NCBI GenBank assembly: GCA_001799285.1
Contig: MGTD01000018.1
Span: 1 to 64,000 of the forward strand
Direction of reading: 5' to 3'
Length of the DNA stretch: 64,000 bases
Origin: Deltaproteobacteria bacterium RIFOXYD12_FULL_56_24
GTDB taxonomy: Bacteria; Desulfobacterota; Desulfobulbia; Desulfobulbales; Desulfurivibrionaceae
Below the pieces are notes generated by a model, which ran no database searches, was not told the DNA's origin, and saw nothing but the letters and a program-made list of their open reading frames with translations. Both the position numbers and the translations under genes were made by a program. Position 1 is the stretch's first letter. Each line of letters begins with the position of its first letter. Shown in pieces: positions 1-64,000 of this stretch.

Positions 1-2
1 TC

Positions 3-464
3 AACTACCATAAGCTCGACCACAAACTCCTCGAAACCCTGATCTACACCTACCTGGGCGACTGGATCAGCCGCCAGAAACAGGACCAGGCAACGGGAGT
101 CGATGGCGCCCAGGAAAAACTCGCCGCCGCCGAAAGCCTCAAGAAAAAACTGGAGCTGATCCTCGAAGGCGAGGCCCCCTACGACATCTTCATCCGCTGG
201 AAACCCCTCGCCAAACAACCCATCGGCTGGCACCCCGACCTAAACGACGGCGTCCGCCTCAACATCCGCCCCTTCCTCACCGCCCCCGATGTCGCCAAAA
301 AGGGCACCGGCATCCTCCGCGACAAACCCAACATCAAATGGGAAAAAGACCGAGGCAAAGACGTGGAGTCCGCCCCCTGGTACCACCTCTGGGGCGGCGA
401 CCGGATTAACGACCACCATTTGAGCCTGGAAGAGAAACGCACTTCTCCGGCGGCAAAGGAATGA
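3..464 (+). CDS. pglX: BREX PglX-type adenine methyltransferase, C-terminal part (gene starts outside window)
   Basis: Frame 3 reads NYHKLDHKLLETLIYTYLGDWISRQ...YDIFIRWKPLAKQPIGWHPDLNDGVRLNIRPF...GILRDKPNIKWEKDRGKD...DRINDHHLSLEEKR*, typical of the PglX C-terminus; upstream of pglZ and brxL on the same strand. Confidence 0.85.
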   Translation, partial: NYHKLDHKLLETLIYTYLGDWISRQKQDQATGVDGAQEKLAAAESLKKKLELILEGEAPYDIFIRWKPLAKQPIGWHPDLNDGVRLNIRPFLTAPDVAKKGTGILRDKPNIKWEKDRGKDVESAPWYHLWGGDRINDHHLSLEEKRTSPAAKE

Positions 465-481
465 TATGAGGGCTTCCCCAT

Positions 482-1057
482 ATGATCGATAGACAACCAG
501 CGAAAACTCTACCTACGATTGAGGGCTTTCTGCTCTTCCTAATCAATCCGTTTTTTCGATACTGGTGGGCTGCGCTTACCGGATGCGCGTCGATCCTCGC
601 AGTGTACATCACTCCTTCGTCCGGCATTACTCTAAATGGCGCTACGATGATGTCTGTGACTTTCGTCGCTTTCGCGCTGGTTTTTCTCACCCTTTCGGTG
701 CTCAACCAAGGCTGGCAACTGTATATGGGGCGATTGGTCGGGTTGCAAGTAACATCGTTTGAACGTAATCGCGATATGCCAGAGGGGTGGGTCTTTGTGC
801 TTGTTGGAGGCATTGATCTTGCGGTTGGCACCGTAATCGATATTCACAAGAAGACTGGGGCGGCCGAAGTGCCGTTTTCGCTTGTTCGGATTGCTTCCCG
901 AAATTCCCGCGGAGCGTACCAGGCTACCCCGATAGGTAAAATAAACCCAACCCACATTAAAGAACATTCCGCAGGAGGTCTCCGACCGGAAGACCTGATC
1001 GTCCGCACCTCAGTTGATCTGCAACGCATAAAGGAGGTAGTCAATGACCTCGGATAA
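482..1057 (+). CDS. Putative membrane protein: two N-terminal TM segments plus a soluble C-terminal domain
   Basis: 191 aa; hydrophobic segments WWAALTGCASILAVYI and MMSVTFVAFALVFLTLSVL; overlaps the TIR gene start by 14 bp. Confidence 0.7.
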   Translation: MIDRQPAKTLPTIEGFLLFLINPFFRYWWAALTGCASILAVYITPSSGITLNGATMMSVTFVAFALVFLTLSVLNQGWQLYMGRLVGLQVTSFERNRDMPEGWVFVLVGGIDLAVGTVIDIHKKTGAAEVPFSLVRIASRNSRGAYQATPIGKINPTHIKEHSAGGLRPEDLIVRTSVDLQRIKEVVNDLG

Positions 1058-2000
1058 GAAGGTCTTCATTAGCTATTCCAACAATGATAGGGATTTTGCA
1101 GATCGTTTAGCCAACGCATTAATGGCGCTGGGACAAGATATATGGTTTGCCAAGTGGGACATTCAGCCGGGCGACTCGATTATCAGCAAGATTTTCGAGG
1201 AGGGCCTCGCCAACGCCAAAGCCTTCGCCATTATACTCTCGAAGGAGAGTGTTCGCTCTAGCTGGGTGCGCGAAGAACTAAACCAAGCGACAATGTACCG
1301 TATCGAAAATTTAGTGCGGGTCATTCCGATCATCAAGGAGGATGTCGAAATTCCGATGGCGCTTCGCACCCTGCACTGGGTAGATATGCGGACAGATTTT
1401 GACAGCGGGGTGCGGACTATCTTCAATGTGTTGAATGGTGTATCGGAAAAACCACCACTCGGTGAGACTCCAGCCCACCTGAAGGCGATTGTGCAGCCAG
1501 TCGCCGGATTATCTCGGCTGGCTTCGACAGTGGGGCTTCACTTGCTTCGAGCGACAGATGTTGATGAGCCTTTCATGCGAGCAGTCCGAAACAAAGAACT
1601 TGCTGATGCACTTCATCTTACCCCCACTGAACTAAATGACGCGGTGGACGAATTAGAGTCACAGGGTCTTGCTGAAACAAACAAGGAACTCGGTCATCAC
1701 CCGTTTGATTTCGGATCTGTCGAGCCTACCTATCTTCTTCATCACGCAATGAGTGGCTTCTTGGAGTACAAACCAGACAATGATGTAAAAGTTGTGATTA
1801 GTGCAATCGCTGCCTTGGACAGCGCGGAAGGTCCAGAACTTAAACAGCATACACAATTGAGTTCTGGACGCTTGAACAGGGCGGTTGAATACATCAAGGA
1901 CCATGGGTACGCCGATGTCCTTCTTGCCTTGGGAACGGCACCCTATGGTTTTATGCTCGTCAGAGCGACAAGAGCAACACGGCAGGCTTCACTCGATTAG
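1044..2000 (+). CDS. TIR-domain protein with C-terminal winged-helix-like repeats
   Basis: KVFISYSNNDRDFADRLANALMALGQDIWFAKWDIQPGDSI...AFAIILSKESVRSSWVREELNQA is a canonical TIR fold start; C-terminal half reads as two HTH-like segments (NKELADALHLTPTELNDAVDELESQGL; LKQHTQLSSGRLNRAVEYIKDHGYA). Confidence 0.85.
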   Translation: MTSDKKVFISYSNNDRDFADRLANALMALGQDIWFAKWDIQPGDSIISKIFEEGLANAKAFAIILSKESVRSSWVREELNQATMYRIENLVRVIPIIKEDVEIPMALRTLHWVDMRTDFDSGVRTIFNVLNGVSEKPPLGETPAHLKAIVQPVAGLSRLASTVGLHLLRATDVDEPFMRAVRNKELADALHLTPTELNDAVDELESQGLAETNKELGHHPFDFGSVEPTYLLHHAMSGFLEYKPDNDVKVVISAIAALDSAEGPELKQHTQLSSGRLNRAVEYIKDHGYADVLLALGTAPYGFMLVRATRATRQASLD

Positions 2001-2149
2001 GGCTTGTTTCAAGCGCGGTGCAGGTAAAGGGTCAGAAGTAGGTTTATCCGGTCATCTGACCCGATAAGTGACCTTTTAACGCTCACTCTGCGTGAATAGG
2101 TGTAATTTCGAACGAATTCAAAGGGATGTTCAAAAAAATACGGTAAGGT

Positions 2150-3439
2150 GTGATAATGATTAAACATCTAAAAATGACCAATGTCGGACCGGCCCCAAAG
2201 ATGGAGCTGGAATTTGGTAAACGGCTGAACCTGCTCACCGGCGACAACGGCCTGGGCAAGAGCTTTCTGCTGGATATTGCCTGGTGGGCTATGACTCGCA
2301 AATGGCCTGCTGAATTGAACCCGAAACTCACCTCCGGAAAGGTGGTCCTGCCCACTGACAAAAAGCAGGGAGCAGAAATTGATTTTTCGTTTTCTGCAGC
2401 GTCAAAAACGAAGGGCCATACCAGTACCTTTGAAGCAAGAAGCCAGAATTGGACAGCCCCGCCAGGCCGTCCGGCAATTCCAGGGTTGGTTTTTTACGCG
2501 TTGGCTGACGGCAGTTTTGCCGTTTGGGACCCCGCTCGCAACTACTGGAAATTGAAAAATAACGAAGAGGGAACCGAGCGCCCGCCGGCCTACGTTTTCA
2601 GTCCAAAGGAGGTATGGGACGGGCTGCAACGCGAAGATGGCACATGGCTTTGTAACGGCCTGATTCGAGATTGGGCAGGTTGGCAGAAGGAAAAAGGCAG
2701 GGCATTTGCTTCGCTGACCGCCGTGCTGGAGGTTGTGTCGCCGACTTCGGAAGAAAAACTCGTTCCGGGTGGCTTGACCCGCATCAGCTTGGATGATGTG
2801 CGAGACATGCCCACATTGAAAATGCCCTATGGACAGGAAGTGGCCGTGGTTCATGCCTCTTCGGGGATGCGCCGTATTATTTCCCTGGCCTATTTTCTGG
2901 TTTGGTGTTGGGAAGAGCACCTGAAGGCGAAAGAACTGTTGGGAGAGGAGCCGGAAACCAAAACAGTCTTTTTGGTGGATGAAGTGGAGTCGCATCTGCA
3001 TCCGAAATGGCAGCGCACGGTGATTCCGGCCCTGATGAAGGTGATGGATCAATTGATGACATCGTCCGAGGTTCAACTCATTGTTGTGACCCATTCTCCG
3101 TTGATTATGGCTTCCGTCGAGCCATTTTTTGACGGGAAGTTGGATGCTTGGTTTGATCTTGATCTGGTCAATAATCAAGTCGTTCTCACCCCCAGGCAGT
3201 TTATCAGGCAGGGAGATGTGCGCGGTTGGTTGACCAGCGAGGCCTTTGACTTGAAGTCCGGCTATTCGATTGAAGCCGAAAAAGTGCTGGAAGACGCAAC
3301 GCAGGCGTTAAGCAACGCGTCCTTTAGTAAGGATGACGCCAAGGCTTTGGAGCAGCGTCTGCGTGAAGTGTTGTCGGATACCGATCCTTTCTGGATGCGC
3401 TGGCGTTTCGTGGCGGAAAAGAAGGGGTGGTTGTCATGA
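2150..3439 (+). CDS. AAA/ABC-type ATPase, PtuA (Septu)-like
   Basis: Walker A LTGDNGLGKSFLLDIAWW, Walker B VFLVDEVESHLHPKWQ, VTHSPLIM; followed by an overlapping HNH-like gene. Confidence 0.8.
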   Translation: MIMIKHLKMTNVGPAPKMELEFGKRLNLLTGDNGLGKSFLLDIAWWAMTRKWPAELNPKLTSGKVVLPTDKKQGAEIDFSFSAASKTKGHTSTFEARSQNWTAPPGRPAIPGLVFYALADGSFAVWDPARNYWKLKNNEEGTERPPAYVFSPKEVWDGLQREDGTWLCNGLIRDWAGWQKEKGRAFASLTAVLEVVSPTSEEKLVPGGLTRISLDDVRDMPTLKMPYGQEVAVVHASSGMRRIISLAYFLVWCWEEHLKAKELLGEEPETKTVFLVDEVESHLHPKWQRTVIPALMKVMDQLMTSSEVQLIVVTHSPLIMASVEPFFDGKLDAWFDLDLVNNQVVLTPRQFIRQGDVRGWLTSEAFDLKSGYSIEAEKVLEDATQALSNASFSKDDAKALEQRLREVLSDTDPFWMRWRFVAEKKGWLS

Positions 3440-4035
3440 TTCATGTTGCTGCTCAGCCGGAGCCCGCATCGTTCGATGTGGAAGTTCGGCAGAAAGGCCT
3501 TGCCTGGTTGCAAAAGAAGAAAATTTCCCTTGATCAACCCTTGCCGCCTAAAACCACCTTGGAGCCCTATTGGCGGTACTGCCTTGATGAAATGCATTCA
3601 AGTTACAGCGGCTGTTGTGCCTATCTGTCGGTTTTTATTGAGCGGGTTACTGGCGGCGGATCGGTAGATCACTTCGTTGCCAAGTCCCAACGGGCGGAAT
3701 TGGCTTACGAATGGAGTAACTACCGGCTCGCCTGCTCCCGAATGAACAGCCGCAAAAGGGATTATGACGATGTGCTTGATCCCTTTGAGGTGGAAAGCGG
3801 CTGGTTTCACCTGGAGCCAATCACCGGCCACATTTACCCAAACCCGGATTTGTCGGAGGAGCAAAAGGTTGCGGTTCTGGCAACCATAGTTCGACTTGGC
3901 TTGAACGATGACGGAAATAAGGAGATGCGTGCCCGCCACTACCAGGAATATCGAGAAGGCTACTACACCGCTGCCTTTCTTCAAAAACGATCCCCGTTTG
4001 TCTGGGCTGAAGCAAATCGGCAAGGGTTGTTATGA
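3436..4035 (+). CDS. HNH-type endonuclease, PtuB (Septu)-like
   Basis: C..YLSVFIE....SVDHFVAKSQ...YEWSNYRLACSRMNSRKRDYDDVLDPF matches the HNH pattern of PtuB-type proteins; overlaps the ATPase gene. Confidence 0.75.
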   Translation: MIHVAAQPEPASFDVEVRQKGLAWLQKKKISLDQPLPPKTTLEPYWRYCLDEMHSSYSGCCAYLSVFIERVTGGGSVDHFVAKSQRAELAYEWSNYRLACSRMNSRKRDYDDVLDPFEVESGWFHLEPITGHIYPNPDLSEEQKVAVLATIVRLGLNDDGNKEMRARHYQEYREGYYTAAFLQKRSPFVWAEANRQGLL

Positions 4036-4160
4036 GAGTTTTCGAGCACACTCTGAAAGCCGTCCGCGATGCGGCGGTTTTCAATCCGGAGGTCCAGGTG
4101 GCGCCGGCCTGTGTCTTCTGGCCGGAATGCAAAGCCGGTAACATTGTTATTGCGCAGTAA
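4032..4160 (+). pseudogene. pglZ: Truncated 5' fragment of a second pglZ allele
   Basis: MRVFEHTLKAVRDAAVFNPEVQVAPACVFWPE versus intact pglZ at 6041 MRMMEHLLNAVREAAVFNPEVQVAPACILWPD; homology stops after ~32 codons, then TAA. ATGA overlap with the HNH gene stop. Confidence 0.85.
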
Positions 4161-4205
4161 CTCTTGCAAGGATACTATGCAAAAAAAGTGTTACAGGAGG
4201 CGGCA

Positions 4206-5201
4206 ATGTCCACACTGATCGAGCAACTTATCCAGTATCTTCGCGACACACTCAATGTTACCATCCCCGCTCGCCCATGGGAAAAAAGCAAGCATTTACC
4301 CTTCTTTCTGCAGGACGGTTATGCCTATTTTCAAGCAGAACTGTTTGGGCTCAATATATTGTTGATGCTGGATACCAGCGATGAAGAGCACTCTCCTGCC
4401 ACTCTCCGAAAGCATATGGATCAGGTTAGGGAAAAATATGAAGGTGAAGTCGTTTACGCCCGAGATCGAGTAACCGCCTATAACCGCAAGCGGTTGATCG
4501 AACATAATGTGCCGTTCATAGTGCCCGGCAACCAGTTGTATTTACCCATGCTGGCCATTGACCTACGGGAACATTTTCGCCAAAAGCGCCGGAGCATAGA
4601 TAAATTTAGCCCGGCCACCCAGGCCTTGGTCCTGTATTGGATATACAACAGCAATATGGGGCGGGAAAGAACAACCCCGACGGAAATGGCCAAGATTCTT
4701 GGCTATTCAAAAATGACCATGACCAGGGCTTTTAAAGAAGTGGACGCAGCCCTGGGTTCAGTGCCTACCAATGAACGACTCAACAATGACGTGAAATACG
4801 GTGTGACCGGCCAGGAACTTTGGCAAAAATTGCAACCATTCTGGCGTAGCCCCGTTAAGCACCGGCACTATCTGCTCAGAATGGACTTCGATCATGTATT
4901 TGCTCATTTTCGGGCAGGATTGACGGCCATGGCCAGTTATTCAATGCTGGCCGAGCCCAACCACGAAGTCTTTGCCGTGAGCCAAAATGAGTGGAAGGTC
5001 TCCTTGCAAAGACGCAACGTGGAGATTCTGGATAGGCCTGACTCACAAACAGTGGAGGTCGAAGTCTGGGGATACCCCCCGGATTTGTTTGCCCAAAATG
5101 ATTTGGTGGACCGGCTCTCGTTGTATCTCTCCTTGCGAGATAGGAGCGATGAACGAATCGAGTTGGCGCTGGAAGAACTACTGGAGGGGATGAAATGGTA
5201 A
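4206..5201 (+). CDS. Putative antitoxin/regulator with central HTH (partner of downstream nucleotidyltransferase)
   Basis: SD AGGAGG before ATG 4206; HTH-like TPTEMAKILGYSKMTMTRAFKEVDAAL; overlaps the next gene. Confidence 0.6.
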   Translation: MSTLIEQLIQYLRDTLNVTIPARPWEKSKHLPFFLQDGYAYFQAELFGLNILLMLDTSDEEHSPATLRKHMDQVREKYEGEVVYARDRVTAYNRKRLIEHNVPFIVPGNQLYLPMLAIDLREHFRQKRRSIDKFSPATQALVLYWIYNSNMGRERTTPTEMAKILGYSKMTMTRAFKEVDAALGSVPTNERLNNDVKYGVTGQELWQKLQPFWRSPVKHRHYLLRMDFDHVFAHFRAGLTAMASYSMLAEPNHEVFAVSQNEWKVSLQRRNVEILDRPDSQTVEVEVWGYPPDLFAQNDLVDRLSLYLSLRDRSDERIELALEELLEGMKW

Positions 5202-5953
5202 GAGGTTTGGGGCGGTTCAGGGACCATTTTCAGAACTTTACCAGCCAATATGTCCTGATCGGAGGTGTTGCCTGTGACCTGGCCCTGGATGAAGCGGGGC
5301 TAAATTTTCGCGCCACGCAAGATCTCGACATAGTCTTGTGTATCGAGGCGCTCGACAGACCCTTTGTTGAAGTTTTTTGGGAGTTTATCCGTGCTGGCGA
5401 ATATCAAATCCAGGAAAAGTCTACGGGCGAGAAACAGTTTTATCGCTTCAAAAAACCTAAAGTTGCAGGTTTTCCGGCTATGCTGGAGTTGTTCTCACGG
5501 GCGCCAAATGTCTTGAAGACAGAAGAGGGAGATGGTCATCTTACCCCTATTCCCGTTGAGGAAGAGGCCGCAAGTTTGTCCGCTATTCTCCTGGATGACG
5601 ATTATTACGCCTGGATTCAAAAAGGCCAACAGTTACTGCGTGGAGTTTCTGTGGTGGACCCGAAACATATCATTCCGCTTAAGGCAAGAGCGTGGCTGGA
5701 TCTACGCGCCAGGAAGGCGAGCGGCGAGCCCATTGACAGCAAGAAGATCAAAAAACACCGAAATGATGTCTTTCGGCTGTTCCCAGTTCTTACCCCGGAG
5801 CCCATCACCGATGTGCCAGAGTCAATCAAGGAAGATATGCGAATTTTCTTATTGGCGATGGGAGAGGAAGAGATCGATCTTGCTGCCTTGGAACTAGGTA
5901 CGCGGACAAAGGGTGAAGTTTTAGACAACTTGACGACTATTTACGGGCTCTAA
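5195..5953 (+). CDS. Nucleotidyltransferase-like protein (AbiEii/MenT-type toxin candidate)
   Basis: YVLIGGVACDLALDEAGLNFRATQDLDIVL resembles the GG...(T)xDlDi nucleotidyltransferase signature; TA-like gene pairing. Confidence 0.65.
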   Translation: MVRGLGRFRDHFQNFTSQYVLIGGVACDLALDEAGLNFRATQDLDIVLCIEALDRPFVEVFWEFIRAGEYQIQEKSTGEKQFYRFKKPKVAGFPAMLELFSRAPNVLKTEEGDGHLTPIPVEEEAASLSAILLDDDYYAWIQKGQQLLRGVSVVDPKHIIPLKARAWLDLRARKASGEPIDSKKIKKHRNDVFRLFPVLTPEPITDVPESIKEDMRIFLLAMGEEEIDLAALELGTRTKGEVLDNLTTIYGL

Positions 5954-6040
5954 TGACAATGGTTGCAGTAGGCGAAGAACAGCTTTATTCCTGCACCCCC
6001 AGACCGTGGCTTGGTGTTCACAATGGATAGGGGGTGAAGC

Positions 6041-8377
6041 ATGAGAATGATGGAGCATCTCCTAAATGCTGTGCGAGAAGCAGCCGTCTTCAACCCGGAG
6101 GTCCAGGTGGCGCCGGCCTGCATCCTCTGGCCGGACCGGGATCGCCAGTGGGAGGCGGTGATTCCGCTCTTGCAGGCCGAGCTTCCGGAGCTGTTCATCC
6201 TCGGAGACTACGCCCCGGAAAGGCGGACTGGCCCGGCCATCTGGTTGCGTTGCGTCATTGCCGGCAAGACGGATGACCTCTCTCTGCCTAAGGGCCTGAC
6301 GCCGATTCTTTATCTGCCGGGTGTCAGCCGCCAGGATCTGCGGGCCGTTGAAAGTTGCCCGGACCACTTGAAGCCGCTGGCGGAACTCCAGTATCGGGGG
6401 GTGATCTGGTCGCAGATCAACGCCAAGGACTGGACCATTCTTGCCTATCTCAAGTCGGACCAGGGCGGGCTGGGTCTGGATGCGGCCCAAGACAGCGAGG
6501 CCAAGAATGCCATGCAGTTGGCCCTGTACCGTTTGCTGGATGAAGACCTGAAGCTGCTTGCAGGCAAGCGGCTTGACAAGGATTTTTTCAATACCCTGCT
6601 CACCGGTGGCGATCCGACCCGTGATCTTCTGCTCTGGCTTGATCTGGGCGATGGCTTTCGGGGTGCTCGCTCCGAGAACGAATGGCAGGCCTTCGTTGAG
6701 GTGTGCAAATCGCAGCTTGCCTTTCATCCGGAAAAAGAAGGGGTTCTGACCGGGGCCGCCAAGCTGGCCGGCCAGGAAGGACCGTGGCGGGCGGTATGGC
6801 AGCGGTTCTGCGAGGCCCCTCATCGTTATCCGAATCTTCCGGCCCGGATTCGTCAATGCCAGGCCCCCAACGCCACCCTGTTCTGGCACTCGACTGATGG
6901 CCCTTTCTCCGGCTGGCCGCAATGGAATGATGACCAGGAGAAAAGCCTGCGCCGGGATCTTCTGGCCCTGGCCGAGCTGCCTGCCCACCAGGCCCGAAAA
7001 AAGCTGCTTGACCTGGAAGGACGCCATGGCCACCGGCGGCGGCTGGTTTGGGCCGAGTTGGGCGAGGCGCCGCTGGTACAAGCCATGGAGCATCTGGCCC
7101 GTCTGGCCGAGGTCACCGGCACAGGTCTTGCCGCCGGCACCTTGGATGATCTGGTAAGCGGTTTTAGTGCCAGGGGCTGGCAGGCCGATGACGCCCTTCT
7201 CCATGCCCTTGCCCGGCTTGAAGCCCCTGCCGATCTAGCGGTGATCAGCGGCGCGATCCGGGCCGCCTATCTCCCCTGGGCGGAAGAATCGGCCCGCTAC
7301 CTGCAAAAAACCGTGTCCGCCACCGCCTATCCTGGTGGCAGCATCCTTTCGAGGCGAGCAACTCCGGTTGCGCCAGGTGAATGCCTCTTCTTCGTTGACG
7401 GCCTGCGTTTTGACCTGGCCAAACGACTTGAGAAGATGCTGGCGGAAAAGGGAAAAACGGTTGGCGAGCGGCCTTACTGGGTGCCTCTCCCCAGCGTCAC
7501 CGGCACCGGCAAGCCGGCAATGGCCCCGGTCCTTTCTTCCTCTGAACTGGCGGAGGAAACGGTGGGCTACAACTTCGAGCCGCTGACCGCCTATCTGCTG
7601 CGGAAAATCATGGTAGAACAGGGTTGGCGGATTCTCGACCGGGCCGAGAACGGCGACGGACAGGGCAAGGCCTGGTGCGAGTTCGGCGATATTGACCACG
7701 AAGGCCACAGCCGAGGCGCGAAGATCGCCAGGCATCTTGACCCCCTCCTCATCGAGATCCGCGACCGGATCATTGCCCTGCTTGATGCCGGTTGGCAAAA
7801 GGTGCGGGTGGTAACCGATCATGGCTGGCTGTTGCTGCCCGACGGCCTGCCCAAGACGGAGCTGCCCGCCTGTCTGGTTGACAGCAAATGGGGCCGCTGT
7901 GCGGCAATCAAACAGGGGGCGGCCACCGATGAGCGCCTGTATCCCTGGTATTGGAATCCGGAGCAGTTGGTGGCCCTGGCCGACGGGATTTCCTGTTACC
8001 GGCAGGGGGAGGAATACGCCCACGGTGGCTTGAGTTTGCAGGAGTGTCTGGTTTTGGAGCTTACCGTCAGCCGGTCGGCCGAGGCTTGCGGCGCAGCAGG
8101 CGCGCTCGTCTTTACCGATATCGTTTGGAAGGGCTTGCGTTGCACGGTGGCGGTGACTGGCGATTGTAACGGCCTGTCGCTGGATATCCGCAGGCAGGCC
8201 GGAGACCCGGCCTTCAGCGTGGTGGTTGGGGTAAAGGAATTGAAGGGCAACGGCACCGCTTCGGTGGTTGTTGAGGACGAAGAGCTGGAAGGACAGCCCG
8301 CGGTCCTGGTTCTGTGCGCACCCGGTGGCGCACTTGCCGCTCAAGTTGCCACGGTTATTGGTGGAGAAAAAGAATGA
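6041..8377 (+). CDS. pglZ: BREX alkaline-phosphatase-superfamily protein PglZ
   Basis: 778 aa; LFFVDGLRFDLAKRLEKML and VRVVTDHGWLLLPDGLPK PglZ-type motifs; overlaps brxL. Confidence 0.88.
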   Translation: MRMMEHLLNAVREAAVFNPEVQVAPACILWPDRDRQWEAVIPLLQAELPELFILGDYAPERRTGPAIWLRCVIAGKTDDLSLPKGLTPILYLPGVSRQDLRAVESCPDHLKPLAELQYRGVIWSQINAKDWTILAYLKSDQGGLGLDAAQDSEAKNAMQLALYRLLDEDLKLLAGKRLDKDFFNTLLTGGDPTRDLLLWLDLGDGFRGARSENEWQAFVEVCKSQLAFHPEKEGVLTGAAKLAGQEGPWRAVWQRFCEAPHRYPNLPARIRQCQAPNATLFWHSTDGPFSGWPQWNDDQEKSLRRDLLALAELPAHQARKKLLDLEGRHGHRRRLVWAELGEAPLVQAMEHLARLAEVTGTGLAAGTLDDLVSGFSARGWQADDALLHALARLEAPADLAVISGAIRAAYLPWAEESARYLQKTVSATAYPGGSILSRRATPVAPGECLFFVDGLRFDLAKRLEKMLAEKGKTVGERPYWVPLPSVTGTGKPAMAPVLSSSELAEETVGYNFEPLTAYLLRKIMVEQGWRILDRAENGDGQGKAWCEFGDIDHEGHSRGAKIARHLDPLLIEIRDRIIALLDAGWQKVRVVTDHGWLLLPDGLPKTELPACLVDSKWGRCAAIKQGAATDERLYPWYWNPEQLVALADGISCYRQGEEYAHGGLSLQECLVLELTVSRSAEACGAAGALVFTDIVWKGLRCTVAVTGDCNGLSLDIRRQAGDPAFSVVVGVKELKGNGTASVVVEDEELEGQPAVLVLCAPGGALAAQVATVIGGEKE

Positions 8378-10422
8378 TAGCTCTGGATCAGATTGACAAA
8401 AAAGCAGCTTCTTCCCTGGATGGCTACCTGGTCAGAAAGGACTTGGTCCGGACCTTCAGCCGCCAGTTTCCGGTGCCGACCTATGTGGTCGAATTCCTCC
8501 TTGGTCGCTACTGCGCCAGCATCGCTCAGGATGAGATTGACGAGGGCCTGGCCATCGTCCAGCGCCAGCTCTCCGACCGCACGGTCAAGGCCGGAGAAGA
8601 AGAGCTGTTTAAGTCCCGGGCCAGGGAACAGGGGGAAGTCAAGATCATCGACCTGATCACCGCCCGTCTCGATGCCAAGACCGACTCCTATCTGGCCACC
8701 CTTCCCAGCCTGCGGTTGAACGATGCCCGGATCGAGGCCGAACTGGTCAGTCGCCATGAAAGGATGTTGACCGGCGGCTTCTACGCTGAAATCACTCTCG
8801 ACTATGACCAGGTAATTGCCCAGGAGAAGAATGGCCGGCCTTTCGGGATAAAGGCCTTGCGCGAAATCCAGCTCTCCAAACGGGATGTGCTGGATCAACT
8901 CGCTGAGGCCCGTAAGAATTTCACCACCGAAGAATGGAAGGATTTTCTGTTGCGCTCCATCGGCATGGAGCCGGCCGGGCTGGCCGAGCGCCAGAAGAAT
9001 GCCCTTTTTCTGAGGATGGTGCCCTTTGTCGAGCGCAACTACAATCTGGTTGAACTTGGCCCCCGAGGCACCGGCAAAAGCCATCTTTTCCAGCAGGTTT
9101 CTCCATACTCCCACCTGATTTCCGGCGGTAAGGCCACCGTGGCCAGGATGTTCGTCCACATGGGCACCGGTCGGCGGGGTCTGGTCTGCCAATATGATGT
9201 GGTCTGCTTCGATGAGGTTTCCGGGGTCTCCTTCGACCAGAAGGATGGGGTCAACATCATGAAAGGCTACATGGAGTCCGGCGAGTTCAGCCGGGGCAAG
9301 GAAAGCATCCGGGCCGACGGCAGCATCGTCCTGGTGGGCAACTTCGAAGTGGATGTGGAGCACCAGCAGCGGATCAGCCACCTGTTCGGCCCCCTGCCGC
9401 CAGAGATGCGGGACGATACCGCCTTTATGGACCGGATTCATGCCTTTTTGCCCGGCTGGGATGTCCCCAAGATCAGCAAGGAATTGCTGACCAGCCATTT
9501 TGGTCTGGTCAGTGATTTTCTTTCCGAGTGCTGGAGCCAATTGCGCAACCAGAGCCGGCTGAGTGTGCTGCAAAACCGGGTGTTTTATGGGGGGGCGCTT
9601 TCCGGCCGGGACACCAATGCGGTGAACAAGACGGTGAGTGGCCTGCTGAAACTGCTTTATCCCGGCAATGACGACCAGGTGCCGGAAGAGGACCTGGAGT
9701 GGGCGGTGCGGATCGCCCTGGAGGCCCGTCGCCGAGTCAAGGAGCAGCAGAAGCGGATCGGGGCCGCCGAGTTTCGCAACACCCATTTCAGCTATGTTAT
9801 GGGGGCGGACGGGGTGGAGAAGTTCGTTGCCACTCCGGAACTGCAAAGCGAAAACAGCATTGGCAGCGATCCCCTGGAGCCCGGCCAAGTGTGGAGCATC
9901 AGCCCCGGCGGTGATGAAGAACATCCAGGCCTGTACCGGATTGAGGTCAATGAGGGAGCAGGGAGCGGGTTGAAAATTCTCAACAAACCGGTGCCACCCG
10001 CCTTTCGCGAATCCATGGGCTGCGCCGAGCAGAACCTGTATGCCCGGGCGCCGCAACTGGTAGGAGACAAAGAACCGCGTCAGCATGAGTTCACCGTGCA
10101 GTTGCGGGCCTTTGATGCTGCCAAGTCAGGGGCCAAGCTGGGGGTGGCCGCCCTGATCGCCCTGGGCACCGCGCTTCTCCGGAAAAGCGTGCGCGGCGGC
10201 CTGATCGTGGTGGGTGAAATCAACCTTGGCGGTTCCATCGAACCGGTTCACAATCCGGTGGCCCTGGCTGAAATTGCCGCCGAAAAAGGCGCCAGTGTCC
10301 TGCTGATGCCGGTAACCTGCCGCCGTCAGCTCATTGACTTATCCGATGATATGGCTACCAAAATCGATATCCAGTTCTACGCTGACGCCAGGGATGCCCT
10401 GCTCAAGGCGGTGGTTGAGTAA
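8374..10422 (+). CDS. brxL: BREX Lon-like protease/AAA protein BrxL
   Basis: MIALDQIDKKAASSLDGYLVRKDLVR...VELGPRGTGKSHLFQQVSPYSHLISGGKATVARMFVH...; Lon-like C-terminus (FDAAKSGAKLGVAALIALGTALLRKSVRGGLIVVGEINLGGSIEPV). Start corrected from ORF track 8314 to ATG 8374 (ATGA overlap). Confidence 0.92.
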   Translation: MIALDQIDKKAASSLDGYLVRKDLVRTFSRQFPVPTYVVEFLLGRYCASIAQDEIDEGLAIVQRQLSDRTVKAGEEELFKSRAREQGEVKIIDLITARLDAKTDSYLATLPSLRLNDARIEAELVSRHERMLTGGFYAEITLDYDQVIAQEKNGRPFGIKALREIQLSKRDVLDQLAEARKNFTTEEWKDFLLRSIGMEPAGLAERQKNALFLRMVPFVERNYNLVELGPRGTGKSHLFQQVSPYSHLISGGKATVARMFVHMGTGRRGLVCQYDVVCFDEVSGVSFDQKDGVNIMKGYMESGEFSRGKESIRADGSIVLVGNFEVDVEHQQRISHLFGPLPPEMRDDTAFMDRIHAFLPGWDVPKISKELLTSHFGLVSDFLSECWSQLRNQSRLSVLQNRVFYGGALSGRDTNAVNKTVSGLLKLLYPGNDDQVPEEDLEWAVRIALEARRRVKEQQKRIGAAEFRNTHFSYVMGADGVEKFVATPELQSENSIGSDPLEPGQVWSISPGGDEEHPGLYRIEVNEGAGSGLKILNKPVPPAFRESMGCAEQNLYARAPQLVGDKEPRQHEFTVQLRAFDAAKSGAKLGVAALIALGTALLRKSVRGGLIVVGEINLGGSIEPVHNPVALAEIAAEKGASVLLMPVTCRRQLIDLSDDMATKIDIQFYADARDALLKAVVE

Positions 10423-11044
10423 GGCCCCTCTCTGATTCCGTAGCAAGCATGCCTGCGGTGGCAAGCTCCAACCTTTTGATGTGTCTCTGGAGGCGGTTTA
10501 CCTGCTTCATGTTTTGCAAGGCATCGTCCCAATTGATGCCGTCTCCAACAATTTCTGGGGACTCTACTACTTGGGCAATATAGCGTTTTTGGATTTTGTC
10601 CCAGGTGATGCTCACCGAAAGTTTTTCGAACTCGCTTGCGATGGACCATATTTTCTTCGGGGAAGTCGCTTCCCCGTACATCTCGGAGTAGGTCTCCGGG
10701 AAATCACGACACAGTGCCTTGTGGACCGCCGTTATTCCCTCATCTGGGGGCTTTTGCAGTGAGAGGGTGGCCTCTGTCGGATCGAATTTCCAGCTCAGGC
10801 ACCATCGGCCAAAAGAATACCCTTTTTTTCTGAGCTCGTTTTGTAGGCGTACATCAATCTCATACCGGCGGTGATATTCGTCTTTGGGCATGTGGGGGAT
10901 AAGGCCGGCATTTCGCAGCACCCCATGGACGAACTCCACCCGCCTGTGCCGGAAGATATTGGCGATTTCGATCACGCTCATTCCACCTGTAAACGCTTCC
11001 CGAATTTTGTCGTGGAAAACCTGTTCTAGCCCTTCGTCATACAT
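10403..11044 (-). CDS. Hypothetical protein of the mobile element, convergent with brxL
   Basis: 213-aa ORF in a compact minus-strand operon; 20-bp overlap with brxL 3' end. Confidence 0.6.
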   Translation of the reverse strand: MYDEGLEQVFHDKIREAFTGGMSVIEIANIFRHRRVEFVHGVLRNAGLIPHMPKDEYHRRYEIDVRLQNELRKKGYSFGRWCLSWKFDPTEATLSLQKPPDEGITAVHKALCRDFPETYSEMYGEATSPKKIWSIASEFEKLSVSITWDKIQKRYIAQVVESPEIVGDGINWDDALQNMKQVNRLQRHIKRLELATAGMLATESERGLTQPPP

Positions 11045-11059
11045 GCTATGCTCTCCTTC

Positions 11060-11536
11060 TTAGTAGTATCCGCTATCCCGCTGGCCAGATGTCGGAGTCA
11101 ACAGATGGATTGCCTTGCCGATGGCCAGATCCAGCATGAGGACTTCTTGGCCGTCGAGATAAACTTGGTTGGTAATGACGCCGTTTTCCTCAAGGCATAT
11201 CTGAAGGAAATTTCTCTTATTTTTCTGGCGGGCGACAAAGTACAGAATCCGGTTGTCTTCGCACTCTGAGTTTCGCTCAATTTTTTTGACAAGATCAATT
11301 CTGCCGCCATCCTTGCCGGAGCGTCTCCAATAGCCCTGCATGAAATATGTCAGGGAAGCTTTTATGTAGGAAAGCTCCTGCATGTTTCCCCGGACGGGGA
11401 AATTCCAGAATCCCGCATAAATTGTGACGCGCCGCTCAAAGCGTGTCCTACCGCGACAATTAGCGTCCTTGTAATCGTGCCGTTCCATTTCGACCCCAAT
11501 TTCAATCCTGATTCCGTCGAGCTCGAACTCAATCAT
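11060..11536 (-). CDS. Hypothetical protein
   Basis: 158-aa ORF overlapping neighbour 11529-12017. Confidence 0.55.
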   Translation of the reverse strand: MIEFELDGIRIEIGVEMERHDYKDANCRGRTRFERRVTIYAGFWNFPVRGNMQELSYIKASLTYFMQGYWRRSGKDGGRIDLVKKIERNSECEDNRILYFVARQKNKRNFLQICLEENGVITNQVYLDGQEVLMLDLAIGKAIHLLTPTSGQRDSGYY

Positions 11537-12017
11537 TCCCTTCCACCTCGTGCCACAATTTCATCAGGTATGACGCCGAGACCTTGATCTTGCGGGACTT
11601 TAACAGGTAGGCGGCAATCGGCCGAAAGCCCATGCCCTCTTCTTTCAGCTCCTTTACCTCTCCCCAATAAGCAAGCACCTTTCTTCGCAGAACGGGAGTG
11701 CGCCCCCGCTGAAGCAGCTCTGCTGCCCTGGCGTGCCTCAGATGTGAAAAATCCTGATACTGTTCCTGCTGAGCGACCCGGTATCCCTTGCCCTTTATGG
11801 TATCCCAGCCGGCCCGGCGCGCCGCCGCGATAAAAGCGCAATACTTGTTGACCCTGCCGGACAGATCAGGCCGCTCCTTCTGGAGTTGAAAGGATTTTTT
11901 AACCCCATCCTGAAAGATGCCGATGACCTTTTCCTCAGGCAGGGAAGCCACCCAAGACAATAATCTTTTCCGCTCTTTGGCGGTGAGGCCGGTAATCGGG
12001 TTAAGCATGTCGTCCAC
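11529..12017 (-). CDS. Hypothetical protein, basic, HTH-like C-terminus
   Basis: 162 aa; GMGFRPIAAYLLKSRKIKVSASYLMKLWHEVE. Confidence 0.55.
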   Translation of the reverse strand: MDDMLNPITGLTAKERKRLLSWVASLPEEKVIGIFQDGVKKSFQLQKERPDLSGRVNKYCAFIAAARRAGWDTIKGKGYRVAQQEQYQDFSHLRHARAAELLQRGRTPVLRRKVLAYWGEVKELKEEGMGFRPIAAYLLKSRKIKVSASYLMKLWHEVEGND

Positions 12018-12024
12018 GATCGGT

Positions 12025-12993
12025 TTATCCGCTGGTGTAGGTCAAGGTTTCCCGCATCCGGAAGTGTGCGGTTTCCAGAGAGGTTTGCTGGAGGGCCTGC
12101 TCATGAGACATCCCATGGCCAATACATTCAAGATACCGCTCCTGTGCGAAGTTATGCTTAAGGCCATGACTGCCGCGGCCGGGGGCGTATTGCCCGGTCT
12201 TCTTGGCTGCTTGGTTGATTGCCGCCACATAGGCGGCATAATCGCTTTCCAGCCGGCCATGGTCCTGGATGTATCTTTCCAGCCGGTTATAAGTTTCCAG
12301 GGAAATATAGTGCTCGGTCTCCTTCCCGCCCTTCTCCTTGACCGCGACGACCCCGGCTTGATTACCGGTGGCCGGGTCTCTGCCGATGCCGTGCAACCCT
12401 TTCTTGACAAGAGGATTTTGCAGCCGGCGGTTACTTGGCGCCCCGGCTCCCTCGGCCCGCAGGCCTCCTTCGTATTGCAACGAGGCCTGTAACTGGAAGG
12501 TCTGATCGGCAATATTTTCGATAAGCCGGACTGGATCCGGATATGCCCGGTTGCCGAAAACCTTGCTTGATTTATGCAGGCAGACTTTGCTCCGGGCATA
12601 GAATTCCTTTCGCAGATTTTCTGTTTCCAAGACGGCCACAGCAAGGCCATGTTTCTCTATGTAGTGATTGATCGAGTACTGGAGCTTGCCCATCGCGGCA
12701 AGCAGCGTTTCCATGGTCTGGCGTGATCTTTTCCGCAAGACATAGTGAGCAAGTTTTTCCGCGAGATAAGCGGCCATGTCCTCGGTCACCCCAGCGGTGT
12801 CCAGCAGGTTGACTCGTCCTTTTTCCTGCATGTAACGGACAAAACGGTGGGCTTCATATCTGTAGATTTTCCAGGAGCCGCAGGAGCGCAATCCAAGCAG
12901 GCTTTGTGCTTTCGTCTGCCGGAAATTTCTGATGCCCTGGAAAACGGCTTCGGCCTGCGAATGCAAAGACCGTGGCCATCTGTGTTGCCCCAT
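12025..12993 (-). CDS. Tyrosine recombinase/integrase-domain protein
   Basis: LQYEGGLRAEG (box I Arg), KEKGGKE (beta Lys), GSHGLKHNFAQERY (HxxK instead of HxxR) and RETLTY (Tyr) in order. Confidence 0.65.
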   Translation of the reverse strand: MGQHRWPRSLHSQAEAVFQGIRNFRQTKAQSLLGLRSCGSWKIYRYEAHRFVRYMQEKGRVNLLDTAGVTEDMAAYLAEKLAHYVLRKRSRQTMETLLAAMGKLQYSINHYIEKHGLAVAVLETENLRKEFYARSKVCLHKSSKVFGNRAYPDPVRLIENIADQTFQLQASLQYEGGLRAEGAGAPSNRRLQNPLVKKGLHGIGRDPATGNQAGVVAVKEKGGKETEHYISLETYNRLERYIQDHGRLESDYAAYVAAINQAAKKTGQYAPGRGSHGLKHNFAQERYLECIGHGMSHEQALQQTSLETAHFRMRETLTYTSG

Positions 12994-13491
12994 AATTTAC
13001 CCCTGACCTTTTTTGTCCAAAAAACTGGTTGAGATGACATGCTCTTTTTGCGGCATTCTCATGCCGAGCGGTTGCAGCTCCGCTCCTGTAGAGCTTCTTC
13101 ATTTATGTGTGCCGAGCACCGAGGCTCCATATCGCATTCAGCACACAGGCCCAAAATTTTCGAACCGGTTAACGCCTTACCAGGGCATCAAAACTCAGGG
13201 GTATAATTCCTGGTACATTAAAAATAACCGATTACAGATACGATCACGCAAGGGAGGTGCCATTAACCTCGGGGTGAAAGGGCTAAATCTTCGGTTTGCC
13301 AGTCCCATGGGTGGTGTGTGGTGGGTCGGTCAACAAGGACACAACGCACTCAAGCGCACCTGTAGCAACGCTACATAAAAAATCTTATTTTTATTCATTG
13401 CCTGTTTTGATTTGTTTACTAAATATGCTCAACATACTGAAAGAAAGGGATTTTTTCTTATTTATAGATTCTCACAGATTGCCTATTGTGT

Positions 13492-14151
13492 TCATTTTTG
13501 ACCAGAAAACCGCGCCCAATACTCTTCAGTATCGGCGGCAGACTCAAATGCAGCGAATCGTGCTTCAACAGTAACAACAGGTGCCGATTGCCCATTTAAT
13601 TGCTGCCGCCACCGCAACAATTGCGCGCGCCGTTCTGGGAGCAGCTGTCCTCCTTCTAAGGCTATGGCTTTGCGAACTGCAGAACAAAAATTCAAGGACT
13701 TTTCTTTGTCGCGACAATCAAAGCGTAGTGCGGCCTGAATATATTCTTCGACCTCCTGCGCTTCTATTTTGGGGGTGGGGGGTAAATAGTTCAGGGTATT
13801 GGTGGGTATGGGTGTCAGATTTGGGGGGGGCGGGGTGACATTTTGTCGCCCCGCCCTGTCATTTTTTACGGGGTGACACTTTGACGGGGGTGACAGAATG
13901 TCGCCTCTCAGCCAATAAATCCTGGACCGCCCCGGACGGTCTTGCCGTTCAATAAGTCCTTCTCGCTCCAAATCCCGAAGGTGACGCTGAACGGACCTTT
14001 CATCCATGCTGCATTTCCTCGCGATGTGCCGAACCGATGGCCAACACCTTCCTTCATCATCCGCAATATCAGCAAGAGCCAAAGCGACCAGTTTGCGTCC
14101 TGCTGACGGCATATCTGTGCTCCATACCGCCGTCATCAGACGGATTGACAC
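13492..14151 (-). CDS. Helix-turn-helix replication-initiator-like protein
   Basis: LALADIADDEGRCWPSVRHIARKCSMDERSVQRHLRDLEREGLIERQDRPGRSRIYWL: phage/plasmid replication-type winged helix. Confidence 0.65.
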   Translation of the reverse strand: MSIRLMTAVWSTDMPSAGRKLVALALADIADDEGRCWPSVRHIARKCSMDERSVQRHLRDLEREGLIERQDRPGRSRIYWLRGDILSPPSKCHPVKNDRAGRQNVTPPPPNLTPIPTNTLNYLPPTPKIEAQEVEEYIQAALRFDCRDKEKSLNFCSAVRKAIALEGGQLLPERRAQLLRWRQQLNGQSAPVVTVEARFAAFESAADTEEYWARFSGQK

Positions 14152-14160
14152 GGCACCCTC

Positions 14161-14427
14161 CTATGCCTTCGAGGATTTTTTCGGACGGCCGGGTCTTCGT
14201 TTCTGCTGTTCTGGCAAAACACTGCCACCGCAATCTATCCATTCTGCAAGATCATGAAGCTTCAGCCGGATTGCTCTGCCGACTCGTACAGTGGGTACTG
14301 GACATTGCCCGGCTGTTAGCCAATTTCTCCATGTTTTTTGAGAAAGCCCCGTGATTTCCGATGCTTGCGCAAGAGAAAGCAATGGAGGATAATTTCCCAA
14401 AAGCTCAAACATACTCTTCTGTTGCAT
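14161..14427 (-). CDS. AlpA/excisionase-like HTH protein
   Basis: LSLAQASEITGLSQKTWRNWLTAGQCPVPTVRVGRAIRLKLHDLAEWID. Confidence 0.7.
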   Translation of the reverse strand: MQQKSMFELLGNYPPLLSLAQASEITGLSQKTWRNWLTAGQCPVPTVRVGRAIRLKLHDLAEWIDCGGSVLPEQQKRRPGRPKKSSKA

Positions 14428-14532
14428 TTTTATGCTCCTGGTATAAAATATGAGAAAATGGTGCTATGCGATGCCATTATGTGTAATATATACACTATAG
14501 TTTATAAAAGCAAACTTTTTCCGGAGTGGAAT

Positions 14533-14967
14533 GTGGAAAATCTCGGAGCGCGCTTGCGTGCAATTAGAATTCGCTTGGATCTTACCCAGGGGGAGATAGC
14601 CAGGAAGATTGGCTCGTCCGCTACTGCTATTGGCCAATATGAAAAAAACGAAAAGGTTCCTGGCGGGAAGGTTCTTGCGGGCTTAGCCCGCCTTGGCGTC
14701 AATATTAACTGGCTTCTGACCGGTGAAGCCCGGCCGGTTGACGGAAAACTTTTAGAGACGATTATCGCTACCGTCGAAGGCCAATTGATGCAGGATTTGC
14801 GGGTGCTATCTCCTGAAACCAAAGCTGAGCTGCTTGTTTTTTTGTATGAGTATTTTGAAGAAGATGCTGCCGGACTGCAGAGGGGAGAACTTGAGGGCGA
14901 TATTGCCGAGAAGACTTTGCGTCTTATTAAATTTCGTGATGGAGGAAGAGATAGTGGAACCGAATAG
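14533..14967 (+). CDS. XRE/CI-type repressor
   Basis: GTG start at 14533 with GGAG upstream; VENLGARLRAIRIRLDLTQGEIARKIGSSATAIGQYEKNEKVPGGKVLAGLARLGVNINWLLTGE. Confidence 0.8.
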   Translation: MENLGARLRAIRIRLDLTQGEIARKIGSSATAIGQYEKNEKVPGGKVLAGLARLGVNINWLLTGEARPVDGKLLETIIATVEGQLMQDLRVLSPETKAELLVFLYEYFEEDAAGLQRGELEGDIAEKTLRLIKFRDGGRDSGTE

Positions 14968-15229
14968 AATGTATGAGCTGTATCGCCAAGCCAAACCAGG
15001 GTTCTTTTTCAGCTCCAGAGTTCTTGCGCTGCTGCAGGTGCTTGTTTCCCTGCCGTTAATCCTGGTAATAATCCTGACCGGGCATTTCTCGGATCCTATT
15101 GCCAATAAAGTGTGCGCCTATTTGTCCGTTATTGGTTTGGCGTACTATTTCTTTGGCTTGGTGCTGCCTTATTTTCTTGAAAAGAAAGCGAAGATAATCA
15201 CCCGCATTATGCAGACCGTTGCAAATTAG
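14939..15229 (+). CDS. Small two-TM membrane protein
   Basis: MEEEIVEPNRMYELYRQAKPGFFFSSRVLALLQVLVSLPLILVIILTG...; overlaps repressor gene. Confidence 0.5.
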   Translation: MEEEIVEPNRMYELYRQAKPGFFFSSRVLALLQVLVSLPLILVIILTGHFSDPIANKVCAYLSVIGLAYYFFGLVLPYFLEKKAKIITRIMQTVAN

Positions 15230-15360
15230 CCACATTGTTCTGGGACATGGGTGGGACAGTGGGGCACTTGTTCTGATTTCCACTTATGGGATATAAATGG
15301 TTTCCATGGGACAAATATGGGACACTGACATTCTCAAAAAAGCCAAATCAGCATAAAAAC

Positions 15361-15393
15361 AAAAAACCAACCATGTTACAACTGGTTGGTTTT
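15361..15393. terminator. Bidirectional hairpin terminator between mobile element and tRNA
   Basis: AAAAAACCAACCA-tgttacaac-TGGTTGGTTTTTT. Confidence 0.75.
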
Positions 15394-15404
15394 TTGGTAT
15401 TTTT

Positions 15405-15481
15405 TGGTGCGCCCGACAGGATTCGAACCTGTGACCTACGGCTTAGAAGGCCGGTGCTCTATCCGGCTGAGCTACGGGCGC
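15405..15481 (-). tRNA. tRNA-Arg (anticodon TCT), CCA encoded
   Basis: Minus strand GCGCCCGTAGCTCAGCCGGATAGAGCACCGGCCTTCTAAGCCGGTAGGTCACAGGTTCGAATCCTGTCGGGCGCACCA; anticodon loop CTTCTAA. Confidence 0.95.
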
Positions 15482-15611
15482 CATGTGCGAGAGATATTAG
15501 AACGATCGGGCCAAGAAAGCAATACCGTTTTCGCCCCGCATCCGGGGCCAGGCCCTATTCTTCTTCTCCCCCCCCCCGCTGTTTTCCTGGCCTTGGTTAA
15601 GGGCCGGCATG

Positions 15612-15645
15612 AAAAAGGCAAGCCCCCTCGCGGGGAGCTTGCCTT
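15612..15645 (-). terminator. Rho-independent terminator after dsrMKJOP
   Basis: Minus strand AAGGCAAGCtccccgcgaggggGCTTGCCTTTTTC. Confidence 0.7.
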
Positions 15646-15684
15646 GGGACCGGCCTATGTGGCAAAGAGCTAAAAAGCCCTGTT

Positions 15685-16854
15685 TCAGGCTTCCTTCTCG
15701 AGTTTGACGCTGATCGCCACCTTGTAGAGGATGGAGAGAATAAAGGCGCCTGTGGCCCAGACAGCTACAGTAACGCCGAGTTCCTGAAAGCTGGGCACAT
15801 ACTCGGTTACATAGTCCATGGGACTTGGCACAAAACCGCCTAGCACCAGGCCGAGCCCTTTGTCAATCCAGAAGGAAATGAAGATGAGCAGGCAGGAAAT
15901 AACCAGCAGCCCATCACATTGCTTGACCCGGGAGTAAAAAATCAGGCCGATACCTGTAAGCCCCATGATCACCGAGGCGCGCATGAAGGGGACCAGATTG
16001 TTGAAGACCTGATCGCCATGGCCAAGGCCCCAGAAGAGGTAATCCAGGGTGTGCATGTGGCCGGGGATCTGGCTGTAGTAGGCAACAAAAAATTCACAGC
16101 CCAGGAAGAAAAAGTTGAGCATGGCGGCATAACCGATGATGGTCACCAGTTTGTCCTGCGCCTCGCGGCCCACGTCAAATTTGGTGACCCGCTTAAGGAC
16201 CATGGCGATGATCAGCAGCAGAGCCGGACCAGCAGCAAAGGCGGAGGCGAGAAAACGGGGGGCGAGGATGGCGGTGAGCCAGAAATGCCGTCCCGGCAGA
16301 CCGCAGTACAAAAAGGCGGTGACGGTGTGGATGCTGATCGCCCACGGGATGGAGAGGTAGATAAAGGGCTTGATCCACTTGGGGTACTTGATTCCCTTGT
16401 ACTCGGAGTGCAGGACTACCCAACCGCAGAGGATGTTCAAGATCAGATAGCCGTTCAAAACGATCATATCCCAGAACAGCATGGAATTGGGAGTGGGAAA
16501 GAGCAGGACGTTAAGAGCCCGCATGGGTTGGCCCAGGTCGGCGATGATGAACATCAGACACATGACGATGGCGGCAATGGCCATGAACTCGCCCAAAATG
16601 ACGATGCGGCCAAAGGCCTTGTAGTTATGGAGATAATACGGCAGCACCAGCATCAGGCCGCCGGCGGCAACGCCGACCAGAAAGGTAAACTGGGAGATAT
16701 ATACCCCCCAGGTCACATCCCGACTCATGCCGGTGATGCCGAGTCCGTAGTTGAATTGCTGGACATAGCTGAGAGCGCCCACACCCATCAGGGAGAGCAG
16801 GAAGAGCATCCAGACCCAGTACCCCGTGCTTCCTTTTAATGCTTTCTCAATCAT
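15685..16854 (-). CDS. dsrP: DsrP, NrfD-like integral membrane subunit
   Basis: Polytopic NrfD-like protein; operon order M-K-J-O-P. Confidence 0.9.
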   Translation of the reverse strand: MIEKALKGSTGYWVWMLFLLSLMGVGALSYVQQFNYGLGITGMSRDVTWGVYISQFTFLVGVAAGGLMLVLPYYLHNYKAFGRIVILGEFMAIAAIVMCLMFIIADLGQPMRALNVLLFPTPNSMLFWDMIVLNGYLILNILCGWVVLHSEYKGIKYPKWIKPFIYLSIPWAISIHTVTAFLYCGLPGRHFWLTAILAPRFLASAFAAGPALLLIIAMVLKRVTKFDVGREAQDKLVTIIGYAAMLNFFFLGCEFFVAYYSQIPGHMHTLDYLFWGLGHGDQVFNNLVPFMRASVIMGLTGIGLIFYSRVKQCDGLLVISCLLIFISFWIDKGLGLVLGGFVPSPMDYVTEYVPSFQELGVTVAVWATGAFILSILYKVAISVKLEKEA

Positions 16855-16865
16855 GATCTTTCACC

Positions 16866-17687
16866 TCAAATAATATAGAAGAGGGATGGATGTGTCCCTA
16901 TTGCAGGATTTCGCTGGATGGTAAAGGATGTCTTCAGTACCTGGCTGATCTCGGAGTTGGGATCATTGAGGTCCCCGAAGATAAGGCCCTTGGCTTGGCT
17001 TGCGACTTCCACACAGGCCGGAATCTGGCCGATGGCCAGCCGTTCGGTGCAGAAATTGCATTTTTCCACCACCCCGCGCATTCTGGTGGGGAATTTTGGG
17101 TTTTCCGCCTTGATAAAAGGCCGGCCGTTTGCATCCTTGCCGCGCGGGTCGCGCCAGTTGAAGCTCCTGGCGCCATACGGGCAGGCGGCCATGCAGAACC
17201 GGCAGCCGATGCAGCGGTGATAGTCCATGGCCACGATACCGTTCTTTTTCTTAAAGGTCGCCTTGGTGGGGCAGGCCCGGACGCAGGGCGGCTTTTCGCA
17301 ATGGTTGCACAGGGTCAGAATGGGCATGCCCTTGAGTCCATCCGGGCGCTTGTCCTGGCTGTGCTCGGGGAAAACATGGTCGTAGGATTCGACCCAGAGC
17401 CATTTGATTTCATCCTTTTTGTTGCCGAAGTCCGGCACATTGTGGATGGTGTGGCAGGCCGTTACGCATTGTTCCGCCAGCCCGGGATTCTCGGTGAACT
17501 TCTTGACATCGATGACCATGCCGTAGCGCTTGCCGGTGGGGGCAGCGGCGCCATGGCCGCTCGCAGCCGGACCGGCGGAGGCGAGAGCTTCGCCCTTGAG
17601 CAGGGTATTAAAGGCCGAGGGTGCGGCAATGCCGGCAATGGCGGTGAGCCCGGCAATCTTCAAAAAATCTCTTCTCTTGCTATCCAT
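16866..17687 (-). CDS. dsrO: DsrO, periplasmic ferredoxin-like subunit with Tat-type signal
   Basis: KRRDFLKIAGLTAIAGIA; CNHCEKPPCVRACPTKAT, CIGCRFCMAACPYGAR. Confidence 0.9.
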   Translation of the reverse strand: MDSKRRDFLKIAGLTAIAGIAAPSAFNTLLKGEALASAGPAASGHGAAAPTGKRYGMVIDVKKFTENPGLAEQCVTACHTIHNVPDFGNKKDEIKWLWVESYDHVFPEHSQDKRPDGLKGMPILTLCNHCEKPPCVRACPTKATFKKKNGIVAMDYHRCIGCRFCMAACPYGARSFNWRDPRGKDANGRPFIKAENPKFPTRMRGVVEKCNFCTERLAIGQIPACVEVASQAKGLIFGDLNDPNSEISQVLKTSFTIQRNPAIGTHPSLFYII

Positions 17688-17688
17688 G

Positions 17689-18069
17689 TTACATCGCCTC
17701 CTTCGGCTGGAGATGACAATCCCAACAATACGGTTTTACGGAGGCATAGCTGTGGCAGGTGTCACAGAATTTTTTCTTGTCGCTGTGACACTTCATGCAG
17801 CCATTCTGCAGGCTCCGTACATATTCGGTCCCGTTGGCGGTTTTCCCGATGCGGGCGCCGTCTTCGCGCAGGATATCATCGCGCCACTGGTTGAGCAGCA
17901 CCATATGCGAGGTTCGCATGTACTGAGCTGGCGCAACACATTCTGTATAGTCCTTCGGTTTTTCCGGCTTGGGCATCTTGCCGGCATCCCCGGATTTATA
18001 CCACATCGGGGAGGTCATGAGGCCCAAGAACAGTATCAACGCAGGTATGATTCTTCCTTTCCCGTACAT
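17689..18069 (-). CDS. dsrJ: DsrJ triheme cytochrome
   Basis: CMKCH, CDTCH, CWDCH motifs in a 126-aa protein within the operon. Confidence 0.9.
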   Translation of the reverse strand: MYGKGRIIPALILFLGLMTSPMWYKSGDAGKMPKPEKPKDYTECVAPAQYMRTSHMVLLNQWRDDILREDGARIGKTANGTEYVRSLQNGCMKCHSDKKKFCDTCHSYASVKPYCWDCHLQPKEAM

Positions 18070-18074
18070 AATTA

Positions 18075-19730
18075 TCAGCCCTCCATTCCTGCCAGAGGCG
18101 TAAAACGGAGATCCGTTTCCCTCTCTTTTTCACCTTCCATAATGAGGGCGTTGCCCACCAGCTCGGAAACGCCGCACACTTCGACATCAGGATTCCAGTA
18201 CTGATTGAGGGCAAGCAGGGTTGCCCGGTCAATGGCGCAGACACAGGAGAGCATGTTGACCCCGTGCTTGTCGGCCACATGGCGGACCGCATTTGCCCTG
18301 GGCAGGCCGCCCCGCATCCGCAGGTCCATGATCTCCCCGGTGTTGAGGCCGGTACCGCTGCCGCAGCAGAAGGTATTCTCGCGGATGGTGTTTTCCGGCA
18401 TTTCGTGAAAATTGTTGCAGACGCTCTTGAGGATATGCCGGGGTTCTTCCAGCAGTCCCATACCGCGCGCGGTGTTGCAGGAATCGTGGTAAGTGACGGT
18501 CCGGTGATCGTTGCGGCTGGGGTCGAGTTTCAACTTGTTGTGGTGGAGCAGGTCGGCGGTAAACTCGCTGATATGCACCATCTTGGTGGAGGCGGCGTTA
18601 GCAAACACCGTGCCGGTGATCGGAGATTTGGGCACTTCGAGGAAGTTCGCCGGGCCGTTCATGGTGTCCATGTACTGGTGGAGCACCCGCCACATGTGGC
18701 CGCATTCGCCGCCCAGGATCCATTTGACCCCCAGGCGGTCCGCCTCGGCGTACATCTTGGCGTTGAGTTTTTTCATCAAGCTGTTGTGGGTAAAGAGCCC
18801 GAAGTTGCCGCCTTCCGAGGTGTAGGTGCTGATGGTGTAATCCAGGCCGATGTGCTCAAAGAGGAGCAGATAACCCATAAAGGTGAAGATGCCCGGTTCG
18901 GCGAACACATCGGCGGAGGGGAAGATGAAGAGAACCTCGGCGCCTTTGCGGTTGAAGTTGAGATTCTGCAGGCGAACCCCGGTTGCTTCCTCGATATCGT
19001 CCAGAAGAAACTCGGCGTTTTCTTTAAAAGTGTGGGGCTGCAGGCCCAGATGATTGCCGGTCCGGTTGGAGTTGGCAGCCGGCTCCAGGATCCAGTTGGT
19101 TCCCACCCCCACCAGATGGAGCAGTTCGCGGGCCATCATCGTCACCTCGGCGGTGTCGATGCCGTAGGGGCAGAACACCGAACAGCGCCGACACTCAGTA
19201 CACTGATAAAAGTACATGAACCATTCTTTCAGCACCTTGAAGGTCATGGGCCGGGCCCCAGCCATCTGGCCCAGCAGCTTGCCGGCCAGAGTGAAATCAT
19301 TGCGATAGACGGAGCGGAGCAGCTCGGCCCGCAGAACCGGCATGTTTTTCGGATCGCCGGTGCCGAGAAAAAAGTGGCACTTGTCGGCGCAGGCCCCGCA
19401 ACGCACACAGCAATCCATGAAGATCTTCAAGGAACGGAATTTGTCAAGCCGCTCTTTCAGTCCGTTGAGAATGATCTCCTTCCAGTTTTCCGGCAGGTGC
19501 CAGTCATCGCTTTCCGGATCCCACTCGCGGGGAACCCCGAAAATTCCAGGCAGACTCTTGTTGTGATATTCAACGATACTTTTTTTGGCCGGATAACAGT
19601 AATTTCCCGGCTTGAAAACGGCTTCCACGTCCCACCAATCCTTTGCCGGAACGGCGCCAGTCATCAAGGATGGCTCCTTGACCACTTTTTCCTTCATCTG
19701 TGCTACTTTGGTATCTGCCATTGTCGTCAT
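18075..19730 (-). CDS. dsrK: DsrK, HdrD-like iron-sulfur subunit
   Basis: CVRCGACADKCHFFLGTGDP, CTECRRCSVFCPYGID, CCG motifs. Confidence 0.92.
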   Translation of the reverse strand: MTTMADTKVAQMKEKVVKEPSLMTGAVPAKDWWDVEAVFKPGNYCYPAKKSIVEYHNKSLPGIFGVPREWDPESDDWHLPENWKEIILNGLKERLDKFRSLKIFMDCCVRCGACADKCHFFLGTGDPKNMPVLRAELLRSVYRNDFTLAGKLLGQMAGARPMTFKVLKEWFMYFYQCTECRRCSVFCPYGIDTAEVTMMARELLHLVGVGTNWILEPAANSNRTGNHLGLQPHTFKENAEFLLDDIEEATGVRLQNLNFNRKGAEVLFIFPSADVFAEPGIFTFMGYLLLFEHIGLDYTISTYTSEGGNFGLFTHNSLMKKLNAKMYAEADRLGVKWILGGECGHMWRVLHQYMDTMNGPANFLEVPKSPITGTVFANAASTKMVHISEFTADLLHHNKLKLDPSRNDHRTVTYHDSCNTARGMGLLEEPRHILKSVCNNFHEMPENTIRENTFCCGSGTGLNTGEIMDLRMRGGLPRANAVRHVADKHGVNMLSCVCAIDRATLLALNQYWNPDVEVCGVSELVGNALIMEGEKERETDLRFTPLAGMEG

Positions 19731-19752
19731 TCCTTCTCAGAGATTTTCAGGC

Positions 19753-20793
19753 TCACTCGGCCGCTTTTGCTGCTTCTTCCCCGGCAGGCTGAGCGGGCAA
19801 TTCTTTCTCGACCGGGATGTCCGCCCCGACCATGAACTCACGGAATTCATCCTCATATGATGCGTAGGAATGGGGCTTGATTTTCGGGTCATTCCAGGGA
19901 TTGATGTGCCGAACCATCCGGTTGTTATTGATCATGTTCCGGGTGGGGCTCATGAAAACGCCGGCCATGTGCATCAGCTTGCTGAAAGGGAAGTAGATCA
20001 GCAGGGCGCAGACCAGAAAAACGTGCACGAAGAAGATCGCGCCGATCTGGCCGGTGATGGTCGGGGAAAGGGTGGCAAGACCAAGGGCCAACTGCTTGAT
20101 GGCGACCACGTCAACCCTGAGGAAGTAGCGCATCAGAATCCCGGTGATGCCGATACCCATAATCAGAAACAGGGGGAAATAGTCAGCGGGCAGCGAAATA
20201 TAGCGGATGTTGGTGAGCGTTATCCGGCGGAGAAAAAGAAAAGCGAGGGCACCGAGAAAGATGGCATCGGTCTGATAGAAAACCGGGGTGCCGATCTGCA
20301 TGAAACCGTCCCCGAACTCAAGGGCTGCGACAAAAGCAGGGATCGGGTCCATGAACAGCCGCATATGCCGGAGAACAATGACCAGAAAACAGTAGTGGAA
20401 CAAAATCGCGAACAGCCAGAGAAATTTACTGGAGCCGTATACCAGTTTGGGGCCCTCGTGCATTTCCGCCTTGGTGTTGCGGAACAGGGAGCGAAACAGA
20501 AAAACCTCGAGCAGCATCCGGCCGATTACCCCGGCCTTGGTTGACGGGCAGTCAAGCTTGTTTTGCTTGATCCAAGGCAGGGAGTTCGCCTGGCCGCAGG
20601 TGGTCGGAATCCGGAAGGGAACCGGAGAGCTTGCCCAATAGACAACCCGGTAGACAACGCCCCCCAAAAAGACGGCAAAGGCAAGATAGGGCAAGATGAT
20701 CCCCACCAGCGCCTGCCCACCGGGCACCTGGGCGGCCACCAAGGCAACCACGACAAGCACCAGCACTGCGATTAATGGATTGATAATTCTCAT
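19753..20793 (-). CDS. dsrM: DsrM, cytochrome b-like membrane subunit
   Basis: Polytopic protein with RYFLR...F.H; first gene of the operon. Confidence 0.9.
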   Translation of the reverse strand: MRIINPLIAVLVLVVVALVAAQVPGGQALVGIILPYLAFAVFLGGVVYRVVYWASSPVPFRIPTTCGQANSLPWIKQNKLDCPSTKAGVIGRMLLEVFLFRSLFRNTKAEMHEGPKLVYGSSKFLWLFAILFHYCFLVIVLRHMRLFMDPIPAFVAALEFGDGFMQIGTPVFYQTDAIFLGALAFLFLRRITLTNIRYISLPADYFPLFLIMGIGITGILMRYFLRVDVVAIKQLALGLATLSPTITGQIGAIFFVHVFLVCALLIYFPFSKLMHMAGVFMSPTRNMINNNRMVRHINPWNDPKIKPHSYASYEDEFREFMVGADIPVEKELPAQPAGEEAAKAAE

Positions 20794-20937
20794 TTACCGT
20801 CACCTCACATCATGGTTTTTAGGAGTCGTTACGAAATAACCGCTACGGTTTTGAGCCCTTTGGTTAGTGCGCCTTATGCCGGGAGCGCACAACCACTTTC
20901 GAGGTCACAATCGTGCAGGCTATTTTTTAACGACGGC

Positions 20938-21486
20938 TTAAAGAATGTTTTGTAGAGTTTTCGCCTTTTCCGCGTTGTTTCCTGGCAAAAGCCGGGAGGG
21001 GCAGCATCCCCCCTCGCTCAAGAGGGGGTTCCCCCGCCGGTACTCCTCAAGCCTGGTCTTGTGCAGCTGTTCTCGGCTGGCCATGTAGAGATCAAACAGG
21101 GTGTAGGCCAGGATGTCGGCCTTTTCCTCAAAAGTCAGCCAGCCTTCATGGTCAGCCAGTTTTTCCCGGTGATAGAAATCCTTGACCACTTCTTTCAGCT
21201 TGTAGGCCATCGAAACGGCCTGGGACGGGATGAATTCCTGTACCGCCCTGATCTTGACCAGTTGGTTCAAGGCGGGGACAAGCCCTTCGAGCGTCTCGCT
21301 CTCAAAAAGCAGTGCGTAGACCTCCCACAGGCTGCTTTTTACCGCATAGCCCACCGGGTTGGCAAACTGGTTCTTCTCTTTTTTAAAGATCCTGGCGCCA
21401 TCCTCCGGGTAGGTCGCCAGCACCCGATCGACCCAAACCTCCAGAATCTCGCCTTTGTTTTCGATGAGCATTTCTTGCAACAGCAT
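20938..21486 (-). CDS. RsbRD N-terminal-like domain protein
   Basis: MLLQEMLIENKGEILEVWVDRVLATYPEDGARIFKKEKNQFANPVGYAV; such genes commonly precede dsrMKJOP. Confidence 0.75.
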   Translation of the reverse strand: MLLQEMLIENKGEILEVWVDRVLATYPEDGARIFKKEKNQFANPVGYAVKSSLWEVYALLFESETLEGLVPALNQLVKIRAVQEFIPSQAVSMAYKLKEVVKDFYHREKLADHEGWLTFEEKADILAYTLFDLYMASREQLHKTRLEEYRRGNPLLSEGGCCPSRLLPGNNAEKAKTLQNIL

Positions 21487-21640
21487 TATTTACCCTCTGG
21501 AACCCCCTGTTTTTTTAGGGGAAAATCCCTATATCCTGAATGACCATTCAGAATGGGAATGGCATTGTTAGCATGTTTCAATCCAGATTTCAATAGGAAA
21601 AAATGAGAGGAAATGTGGGAAAATGAGGGGAAGGAATGGA

Positions 21641-22063
21641 TCAGGAGATGGTGTCGAGGAGAATGCCGGATTCCTGCTGAAGGTTTCTGAGGAGAGCCGG
21701 CAAATCATTCAAGTCAATATTCACATCACCGATGATGGAGCATTGCTCATTGCCGGAGCAGTCGTAGACATCAAGAAAATAACCGCGTTCGTCTTTAGTG
21801 AGGACAAGATGGAGGAGGATTTTCTGATTATTCAAGTGGGTGTTGACTTGTTCCACCAGCCGGCGCACCGAGCTTTCCTCGGACGAAAAAAGGAAATCCT
21901 GTTCTTGCCGATGTCGCCCTTCCCTGTCCCGCTGCCAGTCTCTTTTGAAGGCCCCGATGCGCGCCACCGGGGCTAATCCGTCAATGGGCTCGACCTTTTT
22001 TTCCAAACGATACGGACCGATTCTTGCGGGTCGTGGAAATTTGATTTCATCGGAAATGACCAT
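21641..22063 (-). CDS. Hypothetical protein, FlaG-like size and composition
   Basis: 140-aa ORF; SVRRLVEQVNTHLNNQKILLHLVLTKDERGYFLDVYD. Confidence 0.5.
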   Translation of the reverse strand: MVISDEIKFPRPARIGPYRLEKKVEPIDGLAPVARIGAFKRDWQRDREGRHRQEQDFLFSSEESSVRRLVEQVNTHLNNQKILLHLVLTKDERGYFLDVYDCSGNEQCSIIGDVNIDLNDLPALLRNLQQESGILLDTIS

Positions 22064-22178
22064 CGTCGTCCCCCGTTCGTGGCGGTTTTTCTGTCGGACT
22101 TTATTGTTTCTCCTTGATATTCTGTCATAATCTCATCGACATGATTGTTGAAAAACTATAATGCTTAAGCCTCCAAAA

Positions 22179-23102
22179 TTAAACTTCTATTTCCGTTCCT
22201 TCCCTGGCAAAGAAAATTTCCGTGGCGCCCTGCCCTGCCCGGGCACAATATTTTTCCGATAAGGTGTCGATCTGGTCATCGGTGCGCATGGGATCATGAT
22301 GAAACAGGGCCAGGGCTTTCACGCCGGCATGTTTGGCCGCGGCAATGGCGTGTTCGAAAGAGGAATGGCCCCAGCCCATAAATCTGGCCGTATATTCCTC
22401 CTGGGTGTACTGAGCGTCATGCACCAGAAGATCCGCCCCGGAAAAAAATTGTTCCAGAGCGCCATTCTGTTCCTGGGCCACCAGTTCGCCCTCGGCGGCC
22501 ATGCCTTGGTCATAGGACGGGTCTTCCGGATCCGTGCAGAAAACATTGCGGAACGGCTCGGTATCATAGGACGTGCAGACCGCCTTCCCTTGATAGGCAA
22601 AGCGGTAGCCAAGGCAGAGGATGGGATGATTCAGGTATTTTGTGGTCACGGTGATGCCATCGCCCAAATCGAATTTCCCCTCCTTGAGATCAAGATATTC
22701 AATTTTGGCGGCAAGCTCTGCCTGGCGAACCGGGAAGTAGCGGTAGGTCAGCTGACCACCCACGATTTTTTCCAGGGTGTCGCCTTCAAAACTGACCGGG
22801 CCATAAACCTTGATGGTGCTGCCCGGCACATAGATGGGGGTAAAAAAGGGAAAGCCCATGATGTGATCCCAGTGGGTATGGGTCAGAAAGACATCCGTGC
22901 TGATCGGTCCGGCCTTGAAATCATTGGCCATCATGAAATTGCCCAGCTCTCTAATGCCGGAACCGGCATCAATGATGATGAGACGATTGACTTCCGGGAA
23001 GCGCAGCTCGATACAGGCTGTGTTTCCGCCATACTTCATGGTTTTTGGGCCAGGACAGGGAATGGAGCCCCGAACTCCCCAGAATTTGATTTTTATGCTC
23101 AT
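22179..23102 (-). CDS. MBL-fold metallohydrolase
   Basis: IKFWGVRGSIPCPGPKTMKYGGNTACIEL; FLTHTHWDHIMGFPFF. Confidence 0.85.
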   Translation of the reverse strand: MSIKIKFWGVRGSIPCPGPKTMKYGGNTACIELRFPEVNRLIIIDAGSGIRELGNFMMANDFKAGPISTDVFLTHTHWDHIMGFPFFTPIYVPGSTIKVYGPVSFEGDTLEKIVGGQLTYRYFPVRQAELAAKIEYLDLKEGKFDLGDGITVTTKYLNHPILCLGYRFAYQGKAVCTSYDTEPFRNVFCTDPEDPSYDQGMAAEGELVAQEQNGALEQFFSGADLLVHDAQYTQEEYTARFMGWGHSSFEHAIAAAKHAGVKALALFHHDPMRTDDQIDTLSEKYCARAGQGATEIFFAREGTEIEV

Positions 23103-23995
23103 AATGTTTCCCTGGCGACCTGGAGAAAAACCCGGGCCTTGTCGATTTCTTGTTGCACAACCAGGTGCAGGCTTGAAAGCTCAAGCCAGCTCAGGCCGAC
23201 TTGGCGGAGAAGCTCGTTGATTCTGGACAAATCCGGGTAGCGGTCTCCGGCGGAACCGATGTCAAAGAGATTGGCGTAGGTGTTAGCCAGGGCCACCACA
23301 CCAACCAGCTGCCGGTTATCGGTCGAGGCCTTTTCCGGGTTGTGGTGAAAGCGAAGTATTTCGGTGAGTGCGAGGTTAAGCTGCCACTTTTCGGCGATCA
23401 TCTTCCCGGATTGACCATGATTAAAGCCCAGCAGCATCTCCTCGGCTCTGGTCAACGGCCCCTGTTCAATTGCGGCTAGCTCCAGGGCCTGCCGGTATTC
23501 TTCGGCGAAACAGTTGTTCAGCGGGATTTTTCCCACATCGTGGAGCAGCCCGGCCACAAAGAATTCCTCCTGCATCATGCCGGGGATCCCCTTGAGACCG
23601 GCCAGGGCCTTGGCCATCACCCCCACACATAGGGAATGGGTCCAGAAAGCATCCATGGACAGCGAGCGAAATGAGTCTTTTTGCCCCATGGTTCCCAGGA
23701 CCGCGGTGCTCAAGGCCAGGTTTTTCACGGTATTGATCCCGAGCATGATGATTGCCCGGGTGAGGGAATTGATCTGATTGGGCAGGGAATAATAGGCTGA
23801 GTTGATGAGTTTGAGCACCTGTCCGGTCAGGACCGGGTCGAGGGCGATAACCCGGTTCAAATCGTTGGCCGAGGTGTTGGGGCGATTGCAGACCTCCAGA
23901 ACCTTGGTCACCGTGGTGGACAGGCTCGGCATCCGCTCGATATACTTATGGATCAGCGCAAAGCGCTGTTCGTTAGTCAAGGGGGGGGCTGGCAT
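23099..23995 (-). CDS. HDOD-domain protein
   Basis: LSTTVTKVLEVCNRPNTSANDLNRVIALDPVLTGQVLKLINSAYYSLPNQINSLTRAIIMLG; LLHDVGKI. Confidence 0.88.
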   Translation of the reverse strand: MPAPPLTNEQRFALIHKYIERMPSLSTTVTKVLEVCNRPNTSANDLNRVIALDPVLTGQVLKLINSAYYSLPNQINSLTRAIIMLGINTVKNLALSTAVLGTMGQKDSFRSLSMDAFWTHSLCVGVMAKALAGLKGIPGMMQEEFFVAGLLHDVGKIPLNNCFAEEYRQALELAAIEQGPLTRAEEMLLGFNHGQSGKMIAEKWQLNLALTEILRFHHNPEKASTDNRQLVGVVALANTYANLFDIGSAGDRYPDLSRINELLRQVGLSWLELSSLHLVVQQEIDKARVFLQVARETL

Positions 23996-24184
23996 CAGCG
24001 GAATCCATCCATTTATGGTTACGGGTTACGTTTAGGACATAGTAGCTGAGGCTTGCCGTGCGGTCAAGAAAAGGGCAGTCAACAATCGTGCTTGATCAAA
24101 AAATCGCGAACCATTTCGTTCATGATCACGATTTTTGGCTTGCCTGTTTCATGGATAATGATCCAGACGCAGCGTTGAAAAGCC

Positions 24185-24335
24185 GTAATCTTTCACCAGG
24201 AACAAAAAACGTGGCTAAACCACTGGACTGTAAACGTTCAGCAGTGCCGCAGATGCGCGAAAGAGGTCTGCGAAGTGTGCTGGTGCACATGAGCAGGCCG
24301 ATGACAAAGCAGATGCGGTGCTGCTGAACATTTAC
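24185..24335 (+). mobile_element. MITE-like element copy 1
   Basis: GTAATCTTTCACC...TGTAAACGTTCAGCAGTGCCGCAGATG...GATGCGGTGCTGCTGAACATTTAC; flanked by GAAAAGCC / GAAATGCC (8 bp, one mismatch). Confidence 0.75.
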
Positions 24336-24428
24336 GAAATGCCCGGAAAAGATCGCTGTCCACCTGGAGGATTAAGCGTTCGCCTTCTCCGGCATTGTCG
24401 ACGAATTGGTGCTGGTCGCTGACCTGAC

Positions 24429-25205
24429 TCAAGGCCGGCATCCTTCCTGTCTGTTAAAGGCCACCGCCTCCGAATAGGTGATCCCGGCGCCGCCGAAGAT
24501 GTCCAGGGCGCTGCCGATGGTGGCGTCCAGACGATTTTGTCCCAGTTCCTTGACCCGGTAGAGATCGGCAAGATTCTGCACTCCGCCCGCATAGGTGGTG
24601 GGGAGCGGGCTCCATCTGCCGAGCAGCGCGGTGAGCTCCTCTTCTATGCCCGCACATTTGCCTTCCACATCAACGGCGTGGATCAGAAATTCGCAGCAGT
24701 GGTTGGCAAAATATTCGAGAGATTGGGCGGAAACCGTCACCTGGGTGAATTTCTGCCAGCGATCGGTGACGATAAAATATTCACCCCCCCTTTTCCGACA
24801 GCTCAGGTCAAGGACCAGACGTTCCCGGCCCACACCCCGGACCAGCTCTTTAAGCCGGTCTTCATGCACCACCCCGTCCTTAAACACCGCCGAGGTAACA
24901 ATCACCTCGCTTGCCCCCTGATCCAGCCAATGGCCGGCATTGGCCGCAGTGATGCCGCCACCCACCTGCAGGCCTTGGGGGAAGGCTTGCAGGGCTTCAG
25001 CTGCCGCAGCTTCGTTGCCCGGACCCAGCATGATCACATGGCCGCCCAAGAGGCGGTCCGCCTTGTACATCGCGGCATAATGGGCGGCCGGCTGGTCCGA
25101 GGCAAAGTTGGTGGTCAGTCCCCCCTGTTGTCCGTCAGAGAGGGAGGAGCCGACAATCTGTTTTACCCGGCCCTGGTGGAGGTCGATGCACGGTCTGAAT
25201 TTCAT
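24429..25205 (-). CDS. hisA: Phosphoribosylformimino-AICAR isomerase, eukaryotic-type HisA
   Basis: MKFRPCIDLHQGRVKQIVGSSL...LQVGGGITAANAGHWLDQGASEVIVTSAVF...TYAGGVQNLADL. Confidence 0.8.
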   Translation of the reverse strand: MKFRPCIDLHQGRVKQIVGSSLSDGQQGGLTTNFASDQPAAHYAAMYKADRLLGGHVIMLGPGNEAAAAEALQAFPQGLQVGGGITAANAGHWLDQGASEVIVTSAVFKDGVVHEDRLKELVRGVGRERLVLDLSCRKRGGEYFIVTDRWQKFTQVTVSAQSLEYFANHCCEFLIHAVDVEGKCAGIEEELTALLGRWSPLPTTYAGGVQNLADLYRVKELGQNRLDATIGSALDIFGGAGITYSEAVAFNRQEGCRP

Positions 25206-25340
25206 GGGATCTCAACTGTTGAATTTTCAGTAAGATTAGCCCTATCTCAGGGAAAAAGTCAATAAAGATGGACTCGCCAAAAGAGGAAAGGTACAGGACG
25301 TAACCGTTCGGCCGGGCCGGGGAGTACGGGTTGCAGCAAT

Positions 25341-25373
25341 AAAAAAAGGTGGCCAGCTTGCGCCGTCCACCTT
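25341..25373 (-). terminator. Rho-independent terminator
   Basis: Minus strand AAGGTGGacggcgcaagctggCCACCTTTTTTT downstream of the ATPase gene. Confidence 0.7.
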
Positions 25374-25403
25374 GAATTCATCCTTGTACTGCGCAGGCAA
25401 ATG

Positions 25404-26117
25404 TTACTTGCAGTCTTCCCTGATCATGAAGGTTCTGGGATCGAGCTTGAGGAGCTTGCCGCATTTGCTGACCGCCGCCGATCCCTTGAGGACCTTCAGG
25501 TCAAGACAGTCGCTTTTCGGGACAGGCTGCAGGAGGACAACGGTATTGAACAGATCCTCCATCCCGGTGCAGGGGGCGGGTGCCGCGGCAGCACCCAGAT
25601 TGTCTGTCCCCTCGTCGCACACGGCGGAAAACCAGATCTGCAGGTCCATGGTCTTGGCCATCTCCCGCATTCCTACCAGCACGGCGCGGTCGGTTTTGCC
25701 GAAATCAAAGCCGTCAACCACCATGCATTTCGGCTTGATCACATTCTGCTGCACAAGGTCATGCAGCCGCTCTTCCAGTTTGGCCAGACTGAACGCGGAC
25801 TCGTTGAAGGTGATGATCATCCGGTTGCGCATGATCGTGTCATGGATTTCCCCAGCCTTGTCAAGCTTGCAGCTTTCGGCGATATCCTTAAACATATCGT
25901 CGTACCAGAGCTTGGTTTTGTCCAGGCTCTGGCCCACGCTGACATGAACAACCTGCTTGTCGTTTAACAGACTGTCCATGGCGATCTGGACCAGCAGTGC
26001 GGTTTTACCCACGCCGGCCCGGGCCATTACCAGCCCCATCCGGCTGGATTCCTGGGCGTCGCTTTCACCCTTCAGGTGGCGAATGGGATTTTTTTCAATC
26101 AGCTCTTGTTTCAGCAT
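25404..26117 (-). CDS. RecA/KaiC-like P-loop ATPase
   Basis: MARAGVGKTALLVQIAMDSL Walker A; KCMVVDGFDFG Walker B. Confidence 0.7.
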   Translation of the reverse strand: MLKQELIEKNPIRHLKGESDAQESSRMGLVMARAGVGKTALLVQIAMDSLLNDKQVVHVSVGQSLDKTKLWYDDMFKDIAESCKLDKAGEIHDTIMRNRMIITFNESAFSLAKLEERLHDLVQQNVIKPKCMVVDGFDFGKTDRAVLVGMREMAKTMDLQIWFSAVCDEGTDNLGAAAAPAPCTGMEDLFNTVVLLQPVPKSDCLDLKVLKGSAAVSKCGKLLKLDPRTFMIREDCK

Positions 26118-26154
26118 GGCGGTATCCTTTGTTTTGCGAGTGCATCATTAAATC

Positions 26155-26308
26155 GTAAGCGATCACAGGGCACCACATCTTGCAGCGATCGGTCCGGCTC
26201 ACGTACAAAAGTACGCATCGCCGTCCCGCTTGCCGCAACCTGCGGCACCCTGTGACCGCTTATTTCGTGGTTATTTGACTTCCGGGGCACTCCCCCCGTG
26301 ATCGGTTA
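26155..26308 (-). mobile_element. MITE-like element copy 2
   Basis: 154 bp, exact 8-bp duplication ATTAAATC at 26147-26154 and 26309-26316. Confidence 0.85.
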
Positions 26309-26350
26309 ATTAAATCAGCTTGACACCGAAATTGGACAAAACCCCGAAAG

Positions 26351-28429
26351 TTACTGCTTTTTACTTTTCTGGGCTTTAACAATCAACTCTTCGGCCACGC
26401 TCTTGGGCACCTGCCGGTAGGTGGCAAATTCCATGGTAAACTCGGCCTTGCCCTGGGTCAAGGAGCGAAGGTCGGTTGAATAGCCAAACATCTCGGAAAG
26501 CGGCACCTCGGCCTCGATGACCGTGTAGGCGTCTTCTTCGTTGGTGCCGATGATCATGCCCCGCCGCTGGTTCAGGCTGCCCATGATCGAGCCCTGGAAC
26601 TCGGTTGGGCCCTCGACCGCGACCTTCATGATCGGCTCCATGATCACCGGCTTGGCCTTGAGGTAGGCCTCCTTGAAACCGCCCATGGCGGCAAGCTGGA
26701 AGGCGATATCCGAGGAGTCCACGGCATGGGAGGCGCCGTCGTTGATGGCGCAGCGCACCCCGGTGACATGGGCGCCGATGAGCGCGCCTTTGTCCAGGCA
26801 CTTCTGGAAGCCCTTATCGCAGGAGGGAATGTACTCGCGGGGCACCGAGCCGCCGACGATCTGGTCGACGAATTCATATTCGCCCTCTTCCAGGGGCTCG
26901 ACGTAACCCGCCACCCTGCCAAACTGGCCGGAGCCGCCGGTCTGCTTCTTATGAGTATAGTTGAAATCGGCCCGCTGGGTAATGGTCTCGCGGTAGGCAA
27001 CCTGGGGGGCGCCCACCGTTACCTCGGCCTTGTATTCGCGCTTCATCCGCTCGACGTAGACGTCGAGATGCAGCTCGCCCATCCCGGAGATGATGGTTTC
27101 CAGGGTTTCCTGATCCACATAGGTCTTGAAGGTGGGGTCTTCCTTGGTGAAACGGTTCAGGGCCTTGGACATGTTGTCCTGGGCCTTGTTATCCACCGGA
27201 GTGATGGAGAGGGAGATAACCGGCTCCGGCACATGCATGGAGGTCATGGAGAAGTTGTAGTCCGAGCCGCTGGTGAAGGTGTCGCCGGAGGCGCAGTCGA
27301 TGCCGAACAGGGCCACGATATCGCCGGAGCCGGCTTCATCGATCTCCTCCATGTCGTCGGAATGCATCCGCACCAGGCGGCCGACCTTGGCCTTCTTGCC
27401 GGTGCGGACATTGACGATGGAATCGCCTTTTTTCAGAGTGCCCTGGTAGGTGCGCACGTAAGTAAGCTGCCCGTACCGGCCATCTTCAAGCTTGAAGGCC
27501 AGGGCCAGCAAGGGGTCGCTGGAGATATTGCTTACCTTGACCTCGGCTTCTTCGTGGTCCAGGTCCAGGGCAAAGTTTTCCACATCGGTCGGGCAGGGTA
27601 GATAGGAAACCACCGCGTCGAGCAGGAGTTGCACCCCTTTGTTCTTGTAGGCGGTGCCCATCATCACCGGGGTGAATTCAAGGTCCAGCGTGCCCTTGCG
27701 GATCGCGGCCATGATCATTTCCTCGGTGGGGGTGCCTTCGAGTACGGCCTCCATCAATTCATCGGAGAACATGGAAACCGCGTCCAGCATCTCTTCTCGC
27801 TTGAGGTCGCATTCCTCCTGGTACTGGGCGGGAATCTCCTCTTCGCGGATCTTGTCGCCGTTTTCCCCGTCAAAATAGACGGCCTTCATCCGGACCAAAT
27901 CGATGAGGCCCTGCATGTCGCCCTCAAGGCCCATGGGTACCTGGATGGGCACGGCGTTGAGGCCCAGCTTTTCGCGGAGTTGCTTGATGACCTTGTCCGG
28001 ATTGGCGCCGGTGCGGTCGCATTTATTGATAAAGGCTACCCGGGGAACCCGGTAACGGGTCATCTGCCGGTTGACGGTAATGGATTGAGATTGCACCCCG
28101 CCGACGGAACAGAGAATCAGCACCGCGCCGTCGAGTACGCGCAGAGCCCGCTCAACCTCGATGGTGAAATCCACGTGGCCGGGGGTGTCGATGATGTTGA
28201 TGGCATGGTCTTTCCAGTCGCAATAGGTCGCGGCGGAGCAGATAGTGATGCCGCGCTCCCGCTCCAGTTCCATGGAGTCCATTTTGGCGCCGACCCCGTC
28301 CTTGCCGCGAACTTCATGGATGGCATGAATACGCTGGGTATAAAAAAGAATGCGCTCGGTCAGGGTGGTTTTTCCCGAGTCGATATGGGCGCTGATTCCA
28401 ATATTGCGGACTTTCGTAATGTCTCTCAT
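26351..28429 (-). CDS. fusA: Elongation factor G
   Basis: [24 protein letters not shown]...; 692 aa full-length EF-G. Confidence 0.97.
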
Positions 28430-28883
28430 GGTAAATCTTCCACTCCATTCATGCAGTTGCGCGGTTATACCTGGTGCCGGTCAAGGCACCATACCTTGGA
28501 AAACCGGCATTAATAACGTCCCCTGGTCCAGGGGCCGGATGGACAGTCTTTTACAGAACCGGCACTTTTACCCTTAAGGCCTGTTGCTGTCAAGGGAAAA
28601 ATTCGGCGCATTCGCACGCAGTTACTAGCGGTGATAAGGAAGAAATTCCGGGTAATGGAACGGAAGAAGAGTAAGCAGATTAAATCAGGATCAAGAGATC
28701 CGGTTTTGAGATCATAGTCGCGGGACAAACATGAATTATTATGTGGCAAAGAGTTGCCGGTAATGATAAATATCTTTGCTGTATTGTCAGGAACACAGAG
28801 TCGACCACCCCACTGTCTTTGATATTTAACGGAAGTCAATGTTCTTTCATTAGAGTTGAGGGGCCATCTTGTTGCGACTCAAC

Positions 28884-29037
28884 GTAACCGTTCACTGGGC
28901 GGTCACCAAAGTACCAAAACCGCCGGGCTGTAACCGTTCAGCAGTGCCGCAGATTTGGACAAGCGGCCCGGTGCTGCGTACCTCGTGTACGTAAGCCGGG
29001 CCGATCGTCCGAAGATGTGGTGCTGCTGAACGGTTAC
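28884..29037 (+). mobile_element. MITE-like element copy 3
   Basis: 154 bp GTAACCGTTCACTGG...CTGCTGAACGGTTAC; 8-bp duplication GACTCAAC at 28876-28883 and 29038-29045. Confidence 0.88.
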
Positions 29038-29050
29038 GACTCAACTGACC

Positions 29051-29932
29051 ATGGGATTTGAGATGCTGAGTGTTTTACACAGCTTTTACAAACCTGCCTG
29101 CTTGGTCCTGCTTGCGCTTTTGGGGCTTGCCGGCGGGCATCTGCTTGATACCGTTCTGCAGATGAACCTGCGTCCGAAAATCACCGCGCAACCCACTCGC
29201 CGACAGGCCGTTGCGGTCAAGCCGCTGAAAAATATAGAAACCAGCCTTAATCTGATTCTGCAGAACAATATTTTTGATGCAACCAGTCGATCTGCCACCG
29301 CGACCATGACCCTTGCAACCAAGAAGGATGCCTTGGCCGCCGTAGCCCGTACCGAGCTCAAACTCTTAGGCACGGTCGTCGCCGCCGCACGTTCCATCGT
29401 CCTGCTCAAAGCCAACAACGAACTGAAGCTTTATCATCTTGGCGACAAGGTCCCCGGCGACGGGACCATCGAGAAAATCCTTCGCAACCAGGTACAGATC
29501 AGGTACCCGGACCAGAGTTTGACTACTCTGGTTTTGCAGGAGAAAGGGCCCCTCTCTCCTTCCGCCAAGCCTTCTGCTGATGGCGCCACTGGGGATATCA
29601 GGGAAGTCGGCAAAAACCGCTGGTTGGTCTCCCGGAGCATGGGGGAATCGGTGCGGAAGAATTTTGCCGCGCAAATGCGCCTTGTTCAGATGCAGCCGCG
29701 CATGGTGGCGGGCAAGACAAACGGTTTTCTGGTCCAGCAAATCAATCCCCAGTCGGTGCTGGGCAAACTGGGTTTGCAGCCAGGTGATGTGATCATCGAT
29801 GTCAACAACACCAGACTGGACAGCCCGGAAAAGGGGTTGCAGATAATCCAGCAGTTGCGCGAAGCGCGTCAGATAACCATTGCCGTCGAACGCAATAATC
29901 AACCTATGAGTTTTTCATATGAAATCCAATAG
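29051..29932 (+). CDS. gspC: Type II secretion system protein GspC
   Basis: N-terminal TM, PDZ-like C-terminal domain (VLGKLGLQPGDVIIDVNNTRLDSPEKGL), upstream of gspD. Confidence 0.88.
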   Translation: MGFEMLSVLHSFYKPACLVLLALLGLAGGHLLDTVLQMNLRPKITAQPTRRQAVAVKPLKNIETSLNLILQNNIFDATSRSATATMTLATKKDALAAVARTELKLLGTVVAAARSIVLLKANNELKLYHLGDKVPGDGTIEKILRNQVQIRYPDQSLTTLVLQEKGPLSPSAKPSADGATGDIREVGKNRWLVSRSMGESVRKNFAAQMRLVQMQPRMVAGKTNGFLVQQINPQSVLGKLGLQPGDVIIDVNNTRLDSPEKGLQIIQQLREARQITIAVERNNQPMSFSYEIQ

Positions 29933-29944
29933 GAGTTTTCTCCG

Positions 29945-32116
29945 ATGAACACGTCGATTCTTTCCCGTATGCTGGTATGGATAACGTTTCTGTCCTTATG
30001 TTTTGTTCCCGTCCACGCCCTTGCGCAGAGCCAAACAAAACCGGCCGCGGCCGGGCGGGTCACTCTTGATTTTAAGAATGTCGAGTTGACAGACCTGATT
30101 CAGACCATCAGCGAATTGACTGGAAAAAACTTTCTCTACGATGAGACTGTGCAGGGGAAAGCCACTATCATCTCGCCGGATAGCATGACCCTGGATGCAG
30201 CGTACCAGTTGTTTCTTACGGTCCTAAACGTTAAAGGGTTTACCGTTGTTCCCTCGGGCAATACCAACAAGATCGTCCCCCTGAAGAACGCCAAGGAATC
30301 CAGCCTGCCGACTGTTGTCAACGGCGGGAGCAAGGTGACCGAGCAGGTCATCACCAGGGTCTTTCGCCTGAAATACCTCGACGCGGCAGTTGTTGCCCCC
30401 ACCGTCCTTTTCCCACTGATGCCGCCCACGGCCAATGTTTCCGCCTATGCGCCCGGCAACAGCCTGATTATTACGGATACAGGGGCCAACATCGAACGCC
30501 TCGCCAAGATTATTTACGAGCTTGATCAGCCGGAAGGTGTAAGCGACATCGAGGTTGTTGCCCTGGAGAATTCCAAGGCCGACGATATTGCCAAGGCCCT
30601 AACGGCGGTCATGAGCCAGCCAGATGTCAAGCGGCGGGTCGGAACCTCAGCTGCAACTGAGGCCCCCCTTAAGATTATCCCGTATGCCGCGGGGCGTTGC
30701 CTGATCGTCATGGCCAGTAAGGAGGACATGGCGATCATCAAAACCCTGATTGCCCGGATGGACAAAGAAATCGACGGGACCCGCGCCAACATCCATCTCT
30801 GTTACCTGGAAAATGCCGATGCGGTTACCCTGGCGGTGACCCTTAATGAAATTCTTACCGGGGTCAAAACCGGCGCAGGGGGTGTTAAAAGGGATGGCCA
30901 GCCCGTCGGGACATCGGCCACCGGCTTATCGGCCACCGGCTTGCCGGGCACCGGGCCGTTGTCCACTGGCCCGTTGACCATTACCGCCGACAAGCCAACA
31001 AATTCGCTGATCATCAATGCCAGCCTGGATGATTACAAAACGATCAAGGAAGTCATCGATAAGCTCGACATCAAGCGCAAACAGGTCTATGTCGAGGCCT
31101 TGATCCTCGAACTCTCCATGGATGCTACCCAGCGGCTCGGAGCCTCATTACAGGGCGCTGCGAGCATTAATGGTAATAGTGTCGTTTTAGGGAGCAGTAA
31201 CCAAAATACCGGTCCGGTCGGTCTTGGTGCGGCTCTTACAACCAGCAGTGGCGGGGTGCCCGACCTTTTGACCCAGGCCATCGAAGGGCTGCTGGTCGGG
31301 GGGTTTGCCAAACCGATTACCGTTACCGGTCCGTCCGGCACCCCGATTTCCGTTCCGGCCCTTTCGGTGTTGATTGACTTGTCGAAAACCGATACGGATG
31401 TCAATGTGCTTTCGGCGCCGCGTCTGCTCACCTCCGATAATGAAGAAGCTGAAATTATTGTTGGTTCCAACGTGCCGATCATCACCGGGCGGCTGACCGG
31501 AGTGAACAGTGCCAGCTCCAGCAGTACCAATCTGACCCAGAGCGTTGCCGTGGAACGTCAGGATGTTGCCTTGAAATTGCGCTTCACGCCGCAGATCACC
31601 GAGGGCGACCTTGTTCGCCTTAATGTTTATCAGGAAATCACGAATATCGCCCCGTCCAGTTCCACGGTTGGCGACCCCAATCAGGTCGGGCCTACCTTTA
31701 CCAAGCGCGTACTGCGCAACACTGTTCTGGTGGAAAACCATAAGACCGTGGTTCTTGGCGGCTTGATCGATACCAATGTCACCGACTCGGTTACCAAGGT
31801 CCCGATTTTGGGAGATATCCCTGGTGTTGGCTGGTTGTTCAAGCGTACTTCTACCAAGAAGCAAAAGACCAACCTGCTGGTCTTTATCAATCCGACGATT
31901 ATCAAGAACTCTAATGATCTCGATACGGTTACCAGCCGTAACCAGAAGGCGGCCAGTGGTTTCCTGACCGACAAGGTTCGCAATGCCCTGCCGGAGAATT
32001 TTTTTGGTGACTCCGCCGGCCAGAATGGGATCCTGACGGATACCTCGATCGTCAGCCCGCCGCAAAGCGGGATTCCTGGTCAAACCCCCCCGGCGGCAGG
32101 CCAGCAGGGCAACTAA
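29945..32116 (+). CDS. gspD: Type II secretin GspD
   Basis: Signal peptide, N-domains, secretin core (VPILGDIPGVGWLFK). Confidence 0.95.
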   Translation: MNTSILSRMLVWITFLSLCFVPVHALAQSQTKPAAAGRVTLDFKNVELTDLIQTISELTGKNFLYDETVQGKATIISPDSMTLDAAYQLFLTVLNVKGFTVVPSGNTNKIVPLKNAKESSLPTVVNGGSKVTEQVITRVFRLKYLDAAVVAPTVLFPLMPPTANVSAYAPGNSLIITDTGANIERLAKIIYELDQPEGVSDIEVVALENSKADDIAKALTAVMSQPDVKRRVGTSAATEAPLKIIPYAAGRCLIVMASKEDMAIIKTLIARMDKEIDGTRANIHLCYLENADAVTLAVTLNEILTGVKTGAGGVKRDGQPVGTSATGLSATGLPGTGPLSTGPLTITADKPTNSLIINASLDDYKTIKEVIDKLDIKRKQVYVEALILELSMDATQRLGASLQGAASINGNSVVLGSSNQNTGPVGLGAALTTSSGGVPDLLTQAIEGLLVGGFAKPITVTGPSGTPISVPALSVLIDLSKTDTDVNVLSAPRLLTSDNEEAEIIVGSNVPIITGRLTGVNSASSSSTNLTQSVAVERQDVALKLRFTPQITEGDLVRLNVYQEITNIAPSSSTVGDPNQVGPTFTKRVLRNTVLVENHKTVVLGGLIDTNVTDSVTKVPILGDIPGVGWLFKRTSTKKQKTNLLVFINPTIIKNSNDLDTVTSRNQKAASGFLTDKVRNALPENFFGDSAGQNGILTDTSIVSPPQSGIPGQTPPAAGQQGN

Positions 32117-33846
32117 TGACCTCATCTCATCCCGGAAAGCAGAGCATCATGCGAAACTGGCGGCGGATTGGTGAAATACTCCATCATGATTTCATGGTTC
32201 CTCAGGAACGAATTGCGGCGGCCCTGGCGGAACAGGAGCTGAATGGCGAGCGTCTCGGCCAGATCCTCCTCAAGATGAAGGCGCTGGACAGCGCGACCCT
32301 GGCAAAGGGACTGGCGGTTCAGTTTGAACTTCCCTACCTGGAGTCGATTCCGGAGGAGTCGACGGCCGAGGGTCTGCTCGAGATGATCCCCATCGCCTTT
32401 GCCAAGGAATACCGGATTTATCCCCTGGCACAGCAAGACGGCGTTTTGCGGGTGGCCGTGGCAGACCCCTTGGATTCCCGCCCGCTGAATGACCTGAGTA
32501 CCCTGACCGCAACCATTGCCGAACCTTGGGTCGCCACCCCGGAAGAGATCCTGCGCGCCATCCATCGCGGTTATGAAAAACAGGCCGGCAGCACCGGGGC
32601 CGTGATCGAGGAGATTGATGGCGGCAGTGGCGAGCTGGCCATGTCTCTCGAGCCCCGCGACCTGCTTGACAGCTCCGACGAGGCACCGATCATCCGCTTC
32701 GTCAACAGCCTGATCACCCAGGGCTTCAAGGAACGGGCAAGCGATATCCATATCGAGCCTTTCGAACGGGAACTGATTGTCCGTTACCGGGTCGACGGAA
32801 TCCTGTACGAAGTTCTCCGGCCAACCCTCAAGGCGCACGCCGGGATTGTTTCCCGCATCAAGATCATGGCTCAGCTGGATATCGCTGAAAAAAGGCTGCC
32901 CCAGGATGGCCGTTTCCGAGTGCGCATGGGTGGCCGCGACATGGACATCCGGGTCTCGACCCTGCCCACCGCCTTTGGTGAACGCGTGGTGCTGCGGTTG
33001 CTCGACAAGGCTGCGGGGATCCTGACTCTCGAGGAGATCGGCCTGGAAAGCGACCTGCTGCAACCGTTCGAGGCAATGATCAGCAATAATCACGGGATTT
33101 TTCTGGTCACCGGACCCACCGGTTCCGGAAAAACCACCACCCTGTACACCGCCCTGACTCGCCTGAACAATCGCGAGAAGAATATCATCACTGTTGAAGA
33201 TCCCATCGAATACCAGTTGCCGGGGGTCGGCCAGATCCAGGTCAACCCGAAGATCGACCTGACCTTTGCCAACGGCCTGCGCTCGATTCTGCGTCAGGAT
33301 CCGGATATCATCATGGTCGGTGAAATCCGTGATCGCGAAACCGCTGAGATCGCCGTGCAATCGGCCCTGACCGGCCACATGGTGTTTTCGACCCTGCACA
33401 CCAACGATGCGGCCGGCGCGTTGACCCGCCTGGTGGAGATGGGGATCGAGCCGTTTCTTGCCGCCTCGAGTATCGTCGGCATCATTGCCCAGCGTCTGGT
33501 GCGAACCATCTGCCCGCACTGCAAGGAAACATACCAGCCGCCCGAGGCCTTGCTGGCTGAGATTGCCAGGGAGAGTCCTCTGCCGGCCGGAGCCACCTTC
33601 TCTCGCGGCACGGGCTGCGACAAATGCATGCAGATCGGCTACTGGGGCCGGATCGCCATTTATGAACTGCTCAAGGTGGATGACACGGTGCGCGAACTGC
33701 TGTTGCAGAACAAGGATGCCGCTACGATCAAGAAAGCCGCCCTTGAGCGGGGCATGCGCTCCTTGCGGGCCTCCGGCCTTGCCAAGGCGCTGCAGGGCAT
33801 CACCACCATCGAGGAAGTTATGCGGGTTACCCAGGAGGAGACCTAG
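32116..33846 (+). CDS. gspE: Type II secretion ATPase GspE
   Basis: GPTGSGKTTTLYTAL, GEIRDRETAEIAVQSALTGH, CPHCKETYQP...CDKCMQIGYWGR. Confidence 0.96.
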   Translation: MTSSHPGKQSIMRNWRRIGEILHHDFMVPQERIAAALAEQELNGERLGQILLKMKALDSATLAKGLAVQFELPYLESIPEESTAEGLLEMIPIAFAKEYRIYPLAQQDGVLRVAVADPLDSRPLNDLSTLTATIAEPWVATPEEILRAIHRGYEKQAGSTGAVIEEIDGGSGELAMSLEPRDLLDSSDEAPIIRFVNSLITQGFKERASDIHIEPFERELIVRYRVDGILYEVLRPTLKAHAGIVSRIKIMAQLDIAEKRLPQDGRFRVRMGGRDMDIRVSTLPTAFGERVVLRLLDKAAGILTLEEIGLESDLLQPFEAMISNNHGIFLVTGPTGSGKTTTLYTALTRLNNREKNIITVEDPIEYQLPGVGQIQVNPKIDLTFANGLRSILRQDPDIIMVGEIRDRETAEIAVQSALTGHMVFSTLHTNDAAGALTRLVEMGIEPFLAASSIVGIIAQRLVRTICPHCKETYQPPEALLAEIARESPLPAGATFSRGTGCDKCMQIGYWGRIAIYELLKVDDTVRELLLQNKDAATIKKAALERGMRSLRASGLAKALQGITTIEEVMRVTQEET

Positions 33847-35067
33847 GTGCCGCTGTTTGAATACATCGGGCTGGACAGCCAGGGCCGCAAGGTTTCCGGC
33901 CGAATTGACGGGCCAGGGCTTGGTCAGGTCAGCCAGCAGTTGCGCGAACGGGGAATCTTTCCGACTAAACTGCACGAGAGTTCCATTTTGGGGGCGCGCC
34001 GCCGCTGGTCGGATCTGCGGTCCATCATGCAACGCTGCTCGGCGGCGGAACTCGCCTCTGCAACCCGCCAGCTTGCCACTTTGCTCGTTGCCGGACTGTC
34101 GCTTGATACCGCTTTGGGCAGCGTTGCCGAACAATCCGACCAGTCGATGATCGGTCAGGTTCTGGCCAGTGTCCGCGAAGAGGTCATCCAGGGCAACCCG
34201 CTGCATGAGGCGCTGGCCAAGCATCGGACGGTTTTTCCCGACTTGTTTATCAATATGGTTCAGGTTGGGGAAAACAGCGGCACCCTGGACAAGGCTTTAC
34301 ACCGCCTGGCGGACTTTCTCGAGAGCCAGGACCGGACCCGCTCCCGCATCCAGGCCGCCTTGGCCTACCCGGTGCTGATGACGCTGGTCGGCAGCAGCGT
34401 GCTCGTCTTTTTGTTCGTGTTCGTGGTGCCGAAAATCACCCGGATGCTGCAGGAAATGGAAATGGCCCTGCCCTGGCCTACCCTGTTGCTGATCAATCTG
34501 GTCGATTTTCTCGTTGCCTGGTGGTGGCTGCTGCTTATCGCTCTGGGGCTCGGCTTTACGGCCTTGCGGCGTTATTGGCGTACCGAGGCCGGGCGCTTGC
34601 GCATTGATCGGATACTGCTCAAGGTGCCGGTGTTCGGCCGGCTGCTGCTGCTGATCGCCACAACCCGTTTCTCCCGCACCCTCGGCACCTTGCTGCAGAG
34701 TGGCGTGCCAATGCTTAAGGCTCTCGACATCGCGCGTAACCTGCTCGACAATCATGTGCTGCGTCAGGCGGTGGCGACGGCCAGGCTGCGGGTCCAGGAA
34801 GGAGGCAGCCTGGCCGTCGCTTTAAGGGAAACCGCAGTTTTCCCCTCGATGCTGGTTCAGCTGACCGCCGCCGGCGAGCAGAGCGGCAAACTGGACGATA
34901 TGCTGTATCGGGTTGCTGACACATACGAACACCAGACCGACCTGTCGATCACCGGCATGCTTTCCCTGCTGGAACCGCTGATGATCCTGTTTATGGGCGT
35001 GGTGGTCGGTTTCGCGGTTCTGGCGATTCTGCTGCCGATCTTCCAGGCAAGCCAGGGGTTCGGTTGA
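33847..35067 (+). CDS. gspF: Type II secretion inner membrane protein GspF
   Basis: GTG start; polytopic GspF/PilC-like protein. Confidence 0.95.
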   Translation: MPLFEYIGLDSQGRKVSGRIDGPGLGQVSQQLRERGIFPTKLHESSILGARRRWSDLRSIMQRCSAAELASATRQLATLLVAGLSLDTALGSVAEQSDQSMIGQVLASVREEVIQGNPLHEALAKHRTVFPDLFINMVQVGENSGTLDKALHRLADFLESQDRTRSRIQAALAYPVLMTLVGSSVLVFLFVFVVPKITRMLQEMEMALPWPTLLLINLVDFLVAWWWLLLIALGLGFTALRRYWRTEAGRLRIDRILLKVPVFGRLLLLIATTRFSRTLGTLLQSGVPMLKALDIARNLLDNHVLRQAVATARLRVQEGGSLAVALRETAVFPSMLVQLTAAGEQSGKLDDMLYRVADTYEHQTDLSITGMLSLLEPLMILFMGVVVGFAVLAILLPIFQASQGFG

Positions 35068-35131
35068 GATCACAAAAACCAAATAATTAGTGTCCGTGTT
35101 TTTTGGCCAATGCCGGCAGTAAGCTGGACAG

Positions 35132-35593
35132 TTGTTAGGAGAGTTGAATATGTCATTACCAAGTTATCGTTCCTGCCGCGGCTTTACCTTGATCGAAATC
35201 ATGGTGGTCGTGGTGATTCTCGGCATCCTGGCGGCGATGATCGTCCCCCGCTTGCTGAGCCGTCCGGACATGGCCAAGGTGACCAAGGCCAAGATTGATA
35301 TAAAAAGCATCGAGGAATCGCTAGGCCTGTTCAAGCTCGACAACGGCTTCTATCCCTCCACCGAGCAGGGACTCAAGGCCTTGGTCACCAAGCCTGAGAC
35401 TGGACGTATTCCTACCGGTTACAGCATCGAAGGGTATCTGAAAAAAGTTCCGGTCGATCCTTGGAACAAGCCGTATATCTATATTTCTCCGGGGGTTAAC
35501 AGCACCGACTTCGACATCATCAGTCACGGTTCCGACAATGAGCCGGGAGGCGAAGGGTTTGCTGCGGATATCAACAGTTGGGAGATCGAGTAG
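35132..35593 (+). CDS. gspG: Major pseudopilin GspG
   Basis: CRGFTLIEIMVVVVILGILAAMIVPRLL. Confidence 0.96.
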   Translation: MLGELNMSLPSYRSCRGFTLIEIMVVVVILGILAAMIVPRLLSRPDMAKVTKAKIDIKSIEESLGLFKLDNGFYPSTEQGLKALVTKPETGRIPTGYSIEGYLKKVPVDPWNKPYIYISPGVNSTDFDIISHGSDNEPGGEGFAADINSWEIE

Positions 35594-35595
35594 GC

Positions 35596-35830
35596 GTAAG
35601 CGTTCACCAGGGGCACCCAAATTTCAGATAAACACGGAACTGTAAGCGTTCAGCAGTGCCGCAGATGCGCGTGTCAATTGTCGGCAGAAGTGTCCGACCA
35701 AGAGGCCTGTTCGCTATCCCAGCGAAGCTGGATAAAAGCCCCTAAGCCCGATGCTCGGGCAGGGGCTCTATACATACGGTATGCGGACCAGGCCGATGAC
35801 AAAGCAGATGTGGTGCTGCTGAACGCTTAC
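35596..35830 (+). mobile_element. MITE-like element copy 4, enlarged (235 bp)
   Basis: GTAAGCGTTCACC...TGTAAGCGTTCAGCAG...CTGCTGAACGCTTAC; 8-bp duplication GAGTAGGC at 35588-35595 and 35831-35838. Confidence 0.85.
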
Positions 35831-35849
35831 GAGTAGGCGGGGGTACTTA

Positions 35850-36368
35850 TTGAGATTCAGACATCTTTCTGATCAATCCGGATTTACCCTGATTGAGCTG
35901 GGAGTGGTGGTCACGTTGCTGGCCCTGTTTTCCCTGCTCACCATTCCGTTGTTCGGCGCGACCGGGACCAGCAAAGTGGGTTATTCCGCCCGGCGCTTGA
36001 ACGGCGTGGTCAAATACCTGTTCAACGAGGCTGCTTTGACCGGCAGGGAGCACCGCCTGATTTTCAATCTGGACAGCGGCACCTATCGCGCCCGGATTCT
36101 CCAGGCCGACGGTGAGATCACTGATCTTCCCGGGCTTGGCCGGGAGACCGCACTGTCCGGCAATGTCCGGTTTCGAGATCTGCAGTTGCCGGGTCGGGGC
36201 ACTTTCACCACGGGTGAGGTGACGGTGCGGATTCATCCCTCCGGCTGGCTCGAGGAGACCAGCGTGCATCTTGAGGATGGCAGCGGAAACGCCATGACCC
36301 TCAATTTCATGCCGTTGACCGGAACCGCGGAAATCTTCGAGGGTTACGAGACATCTAGCCGTGGTTAA
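35850..36368 (+). CDS. gspH: Minor pseudopilin GspH
   Basis: QSGFTLIELGVVVTLLALFSLLTIPLF; operon context. Confidence 0.85.
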   Translation: MRFRHLSDQSGFTLIELGVVVTLLALFSLLTIPLFGATGTSKVGYSARRLNGVVKYLFNEAALTGREHRLIFNLDSGTYRARILQADGEITDLPGLGRETALSGNVRFRDLQLPGRGTFTTGEVTVRIHPSGWLEETSVHLEDGSGNAMTLNFMPLTGTAEIFEGYETSSRG

Positions 36369-36424
36369 AAAACAACCTGCTCATTTCGTATGACCAAAAC
36401 GGCACAAGGAGCCGTAAAGGAACG

Positions 36425-36577
36425 ATAATTATCCAGCTCAATGCCGGGAATGAACAAAAACAACCCAAACCGTAACTATCCAGCAGTGCCGTAGCTGCTA
36501 GGCAGAAGCCTGCGAAGTGTGCTGGCGCCCATAAGCAGGCTGATAACAACGCAGATGCGGTGCTGCTGGATAGGTAC
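36425..36577 (+). mobile_element. MITE-like element copy 5
   Basis: 153 bp; ...CGTAACTATCCAGCAGTGCCGTAG...GGTGCTGCTGGATAGGTAC; duplication AAGGAACG at 36417-36424 and 36578-36585. Confidence 0.85.
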
Positions 36578-36985
36578 AAGGAACGATTAATAATTTTGTC
36601 CAAGTTATTTTGTAACGGCTCCGGGCAACGGGCTTTTACCCTGCTGGAGATCATGGTCGCCTTGGCCATTATCAGCATTGCTCTGGTCGCGCTGTTGAGT
36701 CTGGGCAATCGCTCCATTGCGGTACACAGCCGCCTGCAGCATCTGACCCAGGCGACCTTGCTGGCCCAGCAGAAGATGGCGGAGAGCGAACTTAAAGCCC
36801 GCAGCGGCGGCGTGGCGCAATTGAACGAGAGTACCGGGACTTTTGCCGAGCCGTTTGCCGACTACCAATGGCGAATCACTATCAGCAGCACGCCCCTGCC
36901 GGCGGTGCAGATGGTTACGGTGACGGTACTCTGGGGCAAAGAGGAGCGTAATGAGCTTGTCGAAATCACCTCGTTCCTGTTTTGA
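36560..36985 (+). CDS. gspI: Minor pseudopilin GspI (true start probably downstream of the ORF start)
   Basis: QRAFTLLEIMVALAIISIALVALLSLGNRS; the ORF N-terminus runs into the MITE. Confidence 0.85.
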   Translation: MLLDRYKERLIILSKLFCNGSGQRAFTLLEIMVALAIISIALVALLSLGNRSIAVHSRLQHLTQATLLAQQKMAESELKARSGGVAQLNESTGTFAEPFADYQWRITISSTPLPAVQMVTVTVLWGKEERNELVEITSFLF

Positions 36986-37613
36986 TACTTCGCCGCCCTT
37001 GGGTCAGCGCGGCTTTACCCTGATCGAAGTGCTGGTGGCGGTCAGTATGTTGGCCATCGTTATGACTGCGGTATACGGGATCTTCGGAGGGATAAATTCC
37101 GCCAAGTTGCGCCTGGAACGAGACAGTGCCGATTATCATATGGCCCGTGTAGTTTTCGACCGCCTCGGCCGCGAGCTGCACGGCGCTTATTACCGGAGCG
37201 CTGATCTGACGACCATGTTTCGCGGCGGGGTTAATGACGAGGGCGAATCTTTTTTGGAGCTGACCACTACGGCAGTGTCGCTGTTAAGTGCCACCGGCAG
37301 CGGAATTTCCGAAGTTCGCTATCGCCTGGCCCCGGATCTGGAGGCTGGGGAGGGCCGCCAGGTGTTGCTGCGTGCCGAACGGGCCAGGCAGTCGGCGACT
37401 GGCCCCGTTGATGACCGCATGATGCGGCTGGCGCCGGATGTCACCAGTCTGTCCTTGCGTTTCTTTACCGGCGATAGCTGGCAGGAGAAGTGGGATGCCC
37501 GGCAGAACGGCTTGCCAAAGCTGGTGGAAATTTCCTTGCTGGTCGGCGCTGATAAACAACGGCAGATCCCCTTTACCACGACCTTTGAAATTCCGGATGT
37601 CAGTGTGCAATGA
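36951..37613 (+). CDS. gspJ: Minor pseudopilin GspJ
   Basis: QRGFTLIEVLVAVSMLAIVMTAVYGIF. Confidence 0.9.
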   Translation: MSLSKSPRSCFDTSPPLGQRGFTLIEVLVAVSMLAIVMTAVYGIFGGINSAKLRLERDSADYHMARVVFDRLGRELHGAYYRSADLTTMFRGGVNDEGESFLELTTTAVSLLSATGSGISEVRYRLAPDLEAGEGRQVLLRAERARQSATGPVDDRMMRLAPDVTSLSLRFFTGDSWQEKWDARQNGLPKLVEISLLVGADKQRQIPFTTTFEIPDVSVQ

Positions 37614-38623
37614 ACGGATTCGTAGCTGATCACAGGACAGGCGACGATGTTCGGCCTTTCCCCGGATTCAAGACCAACAGGGGAATGGCACTGCTGGTGG
37701 TCCTGGCCATTGTCGCTCTGCTGACCTCGTTACTGACCGAGCTGGCATTTTCCACCCTGGTCGATCTGCGCCTGACCGAAACCTTTCGCGATACCACCCG
37801 GGCCTATTATCTGGCAAGGGGAGGCATCACCGCCGGGCGCATGATCCTCCAGGATGATCGCAACCACTATGACGGCTTGGAAGAACTCTGGAGCCAGGGG
37901 GTCATCAATTACCCGGTCCATGACGGCTTCATCACTGTGCGCATTATCGACCAGGACGGCAAATTGGGGATAAACGCCTTGGTCAGCGGGAATACGCCGG
38001 ACACTTTGATGGTCGATCGCTTCTATCGACTGTTTGTGGCTCTGGAACTCGACGATCTCGCCGACCCGGCCGAGTTGACCGCCAACCTGATCGATTGGCT
38101 GGACAGCGGCAACTCCCCTTACACGCAGATTCTCACCGGTGGTCTTGCCATCCCGGTCTCCGGTGCCGAAGACGCTTATTACCAGGGGCTGTCGCCACCT
38201 TATCCGGTCAAGAACGGCCGTCTGGATACCTTGGACGAACTGTCGTTGATCAAGGGTTTTACCCCGGAAGTCCTGCGCCGGATTTTACCGCATGTCGGCC
38301 TGCATGACCTTCCGGCGGTTAATATCAACACCGCCAGCGGGGCCGTACTCAAAGCCCTTGATCCTCTGGTGGATGAGGCAGTTGCTGCAACCCTGATCGC
38401 TTATCGCCAGGAAACGCCGATTGAGGAGTTGGCACAGCTTGACGGGGTTATTCCTCCCGGAGCCTACAGTGCTATTAAATCCCTCGGCAACCTTGAGCAG
38501 TTGGGCTTGCGGAGTAGACGCTACCGGATTGAGGCTGAAGCTGAGGTTAATGACGGACGGCGACGTCTGCAAGCCGAAGTGGACAAACAGGGAAACAGAT
38601 TGTTATTACTAAAGGTAAACTGA
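37610..38623 (+). CDS. gspK: Minor pseudopilin GspK
   Basis: RGMALLVVLAIVALLTSLLTELAFS; 337 aa; typical GspK. Confidence 0.9.
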   Translation: MNGFVADHRTGDDVRPFPGFKTNRGMALLVVLAIVALLTSLLTELAFSTLVDLRLTETFRDTTRAYYLARGGITAGRMILQDDRNHYDGLEELWSQGVINYPVHDGFITVRIIDQDGKLGINALVSGNTPDTLMVDRFYRLFVALELDDLADPAELTANLIDWLDSGNSPYTQILTGGLAIPVSGAEDAYYQGLSPPYPVKNGRLDTLDELSLIKGFTPEVLRRILPHVGLHDLPAVNINTASGAVLKALDPLVDEAVAATLIAYRQETPIEELAQLDGVIPPGAYSAIKSLGNLEQLGLRSRRYRIEAEAEVNDGRRRLQAEVDKQGNRLLLLKVN

Positions 38624-38772
38624 CTATCCAGCTCAAGGCCGGAAACGAGCATAAACAACCCAAACCGTAACTATCCAGCAGTGCTGTAGCTGCTAGGCAG
38701 AAGCCTGCGACGTGTGCTGGTGCCCATGAACAGGCTGATAACAACGCAGATGCGGTGCTGCTGGATAGTTAC
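38620..38772 (+). mobile_element. MITE-like element copy 6
   Basis: 153 bp; duplication AAGGTAAA at 38612-38619 and 38773-38780 (identity continues as AAGGTAAACTGACT). Confidence 0.85.
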
Positions 38773-38789
38773 AAGGTAAACTGACTGCT

Positions 38790-40184
38790 ATGGCAAAACG
38801 ATTGATAGGCGTCGATATCGGCCGGCACACCCTGCGTCTGGCTGTCCTCACCCACGAACAGGGCGTCCTTTCGGTCGTTTCGGTTCTGGAAATCCCTTAT
38901 GAAGAAACGGCGGCCCAGATGGCCCGGTTGCGGGATACCCTGAACGGCGATTTTCATCTTGGTGACCGGCTGGCTGCCTGCCTGCCCGGAGGTGCTGCCC
39001 TGGTGCGACGGCTGACCTTTCCGTTTCACGACCGGCGGAAAATTGCGACCGCCATTCCTTTTGAACTGGCCGCTCAGCTGCCGGTTGCCTTGGATGACTA
39101 TACTACGGTCATGCAGCCCCCGGTTCGAAACGATGCAGGAGCCACCACCGTCGCCGCTGCGGTCAATACACCCCTGCTGACGGAAACGCTAGCCTCCTTC
39201 GACGCCCTGGGCATCCCCCTGCATATCCTGGACCTGGCACCGTATGCCTACGTCGCCGGTCTCAAAGAATTCCTGGTTGACGGTATTCTGGTTTCCGTCA
39301 TGGAGCAGGGAACCAGTCTGGCCCTGGTTCGCGCCGGCGAGGTGCGCGATTATCGGCAGTTGCCCTTTGGGGTTGAGATAGAGGTGGCCGACCAGGCCCA
39401 GGCGATCCACCGGGAAGCCACGCTTCTGGAGCGCACCCAACAGCCGGGCGGGTTGATTCTGCAATTGATGGGCCCCCTGGCAACCCCGGAGCTGCTGACA
39501 GCTCTCAATGCGCTGCGGGATGAAGTGGAAATTCTCTCCATCGACATCAATGGGCAGACCATCGACGCCCCGTTCCTGCCTGCCGTGGCGCTTGCTCTGC
39601 GGGCGGCGGATACCGGCAAAGCTCAGGCCTTCAACCTGCGCCAGGGCGCCTTCGCCCTGAAAAGCGAATGGGCCGGCCTGCGCAAAAAACTGGTGATGAT
39701 CGCCTGTCTGGCCGGGCTCGCCATGATTACGCTTGGGGTAAGCATGGGGATGCGCTATTACGACAAGCAGCATCAGGTCCGGATCCTGGAACAGCAGATG
39801 ATGGTACTCTACAAGAAGAGCTTTCCAATGGCGGCAACCGTGGTCGATGTCCCCCTGCAGATGAAAAGCGCAATCCGGCAATTGCAGGAGGAATCCGGCA
39901 TCATCGGCTCCGAGCAGCTTTCTTCCCTGCAACTGCTGCGGACCCTCTCCGAGATGCCTAAATCGTTAAGTATCGATGTCGATGAAGTCATCATGGAGCG
40001 CAACGAAGTGCGGATCTCCGGGCGAACTACCACCTTCGAAGAGGTAAATCGCATGGCGGAGACTTTTCGACATTCCCCCCATTTCGAGAAAGTCGAGGTT
40101 GCTGAATCGAAGATGGATCTGGACGGCAAGCGGGTCAGTTATCGTCTGCGCATGATTTTGCGCGGAAAAGGTGGTGCGGCATGA
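38790..40184 (+). CDS. gspL: GspL/PilM-like actin-fold protein
   Basis: RLIGVDIGRHTLRLAVL; C-terminal TM and PilN-like region. Confidence 0.8.
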   Translation: MAKRLIGVDIGRHTLRLAVLTHEQGVLSVVSVLEIPYEETAAQMARLRDTLNGDFHLGDRLAACLPGGAALVRRLTFPFHDRRKIATAIPFELAAQLPVALDDYTTVMQPPVRNDAGATTVAAAVNTPLLTETLASFDALGIPLHILDLAPYAYVAGLKEFLVDGILVSVMEQGTSLALVRAGEVRDYRQLPFGVEIEVADQAQAIHREATLLERTQQPGGLILQLMGPLATPELLTALNALRDEVEILSIDINGQTIDAPFLPAVALALRAADTGKAQAFNLRQGAFALKSEWAGLRKKLVMIACLAGLAMITLGVSMGMRYYDKQHQVRILEQQMMVLYKKSFPMAATVVDVPLQMKSAIRQLQEESGIIGSEQLSSLQLLRTLSEMPKSLSIDVDEVIMERNEVRISGRTTTFEEVNRMAETFRHSPHFEKVEVAESKMDLDGKRVSYRLRMILRGKGGAA

Positions 40185-40705
40185 TAAAAACACTGAATCA
40201 GAATCAACGTTATGCGCTTGCCGGCGGGGCGGCGATCCTCGCTTTGCTGCTGATTATTTTTGGCGTGCTGCTGCCCTTCAACGCCGTCAGCAAACGCCTT
40301 GACAACCGGATCAGCTCCCGCCAGGCGCAAATGAAAGAGGTGCGGCAGCTACAGGCCGACTACCTGGCTCTCAAAAAACAGGTCGGCAAATTACAGCGGG
40401 ATCTGGATCGTCGTGAAGCTACCCCGCCCTTGACTTTTCTGGAACAGACAGCCAGCCAGTTTGGCGGTCGCGAGAATCTTGTCCTGATGCGTCCGCTGCA
40501 ATCTGTTGTGCAAGGGAAACTGCGGATTGAAACCACCGAATTCAAGGTGGAGAGACTCGGCCTGGAGCAGGTTTTGCGGATCTTGCAGGAAATAGAGCAG
40601 GCCAGCCCGCCGATGCGGGTCGATCGGCTGCACCTCAAGCAACGCTTCGACAACGTCGCCCAACTTGATCTGGGCGTTACGGTCAGCGCTACCAGGAGAA
40701 ATTGA
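40181..40705 (+). CDS. gspM: GspM-like protein
   Basis: Single N-terminal TM plus coiled coil; operon position. Confidence 0.75.
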   Translation: MIKTLNQNQRYALAGGAAILALLLIIFGVLLPFNAVSKRLDNRISSRQAQMKEVRQLQADYLALKKQVGKLQRDLDRREATPPLTFLEQTASQFGGRENLVLMRPLQSVVQGKLRIETTEFKVERLGLEQVLRILQEIEQASPPMRVDRLHLKQRFDNVAQLDLGVTVSATRRN

Positions 40706-41610
40706 TGCAGTTTATGAAACGTTTTCGATTCAAGTCCTCCGCCGAGACCCCGGCCCCCGGGAACCCTCGGACCTCTTTGCGCCTTTATCGTGCGGCCGGA
40801 TTCGGGATCTTTCTGCTCGGCTTGCTGGCTGGCGTTTACCTGGGCTTCCCGGACGAGGTTCTCCGGCAGCGACTGGTCCACGAGCTTGAATCCCGCTTCC
40901 CGGTCAGGGTTGAGCTGGCCGAAGTCGGTCTGCGACCGCTGCTGACCCTGACCGGCGAGAAAGGGGTCATTCGTGATCTTGATGGTTCCGAGGTCATCGG
41001 CAGTATTGAGCGGTTCAGCTTTTCCCCTTTATGGACCAGCTTCTTCACGGGAGATCCCGGGGTTAAGGGCGAATTTTCTTCTGGCAGCGGAGTAATTGCC
41101 TTCAGCTGGCAGCGGAGTGGGCCGCTGCTAATGCACGCCACCGACCTGCCGGTAAACTTCCCCCTGGCTGGAAGTTCGCCGCTGAGCCTTGCCGGCATCC
41201 TCGCCACCGGGCAGATCAGCTCTGTTGCCCACCTGAAAAATACGAGCAAGAGCCTGGTCGATATTACCTTCGAGAAGGCCGTGCTGCAGGGGCTCGAAGC
41301 CTTTAGTGGCGATGCGTCCGGCTTGCGCCTGGGACAGATTTCGTTGCGGATGACCGGTCAGGGGAGTACGTTTACCATCGAGCGGCTGGAAGCGAGCGGG
41401 GGCGATATGGTAATTTCCGGCAAGGGAATCTTTATGCTGGCCACCAAAGATCCACGGAACAGCCGGATCAATCTCGACCTGTCGGTACGTCCAGGCCGCC
41501 AGGAAGACCAGACCATGGCCAATTTTCTTGAACTTGTCGGTCCCCCGTTGCCGGACGGCGGCCGCAAGCTCCACCTGACCGGCACTCTGGCCAACCCCGT
41601 GATCAGGTAG
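40705..41610 (+). CDS. gspN: GspN-like protein
   Basis: Operon position; single TM, GspN-like C-terminal region. Confidence 0.7.
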   Translation: MQFMKRFRFKSSAETPAPGNPRTSLRLYRAAGFGIFLLGLLAGVYLGFPDEVLRQRLVHELESRFPVRVELAEVGLRPLLTLTGEKGVIRDLDGSEVIGSIERFSFSPLWTSFFTGDPGVKGEFSSGSGVIAFSWQRSGPLLMHATDLPVNFPLAGSSPLSLAGILATGQISSVAHLKNTSKSLVDITFEKAVLQGLEAFSGDASGLRLGQISLRMTGQGSTFTIERLEASGGDMVISGKGIFMLATKDPRNSRINLDLSVRPGRQEDQTMANFLELVGPPLPDGGRKLHLTGTLANPVIR

Positions 41611-41621
41611 GCGCTCGGCAG

Positions 41622-43253
41622 ATGTACACCTCCTATTTCGGCCTCAATGAGAGTCCTTTCTCCATCGCGCCTGATCCGCTCTACCTGTACATGAGCGAGC
41701 GCCACCGCGAGGCTTTGGCCCATTTGCAGTACGGGATCAAGAGAGACGGCGGTTTCGTTCTTTTGACCGGCGAGGTCGGAGCCGGCAAGACAACCCTCTG
41801 CCGCAGTCTTCTTGAGCAGCTGCCCGAGGGGGTGGATATTGCCTTCGTCTTCAATCCCAAGGTCAGCGTCATCGAGCTGCTCGAGACCATCTGTGACGAA
41901 CTCCGCATCGACCGGCCTGAACATGGCAGCGTCAAGAAGCTGGTTGACCTGCTGAACGTCTACCTGCTCGAAGCCAATGCGGATGGGCGGAAAACCGTAC
42001 TCTTCATCGACGAGGCACAAAATCTCTCCACCGATGTCCTCGAACAGCTGCGTCTTTTGACCAATCTTGAGACGAACCGCCATAAGCTGCTGCAGATCGT
42101 GCTGCTCGGCCAGCCGGAGTTGCTCTCTATTTTGGACCGGGAGGAAATGCGCCAGTTTTCACAGCGCATTACCGCTCGTTACCATCTTGGCCCGCTTGAT
42201 ATAGCAGAGATAGGCTACTATGTGCATCATCGCCTGGCGATTGCCGGATGCAATCGTTCCCTGTTTCCTGAAATTCTCAACAAGACAATGTGGCAGCTGA
42301 CCGGCGGCATCCCGCGCTTGATCAATCTGGTCTGCGACCGCGCCCTGCTTGGCGCATATACCCTGGACCGCCAGGAGGTCGACAGCCGCATTCTCCGCCA
42401 GGCCGCCCAGGAAGTTCTTGGCAGAATGCCGCACTCCGTAAAGGGGAAGAGGGCTGCGCTGGCAGCCGGTATGGCAGGTCTTGTTTTGTTGCTTTGCGTA
42501 GGCGCTCTCTGGGTCTGGAAGAACCAGCCATCCGCTCCCGAGACTGGCTCTGCCGCGCCGTTTAAGAAACAGATTCTGGGGAAAAATAATCCGGAGGCGG
42601 CCATCCGCTTACCTGAAGGGACAGACGAGAGTTTGCCCAGGAGGTGGCCCATGGATTTCGCCGCTTCCCAGAGCATGGAGAGTGCCTTTGTCGACCTGGC
42701 CGGGTTGTGGGGACTGTCCTACCGGGCTGACCGTACCGATTACTGTTCAGCCGCCATTGAACATGGCCTGGATTGCCTTATCGGCAAGGACAGTCTGGAT
42801 ACGCTGCGGAACATGAACCAACCGGCCATCCTGACTCTCTATGGTGATGATGGCATCCCATTTTATGTGGTTATGGCGGGGCTGACGCACGACCGGGGCC
42901 TTTTCATCGCCGGCGGCAAGCAACACGAGTTAGCCCTTTCGGCCATCGCCTCGCGCTGGTTTGGAGAGTACCTGTTACTCTGGCAGAGACCACCCATAGA
43001 GCGGGGGCTTTTAAAGCCGGGGGGAGAGGGAGCTTCGGTGGAGTGGTTGGCGAAGACCCTGCTGGAACTGAGAATCTATGAAGCAACCGGTCAGGAAGTG
43101 CGCTTGGAGGGGGCACTCCTCGGCGCTTTCAAGCGTTTCCAGCTCAGTAGCGGTTTGACGCCGGATGGCGTTCTCGGGCCGATGACCCTGATCCACCTCA
43201 ATATCGCTCGGAACTTGCCAGGGCCACGGCTTTTCCCGCAAGGAGCCAACTGA
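41622..43253 (+). CDS. gspA: ExeA/GspA-like AAA ATPase with peptidoglycan-binding-like C-terminus
   Basis: MYTSYFGLNESPFSIAPDPLYLYMSERHREALAHLQYGI...LLTGEVGAGKTTLCRSLLEQL; LSSGLTPDGVLGPMTLIHLN. Confidence 0.9.
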   Translation: MYTSYFGLNESPFSIAPDPLYLYMSERHREALAHLQYGIKRDGGFVLLTGEVGAGKTTLCRSLLEQLPEGVDIAFVFNPKVSVIELLETICDELRIDRPEHGSVKKLVDLLNVYLLEANADGRKTVLFIDEAQNLSTDVLEQLRLLTNLETNRHKLLQIVLLGQPELLSILDREEMRQFSQRITARYHLGPLDIAEIGYYVHHRLAIAGCNRSLFPEILNKTMWQLTGGIPRLINLVCDRALLGAYTLDRQEVDSRILRQAAQEVLGRMPHSVKGKRAALAAGMAGLVLLLCVGALWVWKNQPSAPETGSAAPFKKQILGKNNPEAAIRLPEGTDESLPRRWPMDFAASQSMESAFVDLAGLWGLSYRADRTDYCSAAIEHGLDCLIGKDSLDTLRNMNQPAILTLYGDDGIPFYVVMAGLTHDRGLFIAGGKQHELALSAIASRWFGEYLLLWQRPPIERGLLKPGGEGASVEWLAKTLLELRIYEATGQEVRLEGALLGAFKRFQLSSGLTPDGVLGPMTLIHLNIARNLPGPRLFPQGAN

Positions 43254-43927
43254 TGTCCTTCATCCTGGAAGCACTCAAGAAGTCGGAGCAGCAACGGCTC
43301 CAGAAGAACACCCCGAAGCAGGAGGTGCGCCAACGGACTCTTTTCCTCCGGTCGCGCCGCTCAGGCTGGTCCCCTTACTGGCTGGCGGCAGGATTTTTGC
43401 CTCTGCTCCTGCTCTTTGGCTGGTGGTTGTCCGGCAGGATGGAATCAGCCTCGGAAATGTCTCCGACGACGCTTGTCCCTTCTTCCTCTGCCCAGTCCAG
43501 GCAGCCAGAAGCGGCGCCTGTGCCTCGTGATTTTGGTGCCGCTCCGCTCCATCTATCCGAGGACTTACCGATTGAAGTCTCGACCGCCACCTCGACAATG
43601 AATCATGGCAAGGCAACGGATCTTGCGCCAGGAGAAAGGCTTAAATCCGCCGCCCCGATCACGGCAGAGGTCAGCGAACAGCCGGAAGCGCACCCCGGCG
43701 AAAAAGTGGTGCTCTACCTGGACTTGCCCAAGGAGTTGCGCGACCGGATGCCCCGGTTGATCATGAGCATGCACTACCACAGCCCCGACCCGGTGCGTAG
43801 ATTGGTGCGGATCAACGACCGCCTGCTGCACGAGGGGGATTGGTTGAGCGGGGAGCTGCAACTCGAAGAAATTACCCCGACCGGGGCAACACTGAACTTT
43901 CTGGGGAAGTCTTTTATGCTTAGATAG
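43253..43927 (+). CDS. gspB: GspB-like protein
   Basis: MSFILEALKKSEQQRL start typical of GspB; follows ExeA-like gene. Confidence 0.85.
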   Translation: MSFILEALKKSEQQRLQKNTPKQEVRQRTLFLRSRRSGWSPYWLAAGFLPLLLLFGWWLSGRMESASEMSPTTLVPSSSAQSRQPEAAPVPRDFGAAPLHLSEDLPIEVSTATSTMNHGKATDLAPGERLKSAAPITAEVSEQPEAHPGEKVVLYLDLPKELRDRMPRLIMSMHYHSPDPVRRLVRINDRLLHEGDWLSGELQLEEITPTGATLNFLGKSFMLR

Positions 43928-44032
43928 CGGGCATCTTTTTAGGTTGACAAGGGCGCCGCCCATCTACTACAAACAATAAAATTGTGTAAAGAACGAGTAA
44001 AAAAAGCTTAACTGTCCAACTAAGTTTTTTTT

Positions 44033-44186
44033 GTAACCGATCAAGGGGCAACCCCCAAAGGTCAAATAACCACGGAACAAGCGGTCACAGGGTGCCGCAG
44101 GTTGCGGCAAGCGGGACGGCGATGCGTACTTTTGTACGTGAGCCGGACCGATCGCCGCAAGATGTGGTGCCCTGTGATCGCTTAAA
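44033..44186 (+). mobile_element. MITE-like element copy 7
   Basis: GTAACCGATCAAGG...CAAGCGGTCACAGGGTGCCGCAG...GTGGTGCCCTGTGATCGCTTA; flanks are T-rich AAGTTTTTTTTG / AAGTTTTTTTG. Confidence 0.8.
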
Positions 44187-44228
44187 GTTTTTTTGCCATT
44201 AACCTCATTGCTCAAGGGGAGAGATATC

Positions 44229-45284
44229 ATGTTGAAACTGCGTTTTGTCGGGTCTGTTGCAATGGTTGGAGCGCTGACGCTCGCCGGGGTTTTTTTGCCG
44301 CTCCGGGGTTCTGCCGCAGTTAATCCGCTGGCGCCCGGCGACGATGCCAAGGCGCTTACTACGCATGCCCCTTACGCCAGCGGCCAATGTTCTATGTGCC
44401 ATGAAGGGGCAGTCGATGGGAAAAAAACCGGCAAGAGTCCCGGTAAAATAGCCGCTGATGTCAATGCGCTCTGCGCCAACTGCCATGAAGACATGGAGAA
44501 GGCGCTTAAAGCCAGCCGGGTAGTCCATGCACCGGTCATGGCGGGCTGCACCTCCTGCCACAACCCCCACAACTCGCCCAATAACAGCCTGCTTCTTGCC
44601 GAGGGCAAGACTCTCTGTCTGGATTGCCATGGCGAGATCCAGAAGACGATTAACGAGTCCAAGGTCCAGCATAAGGCGGTGGTCGAAAAAGGGGCTTGCA
44701 TGAACTGCCACACCCCCCATGCCTCCAACGTCCAGCATCTGCTCAAGAAACTACCCTTTGACCTCTGCATTTCCTGCCACAGCGAAGACAACAAGCTCGA
44801 TGCCAATGGCCGCCTCTTGACCAATTTTACCAAGCTGCTGGCGAACAATTCCTTCCAGCACGAACCGGTGAAAAGCAAGGATTGCAGTGCCTGCCACCTG
44901 ACCCACGGCAGCAAAAATTCCAACCTGCTGGTTGCCGAATATCCGGCTCTTTTCTACTCTCCGTATATCCCGGCCAATTACGCTCTCTGTTACCGCTGTC
45001 ACAACGACCAGAACATGGCAGACCCCCAGACTACTACCACCACCGGCTTTCGCGACGGCTCGCGGAATCTTCATTATCTTCATGTCAACAAAACTGACCG
45101 GGGACGGACCTGCCGCGCCTGTCATGAGGTCCATGCCTCAAAAAATCCCCACCAGCTCCGCGATGGCGTTCCGTTTGGACCGCAAAACTGGATGTTGCCG
45201 ATTAATTACACCAAGACCAAAACCGGTGGCTCCTGCACCAAGACCTGCCATCAGACCAAGACTTATGATAATACTAAAAAATAA
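44229..45284 (+). CDS. Periplasmic decaheme-type cytochrome c (9 CXXCH plus one CX3CH)
   Basis: Signal peptide; CSMCH, CANCH, CTSCH, CLDCH, CMNCH, CISCH, CSACH, CYRCH, CRACH and CTKTCH. Confidence 0.9.
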   Translation: MLKLRFVGSVAMVGALTLAGVFLPLRGSAAVNPLAPGDDAKALTTHAPYASGQCSMCHEGAVDGKKTGKSPGKIAADVNALCANCHEDMEKALKASRVVHAPVMAGCTSCHNPHNSPNNSLLLAEGKTLCLDCHGEIQKTINESKVQHKAVVEKGACMNCHTPHASNVQHLLKKLPFDLCISCHSEDNKLDANGRLLTNFTKLLANNSFQHEPVKSKDCSACHLTHGSKNSNLLVAEYPALFYSPYIPANYALCYRCHNDQNMADPQTTTTTGFRDGSRNLHYLHVNKTDRGRTCRACHEVHASKNPHQLRDGVPFGPQNWMLPINYTKTKTGGSCTKTCHQTKTYDNTKK

Positions 45285-45407
45285 TGGCGTGAATGGGTCA
45301 GGAAAAAGAGAGCCTTCCCTGGGCATCAGTTTCTGAATAGCCTGCCCGTCCATCGGCTGGGTGATGTGAACAATCAGGTTCAACAGCAAACAGGTTGGAG
45401 GAATCCC

Positions 45408-46247
45408 ATGCGAAATCGATTGGTTAGCACCCTGCTCCTCGGCGGTCTTATCCTGTTGCTGCCTCAGATGGCTTGGCCTGAAGAGAGCATGGCCTTCGCC
45501 AACCTGACGATCGGCAAGGACGTCCTCGATAACACGGCCTTGCCGACCATAGATGGCGGCCAGGCCAGCCTGCTGGATCCGAAAAAAGGCGCTAATGTTT
45601 TCATCTTCTTCCGCTCCGGAGCCGAGCCCTCGCGGCTCGGCTTGACGGAGATGGGAAAATGCGCGGAGGAGCTGGCCTCTTATTCGGTCCATTGGGTGGG
45701 CCTGGTGTCCGACCGCGATCCAGTTGAAGCGGTCAAGGCGATGGTCGCCGAAAGCAGATTTCCCGGGCCGGTCCTGATCGATACCGGCAACGCGCTCTAC
45801 GGCAAATTCGGGGCACTGCTCCATCCGGTAGTCGGTATCGCCGATCAAAATGGTCTGTTCACTGCCTACCAGCCCTACGCCCAGATCAATTTCTGCGCCA
45901 GGGTCAAGGCCCAGGTGCTCCGAACCCTGGGGAAGATCAGTGAGGAAGAACTGCAGCGGCAACTGAATCCAGCCGCGACGGTGAACCCGAAAAACGATGA
46001 TTCCAAGGCGCTCCGGAACCTGAAGATGGGAGAGCGATTATTTGCGGTCGGCAATTACGAACAGGCCCTGGCCACCGCCCGGCGCAGTCTCCAACTGGCA
46101 CCGGACCTGCCCGAGGCTCACGGCCTGGCCGCCTTGTCCCTCGCCTCGATGAAGCAGTGCGCCGAGGCGGCTGAACATCAAAAACGGGCGCTGGCCGGCA
46201 ACCCTCAGGAACCAAAGGCCCTCGAGGCACAGCGGCTCTGTAAGTAA
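45408..46247 (+). CDS. Redoxin-like periplasmic protein with C-terminal TPR
   Basis: MRNRLVSTLLLGGLILLLPQMAWPEE signal; AlkA/Trx-like NVFIFFRSG...; TPR RNLKMGERLFAVGNYEQALATARRSLQLAPDLPEAH. Confidence 0.7.
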   Translation: MRNRLVSTLLLGGLILLLPQMAWPEESMAFANLTIGKDVLDNTALPTIDGGQASLLDPKKGANVFIFFRSGAEPSRLGLTEMGKCAEELASYSVHWVGLVSDRDPVEAVKAMVAESRFPGPVLIDTGNALYGKFGALLHPVVGIADQNGLFTAYQPYAQINFCARVKAQVLRTLGKISEEELQRQLNPAATVNPKNDDSKALRNLKMGERLFAVGNYEQALATARRSLQLAPDLPEAHGLAALSLASMKQCAEAAEHQKRALAGNPQEPKALEAQRLCK

Positions 46248-46273
46248 TAAAAAATTAAATAAGAGGTGCCGCG

Positions 46274-46819
46274 ATGAATCCTTCCCGGATTTTGTTTTTG
46301 TTCGGACTCTTTTTGTTTTTGCTGGTGACCGGCGGAACATCAACAACCCTGGCGGACAGCCGGAACGTATCCCAGGTTTCCGGAGCCACAACTGAAAAGT
46401 TCGTTGCTCTGCTGGTTGCCGACATCCATGAAGGGCAAGCGGTGGAGACCACGGCCAGTGGCCGGGCGGAGTTTGAGGTGGTCGAGAATGGCGCCGGACT
46501 GGCCTACACCATCACGGTGTCGGGGCTGGAATCCCCCTACATGGCTCACCTGCGCCTGGGAAAGTCAATGGATCATCAGGGCTCGCTGGTGGTTTGGCTC
46601 TGGCCGGTCGATCGTAAACCCATTGAAGGAAAAAATGAGCGACATGATGGCCTGCTGGGCTCCGGCGTGATTCGCGCCAAGGAGCTCACTGGTGTCCTGG
46701 TCAACAAAAAAATGGCTGATCTCCTGGCTGCCATCCGGGATGGCAAGGTAGACGCCGATATTCACACCCGGCGCCATATGCCTGGGGAATTGCGTGGGTG
46801 GCTGGTCAAGGCGGAATAA
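46274..46819 (+). CDS. CHRD-domain secreted protein
   Basis: LTGVLVNKKMADLLAAIRDGKVDADIHTRRHMPGELRGWL matches CHRD C-terminal pattern; signal peptide. Confidence 0.75.
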   Translation: MNPSRILFLFGLFLFLLVTGGTSTTLADSRNVSQVSGATTEKFVALLVADIHEGQAVETTASGRAEFEVVENGAGLAYTITVSGLESPYMAHLRLGKSMDHQGSLVVWLWPVDRKPIEGKNERHDGLLGSGVIRAKELTGVLVNKKMADLLAAIRDGKVDADIHTRRHMPGELRGWLVKAE

Positions 46820-47017
46820 TTATCTCGGCAAATCTTGATGGTCTCGTAAAAAGGGAAAAAGGTCACAGGTCCGCGACACAAAATCAAATGGTTACGCAGC
46901 GGCAACCGTTGTAATCGCGACTTTTTGCGATTTCAACAAACCGTTGTGAAAAACAACCTTGATATTTGTAAAACAAAAGCGGCATAAGGGGCCGCAAGGA
47001 AAGGCACAGAATTGAAC

Positions 47018-47071
47018 GTAACCAATCGCGGGGTAAGCCCACAAAGGTTAAATAACCTCGAAACAAGCGGC
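47018..47071 (+). repeat. Truncated left half of a MITE-like element
   Basis: GTAACCAATCGCGGGGTAAGCCCACAAAGGTTAAATAACCTCGAAACAAGCGG aligns with the left arm of copy 7. Confidence 0.7.
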
Positions 47072-47077
47072 TCCTGA

Positions 47078-48385
47078 ATGCAGCCAATCTCCATGTCTAC
47101 AGATTTTTCCAATTTCCTCCGGATGACAGCGGCAGCCTGGCCAAGGGCTATTTTCCTGGCCCTGTTGCTGGCCTCTCCCGCTCTGGCCTTTGATCCGCCG
47201 GTTTACACCAGAAGGGTGAGTCCCGGGCTCGAGGTTTCCGGCCGGGCATCCACCGAACTCCAGTGGCGCCAGGAATCCCGTCGCGGTGATTATCTGCCGG
47301 CCTACCAGTACCTGCTACTGAACCTGCGGGATTTTGACCAGAATCTGCAGGAACGCCAGAGCTTCCACGCTTACGGCCGCCTTGGTACCGATCTGGCCAA
47401 CAAGGATGATAACGCCGACAGCCGGCTCTATTACGCCTATTACGAAAAACAGCGGTTGCTCGATGACCAGGTCGATATCCGCCTGGGGCGCCAGTTTGTC
47501 GCGATCACCGCCGGCGCCTCCCTGATGGATGGGATGACCGTCGATTATCGGCCCGGCGGCCGCTTCAGTTACCGGCTGTTCGGCGGCGGCGATGTAGCCT
47601 TCTATACCGGTTATAACGCCAAAGATACCATTGTCGGCGGTGAGATGAGGGGCCGTTTTATGGATGACTCCCTGCTCACCGGGTTTTCCTATGCCCAACG
47701 CCGGGAGGATGCCGATCTGGCCACCGAGCTGATTGGAGCCGATTTCGACTACGGCTTCCGCAAGCTTTTGAATCTCTACGGAGAAATCCAGTACGACCGC
47801 CTTTCCGACCGGGTCAGCTACGGGCTTGTCGGCGGCAATTATCACGGCAGCGACCGATGGGGCTTAAGGGCGGAATACCTCTATTCTCTGCCGGTTTTTT
47901 CAAGCACCTCGATCTATTCGGTTTTTGCGGTGAGCAAGTACCAGGAGGCCATGGCCGAGGCCAACTACTCTTTCGGCCCGGGCCACCGGGTCTTCGGGCG
48001 CTACAGCCGGGAAATCTACGAGGATTTCACTGCTGCCGATGTCTTCGAGGCCGGGGTGGAAAAAATCCGGACTGACCGTTTTTCCGGTTCGCTGAGCGGT
48101 ATCTGGCGACTGGACAAGGATGGGCAGGATCTGCACGGCGCCAGGATCCGGGCTGCCTGGCTTATGACCGAGGCCATCCAGGCCGGGCTCGGCGCCGAAA
48201 TAGATGTCCTCCAGCGGCGGCTCGATGAATTCGAGGACGATACGATCAGCACTCGCTACTGGGCCTATTGCACCGCCCGACTGCGCCGCGACCTCGAACT
48301 CCAGGCCCGTCTGGAGAGGGCTGAAAGCGATGGCTTCTGGGGTTATGAGAATCGGGGCACCCTGCGAGTTAACGTGATTTTTTAA
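47078..48385 (+). CDS. Outer-membrane beta-barrel protein (porin partner of cytochromes)
   Basis: Signal peptide; alternating aromatic strands; C-terminal ...NRGTLRVNVIF ends in Phe. Confidence 0.75.
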   Translation: MQPISMSTDFSNFLRMTAAAWPRAIFLALLLASPALAFDPPVYTRRVSPGLEVSGRASTELQWRQESRRGDYLPAYQYLLLNLRDFDQNLQERQSFHAYGRLGTDLANKDDNADSRLYYAYYEKQRLLDDQVDIRLGRQFVAITAGASLMDGMTVDYRPGGRFSYRLFGGGDVAFYTGYNAKDTIVGGEMRGRFMDDSLLTGFSYAQRREDADLATELIGADFDYGFRKLLNLYGEIQYDRLSDRVSYGLVGGNYHGSDRWGLRAEYLYSLPVFSSTSIYSVFAVSKYQEAMAEANYSFGPGHRVFGRYSREIYEDFTAADVFEAGVEKIRTDRFSGSLSGIWRLDKDGQDLHGARIRAAWLMTEAIQAGLGAEIDVLQRRLDEFEDDTISTRYWAYCTARLRRDLELQARLERAESDGFWGYENRGTLRVNVIF

Positions 48386-48401
48386 ACAGGCTGTTAGATT
48401 T

Positions 48402-48458
48402 AAAGCTGAGTTGAGCAGCTTGCCTGCTCAAACGAAACTTATACCCCTTGGGTGCAAG
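48402..48458. repeat. Dispersed ~57-bp repeat, copy A
   Basis: AAAGCTGAGTTGAGCAGCTTGCCTGCTCAAACGAAACTTATACCCCTTGGGTGCAAG; hairpin TTGAGCAG...CTGCTCAA. Confidence 0.8.
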
Positions 48459-48510
48459 AAGAATTATCCCGCCAAATCATCCAGCAGACGAACAGACTAA
48501 CGGTCTTAAC

Positions 48511-49407
48511 ATGAAGAAATTTGCCGCTATATTGCTGATCATTTTCGCTCTGCTGTCCGTATCGTGGACGGCCTTGGCCCAGCAGGACTATGCCCCCACC
48601 TTCAACCATGATCAGCATCGCTACCTGATTTTCCCCGGTTCGCCCTGCACCACCTGCCATCTGCCGGAAAGCCCCACCGTTGTGCCGGAGCGCCGGGCCT
48701 GCCGGCAATGCCATGACCAGAAGTTCGCCGAACTGGTAAAATTGCCCGCCCTGCGCAATACCCACGGCCCGCTCTGGGGTTTCACCCACGGTCCCTTCGC
48801 TAAAAGCCGGCAGATCGATTGTGCCAACTGTCATCAGCAGGATTACTGCTTGAACTGCCATGTCCAGGGGCCTGCCATGGAGATGGGCAAGTTCGGCGGT
48901 GGTCTGGTCAATGTCCATCGCAGTGATTTCAAGGTCAGCCACCCTTTGCTCGCTCGGACCAACCCCAGGCTTTGTTCAACTTGCCACGAACCGGCCTCCT
49001 GCGAGTCCTGCCACAACAGTTTCCGCCGCGACACCGTGGGGGACGGTCGGGCGGCCAGCCCCTCCCACCGGAGGGTCTTTGACCTGGGAATCAACGGCGA
49101 CATCGAAGCGATCCACGCCAATTACCGGGGCCAGGGAGCCCTGAGTCGTTGCGACGACTGCCACCTCCACGGCGGGGTCGCACCGAGCATGCATGTCTGG
49201 AGCAAGGACCATGCCCGGGAGGCCCGGCGTAGTCTCAATACCTGCCAGGCCTGTCATCCCGGCGGAGATACTTGCATCAGGTGCCACAGTGCCATTGGCG
49301 GTCCCGGCGGCATCAATCCACATGGTCCAGGCTTTGCAGGCCGTCGAGCGGATAGGTTGCGCAAGGCCTCCGGCGGCGCTACCTGTATCCGCTGTCATAA
49401 ACCTTAA
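48511..49407 (+). CDS. Ten-heme cytochrome c
   Basis: Ten CXXCH counted; signal peptide MKKFAAILLIIFALLSVSWTALAQ. Confidence 0.9.
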   Translation: MKKFAAILLIIFALLSVSWTALAQQDYAPTFNHDQHRYLIFPGSPCTTCHLPESPTVVPERRACRQCHDQKFAELVKLPALRNTHGPLWGFTHGPFAKSRQIDCANCHQQDYCLNCHVQGPAMEMGKFGGGLVNVHRSDFKVSHPLLARTNPRLCSTCHEPASCESCHNSFRRDTVGDGRAASPSHRRVFDLGINGDIEAIHANYRGQGALSRCDDCHLHGGVAPSMHVWSKDHAREARRSLNTCQACHPGGDTCIRCHSAIGGPGGINPHGPGFAGRRADRLRKASGGATCIRCHKP

Positions 49408-49411
49408 TAGA

Positions 49412-50473
49412 ATGGAACCAGTTTTGCGTAAGTCAAACCGTATTTCCTGTTTATCGGCCTTCCTGTTGTTTATTTCTTTGACTGCCTGCAGTGGCGGCGG
49501 CGCCGACCCGGCTGCGGGCAACATCACCATCCCGGTTTTCAGTACCGATGATCAGAACGTCACCTACATCGGCAGCGACCGTTGTCTGACTTGTCATGAA
49601 ACCCTTACTCCCGACCCGGTGGCTAGTTACTTTGCCTCCCGGCATGGACGGCCCGGTTCGGTTGATGCCACTGCCGACCCCGCCTGCCTGAGCTGCCACG
49701 ATCCCATTGGCGATGGCGGGACCCTGGCCCCCTGGTTTCGCGATCTCCCGCTTCCGGCCGGGGGGATGGCGGCGGTCGGGTGCGAAAATTGCCATGGCGC
49801 CGGCCCGCTCCACCTGGCGATAATCCCTGATCATCCTAATCCAGTGCCTGATTTCAACGTCTGCGGCAAGTGCCATGGCACCTTGCCGGCCAGCGTCCCT
49901 GAGCACGGCACCGGGATTTCCGCCAATATTCTGGCCGCATACCAGCAAAGCGCTCATGCCACCTCGTTGGGCACAATCGACTACCCCCTTTGCGCCCGCT
50001 GCCATAGCGATGATGTTTTTCGCCAATATGGCGCAGAAACCGCCGGGATGGACGGCGAACAATTGACCGCCTTTTTTCGCGACGTTGAGAGGTTGCCGGC
50101 ACTCTCCCTTATTCAATGCCGAACCTGCCATAACCATGGCGGCATCCTCCGCGCTTCGGCAACCACTGGCGCGGAAAACGGCCAGACGGTGAGCAAATAT
50201 TCCCGGCAGTTCAATCTCTGTACCGCCTGCCATCAGGTTTTTCTTACCGCTACCTTTAATCCGGCCAGTTCCACTTACAGCTATCTGCTGGATACCAGCA
50301 AAACGCCTTATCATGGCATCACGGATTTGGAAGGAAGGCCCGTTCAGGGCGTGGCGGTGATTTGGGACACCCATTTCGCCACTGCGGATGGCAGTATCGC
50401 CGGTTATGCGGTTAATCCCGCTGCCGAGCAAGCCTGTTTGGGTTGCCACGATCCCCATGGCACCACCAAGTGA
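49412..50473 (+). CDS. Eight-heme lipoprotein cytochrome c
   Basis: Lipobox LTAC; eight CXXCH. Start corrected from ORF track 49193. Confidence 0.88.
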   Translation: MEPVLRKSNRISCLSAFLLFISLTACSGGGADPAAGNITIPVFSTDDQNVTYIGSDRCLTCHETLTPDPVASYFASRHGRPGSVDATADPACLSCHDPIGDGGTLAPWFRDLPLPAGGMAAVGCENCHGAGPLHLAIIPDHPNPVPDFNVCGKCHGTLPASVPEHGTGISANILAAYQQSAHATSLGTIDYPLCARCHSDDVFRQYGAETAGMDGEQLTAFFRDVERLPALSLIQCRTCHNHGGILRASATTGAENGQTVSKYSRQFNLCTACHQVFLTATFNPASSTYSYLLDTSKTPYHGITDLEGRPVQGVAVIWDTHFATADGSIAGYAVNPAAEQACLGCHDPHGTTK

Positions 50474-50509
50474 TTTTAATTGGTGGTGCTTTCCTGGAAT
50501 GTTCTCTGT

Positions 50510-52915
50510 CTATTCGCCACGCCGCCTCGTTTTAAAAGTCTTCAGGGACTCGATAAGTCTTGACGGATCATAGTACGGGTTATCCTTGCTCCGTGCTTTC
50601 TCGGTGTGAAAGTACTGGTATTTGTAGCGCGTCTCCTGCCGGTGGCAATCGACACAGCTCGTCTTTGCCGGGTCTTCCGCTTTGAGGAAGGCGGTCTTCG
50701 AAGACAGGGTGCGGCTGGCCCTTCCTTCCAGCAGGGTGGCGCTCCACAGATGGGGATCGTGGCAGGTCAGGCAATGAATTTCCAGATCAAGGCTCTTGCC
50801 CTCTTTCCGGAGATCACCCTTTGCCAATAACAAAGGATCTGCCAGCAGAAAACTCTCCGGATGGCGGTACAGTTTAACGAGCGCTTTTTCTCCGGGTCCA
50901 TTCTGCCGGTGGCATTCCAGGCACCGCCTGCTTTTCGGTTTTTCTTCCGGGAAGAATTTGCTGGTATCTCTTGCCCAGAGGGGTGCCTCTTTGCCCCGGT
51001 GGACAACGTGGCAGAACTCGCAGACCCCCTTCTTTTCCTTTTCCGACACATCGTGTTTGCTCTGAAAAACCCGGTATTCGGTCTTGTGGCATTCCTTGCA
51101 CAAACCCCCTTTAGAGTTCTCAATTCTGAGAAAGCTGTTGCTGAGGTCTCCATCGGTCAGTTTGCCGGGGCCGAAGTCCTCTTGGGTTGGCGACCAGCGA
51201 TGCGGCTGATGGCAGGATGCGCAGCTCACTTCGGTATCTTTCTTTTTCCCTTCCGCCTCTTTTGGCTTCTTGCCCAGGGTGTGGCTGATTTTCCCGGTAA
51301 GCTTCTTTTCGCCGACCTTTCCTTCCTCGTGGCACGACAAGCAGTAAAGGTTGGCCGGGTTCCTGCTTATTTCCGCCGGATAATTCCCGCTGGGCAGAGG
51401 CACGGCAAAACCGATGGGAGTCGGGCCTTCATGAACCAGATGGCAGGTGCCGCAGAGGCCGGATTCCTTGGGGCCTTCCTTGCGGATGTTCTCATATTTT
51501 TTTTCAAAAAGAGTTGCATCGTGCCCTGTCCCCTTCACATACTTTTCATTGAGATGGCACTTGCCGCACAGGTCGGTTTTGTTTTCCGCGCGGAGGAATT
51601 TGGTCTTGACCAGACCCCGCTCGTCCCGGTCGCTTTCTTTGCTGAGCTTGAGGCTTTTGCTGCCATGGGAATCGTGACAGGAAGAACAGTACACCTTGTT
51701 GCCCTCGCCAAAATCATCGGCAAACAAAGGCAGCTCGATTTTCAACCCCTTGGTGAGTTTTGCGGAATCTTTGCCCAGCGAATGGCTGTATGGCCCCTTG
51801 ATTTCCACCTTGGTGACCTTTCGGTTCATACCGTGACAGGAGGCGCACACCTCCGTGGCAAGGGGCTCGCCACCCTTCAGCTTCTGGGCCCAGCCATGGG
51901 AGCCGTGGCAAAAACTACAGGTGCCGACCTCCTGAACCGACTTGCCCTTGGCGGTTTTGAGTTCCTTGCCGGTAATTGCCAGATTATGCGGGGTTTCGCG
52001 CACGACCTTCAGGCTGTCGTGACACTGAAAGCAAAGCTCGGAATCTCGATTTTCCAAGGCCAGGATATCGTTTGCTGTTCCTTTGTGGACCTTGTGACAG
52101 GAAAGGCAGCCCAGTTTATTTTCTTCAAATTTGGCGCCCGCCTTTTTTAACGGCTCGGAAGGCTTGATATCCTTCAGGTCCGCGCCTATCTTATGGGCGA
52201 GCAGCTTTCTTTCCGGCCCCTGGCCGGTCTTGTCCAGGTGGCACTCTCCGCAAATCACCGAAACCCCGGCCGCAGATGGAATCAGGTATTCGCGCGCGCT
52301 GCCGTGCACCTTGTGGCAAGAATTGCAGATGACGTCCTTCTGGTTGGTAGCCGGTCTTAGCCCCGACCTTTTGAGGCTCTCCGGAAAGCCCCCTTTTATC
52401 TCTTTCAGGGTCGTATGGAAGCCCTTGGCCGGGCCCGCGTCATAGCTGGGGTGACAGGCTCTGCACATCTCCGAATTACGGTTGTCCATCCGGAGAAACA
52501 TCTTGTACGAGACGACTTCCTCGGAAGAACCGGAATGGATACTGTGACAGGTGCCGCAATATATCTCCCCCTTGACGCTCAGCGGGAATTTGCTTTCGTC
52601 AATTTTCATCTTGGCCGAAGGCTTCTTGAAAACCGTATGCCTCTTGCCTGCCCACGAGGCTCTGGAATCGACGACAAAGCCGTCATGGCAGCTGTAGCAC
52701 ATCTCTTCTGCGCTTACGACCCCGTAGGCATTTTTCATCAACACATTGGTGTTGATCCACGGGATAACGGTCTCTTCGCCGGTTTTAAAGTCGTCCATCC
52801 ACATAACGTGGCAGACGGCGCACTCTCTTTTTGAGGAGGCTTCAAGGGCAAAGGCCAAAGAGAGCGACCCCAGGGCAAGGAAGACTGCTGTCGTAAAAGC
52901 CGCGATAAACCTCAT
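50510..52915 (-). CDS. Large multiheme cytochrome c with 20 CXXCH motifs
   Basis: 801 aa, signal peptide, 20 CXXCH counted by reading. Confidence 0.92.
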   Translation of the reverse strand: MRFIAAFTTAVFLALGSLSLAFALEASSKRECAVCHVMWMDDFKTGEETVIPWINTNVLMKNAYGVVSAEEMCYSCHDGFVVDSRASWAGKRHTVFKKPSAKMKIDESKFPLSVKGEIYCGTCHSIHSGSSEEVVSYKMFLRMDNRNSEMCRACHPSYDAGPAKGFHTTLKEIKGGFPESLKRSGLRPATNQKDVICNSCHKVHGSAREYLIPSAAGVSVICGECHLDKTGQGPERKLLAHKIGADLKDIKPSEPLKKAGAKFEENKLGCLSCHKVHKGTANDILALENRDSELCFQCHDSLKVVRETPHNLAITGKELKTAKGKSVQEVGTCSFCHGSHGWAQKLKGGEPLATEVCASCHGMNRKVTKVEIKGPYSHSLGKDSAKLTKGLKIELPLFADDFGEGNKVYCSSCHDSHGSKSLKLSKESDRDERGLVKTKFLRAENKTDLCGKCHLNEKYVKGTGHDATLFEKKYENIRKEGPKESGLCGTCHLVHEGPTPIGFAVPLPSGNYPAEISRNPANLYCLSCHEEGKVGEKKLTGKISHTLGKKPKEAEGKKKDTEVSCASCHQPHRWSPTQEDFGPGKLTDGDLSNSFLRIENSKGGLCKECHKTEYRVFQSKHDVSEKEKKGVCEFCHVVHRGKEAPLWARDTSKFFPEEKPKSRRCLECHRQNGPGEKALVKLYRHPESFLLADPLLLAKGDLRKEGKSLDLEIHCLTCHDPHLWSATLLEGRASRTLSSKTAFLKAEDPAKTSCVDCHRQETRYKYQYFHTEKARSKDNPYYDPSRLIESLKTFKTRRRGE

Positions 52916-52916
52916 C

Positions 52917-53918
52917 TCAGCGCTTTCCTCCCATCCGCCACATGCTCACTCGGTTTTTAAGCTGTTCCACGATATAAAAGCGGGAGCCCGCCGAGGTCAT
53001 GTTGGTTGGCGTTACAAATCTGATTTTTTCGCCCGAAGTGCGCTGCATGATGCCTTGGAAAGCGCCGGAGGCATCAAAGACCTGAACGGCGCCGGTGTAG
53101 CTGTCGGATACATAAACAGTGTTCCTGATCAGCATGACCCCCTTTGGCCGGAAGAGCTTGCCTGGGGTAATGCCCCATCCTCCCAGCATCTGGAGAGGCT
53201 CTCCGGTCGAGGAAAATGCCTTGACCAGATTATTAATAACATCCACCACATAGACGACGCCATTGTCGTCAATCGCCACCGTTGCCGGATGCCTGAATTC
53301 GTTGTTGTTCTCCCCGAAATTGCCGAACCACCGCAGCCTGCGGCCGCTTCGGTCGTAAACATGGATGTGGTGATTGCCATTATCGACCAGGAATATCTCA
53401 CCCTTTGCCGAGACGGCGCAGTCGGTAATCCTCGGTTTTTCATTATTCCCGACCGGGCTGGCGGTAAATTCTCCGCTGGCACCCCCATCAGGGGAAAATA
53501 TCTTGACCTTGGCGGTTTCCGCATCGGCAACATAAATCGCTCCCCGCTGGTCGGCGCAAAGGCCTATGGCTCTATGGAAGTCTCCGCCAAACTGGAAAAG
53601 GTATTTCCCCGCGAGGTCGAAAACCGCCACCCGGTGATTGAGGCCGTCAAGCACATAGAGCCTGCCGTTCGCACTGACGAGGTCGGTGGGCTGGTTGAAG
53701 GGGATCCCCTGAGCGCCGGTTATCTCCCCGCTAAACTCCACGCCAGCCGACCCGGTGGCGGCCGCCGTGAAAGGCAGAAGGGAAAAGAGCAGCAAGAGAA
53801 TAACCAGCATGCTCATGCTCCCCTTCCCGGTCATCGGCCGTGTCATAGGCTGCTCCCTCCCGCCCCAGTCATTACTGCACCACCCGGAGCCAGGGGCGGG
53901 CTTCCTGCTTTTTGTCAA
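52917..53918 (-). CDS. NHL-repeat protein
   Basis: Repeated PTDLVSANGRLYVLDGLNHRVAVFD-type repeats. Confidence 0.85.
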   Translation of the reverse strand: MTKSRKPAPGSGWCSNDWGGREQPMTRPMTGKGSMSMLVILLLLFSLLPFTAAATGSAGVEFSGEITGAQGIPFNQPTDLVSANGRLYVLDGLNHRVAVFDLAGKYLFQFGGDFHRAIGLCADQRGAIYVADAETAKVKIFSPDGGASGEFTASPVGNNEKPRITDCAVSAKGEIFLVDNGNHHIHVYDRSGRRLRWFGNFGENNNEFRHPATVAIDDNGVVYVVDVINNLVKAFSSTGEPLQMLGGWGITPGKLFRPKGVMLIRNTVYVSDSYTGAVQVFDASGAFQGIMQRTSGEKIRFVTPTNMTSAGSRFYIVEQLKNRVSMWRMGGKR

Positions 53919-55644
53919 CGGGCTCCTCGCCTACCGGTTTAAAGAGGTGCGGAAGATAGAATTTTTCATATTTTTCGAGCATGCCCACTACGGCGGTGCC
54001 CTTTAGTTCGCCGATCTGTGCCGCGGTATAGCCAAGCTTTTCGAAAGGCAGGTACGACTCCTGCTGGTTATGGCAATCCCTGCATTTTGCCGGCAATTTG
54101 GACATATTTTTGTGAATGACCCTTTGCGCCTGAGTTTTTTGCAGGGGAGAGAGGGTTCTTTCCTTCTGCAAATACTCCGCGACCATCTGGATCGACTCGT
54201 CCGAGTCTATCCGACCGAATTTTCCGGTTTCGACGGTGAAGGGAATGATCTTGAAATTCACTTTCTCTGCGGGTGGAAGCCGGCCGATGGGCTGGTCAAC
54301 GATCATCCCGCCCTTTTTGGCGTACCACTTGAAGGTCTGGGGCCGTTGCGGGGAATTTTCCCCATTGGGACGTTTGGCATGGCAGACCTCGCAGGAGAAG
54401 AAGGAGGCGTGCATATTCAAGAAAGCCCGGACCTCCTTCATCTTCTCGTGCGGCAGGTCACCGTGGCACTTGATGCAGGCCGACCGCTTGTCCGGGATGA
54501 CGTCGAGGCCGATATGGTGGAAATGGCCCTTGATTTTTTGCTCCTCCAGAATTCGGTAGCCAAGGAAATGCTTGTTGGTCTCGGTGCTTTCAAGCAGCCG
54601 CTTCTCGAAGAGCTCGGTCTGCGAGCTTGCCGCTTTTTTTGCCTCATGCCGGCCCGCAGGCGGGAAGAAACCGTGGACGCTGAAAATGGTCAGCTTCAGG
54701 ATCACCACGGAAATGGTGGCAAGCAGGACCATGACCGTCAGGCTGTATGCGACCTTGATGATCTTTTTCAACATGGGATCGCGGTGATGGCTTTCGTAAA
54801 AGGGCATGATCTCGTCGGCGAGGCCCTCTTCGGTCATGGTCTTGACGTATTCGGCGTAGTGCTCCTCGACCATCTCGTGTTCGGAGAGATAGCCGGTGAG
54901 AAAGACCTTCCCCATCGGGAATTTGTGAAGGTGGAGATGGGTATTGTAGAGATGGATGATGATCAGGAAGGTGGCCGCCAGCAGCGCCTCGTCGCTGTGG
55001 GCGATGATCGCCAGGTTGAAGGCGATCCCCGGCATGATGTGGGACAAAAGCTCCCTTTTCCAGAGGAGGAGGCCGGAGAGGCCCAGGAGCGGAATACCCC
55101 AGAAGACTGCGAAGAAGTCGAATTTCTCCTTCCACATGAACTTGGCGTACTCGGGTTTCTTGTCGGAGATGAAGAACAGGTACTTGATGTACTGGACGAT
55201 ATCCTGGCCGTCCTTGAGGTTCGGGACCATGGGCAGGGCGGCGAAGGCCAGCAGGCCGGCCTTCGGGGTCAAATTCCCGGCCTTTTTCAGGGGAAGCAGA
55301 TGTTCTTGGTAGTAGACGTAAAGAAAATAGTAGATGTAGATGAGAAAAAGCAGGCACATCGTTACCCCGGCCCAGCGATGGATCTTCGGGATCATGTCCG
55401 CCCCGCCGATCATTGCATAGAAGGCGCCAAGATTGGGGATCTCGGCGAACTTGAGGGGGACCCCGGTGGCGATCAGGGTAAGCACACTGGAAAAGAGGAT
55501 GAAATGCATGATCCTCTGGGCCAGGGTAAAGCGGTAGAAGTACTTAATGCCGTCCTTGATATAGATCGGCGAACGGTAGAGGAACATCTTCTTTGAGAAG
55601 CGCTGCTCCGGTGGCAGAATATCTTTATATAGGTTACTTCCCAT
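53872..55644 (-). CDS. Cytochrome b-type membrane protein with C-terminal triheme c region
   Basis: IKYFYRFTLAQRIMHFILFSSVLTLIATGVPLKF, multiple TM; CIKCH, CEVCH, CRDCH. Confidence 0.85.
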   Translation of the reverse strand: MGSNLYKDILPPEQRFSKKMFLYRSPIYIKDGIKYFYRFTLAQRIMHFILFSSVLTLIATGVPLKFAEIPNLGAFYAMIGGADMIPKIHRWAGVTMCLLFLIYIYYFLYVYYQEHLLPLKKAGNLTPKAGLLAFAALPMVPNLKDGQDIVQYIKYLFFISDKKPEYAKFMWKEKFDFFAVFWGIPLLGLSGLLLWKRELLSHIMPGIAFNLAIIAHSDEALLAATFLIIIHLYNTHLHLHKFPMGKVFLTGYLSEHEMVEEHYAEYVKTMTEEGLADEIMPFYESHHRDPMLKKIIKVAYSLTVMVLLATISVVILKLTIFSVHGFFPPAGRHEAKKAASSQTELFEKRLLESTETNKHFLGYRILEEQKIKGHFHHIGLDVIPDKRSACIKCHGDLPHEKMKEVRAFLNMHASFFSCEVCHAKRPNGENSPQRPQTFKWYAKKGGMIVDQPIGRLPPAEKVNFKIIPFTVETGKFGRIDSDESIQMVAEYLQKERTLSPLQKTQAQRVIHKNMSKLPAKCRDCHNQQESYLPFEKLGYTAAQIGELKGTAVVGMLEKYEKFYLPHLFKPVGEEPVDKKQEARPWLRVVQ

Positions 55645-56740
55645 CGTCGTTCCTCCTCTCTTTACGCAGAGCCGCATCCGGGAAAAGGAACCGCACCTGT
55701 TCGAGGAAGAGCAGCCCGAAGAAGATGAGGAGGGTAGCGGCCGTCAAAATGATGAAAAACCAGATCACGTACTTCTCGATGATGCTCTCCTGGTCGTGGG
55801 GATCGAGATGTACCTTGAAGTTCGCGAGATTTTCCGCGGCCTTGGGATGGCAGTCGGTCTGGCTGCACGTCTTGAAGCGATTGGCCTTGTGGATGGAGGA
55901 TTGCGGGTCATGCTGGGAAAGAATCGTGTGGGTCGATTTCCCCTCCCTGACATGGCAATCGGTGCAGTCGGGCAGCCTCTCGCTGCCGGTGGAGACCCCC
56001 TTGCCGTGGAAGGTTTCCTTGTAGGTGAAGACCGCATTCTTCAGCTTGTGCCGCTTGATCAGCCCCTGGTCCTCATGGCAGCTCCCGCAAACCTGGATAA
56101 CTTCTTCAGGCGCCCGGCTCTTGTTGAGCCTGCCGCTCACATGCATGTAAAAGGTCTTGATGAATTCATCCTTCTCGTGGCAGGCCCGGCATTTGCCGAC
56201 GGCCCGCTCGGAAAGACCCGGTCGCACCAGCTTGTAAAAGGCCAGCGGCCGGTAGAGCGGGTTTTCATGACAGCTCTTGCAGGTCGGCAGATCCTCGGGA
56301 TGCACGGTCGGTTTGCCATCCCAGCCGATTTTGCCGTGGACGCTTTTATCAAGAATATCCTGGATGGGCTTGTGGCTGAATTTCTTGGAGGTTGAAGGCT
56401 CCTGCACATGGCATTCCTTGGTGCAGTTGACGCCCCCCTCCTTGATTTCGTGAGGAATCTTCTCAAGACCCTCATGGCAATCCCCGCATTTGACCCTGCC
56501 GTGGGAGCCGACCTTCTCCATCTCCTCGTTGACGAAAAGGAGCCTCAGCTTTCCGTCGTCGTCCACTCTGGCCAGACCGGGATACCGGTGGCACATGAGG
56601 CAGTTCTCCTCGTCAGCCGCAAACAAGGCCGCGGGACAAGCGATCAACAGAGCAATGAGCAGTACCCCTCCACTAAAGCCAAGTTGAGCAGCTTGTCTGC
56701 TCAAACGAAACTTATGCCCCTTGGGTGAAAACCATTTCAT
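55634..56740 (-). CDS. Membrane-anchored multiheme cytochrome c (6 CXXCH plus CX3CH and CX4CH)
   Basis: CLMCH, CGDCH, CTKECH, CKSCH, CRACH, CGSCH, CTDCH, CSQTDCH; C-terminal TM. Confidence 0.88.
   Translation of the reverse strand: MKWFSPKGHKFRLSRQAAQLGFSGGVLLIALLIACPAALFAADEENCLMCHRYPGLARVDDDGKLRLLFVNEEMEKVGSHGRVKCGDCHEGLEKIPHEIKEGGVNCTKECHVQEPSTSKKFSHKPIQDILDKSVHGKIGWDGKPTVHPEDLPTCKSCHENPLYRPLAFYKLVRPGLSERAVGKCRACHEKDEFIKTFYMHVSGRLNKSRAPEEVIQVCGSCHEDQGLIKRHKLKNAVFTYKETFHGKGVSTGSERLPDCTDCHVREGKSTHTILSQHDPQSSIHKANRFKTCSQTDCHPKAAENLANFKVHLDPHDQESIIEKYVIWFFIILTAATLLIFFGLLFLEQVRFLFPDAALRKERRNDDGK
56675..56731. repeat. Dispersed ~57-bp repeat, copy B (within 5' coding region of the 55634-56740 gene)
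   Basis: AAAGCCAAGTTGAGCAGCTTGTCTGCTCAAACGAAACTTATGCCCCTTGGGTGAAAA; ~51 of 57 positions match copy A. Confidence 0.8.
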
Positions 56741-56817
56741 CACGGACCCCCTTTTCCTGATCTTTGGCCGACCCGGCAACCGACAGAGCCGACAGACGGA
56801 ATTATCATGGTTTGGCG

Positions 56818-56855
56818 GTAACTGTTCAGCAGATGCGGTGCGGCTGAACAGTTAC
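56818..56855. repeat. Solo MITE-end hairpin
   Basis: GTAACTGTTCAGC-agatgcggtgcg-GCTGAACAGTTAC, perfect 13-bp stem. Confidence 0.75.
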
Positions 56856-58049
56856 CTATTTCCCCCCGTTTTCGTGACACGCCTTGCAGAGTTTTCCATT
56901 CCGCGCCGAGAGGCGCATATTTTTTTGCGGTCTGGGTTTGGCCGCCATCTTCAGCGGCGCACCGTCGCGGATTTTCTGCATTTTGTAGCTGATTTCCTTT
57001 TCCAGCAGCGGCCCCATTCGCTGCCACCGTCTCTCCACCTCTGCCGGAACCTTCTCTTCATCGTATTTCGCGCCCGCCGGGTGATCCTTGGCAAAGACCC
57101 CATTTTCATGCGGGTTATGGCAGGTGGCGCAGGTAATTCTACCCTCTTCATCCAGGGGAAAAATGAGCCGGTAATTTTCTTCGGAGGCCTTCATGGTTTT
57201 GAGGGTTGCAGGCTTCGGCTTTTCAAGATGCTCAAAGGCGCCGGCATGGGGGGTGAGGAGATGACAGCCGATGCAGAGCAGCGACATCTTTCTCCTGAGC
57301 TGGTAATCGCCAGGGCTGATGGTTGCCTTAGGGTCCAGGGCTTTTGCATGACAGAAAAGGCAGCGGTTCTCCGCGGGCTTTCCGTCCCGGAGTTGTTGTT
57401 CGTGGGGGTTGTATCCCTTCTGTTCGGCCTGGTCATGGCATCGGTAACAGATGGCGAGCTTGTCCTCATATGGTCCGCCGCGCAGGAAATTATGGTGCTG
57501 CTTTTTGTCCTTCAGGCCGCAGGCAAGAGCATGGTCATGACAGGTGCGGCAGGCGGTTTTCTTTTCTGCCGACAGGGGAAACTCCGAAGGGATCTTGATC
57601 CTGGCCGAGGCAAGCAACCCCACCGGGTGCAGCTCCATCGAACCCTTGCCTTTTTCATGGCAGGCAAGACAGCCCGCATCCTCCTCGCCTCGCAGGAACA
57701 GGTTGTTTTTTTGCGGGGGCTGGGCGTGACAGGCGATACATTTCCCGCTCTGCCAGTGGGGATTGATCTTGAAATACTCCTTTCCGTAAAGAGTCTCCAG
57801 CTCATGTTCGGGTAAGCGATCACCGGGCACCACATCTTGCGGCGATCGGTCCGGCTCACGTACTAAAGTACGCATCGCCGTCCCGCTTGCCGCAACCTGC
57901 ACCACCCTGTGACCGCTTGTTCCGTGGTTATTTGACCTTTGTGGGTTTGCCACGTGATCGGTTACCTGTTCAGAGGCGGCCCAACTCAGCGCGGCCGTCG
58001 CGAGCAGGAGGACGACCGTGCTAAAACAGATTGTTTTTGAGTTGGCCAT
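56856..58049 (-). CDS. Eight-heme cytochrome c carrying an in-frame MITE-derived segment
   Basis: MANSKTICFSTVVLLLATAALSWAASEQ signal peptide then VTDHVANPQRSNNHGTSGHRVVQVAASGTAMRTLVREPDRSPQDVVPGDRLPEH; eight CXXCH. Start corrected from 58181. Confidence 0.8.
   Translation of the reverse strand: MANSKTICFSTVVLLLATAALSWAASEQVTDHVANPQRSNNHGTSGHRVVQVAASGTAMRTLVREPDRSPQDVVPGDRLPEHELETLYGKEYFKINPHWQSGKCIACHAQPPQKNNLFLRGEEDAGCLACHEKGKGSMELHPVGLLASARIKIPSEFPLSAEKKTACRTCHDHALACGLKDKKQHHNFLRGGPYEDKLAICYRCHDQAEQKGYNPHEQQLRDGKPAENRCLFCHAKALDPKATISPGDYQLRRKMSLLCIGCHLLTPHAGAFEHLEKPKPATLKTMKASEENYRLIFPLDEEGRITCATCHNPHENGVFAKDHPAGAKYDEEKVPAEVERRWQRMGPLLEKEISYKMQKIRDGAPLKMAAKPRPQKNMRLSARNGKLCKACHENGGK
57812..57965 (-). 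mobile_element. MITE-like element copy 8 (inside the cytochrome gene)
   Basis: 154 bp, nearly the same sequence as copy 2; flanks ATGTTCGG / CTGTTCAG (8 bp, two mismatches). Confidence 0.85.
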
Positions 58050-59130
58050 AACCGGCTCCGTGAAAATGGCAATCTGTGCAATCGCCAAAGGAAAATCCCT
58101 TATGAACGATTTCCTTGAGCCCATTCCCGGCATTGGCCGCGACGGCTTCATCCTCCGGGAAATTGGTGTGGCAGAGAGCACAGAGTTGAGTGAAGCGATA
58201 CTGGGTAACCGCTACCGTTGCCTGCTGCACGGTCTGCCGTTCATCCGGGTCGGTCAGCAGGGTGCTGGCGCTGGCGCCGGATTCGGTGATCAGGTAGGGA
58301 TTTCCTGAAGAATGCGGATAGTGGCAGGCCAGGCAGGGGAGAATCATATCGTTGCTATACCCTGCCCTGAATATGCCGAACTGTTGTACATCGCCGGGTT
58401 TTTCCCCATGAATATCAGCGGTCAACAATTTTTCGGCAGCCGTCGTGCCTATGCCGAAGAAAGTGCTTTTTATATCGGCAAACCCGTCGTCTATCAGCAG
58501 ATTGTCCAGGAAGGTCAGATTGTCGAAGATCAGCCGGGGCGGGACAATTCCCGCCGCACCGTTGGTGTCGTGGCAGGAGAGACAGAAATCGTTGACCTCG
58601 GCATAGGCTGGGCCGTCAAAGGCGGTGAGATCGACGGCAGGAGTGAAGGTTCCGTTCATGTCGCTTCGCTCGTGACAAATTATGCAGACCGCATCGTCCA
58701 GCGCGCCGCTGCCGGTCAGGTCATGGATATTGGCTTTTAAAAACATCGCCGCGTCAGCGAAGGTGCTTGGCGGAAAGATATCAGCCCGACCGTGACAGAT
58801 CAGGCATCTCTGCACCCCGCCTGCCTCGGGGGTCAGGCCGTTGGTGCCGTGGCAAGCCATGCAGGCGTCCTGCGCGTCGATTCCCAAGGTGTTCAGACTG
58901 TCCCGGATCTGGGGAACCCGCTGGTGATTAGCGGCGAGCCTTGCCATGGGGTGGCAGGCAAAACAGTCCACCCTTTCCCAGCCCTGTCCGCCGGCGTGCT
59001 GTAACGAGTTGGTAAAAATCGGCGCGGCGATCAATCCGGCCGGGGAGTCTCCGGCCCCCTCCGGGGAACTGCTTCCGCAGGCGGAGAGCGTCAGCAAAAG
59101 GGCAAGAGCCGACAGAAAGCTTTTGATCAT
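58021..59130 (-). CDS. Eight-heme lipoprotein cytochrome c
   Basis: Lipobox LSAC; eight CXXCH. Confidence 0.88.
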   Translation of the reverse strand: MIKSFLSALALLLTLSACGSSSPEGAGDSPAGLIAAPIFTNSLQHAGGQGWERVDCFACHPMARLAANHQRVPQIRDSLNTLGIDAQDACMACHGTNGLTPEAGGVQRCLICHGRADIFPPSTFADAAMFLKANIHDLTGSGALDDAVCIICHERSDMNGTFTPAVDLTAFDGPAYAEVNDFCLSCHDTNGAAGIVPPRLIFDNLTFLDNLLIDDGFADIKSTFFGIGTTAAEKLLTADIHGEKPGDVQQFGIFRAGYSNDMILPCLACHYPHSSGNPYLITESGASASTLLTDPDERQTVQQATVAVTQYRFTQLCALCHTNFPEDEAVAANAGNGLKEIVHKGFSFGDCTDCHFHGAGYGQLKNNLF

Positions 59131-59131
59131 T

Positions 59132-59725
59132 TTAATTGTATCTCCTTTGTTTTCCGCTGTGGCAATCGATGCAGAACCGTAAAGGATGGCAGGCCCCGCA
59201 AGACGCCGGATCGATCTGCGCCTCGACCGAATGGGAAAAACGATAAGTCCGTGGGTGCATCAACGTCTGGATGCTGTCCCTTCTTGTATGGCAATCCGCA
59301 CAGAACCATTCCCGGTGGCAGGTGTTGCAGGAGTCCCGGTCACTTTTTGCCTCCAGGCCATGAAATTTTTTCCATTCTTTGCGCAGGTGGGTTTCGGGCC
59401 TGATCGCATACATATCGAGATGGCACATGGCGCAGCTGCCTGGGGCGCCGCCGATCCGGGTAGCGGTTTCGACGTGGCAGTAATGGCAGATCGCTTTGCC
59501 CGGAAAAAGGGTGCGTTCCGAAGCGGCGAGGGCCTTCTTGAAGTCCCTATCCTCGATCTTCGAGAACCGGTGGCAGTCCAGGCACGCAAAGCCCTTCTGG
59601 TCGAGGGGCTTGGCGTGGATTTTGTGGGCGAAGGTACCGGACGGCGTCCGGTACTCATACCACTGGCACCCGGCAAAAAGTCCGAAAACGAGAATGAGCG
59701 CGAGTATGACGGCAGTCCTTTTCAT
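59132..59725 (-). CDS. Seven-heme lipoprotein cytochrome c
   Basis: MKRTAVILALILVFGLFAGC; seven CXXCH. Confidence 0.88.
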   Translation of the reverse strand: MKRTAVILALILVFGLFAGCQWYEYRTPSGTFAHKIHAKPLDQKGFACLDCHRFSKIEDRDFKKALAASERTLFPGKAICHYCHVETATRIGGAPGSCAMCHLDMYAIRPETHLRKEWKKFHGLEAKSDRDSCNTCHREWFCADCHTRRDSIQTLMHPRTYRFSHSVEAQIDPASCGACHPLRFCIDCHSGKQRRYN

Positions 59726-59729
59726 AACC

Positions 59730-61058
59730 CTACCTGCCCTCCCCTGCCGTGAGATTTCTCCCTGCGGGGAAGGAAAAATCGTAATCGAGCCGCATGCCGG
59801 TCCTGAAATCGCTCCTGAACTCAGGATTGTCGCTCTGCTCGACAAAAAGCGCTGCTTTGAGCGTAGGTTTCGGCCGGTAGCCAACTTCCCCGGTTATGGT
59901 GGTGGCGGTCTGGTCCTGGCGGGAAGGCGTGTTGATGGAGACCGCCTCCAGGCCTCCCTCCAGAATCCATTTGTTGTGGGGACGCCATCTGATCTTGGTT
60001 GAAATTCCGGTGGCGTCGGCGATAAAGCTTTCGAAGCGATAGATGCCGAGATCCAGGTCAAGGCCCATTTGCTCTATAAAATTTCCACTTACGCCGCCTT
60101 TCAGGATAGTGCCGGTTTGCCAGCCCCCGTCCGGCATCTTCAAGCGGGTAAAAACCGAGCTCTGGTAAATGGCCACGATCGGGTTGAGATCATAGAACAC
60201 GGTATAGAAGGTCCGCTCCTCTCTCCCGTCGGAGAGGATCGACAAGACCAGTTCCCTGCCCTCGGGAAATTCGTTCTTGACGTCGTACAGGTCTGCCTCA
60301 AGGAGTACTCTTAATTTTTTGTCGTAATAGGTGAATAGCCGCGCAGACATTTTATCCAGGTCAGCCCGGTCCAGGTTGTAATCGGCGCTGCCGTCAACCG
60401 AGATTTTCAGCTCTTTGCCAAGCAATATCGATTGAAAGTCCCTGCCCACCCCACCACTGAATAATTCTTGATATACCGTGTCTCCGGAGCCTTCCCAGGA
60501 ATAGCCGGCGTACGCCCTGGTTCTTTCGATCCCCTGGAGAAACAATCTGCCTCCGTAAATCGTCCCCTCGTTTGTGCTGAACAGCCTTTTGAATCTATCC
60601 GGGTCCAGGTCGAGATTTCTAGACGCCCCGCCAAACACCGCAACGCCTACCGGGCCGTCCGGTTTAAGGGAAACATTCATCCCGTCGACGGTAAGGAAGC
60701 GGTGGGTTGAGAGCGGGAATCTGCCGAGCTGGATGTCGGCCCTGCCTTCGTGGGTTCTGTACTCGAGGTAGCCGTAATAGAGAGAGGTGTCCGAGAAATT
60801 GGCGTCGAAGTCGTGGCCGAATTTCCCGTAGGCGTGCATCGATACTGCGGGGTGGAGAATTCGCTCGGCATCAAGGGACAGATAGTTATCCAGGACGGAC
60901 TCCCTGTCGCCGTCCTTGTTTTCCCTGCTCTGGAAGAGAGAGGAAAATTTCCCCGATACCTCGGCGCCGAAAAGAGGGCAGGCCTGGGCAAGCATGACCA
61001 GAACCGCAACAACCGTGATGGCCCAGGGGCCCGGGCGACGATGGACTAAAGGAGTCAT
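59730..61058 (-). CDS. Outer-membrane beta-barrel protein
   Basis: Signal peptide; FSSLFQSRENKDGDRESVLDNYLSLDAERILHPAVSMHAYGKFGHDFD, barrel-like strands. Confidence 0.75.
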   Translation of the reverse strand: MTPLVHRRPGPWAITVVAVLVMLAQACPLFGAEVSGKFSSLFQSRENKDGDRESVLDNYLSLDAERILHPAVSMHAYGKFGHDFDANFSDTSLYYGYLEYRTHEGRADIQLGRFPLSTHRFLTVDGMNVSLKPDGPVGVAVFGGASRNLDLDPDRFKRLFSTNEGTIYGGRLFLQGIERTRAYAGYSWEGSGDTVYQELFSGGVGRDFQSILLGKELKISVDGSADYNLDRADLDKMSARLFTYYDKKLRVLLEADLYDVKNEFPEGRELVLSILSDGREERTFYTVFYDLNPIVAIYQSSVFTRLKMPDGGWQTGTILKGGVSGNFIEQMGLDLDLGIYRFESFIADATGISTKIRWRPHNKWILEGGLEAVSINTPSRQDQTATTITGEVGYRPKPTLKAALFVEQSDNPEFRSDFRTGMRLDYDFSFPAGRNLTAGEGR

Positions 61059-61170
61059 CCGCCACTTCCTTTATGATGGAGACTGAGCGAAGGCACTATC
61101 CGACAGGCAACGGTTACTTGCCGATAATGTGCCGCAAGCGAGGTGGATCGCCGGCTTTTCCAATGCAATA

Positions 61171-63462
61171 TCAATACCCCTGGAGATCGTTCAAGCTGGC
61201 ATTAAGTAGTTTTTTGGCATAGGGGTAATTGTGTACCCCGACACTGCCATCCCGGAAGACGAACTGGTAGTTATACGCCGCCCGGTTCACGGCAGTCAGT
61301 TTGGCCGCGGCAAAATTATTCGTATAGTTTACCCTTATGGTCTCGTTGGTGCTGTGGCCGGTAAGGCTGTTTATCCGCACCTGCAATTGGGCCATCAGAG
61401 CCGCGATCTCAGCCCGTTTTCCATTGAAATTGAACCTGTCTCCCGTAGTCGGCAGGGCCATGCCGGTCCCCGGCAGGTGGCAATCGCCGGCGAGGCAGCC
61501 GGCTGTATTGTAAACTCCGGTGTCTGGTTCAAAAAGGCGGCGCCGGTGAGTTGTGCCGTTTGCCGTAGTCATATGGCAGGTCACGCACTTGTCGGTTACC
61601 CGGTCTCCGTGGGTGACCACCACCGGCGTAGCATCGCCGTAATCATAACCGCCGACCCCCTCGACCATCAGCGATTCGTTCCCATGCGGATCCACGGTGA
61701 TGTCGGGCAGGGCATTGTTGGCATTGTGGCAGTTGTAGCAGACGGCGGCCTTGCCCGCATTAACGGTAAGGTTCTGGCCATTGGCCCGGATGGTGGTGGC
61801 GCCGTAAAGTCTCAGGTAGTGGTGAGTCGGGTTGATCTCCCCGTGGGGGTCATGGCAGACGGCGCAGGTGACGCCTTTTGGGTCGGCTACCTGGGAGGGA
61901 CCAATCTTGACGCCGTTGTTGAGTACCCGGCTCAGAAAAGCCTGTCCCACATGGCACTGGAAACAGGGATCGTTCTTCATTACGATGCCGCCGGAGCTCT
62001 TGTGGGCATTGAAATGAAAATCTTCCAGGTTCTGCGGGTGGGCCGATGAGCCGGGCAGATCGTCCGGGATTTCATGACAGCCGAGGCAGGGCCCGGCGGA
62101 GATATCGACCTTGTACTGGTGGGAGGGGATGTTGGTCTGCGAATCAAACTTGCCGCTCCCCGGTCCGTGGCACGATTCGCAGGTAACGCTTCGCAGATGA
62201 CCATTGCCCCGGTCGAACGCCGGGGTATTCCAGTCGGCAACGTTTACCAGGAAGTCGTCATATCCGTGCGCCTCCAGGAAATCGTCCGTGCCGTTGCCGT
62301 CTCTGTCGGCAAAGAGGAACCCGGTGGTATGACAATCCATGCAGAGCGACGAGGTGCTGTCCTTGACTGCTTCAAAGGCGGTCCCGTGTTTGGAGTCCTG
62401 CCAGGGGGCCGCCAGATTTCTCAGTTTCGGTCTTCCGTAGCTGTCCAACAGGTTAGGATATCGCGAAAGAATACTGCCGTCGTGGCAGAAAACGCAGATG
62501 CTTGCAGATATATAACTTCTCGCCTTCACCGTATAGCTGCCGCTGTCCGTACTGAATGGGCTGATGGCCGTCAGCTGGACCAGATAATCGCCAAAGACAT
62601 CGGCGACAAGTTCCGCCGAGCTGTTGCCGGCCGCTGACAAGATGATGGCGGCAATTGAGCCCACGGGTTTTGCCACGAGCTGCCAGGTGAAGGAGGTATA
62701 GGGGTTGCCGGTGGCATCGGTCAACCGGGCCGTTAGAAGCGCCCTTTCCCCCACCTGGATGAGAGTTCTTCCCTTGGCCCGGTCTGGATGCTGCGTGCCC
62801 CGGGGGTCTATGAAGGCGGGCCGCTCGAGTAAAGCGGTCTTGTAACCCTGGTAGGCCAACTCGATGAGCGGCAGGATCGCCTGTACCGGTTGAAAGTTCC
62901 GGGCAAAAGCCGGAATCAGCCTGACCGGGTTGGCGCTTGTCGAAACCATTGCGGTGACGGAGCTGTCCTGGGAGGTCACGGTACCACCCAGCGGGGCAAC
63001 CAGGTCATTTTGATCTACGGCGATGATCTCGATGGCAGAAGGGTCGGCCCCCTGCCTCTCAAGGACCACGGGATTATAGGCGAGGGTGACGATCAGCTGG
63101 CCTGCGGGGTTGAGGGCTTTATTCCCCGAGCTGTCGTAAAAGGTGAGTTCATAGGTGGAGCCTGCCGGCACATAGCCCGAAAGATCGGAGACCGAGGTGG
63201 TCATCCTGATTTCAAGCCTGCCGGCGGGCAGGGCAACAAAATCGCTGCCGGTCAGCCTAAGACCGGTCAGGCTGGCGCTGATATTGCCGCTGCTGTCGAT
63301 TGAGGCGCTGGTAACGCTGAGGGGGACGGCAACGCTTTCGCCTCCGCCTCCGCCGCCTCCGCAACCGAAGAAAAAAAGCGAACAAGCCGCCAATAAAAGA
63401 AGAAGGGCGATGGTATTTTGGTGAGCGATTTTTATACCGGCTCTACAAACCAATCCTGTCAC
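61171..63462 (-). CDS. Large multiheme lipoprotein cytochrome (8 CXXCH plus one CX4CH)
   Basis: LFFFGCGGGGGGG lipobox; CVFCH, CMDCH, CESCH, CLGCH, CFQCH, CAVCH, CYNCH, CVTCH, CLAGDCH. Confidence 0.88.
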   Translation of the reverse strand: MTGLVCRAGIKIAHQNTIALLLLLAACSLFFFGCGGGGGGGESVAVPLSVTSASIDSSGNISASLTGLRLTGSDFVALPAGRLEIRMTTSVSDLSGYVPAGSTYELTFYDSSGNKALNPAGQLIVTLAYNPVVLERQGADPSAIEIIAVDQNDLVAPLGGTVTSQDSSVTAMVSTSANPVRLIPAFARNFQPVQAILPLIELAYQGYKTALLERPAFIDPRGTQHPDRAKGRTLIQVGERALLTARLTDATGNPYTSFTWQLVAKPVGSIAAIILSAAGNSSAELVADVFGDYLVQLTAISPFSTDSGSYTVKARSYISASICVFCHDGSILSRYPNLLDSYGRPKLRNLAAPWQDSKHGTAFEAVKDSTSSLCMDCHTTGFLFADRDGNGTDDFLEAHGYDDFLVNVADWNTPAFDRGNGHLRSVTCESCHGPGSGKFDSQTNIPSHQYKVDISAGPCLGCHEIPDDLPGSSAHPQNLEDFHFNAHKSSGGIVMKNDPCFQCHVGQAFLSRVLNNGVKIGPSQVADPKGVTCAVCHDPHGEINPTHHYLRLYGATTIRANGQNLTVNAGKAAVCYNCHNANNALPDITVDPHGNESLMVEGVGGYDYGDATPVVVTHGDRVTDKCVTCHMTTANGTTHRRRLFEPDTGVYNTAGCLAGDCHLPGTGMALPTTGDRFNFNGKRAEIAALMAQLQVRINSLTGHSTNETIRVNYTNNFAAAKLTAVNRAAYNYQFVFRDGSVGVHNYPYAKKLLNASLNDLQGY

Positions 63463-63623
63463 ACTGTCCTTATTTTGCTCGCTGGATAAGGCTCGCCAAG
63501 TCAGTTTTTGCAGGAAACTAATTGTTGGGAGTTATACTAAAGAATTAAAGGATGGAAAATCAACAAAAAAATACATTTTTTCAGCAAAGAAAAAAGATTA
63601 TGACAAGAGAAAATCTCCTCAGG

Positions 63624-63746
63624 TCAGCGGCTTTCTCAGGGCGGCCATGATGCAGGCGAGAACCACCTTGATGTAAGCTGGACTTGGCTGCCAAGGAGCG
63701 GCAGCCCTAATGTCGGCCCATCTCTTCATCTGGCGGAGCAAAGTAG
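63624..63746 (-). pseudogene. Possible transposase C-terminal remnant
   Basis: Minus-strand reading ATLLRQMKRWADIRAAAPWQPSPAYIKVVLACIMAALRKPLT* ends like an IS transposase tail. Confidence 0.3.
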
Positions 63747-63848
63747 CCTATCACCGGCTGAAACCCAAAAAATAAGGAAAAGACTTGCACATGACCATAG
63801 CAATGACTATGGTTATAAACAATCTATCATAATCAGCAAGGAGCAAGC

Positions 63849-64000
63849 ATGCAAACGGTCAAAGCGTCGGAATTCAAGGCAAAATGTTTACATATCATGG
63901 ATGAAGTAAACCAGACGGGTGAAGAAATAGTGATTACAAAAAACGGAAAACCTGTCTCTATCTTAAAGCCATACCGAACAGTGCCAGCAACTATTTTTGG
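63849..64000 (+). CDS. Phd/YefM-type antitoxin, N-terminal part (truncated by window end)
   Basis: MQTVKASEFKAKCLHIMDEVNQTGEEIVITKNGKPVSILKPY. Confidence 0.85.
   Translation, partial: MQTVKASEFKAKCLHIMDEVNQTGEEIVITKNGKPVSILKPYRTVPATIF

Follow-up and report, generated by a model that had tools for sequence, protein, structure and literature searches.

How does a copy of a mobile repeat come to lie in the reading frame of a cytochrome gene, and is it read through as protein? The question arises in the Desulfurivibrionaceae bacterium RIFOXYD12_FULL_56_24, in a stretch of 64,000 nucleotides (contig MGTD01000018.1, positions 1 to 64,000) that we call the window and to which coordinates refer unless another locus is named. 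In-frame palindromic elements are best known in Rickettsia, which is obligate intracellular and hard to manipulate, and their origin is unclear.

The inserted copy and its host gene

The host gene (56856–58049, minus strand) encodes an exported multiheme c-type cytochrome of 397 aa, including 54 extra residues. Its reading frame is unbroken from the ATG at 58049 to the stop at 56856 (397 codons), matches Pfam families Paired_CXXCH_1 and Cytochrome_C7 and keeps every CXXCH motif intact. Within it, a 154-bp MITE copy lies in frame at 57812–57965 on the minus strand, that is, in coding sense, and agrees with the family consensus at 147 of 154 bases. Its terminal inverted repeats are GTAACCGATCAC (57954–57965) and, at the other end, GTGATCGCTTAC (57812–57823), and it is flanked by an 8-bp target-site duplication whose upstream copy, CTGAACAG (57966–57973), codes ..EQ and whose downstream copy, CCGAACAT (57804–57811), codes PEH together with the last base of the element; all four features are given in coding sense, on the minus strand. 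The duplicates are now identical at 6 of 8 positions and this decay, together with the seven changes from consensus, indicates that the insertion is not brand new. One of the differences from the consensus peptide removes a cysteine (PCDRL to PGDRL), a loss that may or may not be relevant in a periplasmic cytochrome.

A preliminary description of the locus had given these coordinates, the length of 154 bp and a 54-residue peptide, all of which are right when the sequence is read directly, and its arithmetic is correct: element plus 8-bp duplication makes 162 nt, or 54 codons. It had also placed the segment between ..ALSWAASEQ and HELETLYGKEYF with the frame kept and no stop, as the continuous 397-aa ORF bears out; residues 29–79 are repeat-derived and follow the signal peptide, ahead of the first CXXCH. 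Its suggestion that orthologues be compared for a gap of about 54 residues is borne out by two syntenic orthologues from the same family (genomes G019 and G024), in which the neighbouring cytochrome and porin-like genes occur in the same order. In both, the signal peptide is joined straight to the mature protein and the alignment gap spans all element residues, and three more distant homologues likewise lack them. The cytochrome gene is absent from all congeners in our sample, and a search of the genome contig collection with query P0001 found no relative. The surrounding region (53872–61058) holds a cluster of multiheme cytochrome genes with a porin-like beta-barrel gene; its order is kept in G019 and G024, and it resembles an outer-membrane electron conduit.

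The absence from congeners counts in favour of another reading, in which the cytochrome is a decaying pseudogene or begins downstream of the element and its length keeps the frame only by chance. So does the finding that, of 58 other copies, 43 have no stop in the cytochrome's frame; an open frame alone is therefore no proof of translation. Several observations argue against this explanation, which we consider quite unlikely: besides the intact heme-binding motifs, the 316 residues downstream of the element are 48% identical to the orthologues, the frame has stayed open despite the seven consensus changes and a duplication decayed by two of its eight positions, and the same capture has taken place in several conserved enzymes (below). 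A protein begun at a later start would moreover have no signal peptide. An alternative start after the element with a signal peptide of its own, which the preliminary description had named as a test, was looked for by inspection of the ORF; none of the in-frame starts, whether within the element or beyond it, leads into one, so export of the cytochrome needs the upstream start. The codon-usage score of the upstream flank, the signal-peptide region, is low, which is why our automatic in-gene criterion missed this gene, and it is thus from the signal peptide and the orthologues that we call the cytochrome copy in-gene.

A dispersed family with IS66-like ends

The element belongs to a family of about 130 copies in this genome (3,036,381 bp in 67 contigs). 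When up to three mismatches are allowed, a core pattern of 25 bases has 130 matches and the reversed control pattern none, and BLAST scored at least 40 matches of the element. About 100 copies were read with their flanks, 64 of them near full length, and some 30 weaker copies were left out. In the cytochrome's sense the family's ends are GTAACCGATCAC and GTGATCGCTTAC, which are 12-bp near-perfect inverted repeats. The duplication, as the preliminary description had it, is 8 bp long, and exactly so: across the 64 near-full copies mean flank identity is 0.90 at a length of 8, compared with 0.29–0.37 at lengths 5–7 and 9–11, and the duplication is perfect in 40 of them. Being short, bounded by terminal inverted repeats, free of a transposase, flanked by a duplication of fixed length and dispersed in many copies, the family has the characteristics of a MITE. 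The consensus folds as a long hairpin and is stop-free in only two of its six frames, frame 0 of each strand; since element and duplication make 162 nt, a copy whose insertion site has the right phase lengthens the protein by 54 residues with neither a frameshift nor a stop.

The window contains two further full copies, at 26155–26308 (minus strand, classed intergenic) and 44033–44184 (plus strand, just upstream of a gene), and a truncated one consisting of the first 53 bases (47018–47070, plus strand). The cytochrome insert had been counted as 'copy 8'; it is a genuine repeat, but that numbering mixes related families and only three full copies of this one are present. Related palindromes with GTAACCGTTCAGCAG-type ends occur at 24183–24337, 28883–29039, 35595–35832, 36415–36581, 38610–38776 and 56816–56855 and are apparently sister families within the same IS66-like group. 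At the gathering score, Rfam matched only a tRNA in the whole window and left the element unmatched.

Length variants also occur elsewhere in the family. Those of 208 nt carry an extra 54-nt cassette, are frame-neutral and have an open forward frame 0; the 180-nt and 234-nt variants do not keep the frame. The cassette is a second dispersed repeat, of about 54–57 nt, nested inside the MITE. Genome-wide, this second repeat has at least 40 scored matches; in the window it lies at 56674–56730 and 48401–48457, and the N-terminal residues SPKGHKFRLSRQAAQLGF of the adjacent cytochrome gene (55634–56779) are encoded by one copy.

In genomes of the same order, IS66 elements have GTAAGCG ends and, in three cases, perfect 8-bp duplications (ACTGCAAT, ATAGAGCA and ATTTTATT). 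The MITE matches these relatives' elements in having ends that begin with GTAA and a duplication of 8 bp, although the ends are alike only in their first bases and the MITE, unlike an IS66 insertion sequence, is without a transposase. We found no match to the IS66 transposase (PF03050, Pfam cut-off) in this genome, and neither here nor among the relatives' IS66 elements is there an autonomous partner with matching ends. Given the limited end similarity and the lack of IS66 here, we call the element IS66-like and not IS66-derived; an IS66 transposase may nevertheless be what mobilises it. Outside this genome, the element core matched three stretches only in the genome contig collection, all in MAGs of Desulfobulbales/Desulfobacterales.

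Copies in other genes and their orientation

For each near-full copy we joined the flanks minus one duplication and sought a coding frame spanning the junction on either strand. By one automatic criterion, which misses the cytochrome copy, 4 of 63 copies lie in coding sequence, compared with 2034 of 3000 random sites (68%; binomial P about 1e-24). The remaining copies are intergenic or come no further into a gene than a few codons from its end; among the copies read with flanks none clearly disrupts a well-scored gene.

The four copies deep inside good genes are each 154 long, stop-free and in forward frame 0, and their hosts, all recognised by Pfam, are an S13 D-Ala-D-Ala carboxypeptidase (L105), an RNA uracil methyltransferase-like protein (L078), a DegT-type aminotransferase (L115) and a metallophosphoesterase (L092). 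Congeners match both sides of the four inserts at 68–93% identity without the 54 residues, and for the carboxypeptidase and the phosphoesterase their flanks are contiguous across the empty site. An orthologue of the methyltransferase (L210) has, at the MITE site, a unit of about 33 residues (KPSLQNNANNGDPENGIRSRKEWPKGTSYSATAP) repeated in tandem and in frame, which other congeners lack; a site so variable and repeat-rich fits a permissive loop. A Ppx/GppA phosphatase gene (L221), whose copy was fetched because its forward frame was open, is probably a fifth enzyme with an insert. Two AlphaFold models, built on shallow alignments, have pLDDT of 37 and 49 and are too poor for placing the insert; in the carboxypeptidase model confidence is lowest over the insert, which has no secondary structure there, a weak hint at a flexible segment.

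Other copies lie at gene margins. We do not count as in-gene the copies before acuI-like, ferrochelatase, L,D-transpeptidase and lipoprotein genes, which likely start after the element. In mutS (L093:15290–15443) and an M23-peptidase gene (L091:2057–2210) the MITE lies a few codons past the apparent start, where it may extend the N-terminus or supply a start used within the element. Copies about 10 codons or fewer from the 3′ end of a gene (L120:10733, L084:1993, L123:1991 and L093:1994, among others) can provide a new stop, by the GTAA end or by the element.

Relatives provide further cases. Copies picked by DNA similarity lie in MurF of G019 (a 133-nt variant with a perfect duplication, 47 codons), in CbiE of G024 (a 109-nt variant with a perfect duplication, 39 codons) and in CbiD of both genomes. 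With such cases in other genomes, assembly error is an unlikely explanation overall. The isoleucyl-tRNA synthetase (IleRS) of G024 contains a more distantly related element; its ends differ, which makes it a member of a related family, not of the identical one. Two long open frames in relatives (L298 and L304) were considered as in-gene cases and left uncounted, being without Pfam support.

The CbiD pair (L243 and L260, from two Desulfurivibrio-like genomes) shares its insertion site, and the inserts differ at 8 of 108 bases, far less than the flanks, whose synonymous sites have diverged by about 30%. The insertions may therefore be recent or independent of each other, or gene conversion may have acted. 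The dN/dS of the insert, based on only these 8 differences, is about 1.1, compared with 0.23–0.51 in the flanks; a value near 1 from so few changes agrees with a tolerated spacer.

The in-gene copies share one orientation. Counting only cases found without using the peptide, all eight independent ones are forward (five here, plus MurF, CbiD and CbiE; two-sided sign test about 0.008); relatives found with the forward peptide, a biased search, were excluded from this argument. Frame 0 is no less open in reverse than in forward sense (41 of 64 frame-neutral versus 38 of 58 other copies), and the forward peptide is the more hydrophilic (GRAVY −0.83 versus −0.30). That cases free of orientation bias in their discovery should all use one of two equally open frames, the one with the more hydrophilic peptide, is what positive selection of the element as a protein module would predict, a domestication beyond mere tolerance. 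We nevertheless regard domestication as very unlikely: the hosts are unrelated, congeners manage without the insert, the CbiD insert has, on its few changes, the dN/dS near unity given above in contrast to its flanks, and tolerance of a hydrophilic peptide accounts for the orientation equally well and is its simplest reason.

Tolerance is also at the centre of the explanation that we favour with considerable confidence, in which an IS66-like MITE with an 8-bp duplication inserted past the signal peptide and frame-neutral copies are kept in tolerant linkers as translated spacers. A non-autonomous MITE would have entered the cytochrome gene just after its signal-peptide region, duplicating 8 bp. 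Insertion is probably random; selection would purge most copies that land in genes, and frame-neutral copies in a permissive loop or linker would persist. The hydrophilic insert would then be translated as an unstructured, flexible spacer and the host proteins would keep their function. As RNA, the cytochrome copy forms a very stable hairpin (about −75 kcal/mol) with short duplications at its ends, the kind of structure from which the element might be removed at the RNA or translation level, by a splicing-like process or by bypassing of the hairpin, to give a protein without it. We give this hardly any credence, since neutral length and an open frame would then be needless, yet only frame-neutral copies are seen in genes; the search for such a system covered Rfam, with only the tRNA matched in the window.

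Relation to known in-frame repeats

The preliminary description had likened the insert to Rickettsia palindromic elements (RPEs), and the comparison is apt as an analogy, the phenomenon recurring in at least eight other proteins. RPEs are palindromic repeats of about 150 bp that occur in frame in genes unrelated to each other, where their translation, with a conserved peptide, is predicted, and a review of them considers a similar process conceivable in other prokaryotes (PMC10969869). The MITE shares with them its in-frame presence in unrelated genes and its absence from orthologues, a likeness that we claim for the phenomenon only. It differs from RPEs presumably in sequence, and in host (Desulfobulbales, not Rickettsia), in its clear 8-bp target-site duplication and IS66-like ends, and in its intragenic share, about 5–6 of about 70 copies as opposed to about half.

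Small repeats forming in-frame fusions in ORFs of free-living bacteria include ERIC, Anabaena MITEs, Coxiella QMITE1 and GTAG/CGTC REPs (PMC10969869, PMC3733652). The present element is like these a small non-autonomous repeat that forms in-frame fusions in a free-living host, but it stands apart by its one recurring orientation and frame and by the matching gaps in congeners; the REPs of PMC3733652, moreover, are 20–40 bp, whereas this is a 154-bp MITE with an 8-bp duplication. Our literature search turned up no description of such elements in Desulfurivibrio. The element is thus a new family of a known kind of in-frame palindromic repeat, unusually well documented by empty sites.

The family may repeatedly give unrelated proteins, including essential ones (MurF and probably IleRS), the same frame-neutral hydrophilic peptide in one orientation, and it is conceivable, though we hold it only tentatively and lean against it, that it is maintained as protein-compatible. 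G019 matches the cultured species Desulfurivibrio alkaliphilus AHT2T (PMC5016858), and G024 we infer to be Desulfurivibrio dismutans AMeS2 (PMC12142623), for which a published proteome detected 75% of proteins (PMC12142623). Tryptic peptides of the filled proteins include GSSVPQVAASGPAPR for IleRS of G024 and VPQVVASGPAPR and SPQDAVPCDR for MurF of G019. In this family a Rickettsia-like outcome is accompanied by a clean signature of transposition, many congeners show the matching empty sites, and relatives such as Desulfurivibrio alkaliphilus are in culture; with these, and with a proteome for one of the cultured relatives, the translation, tolerance and neutrality of such inserts become directly testable.
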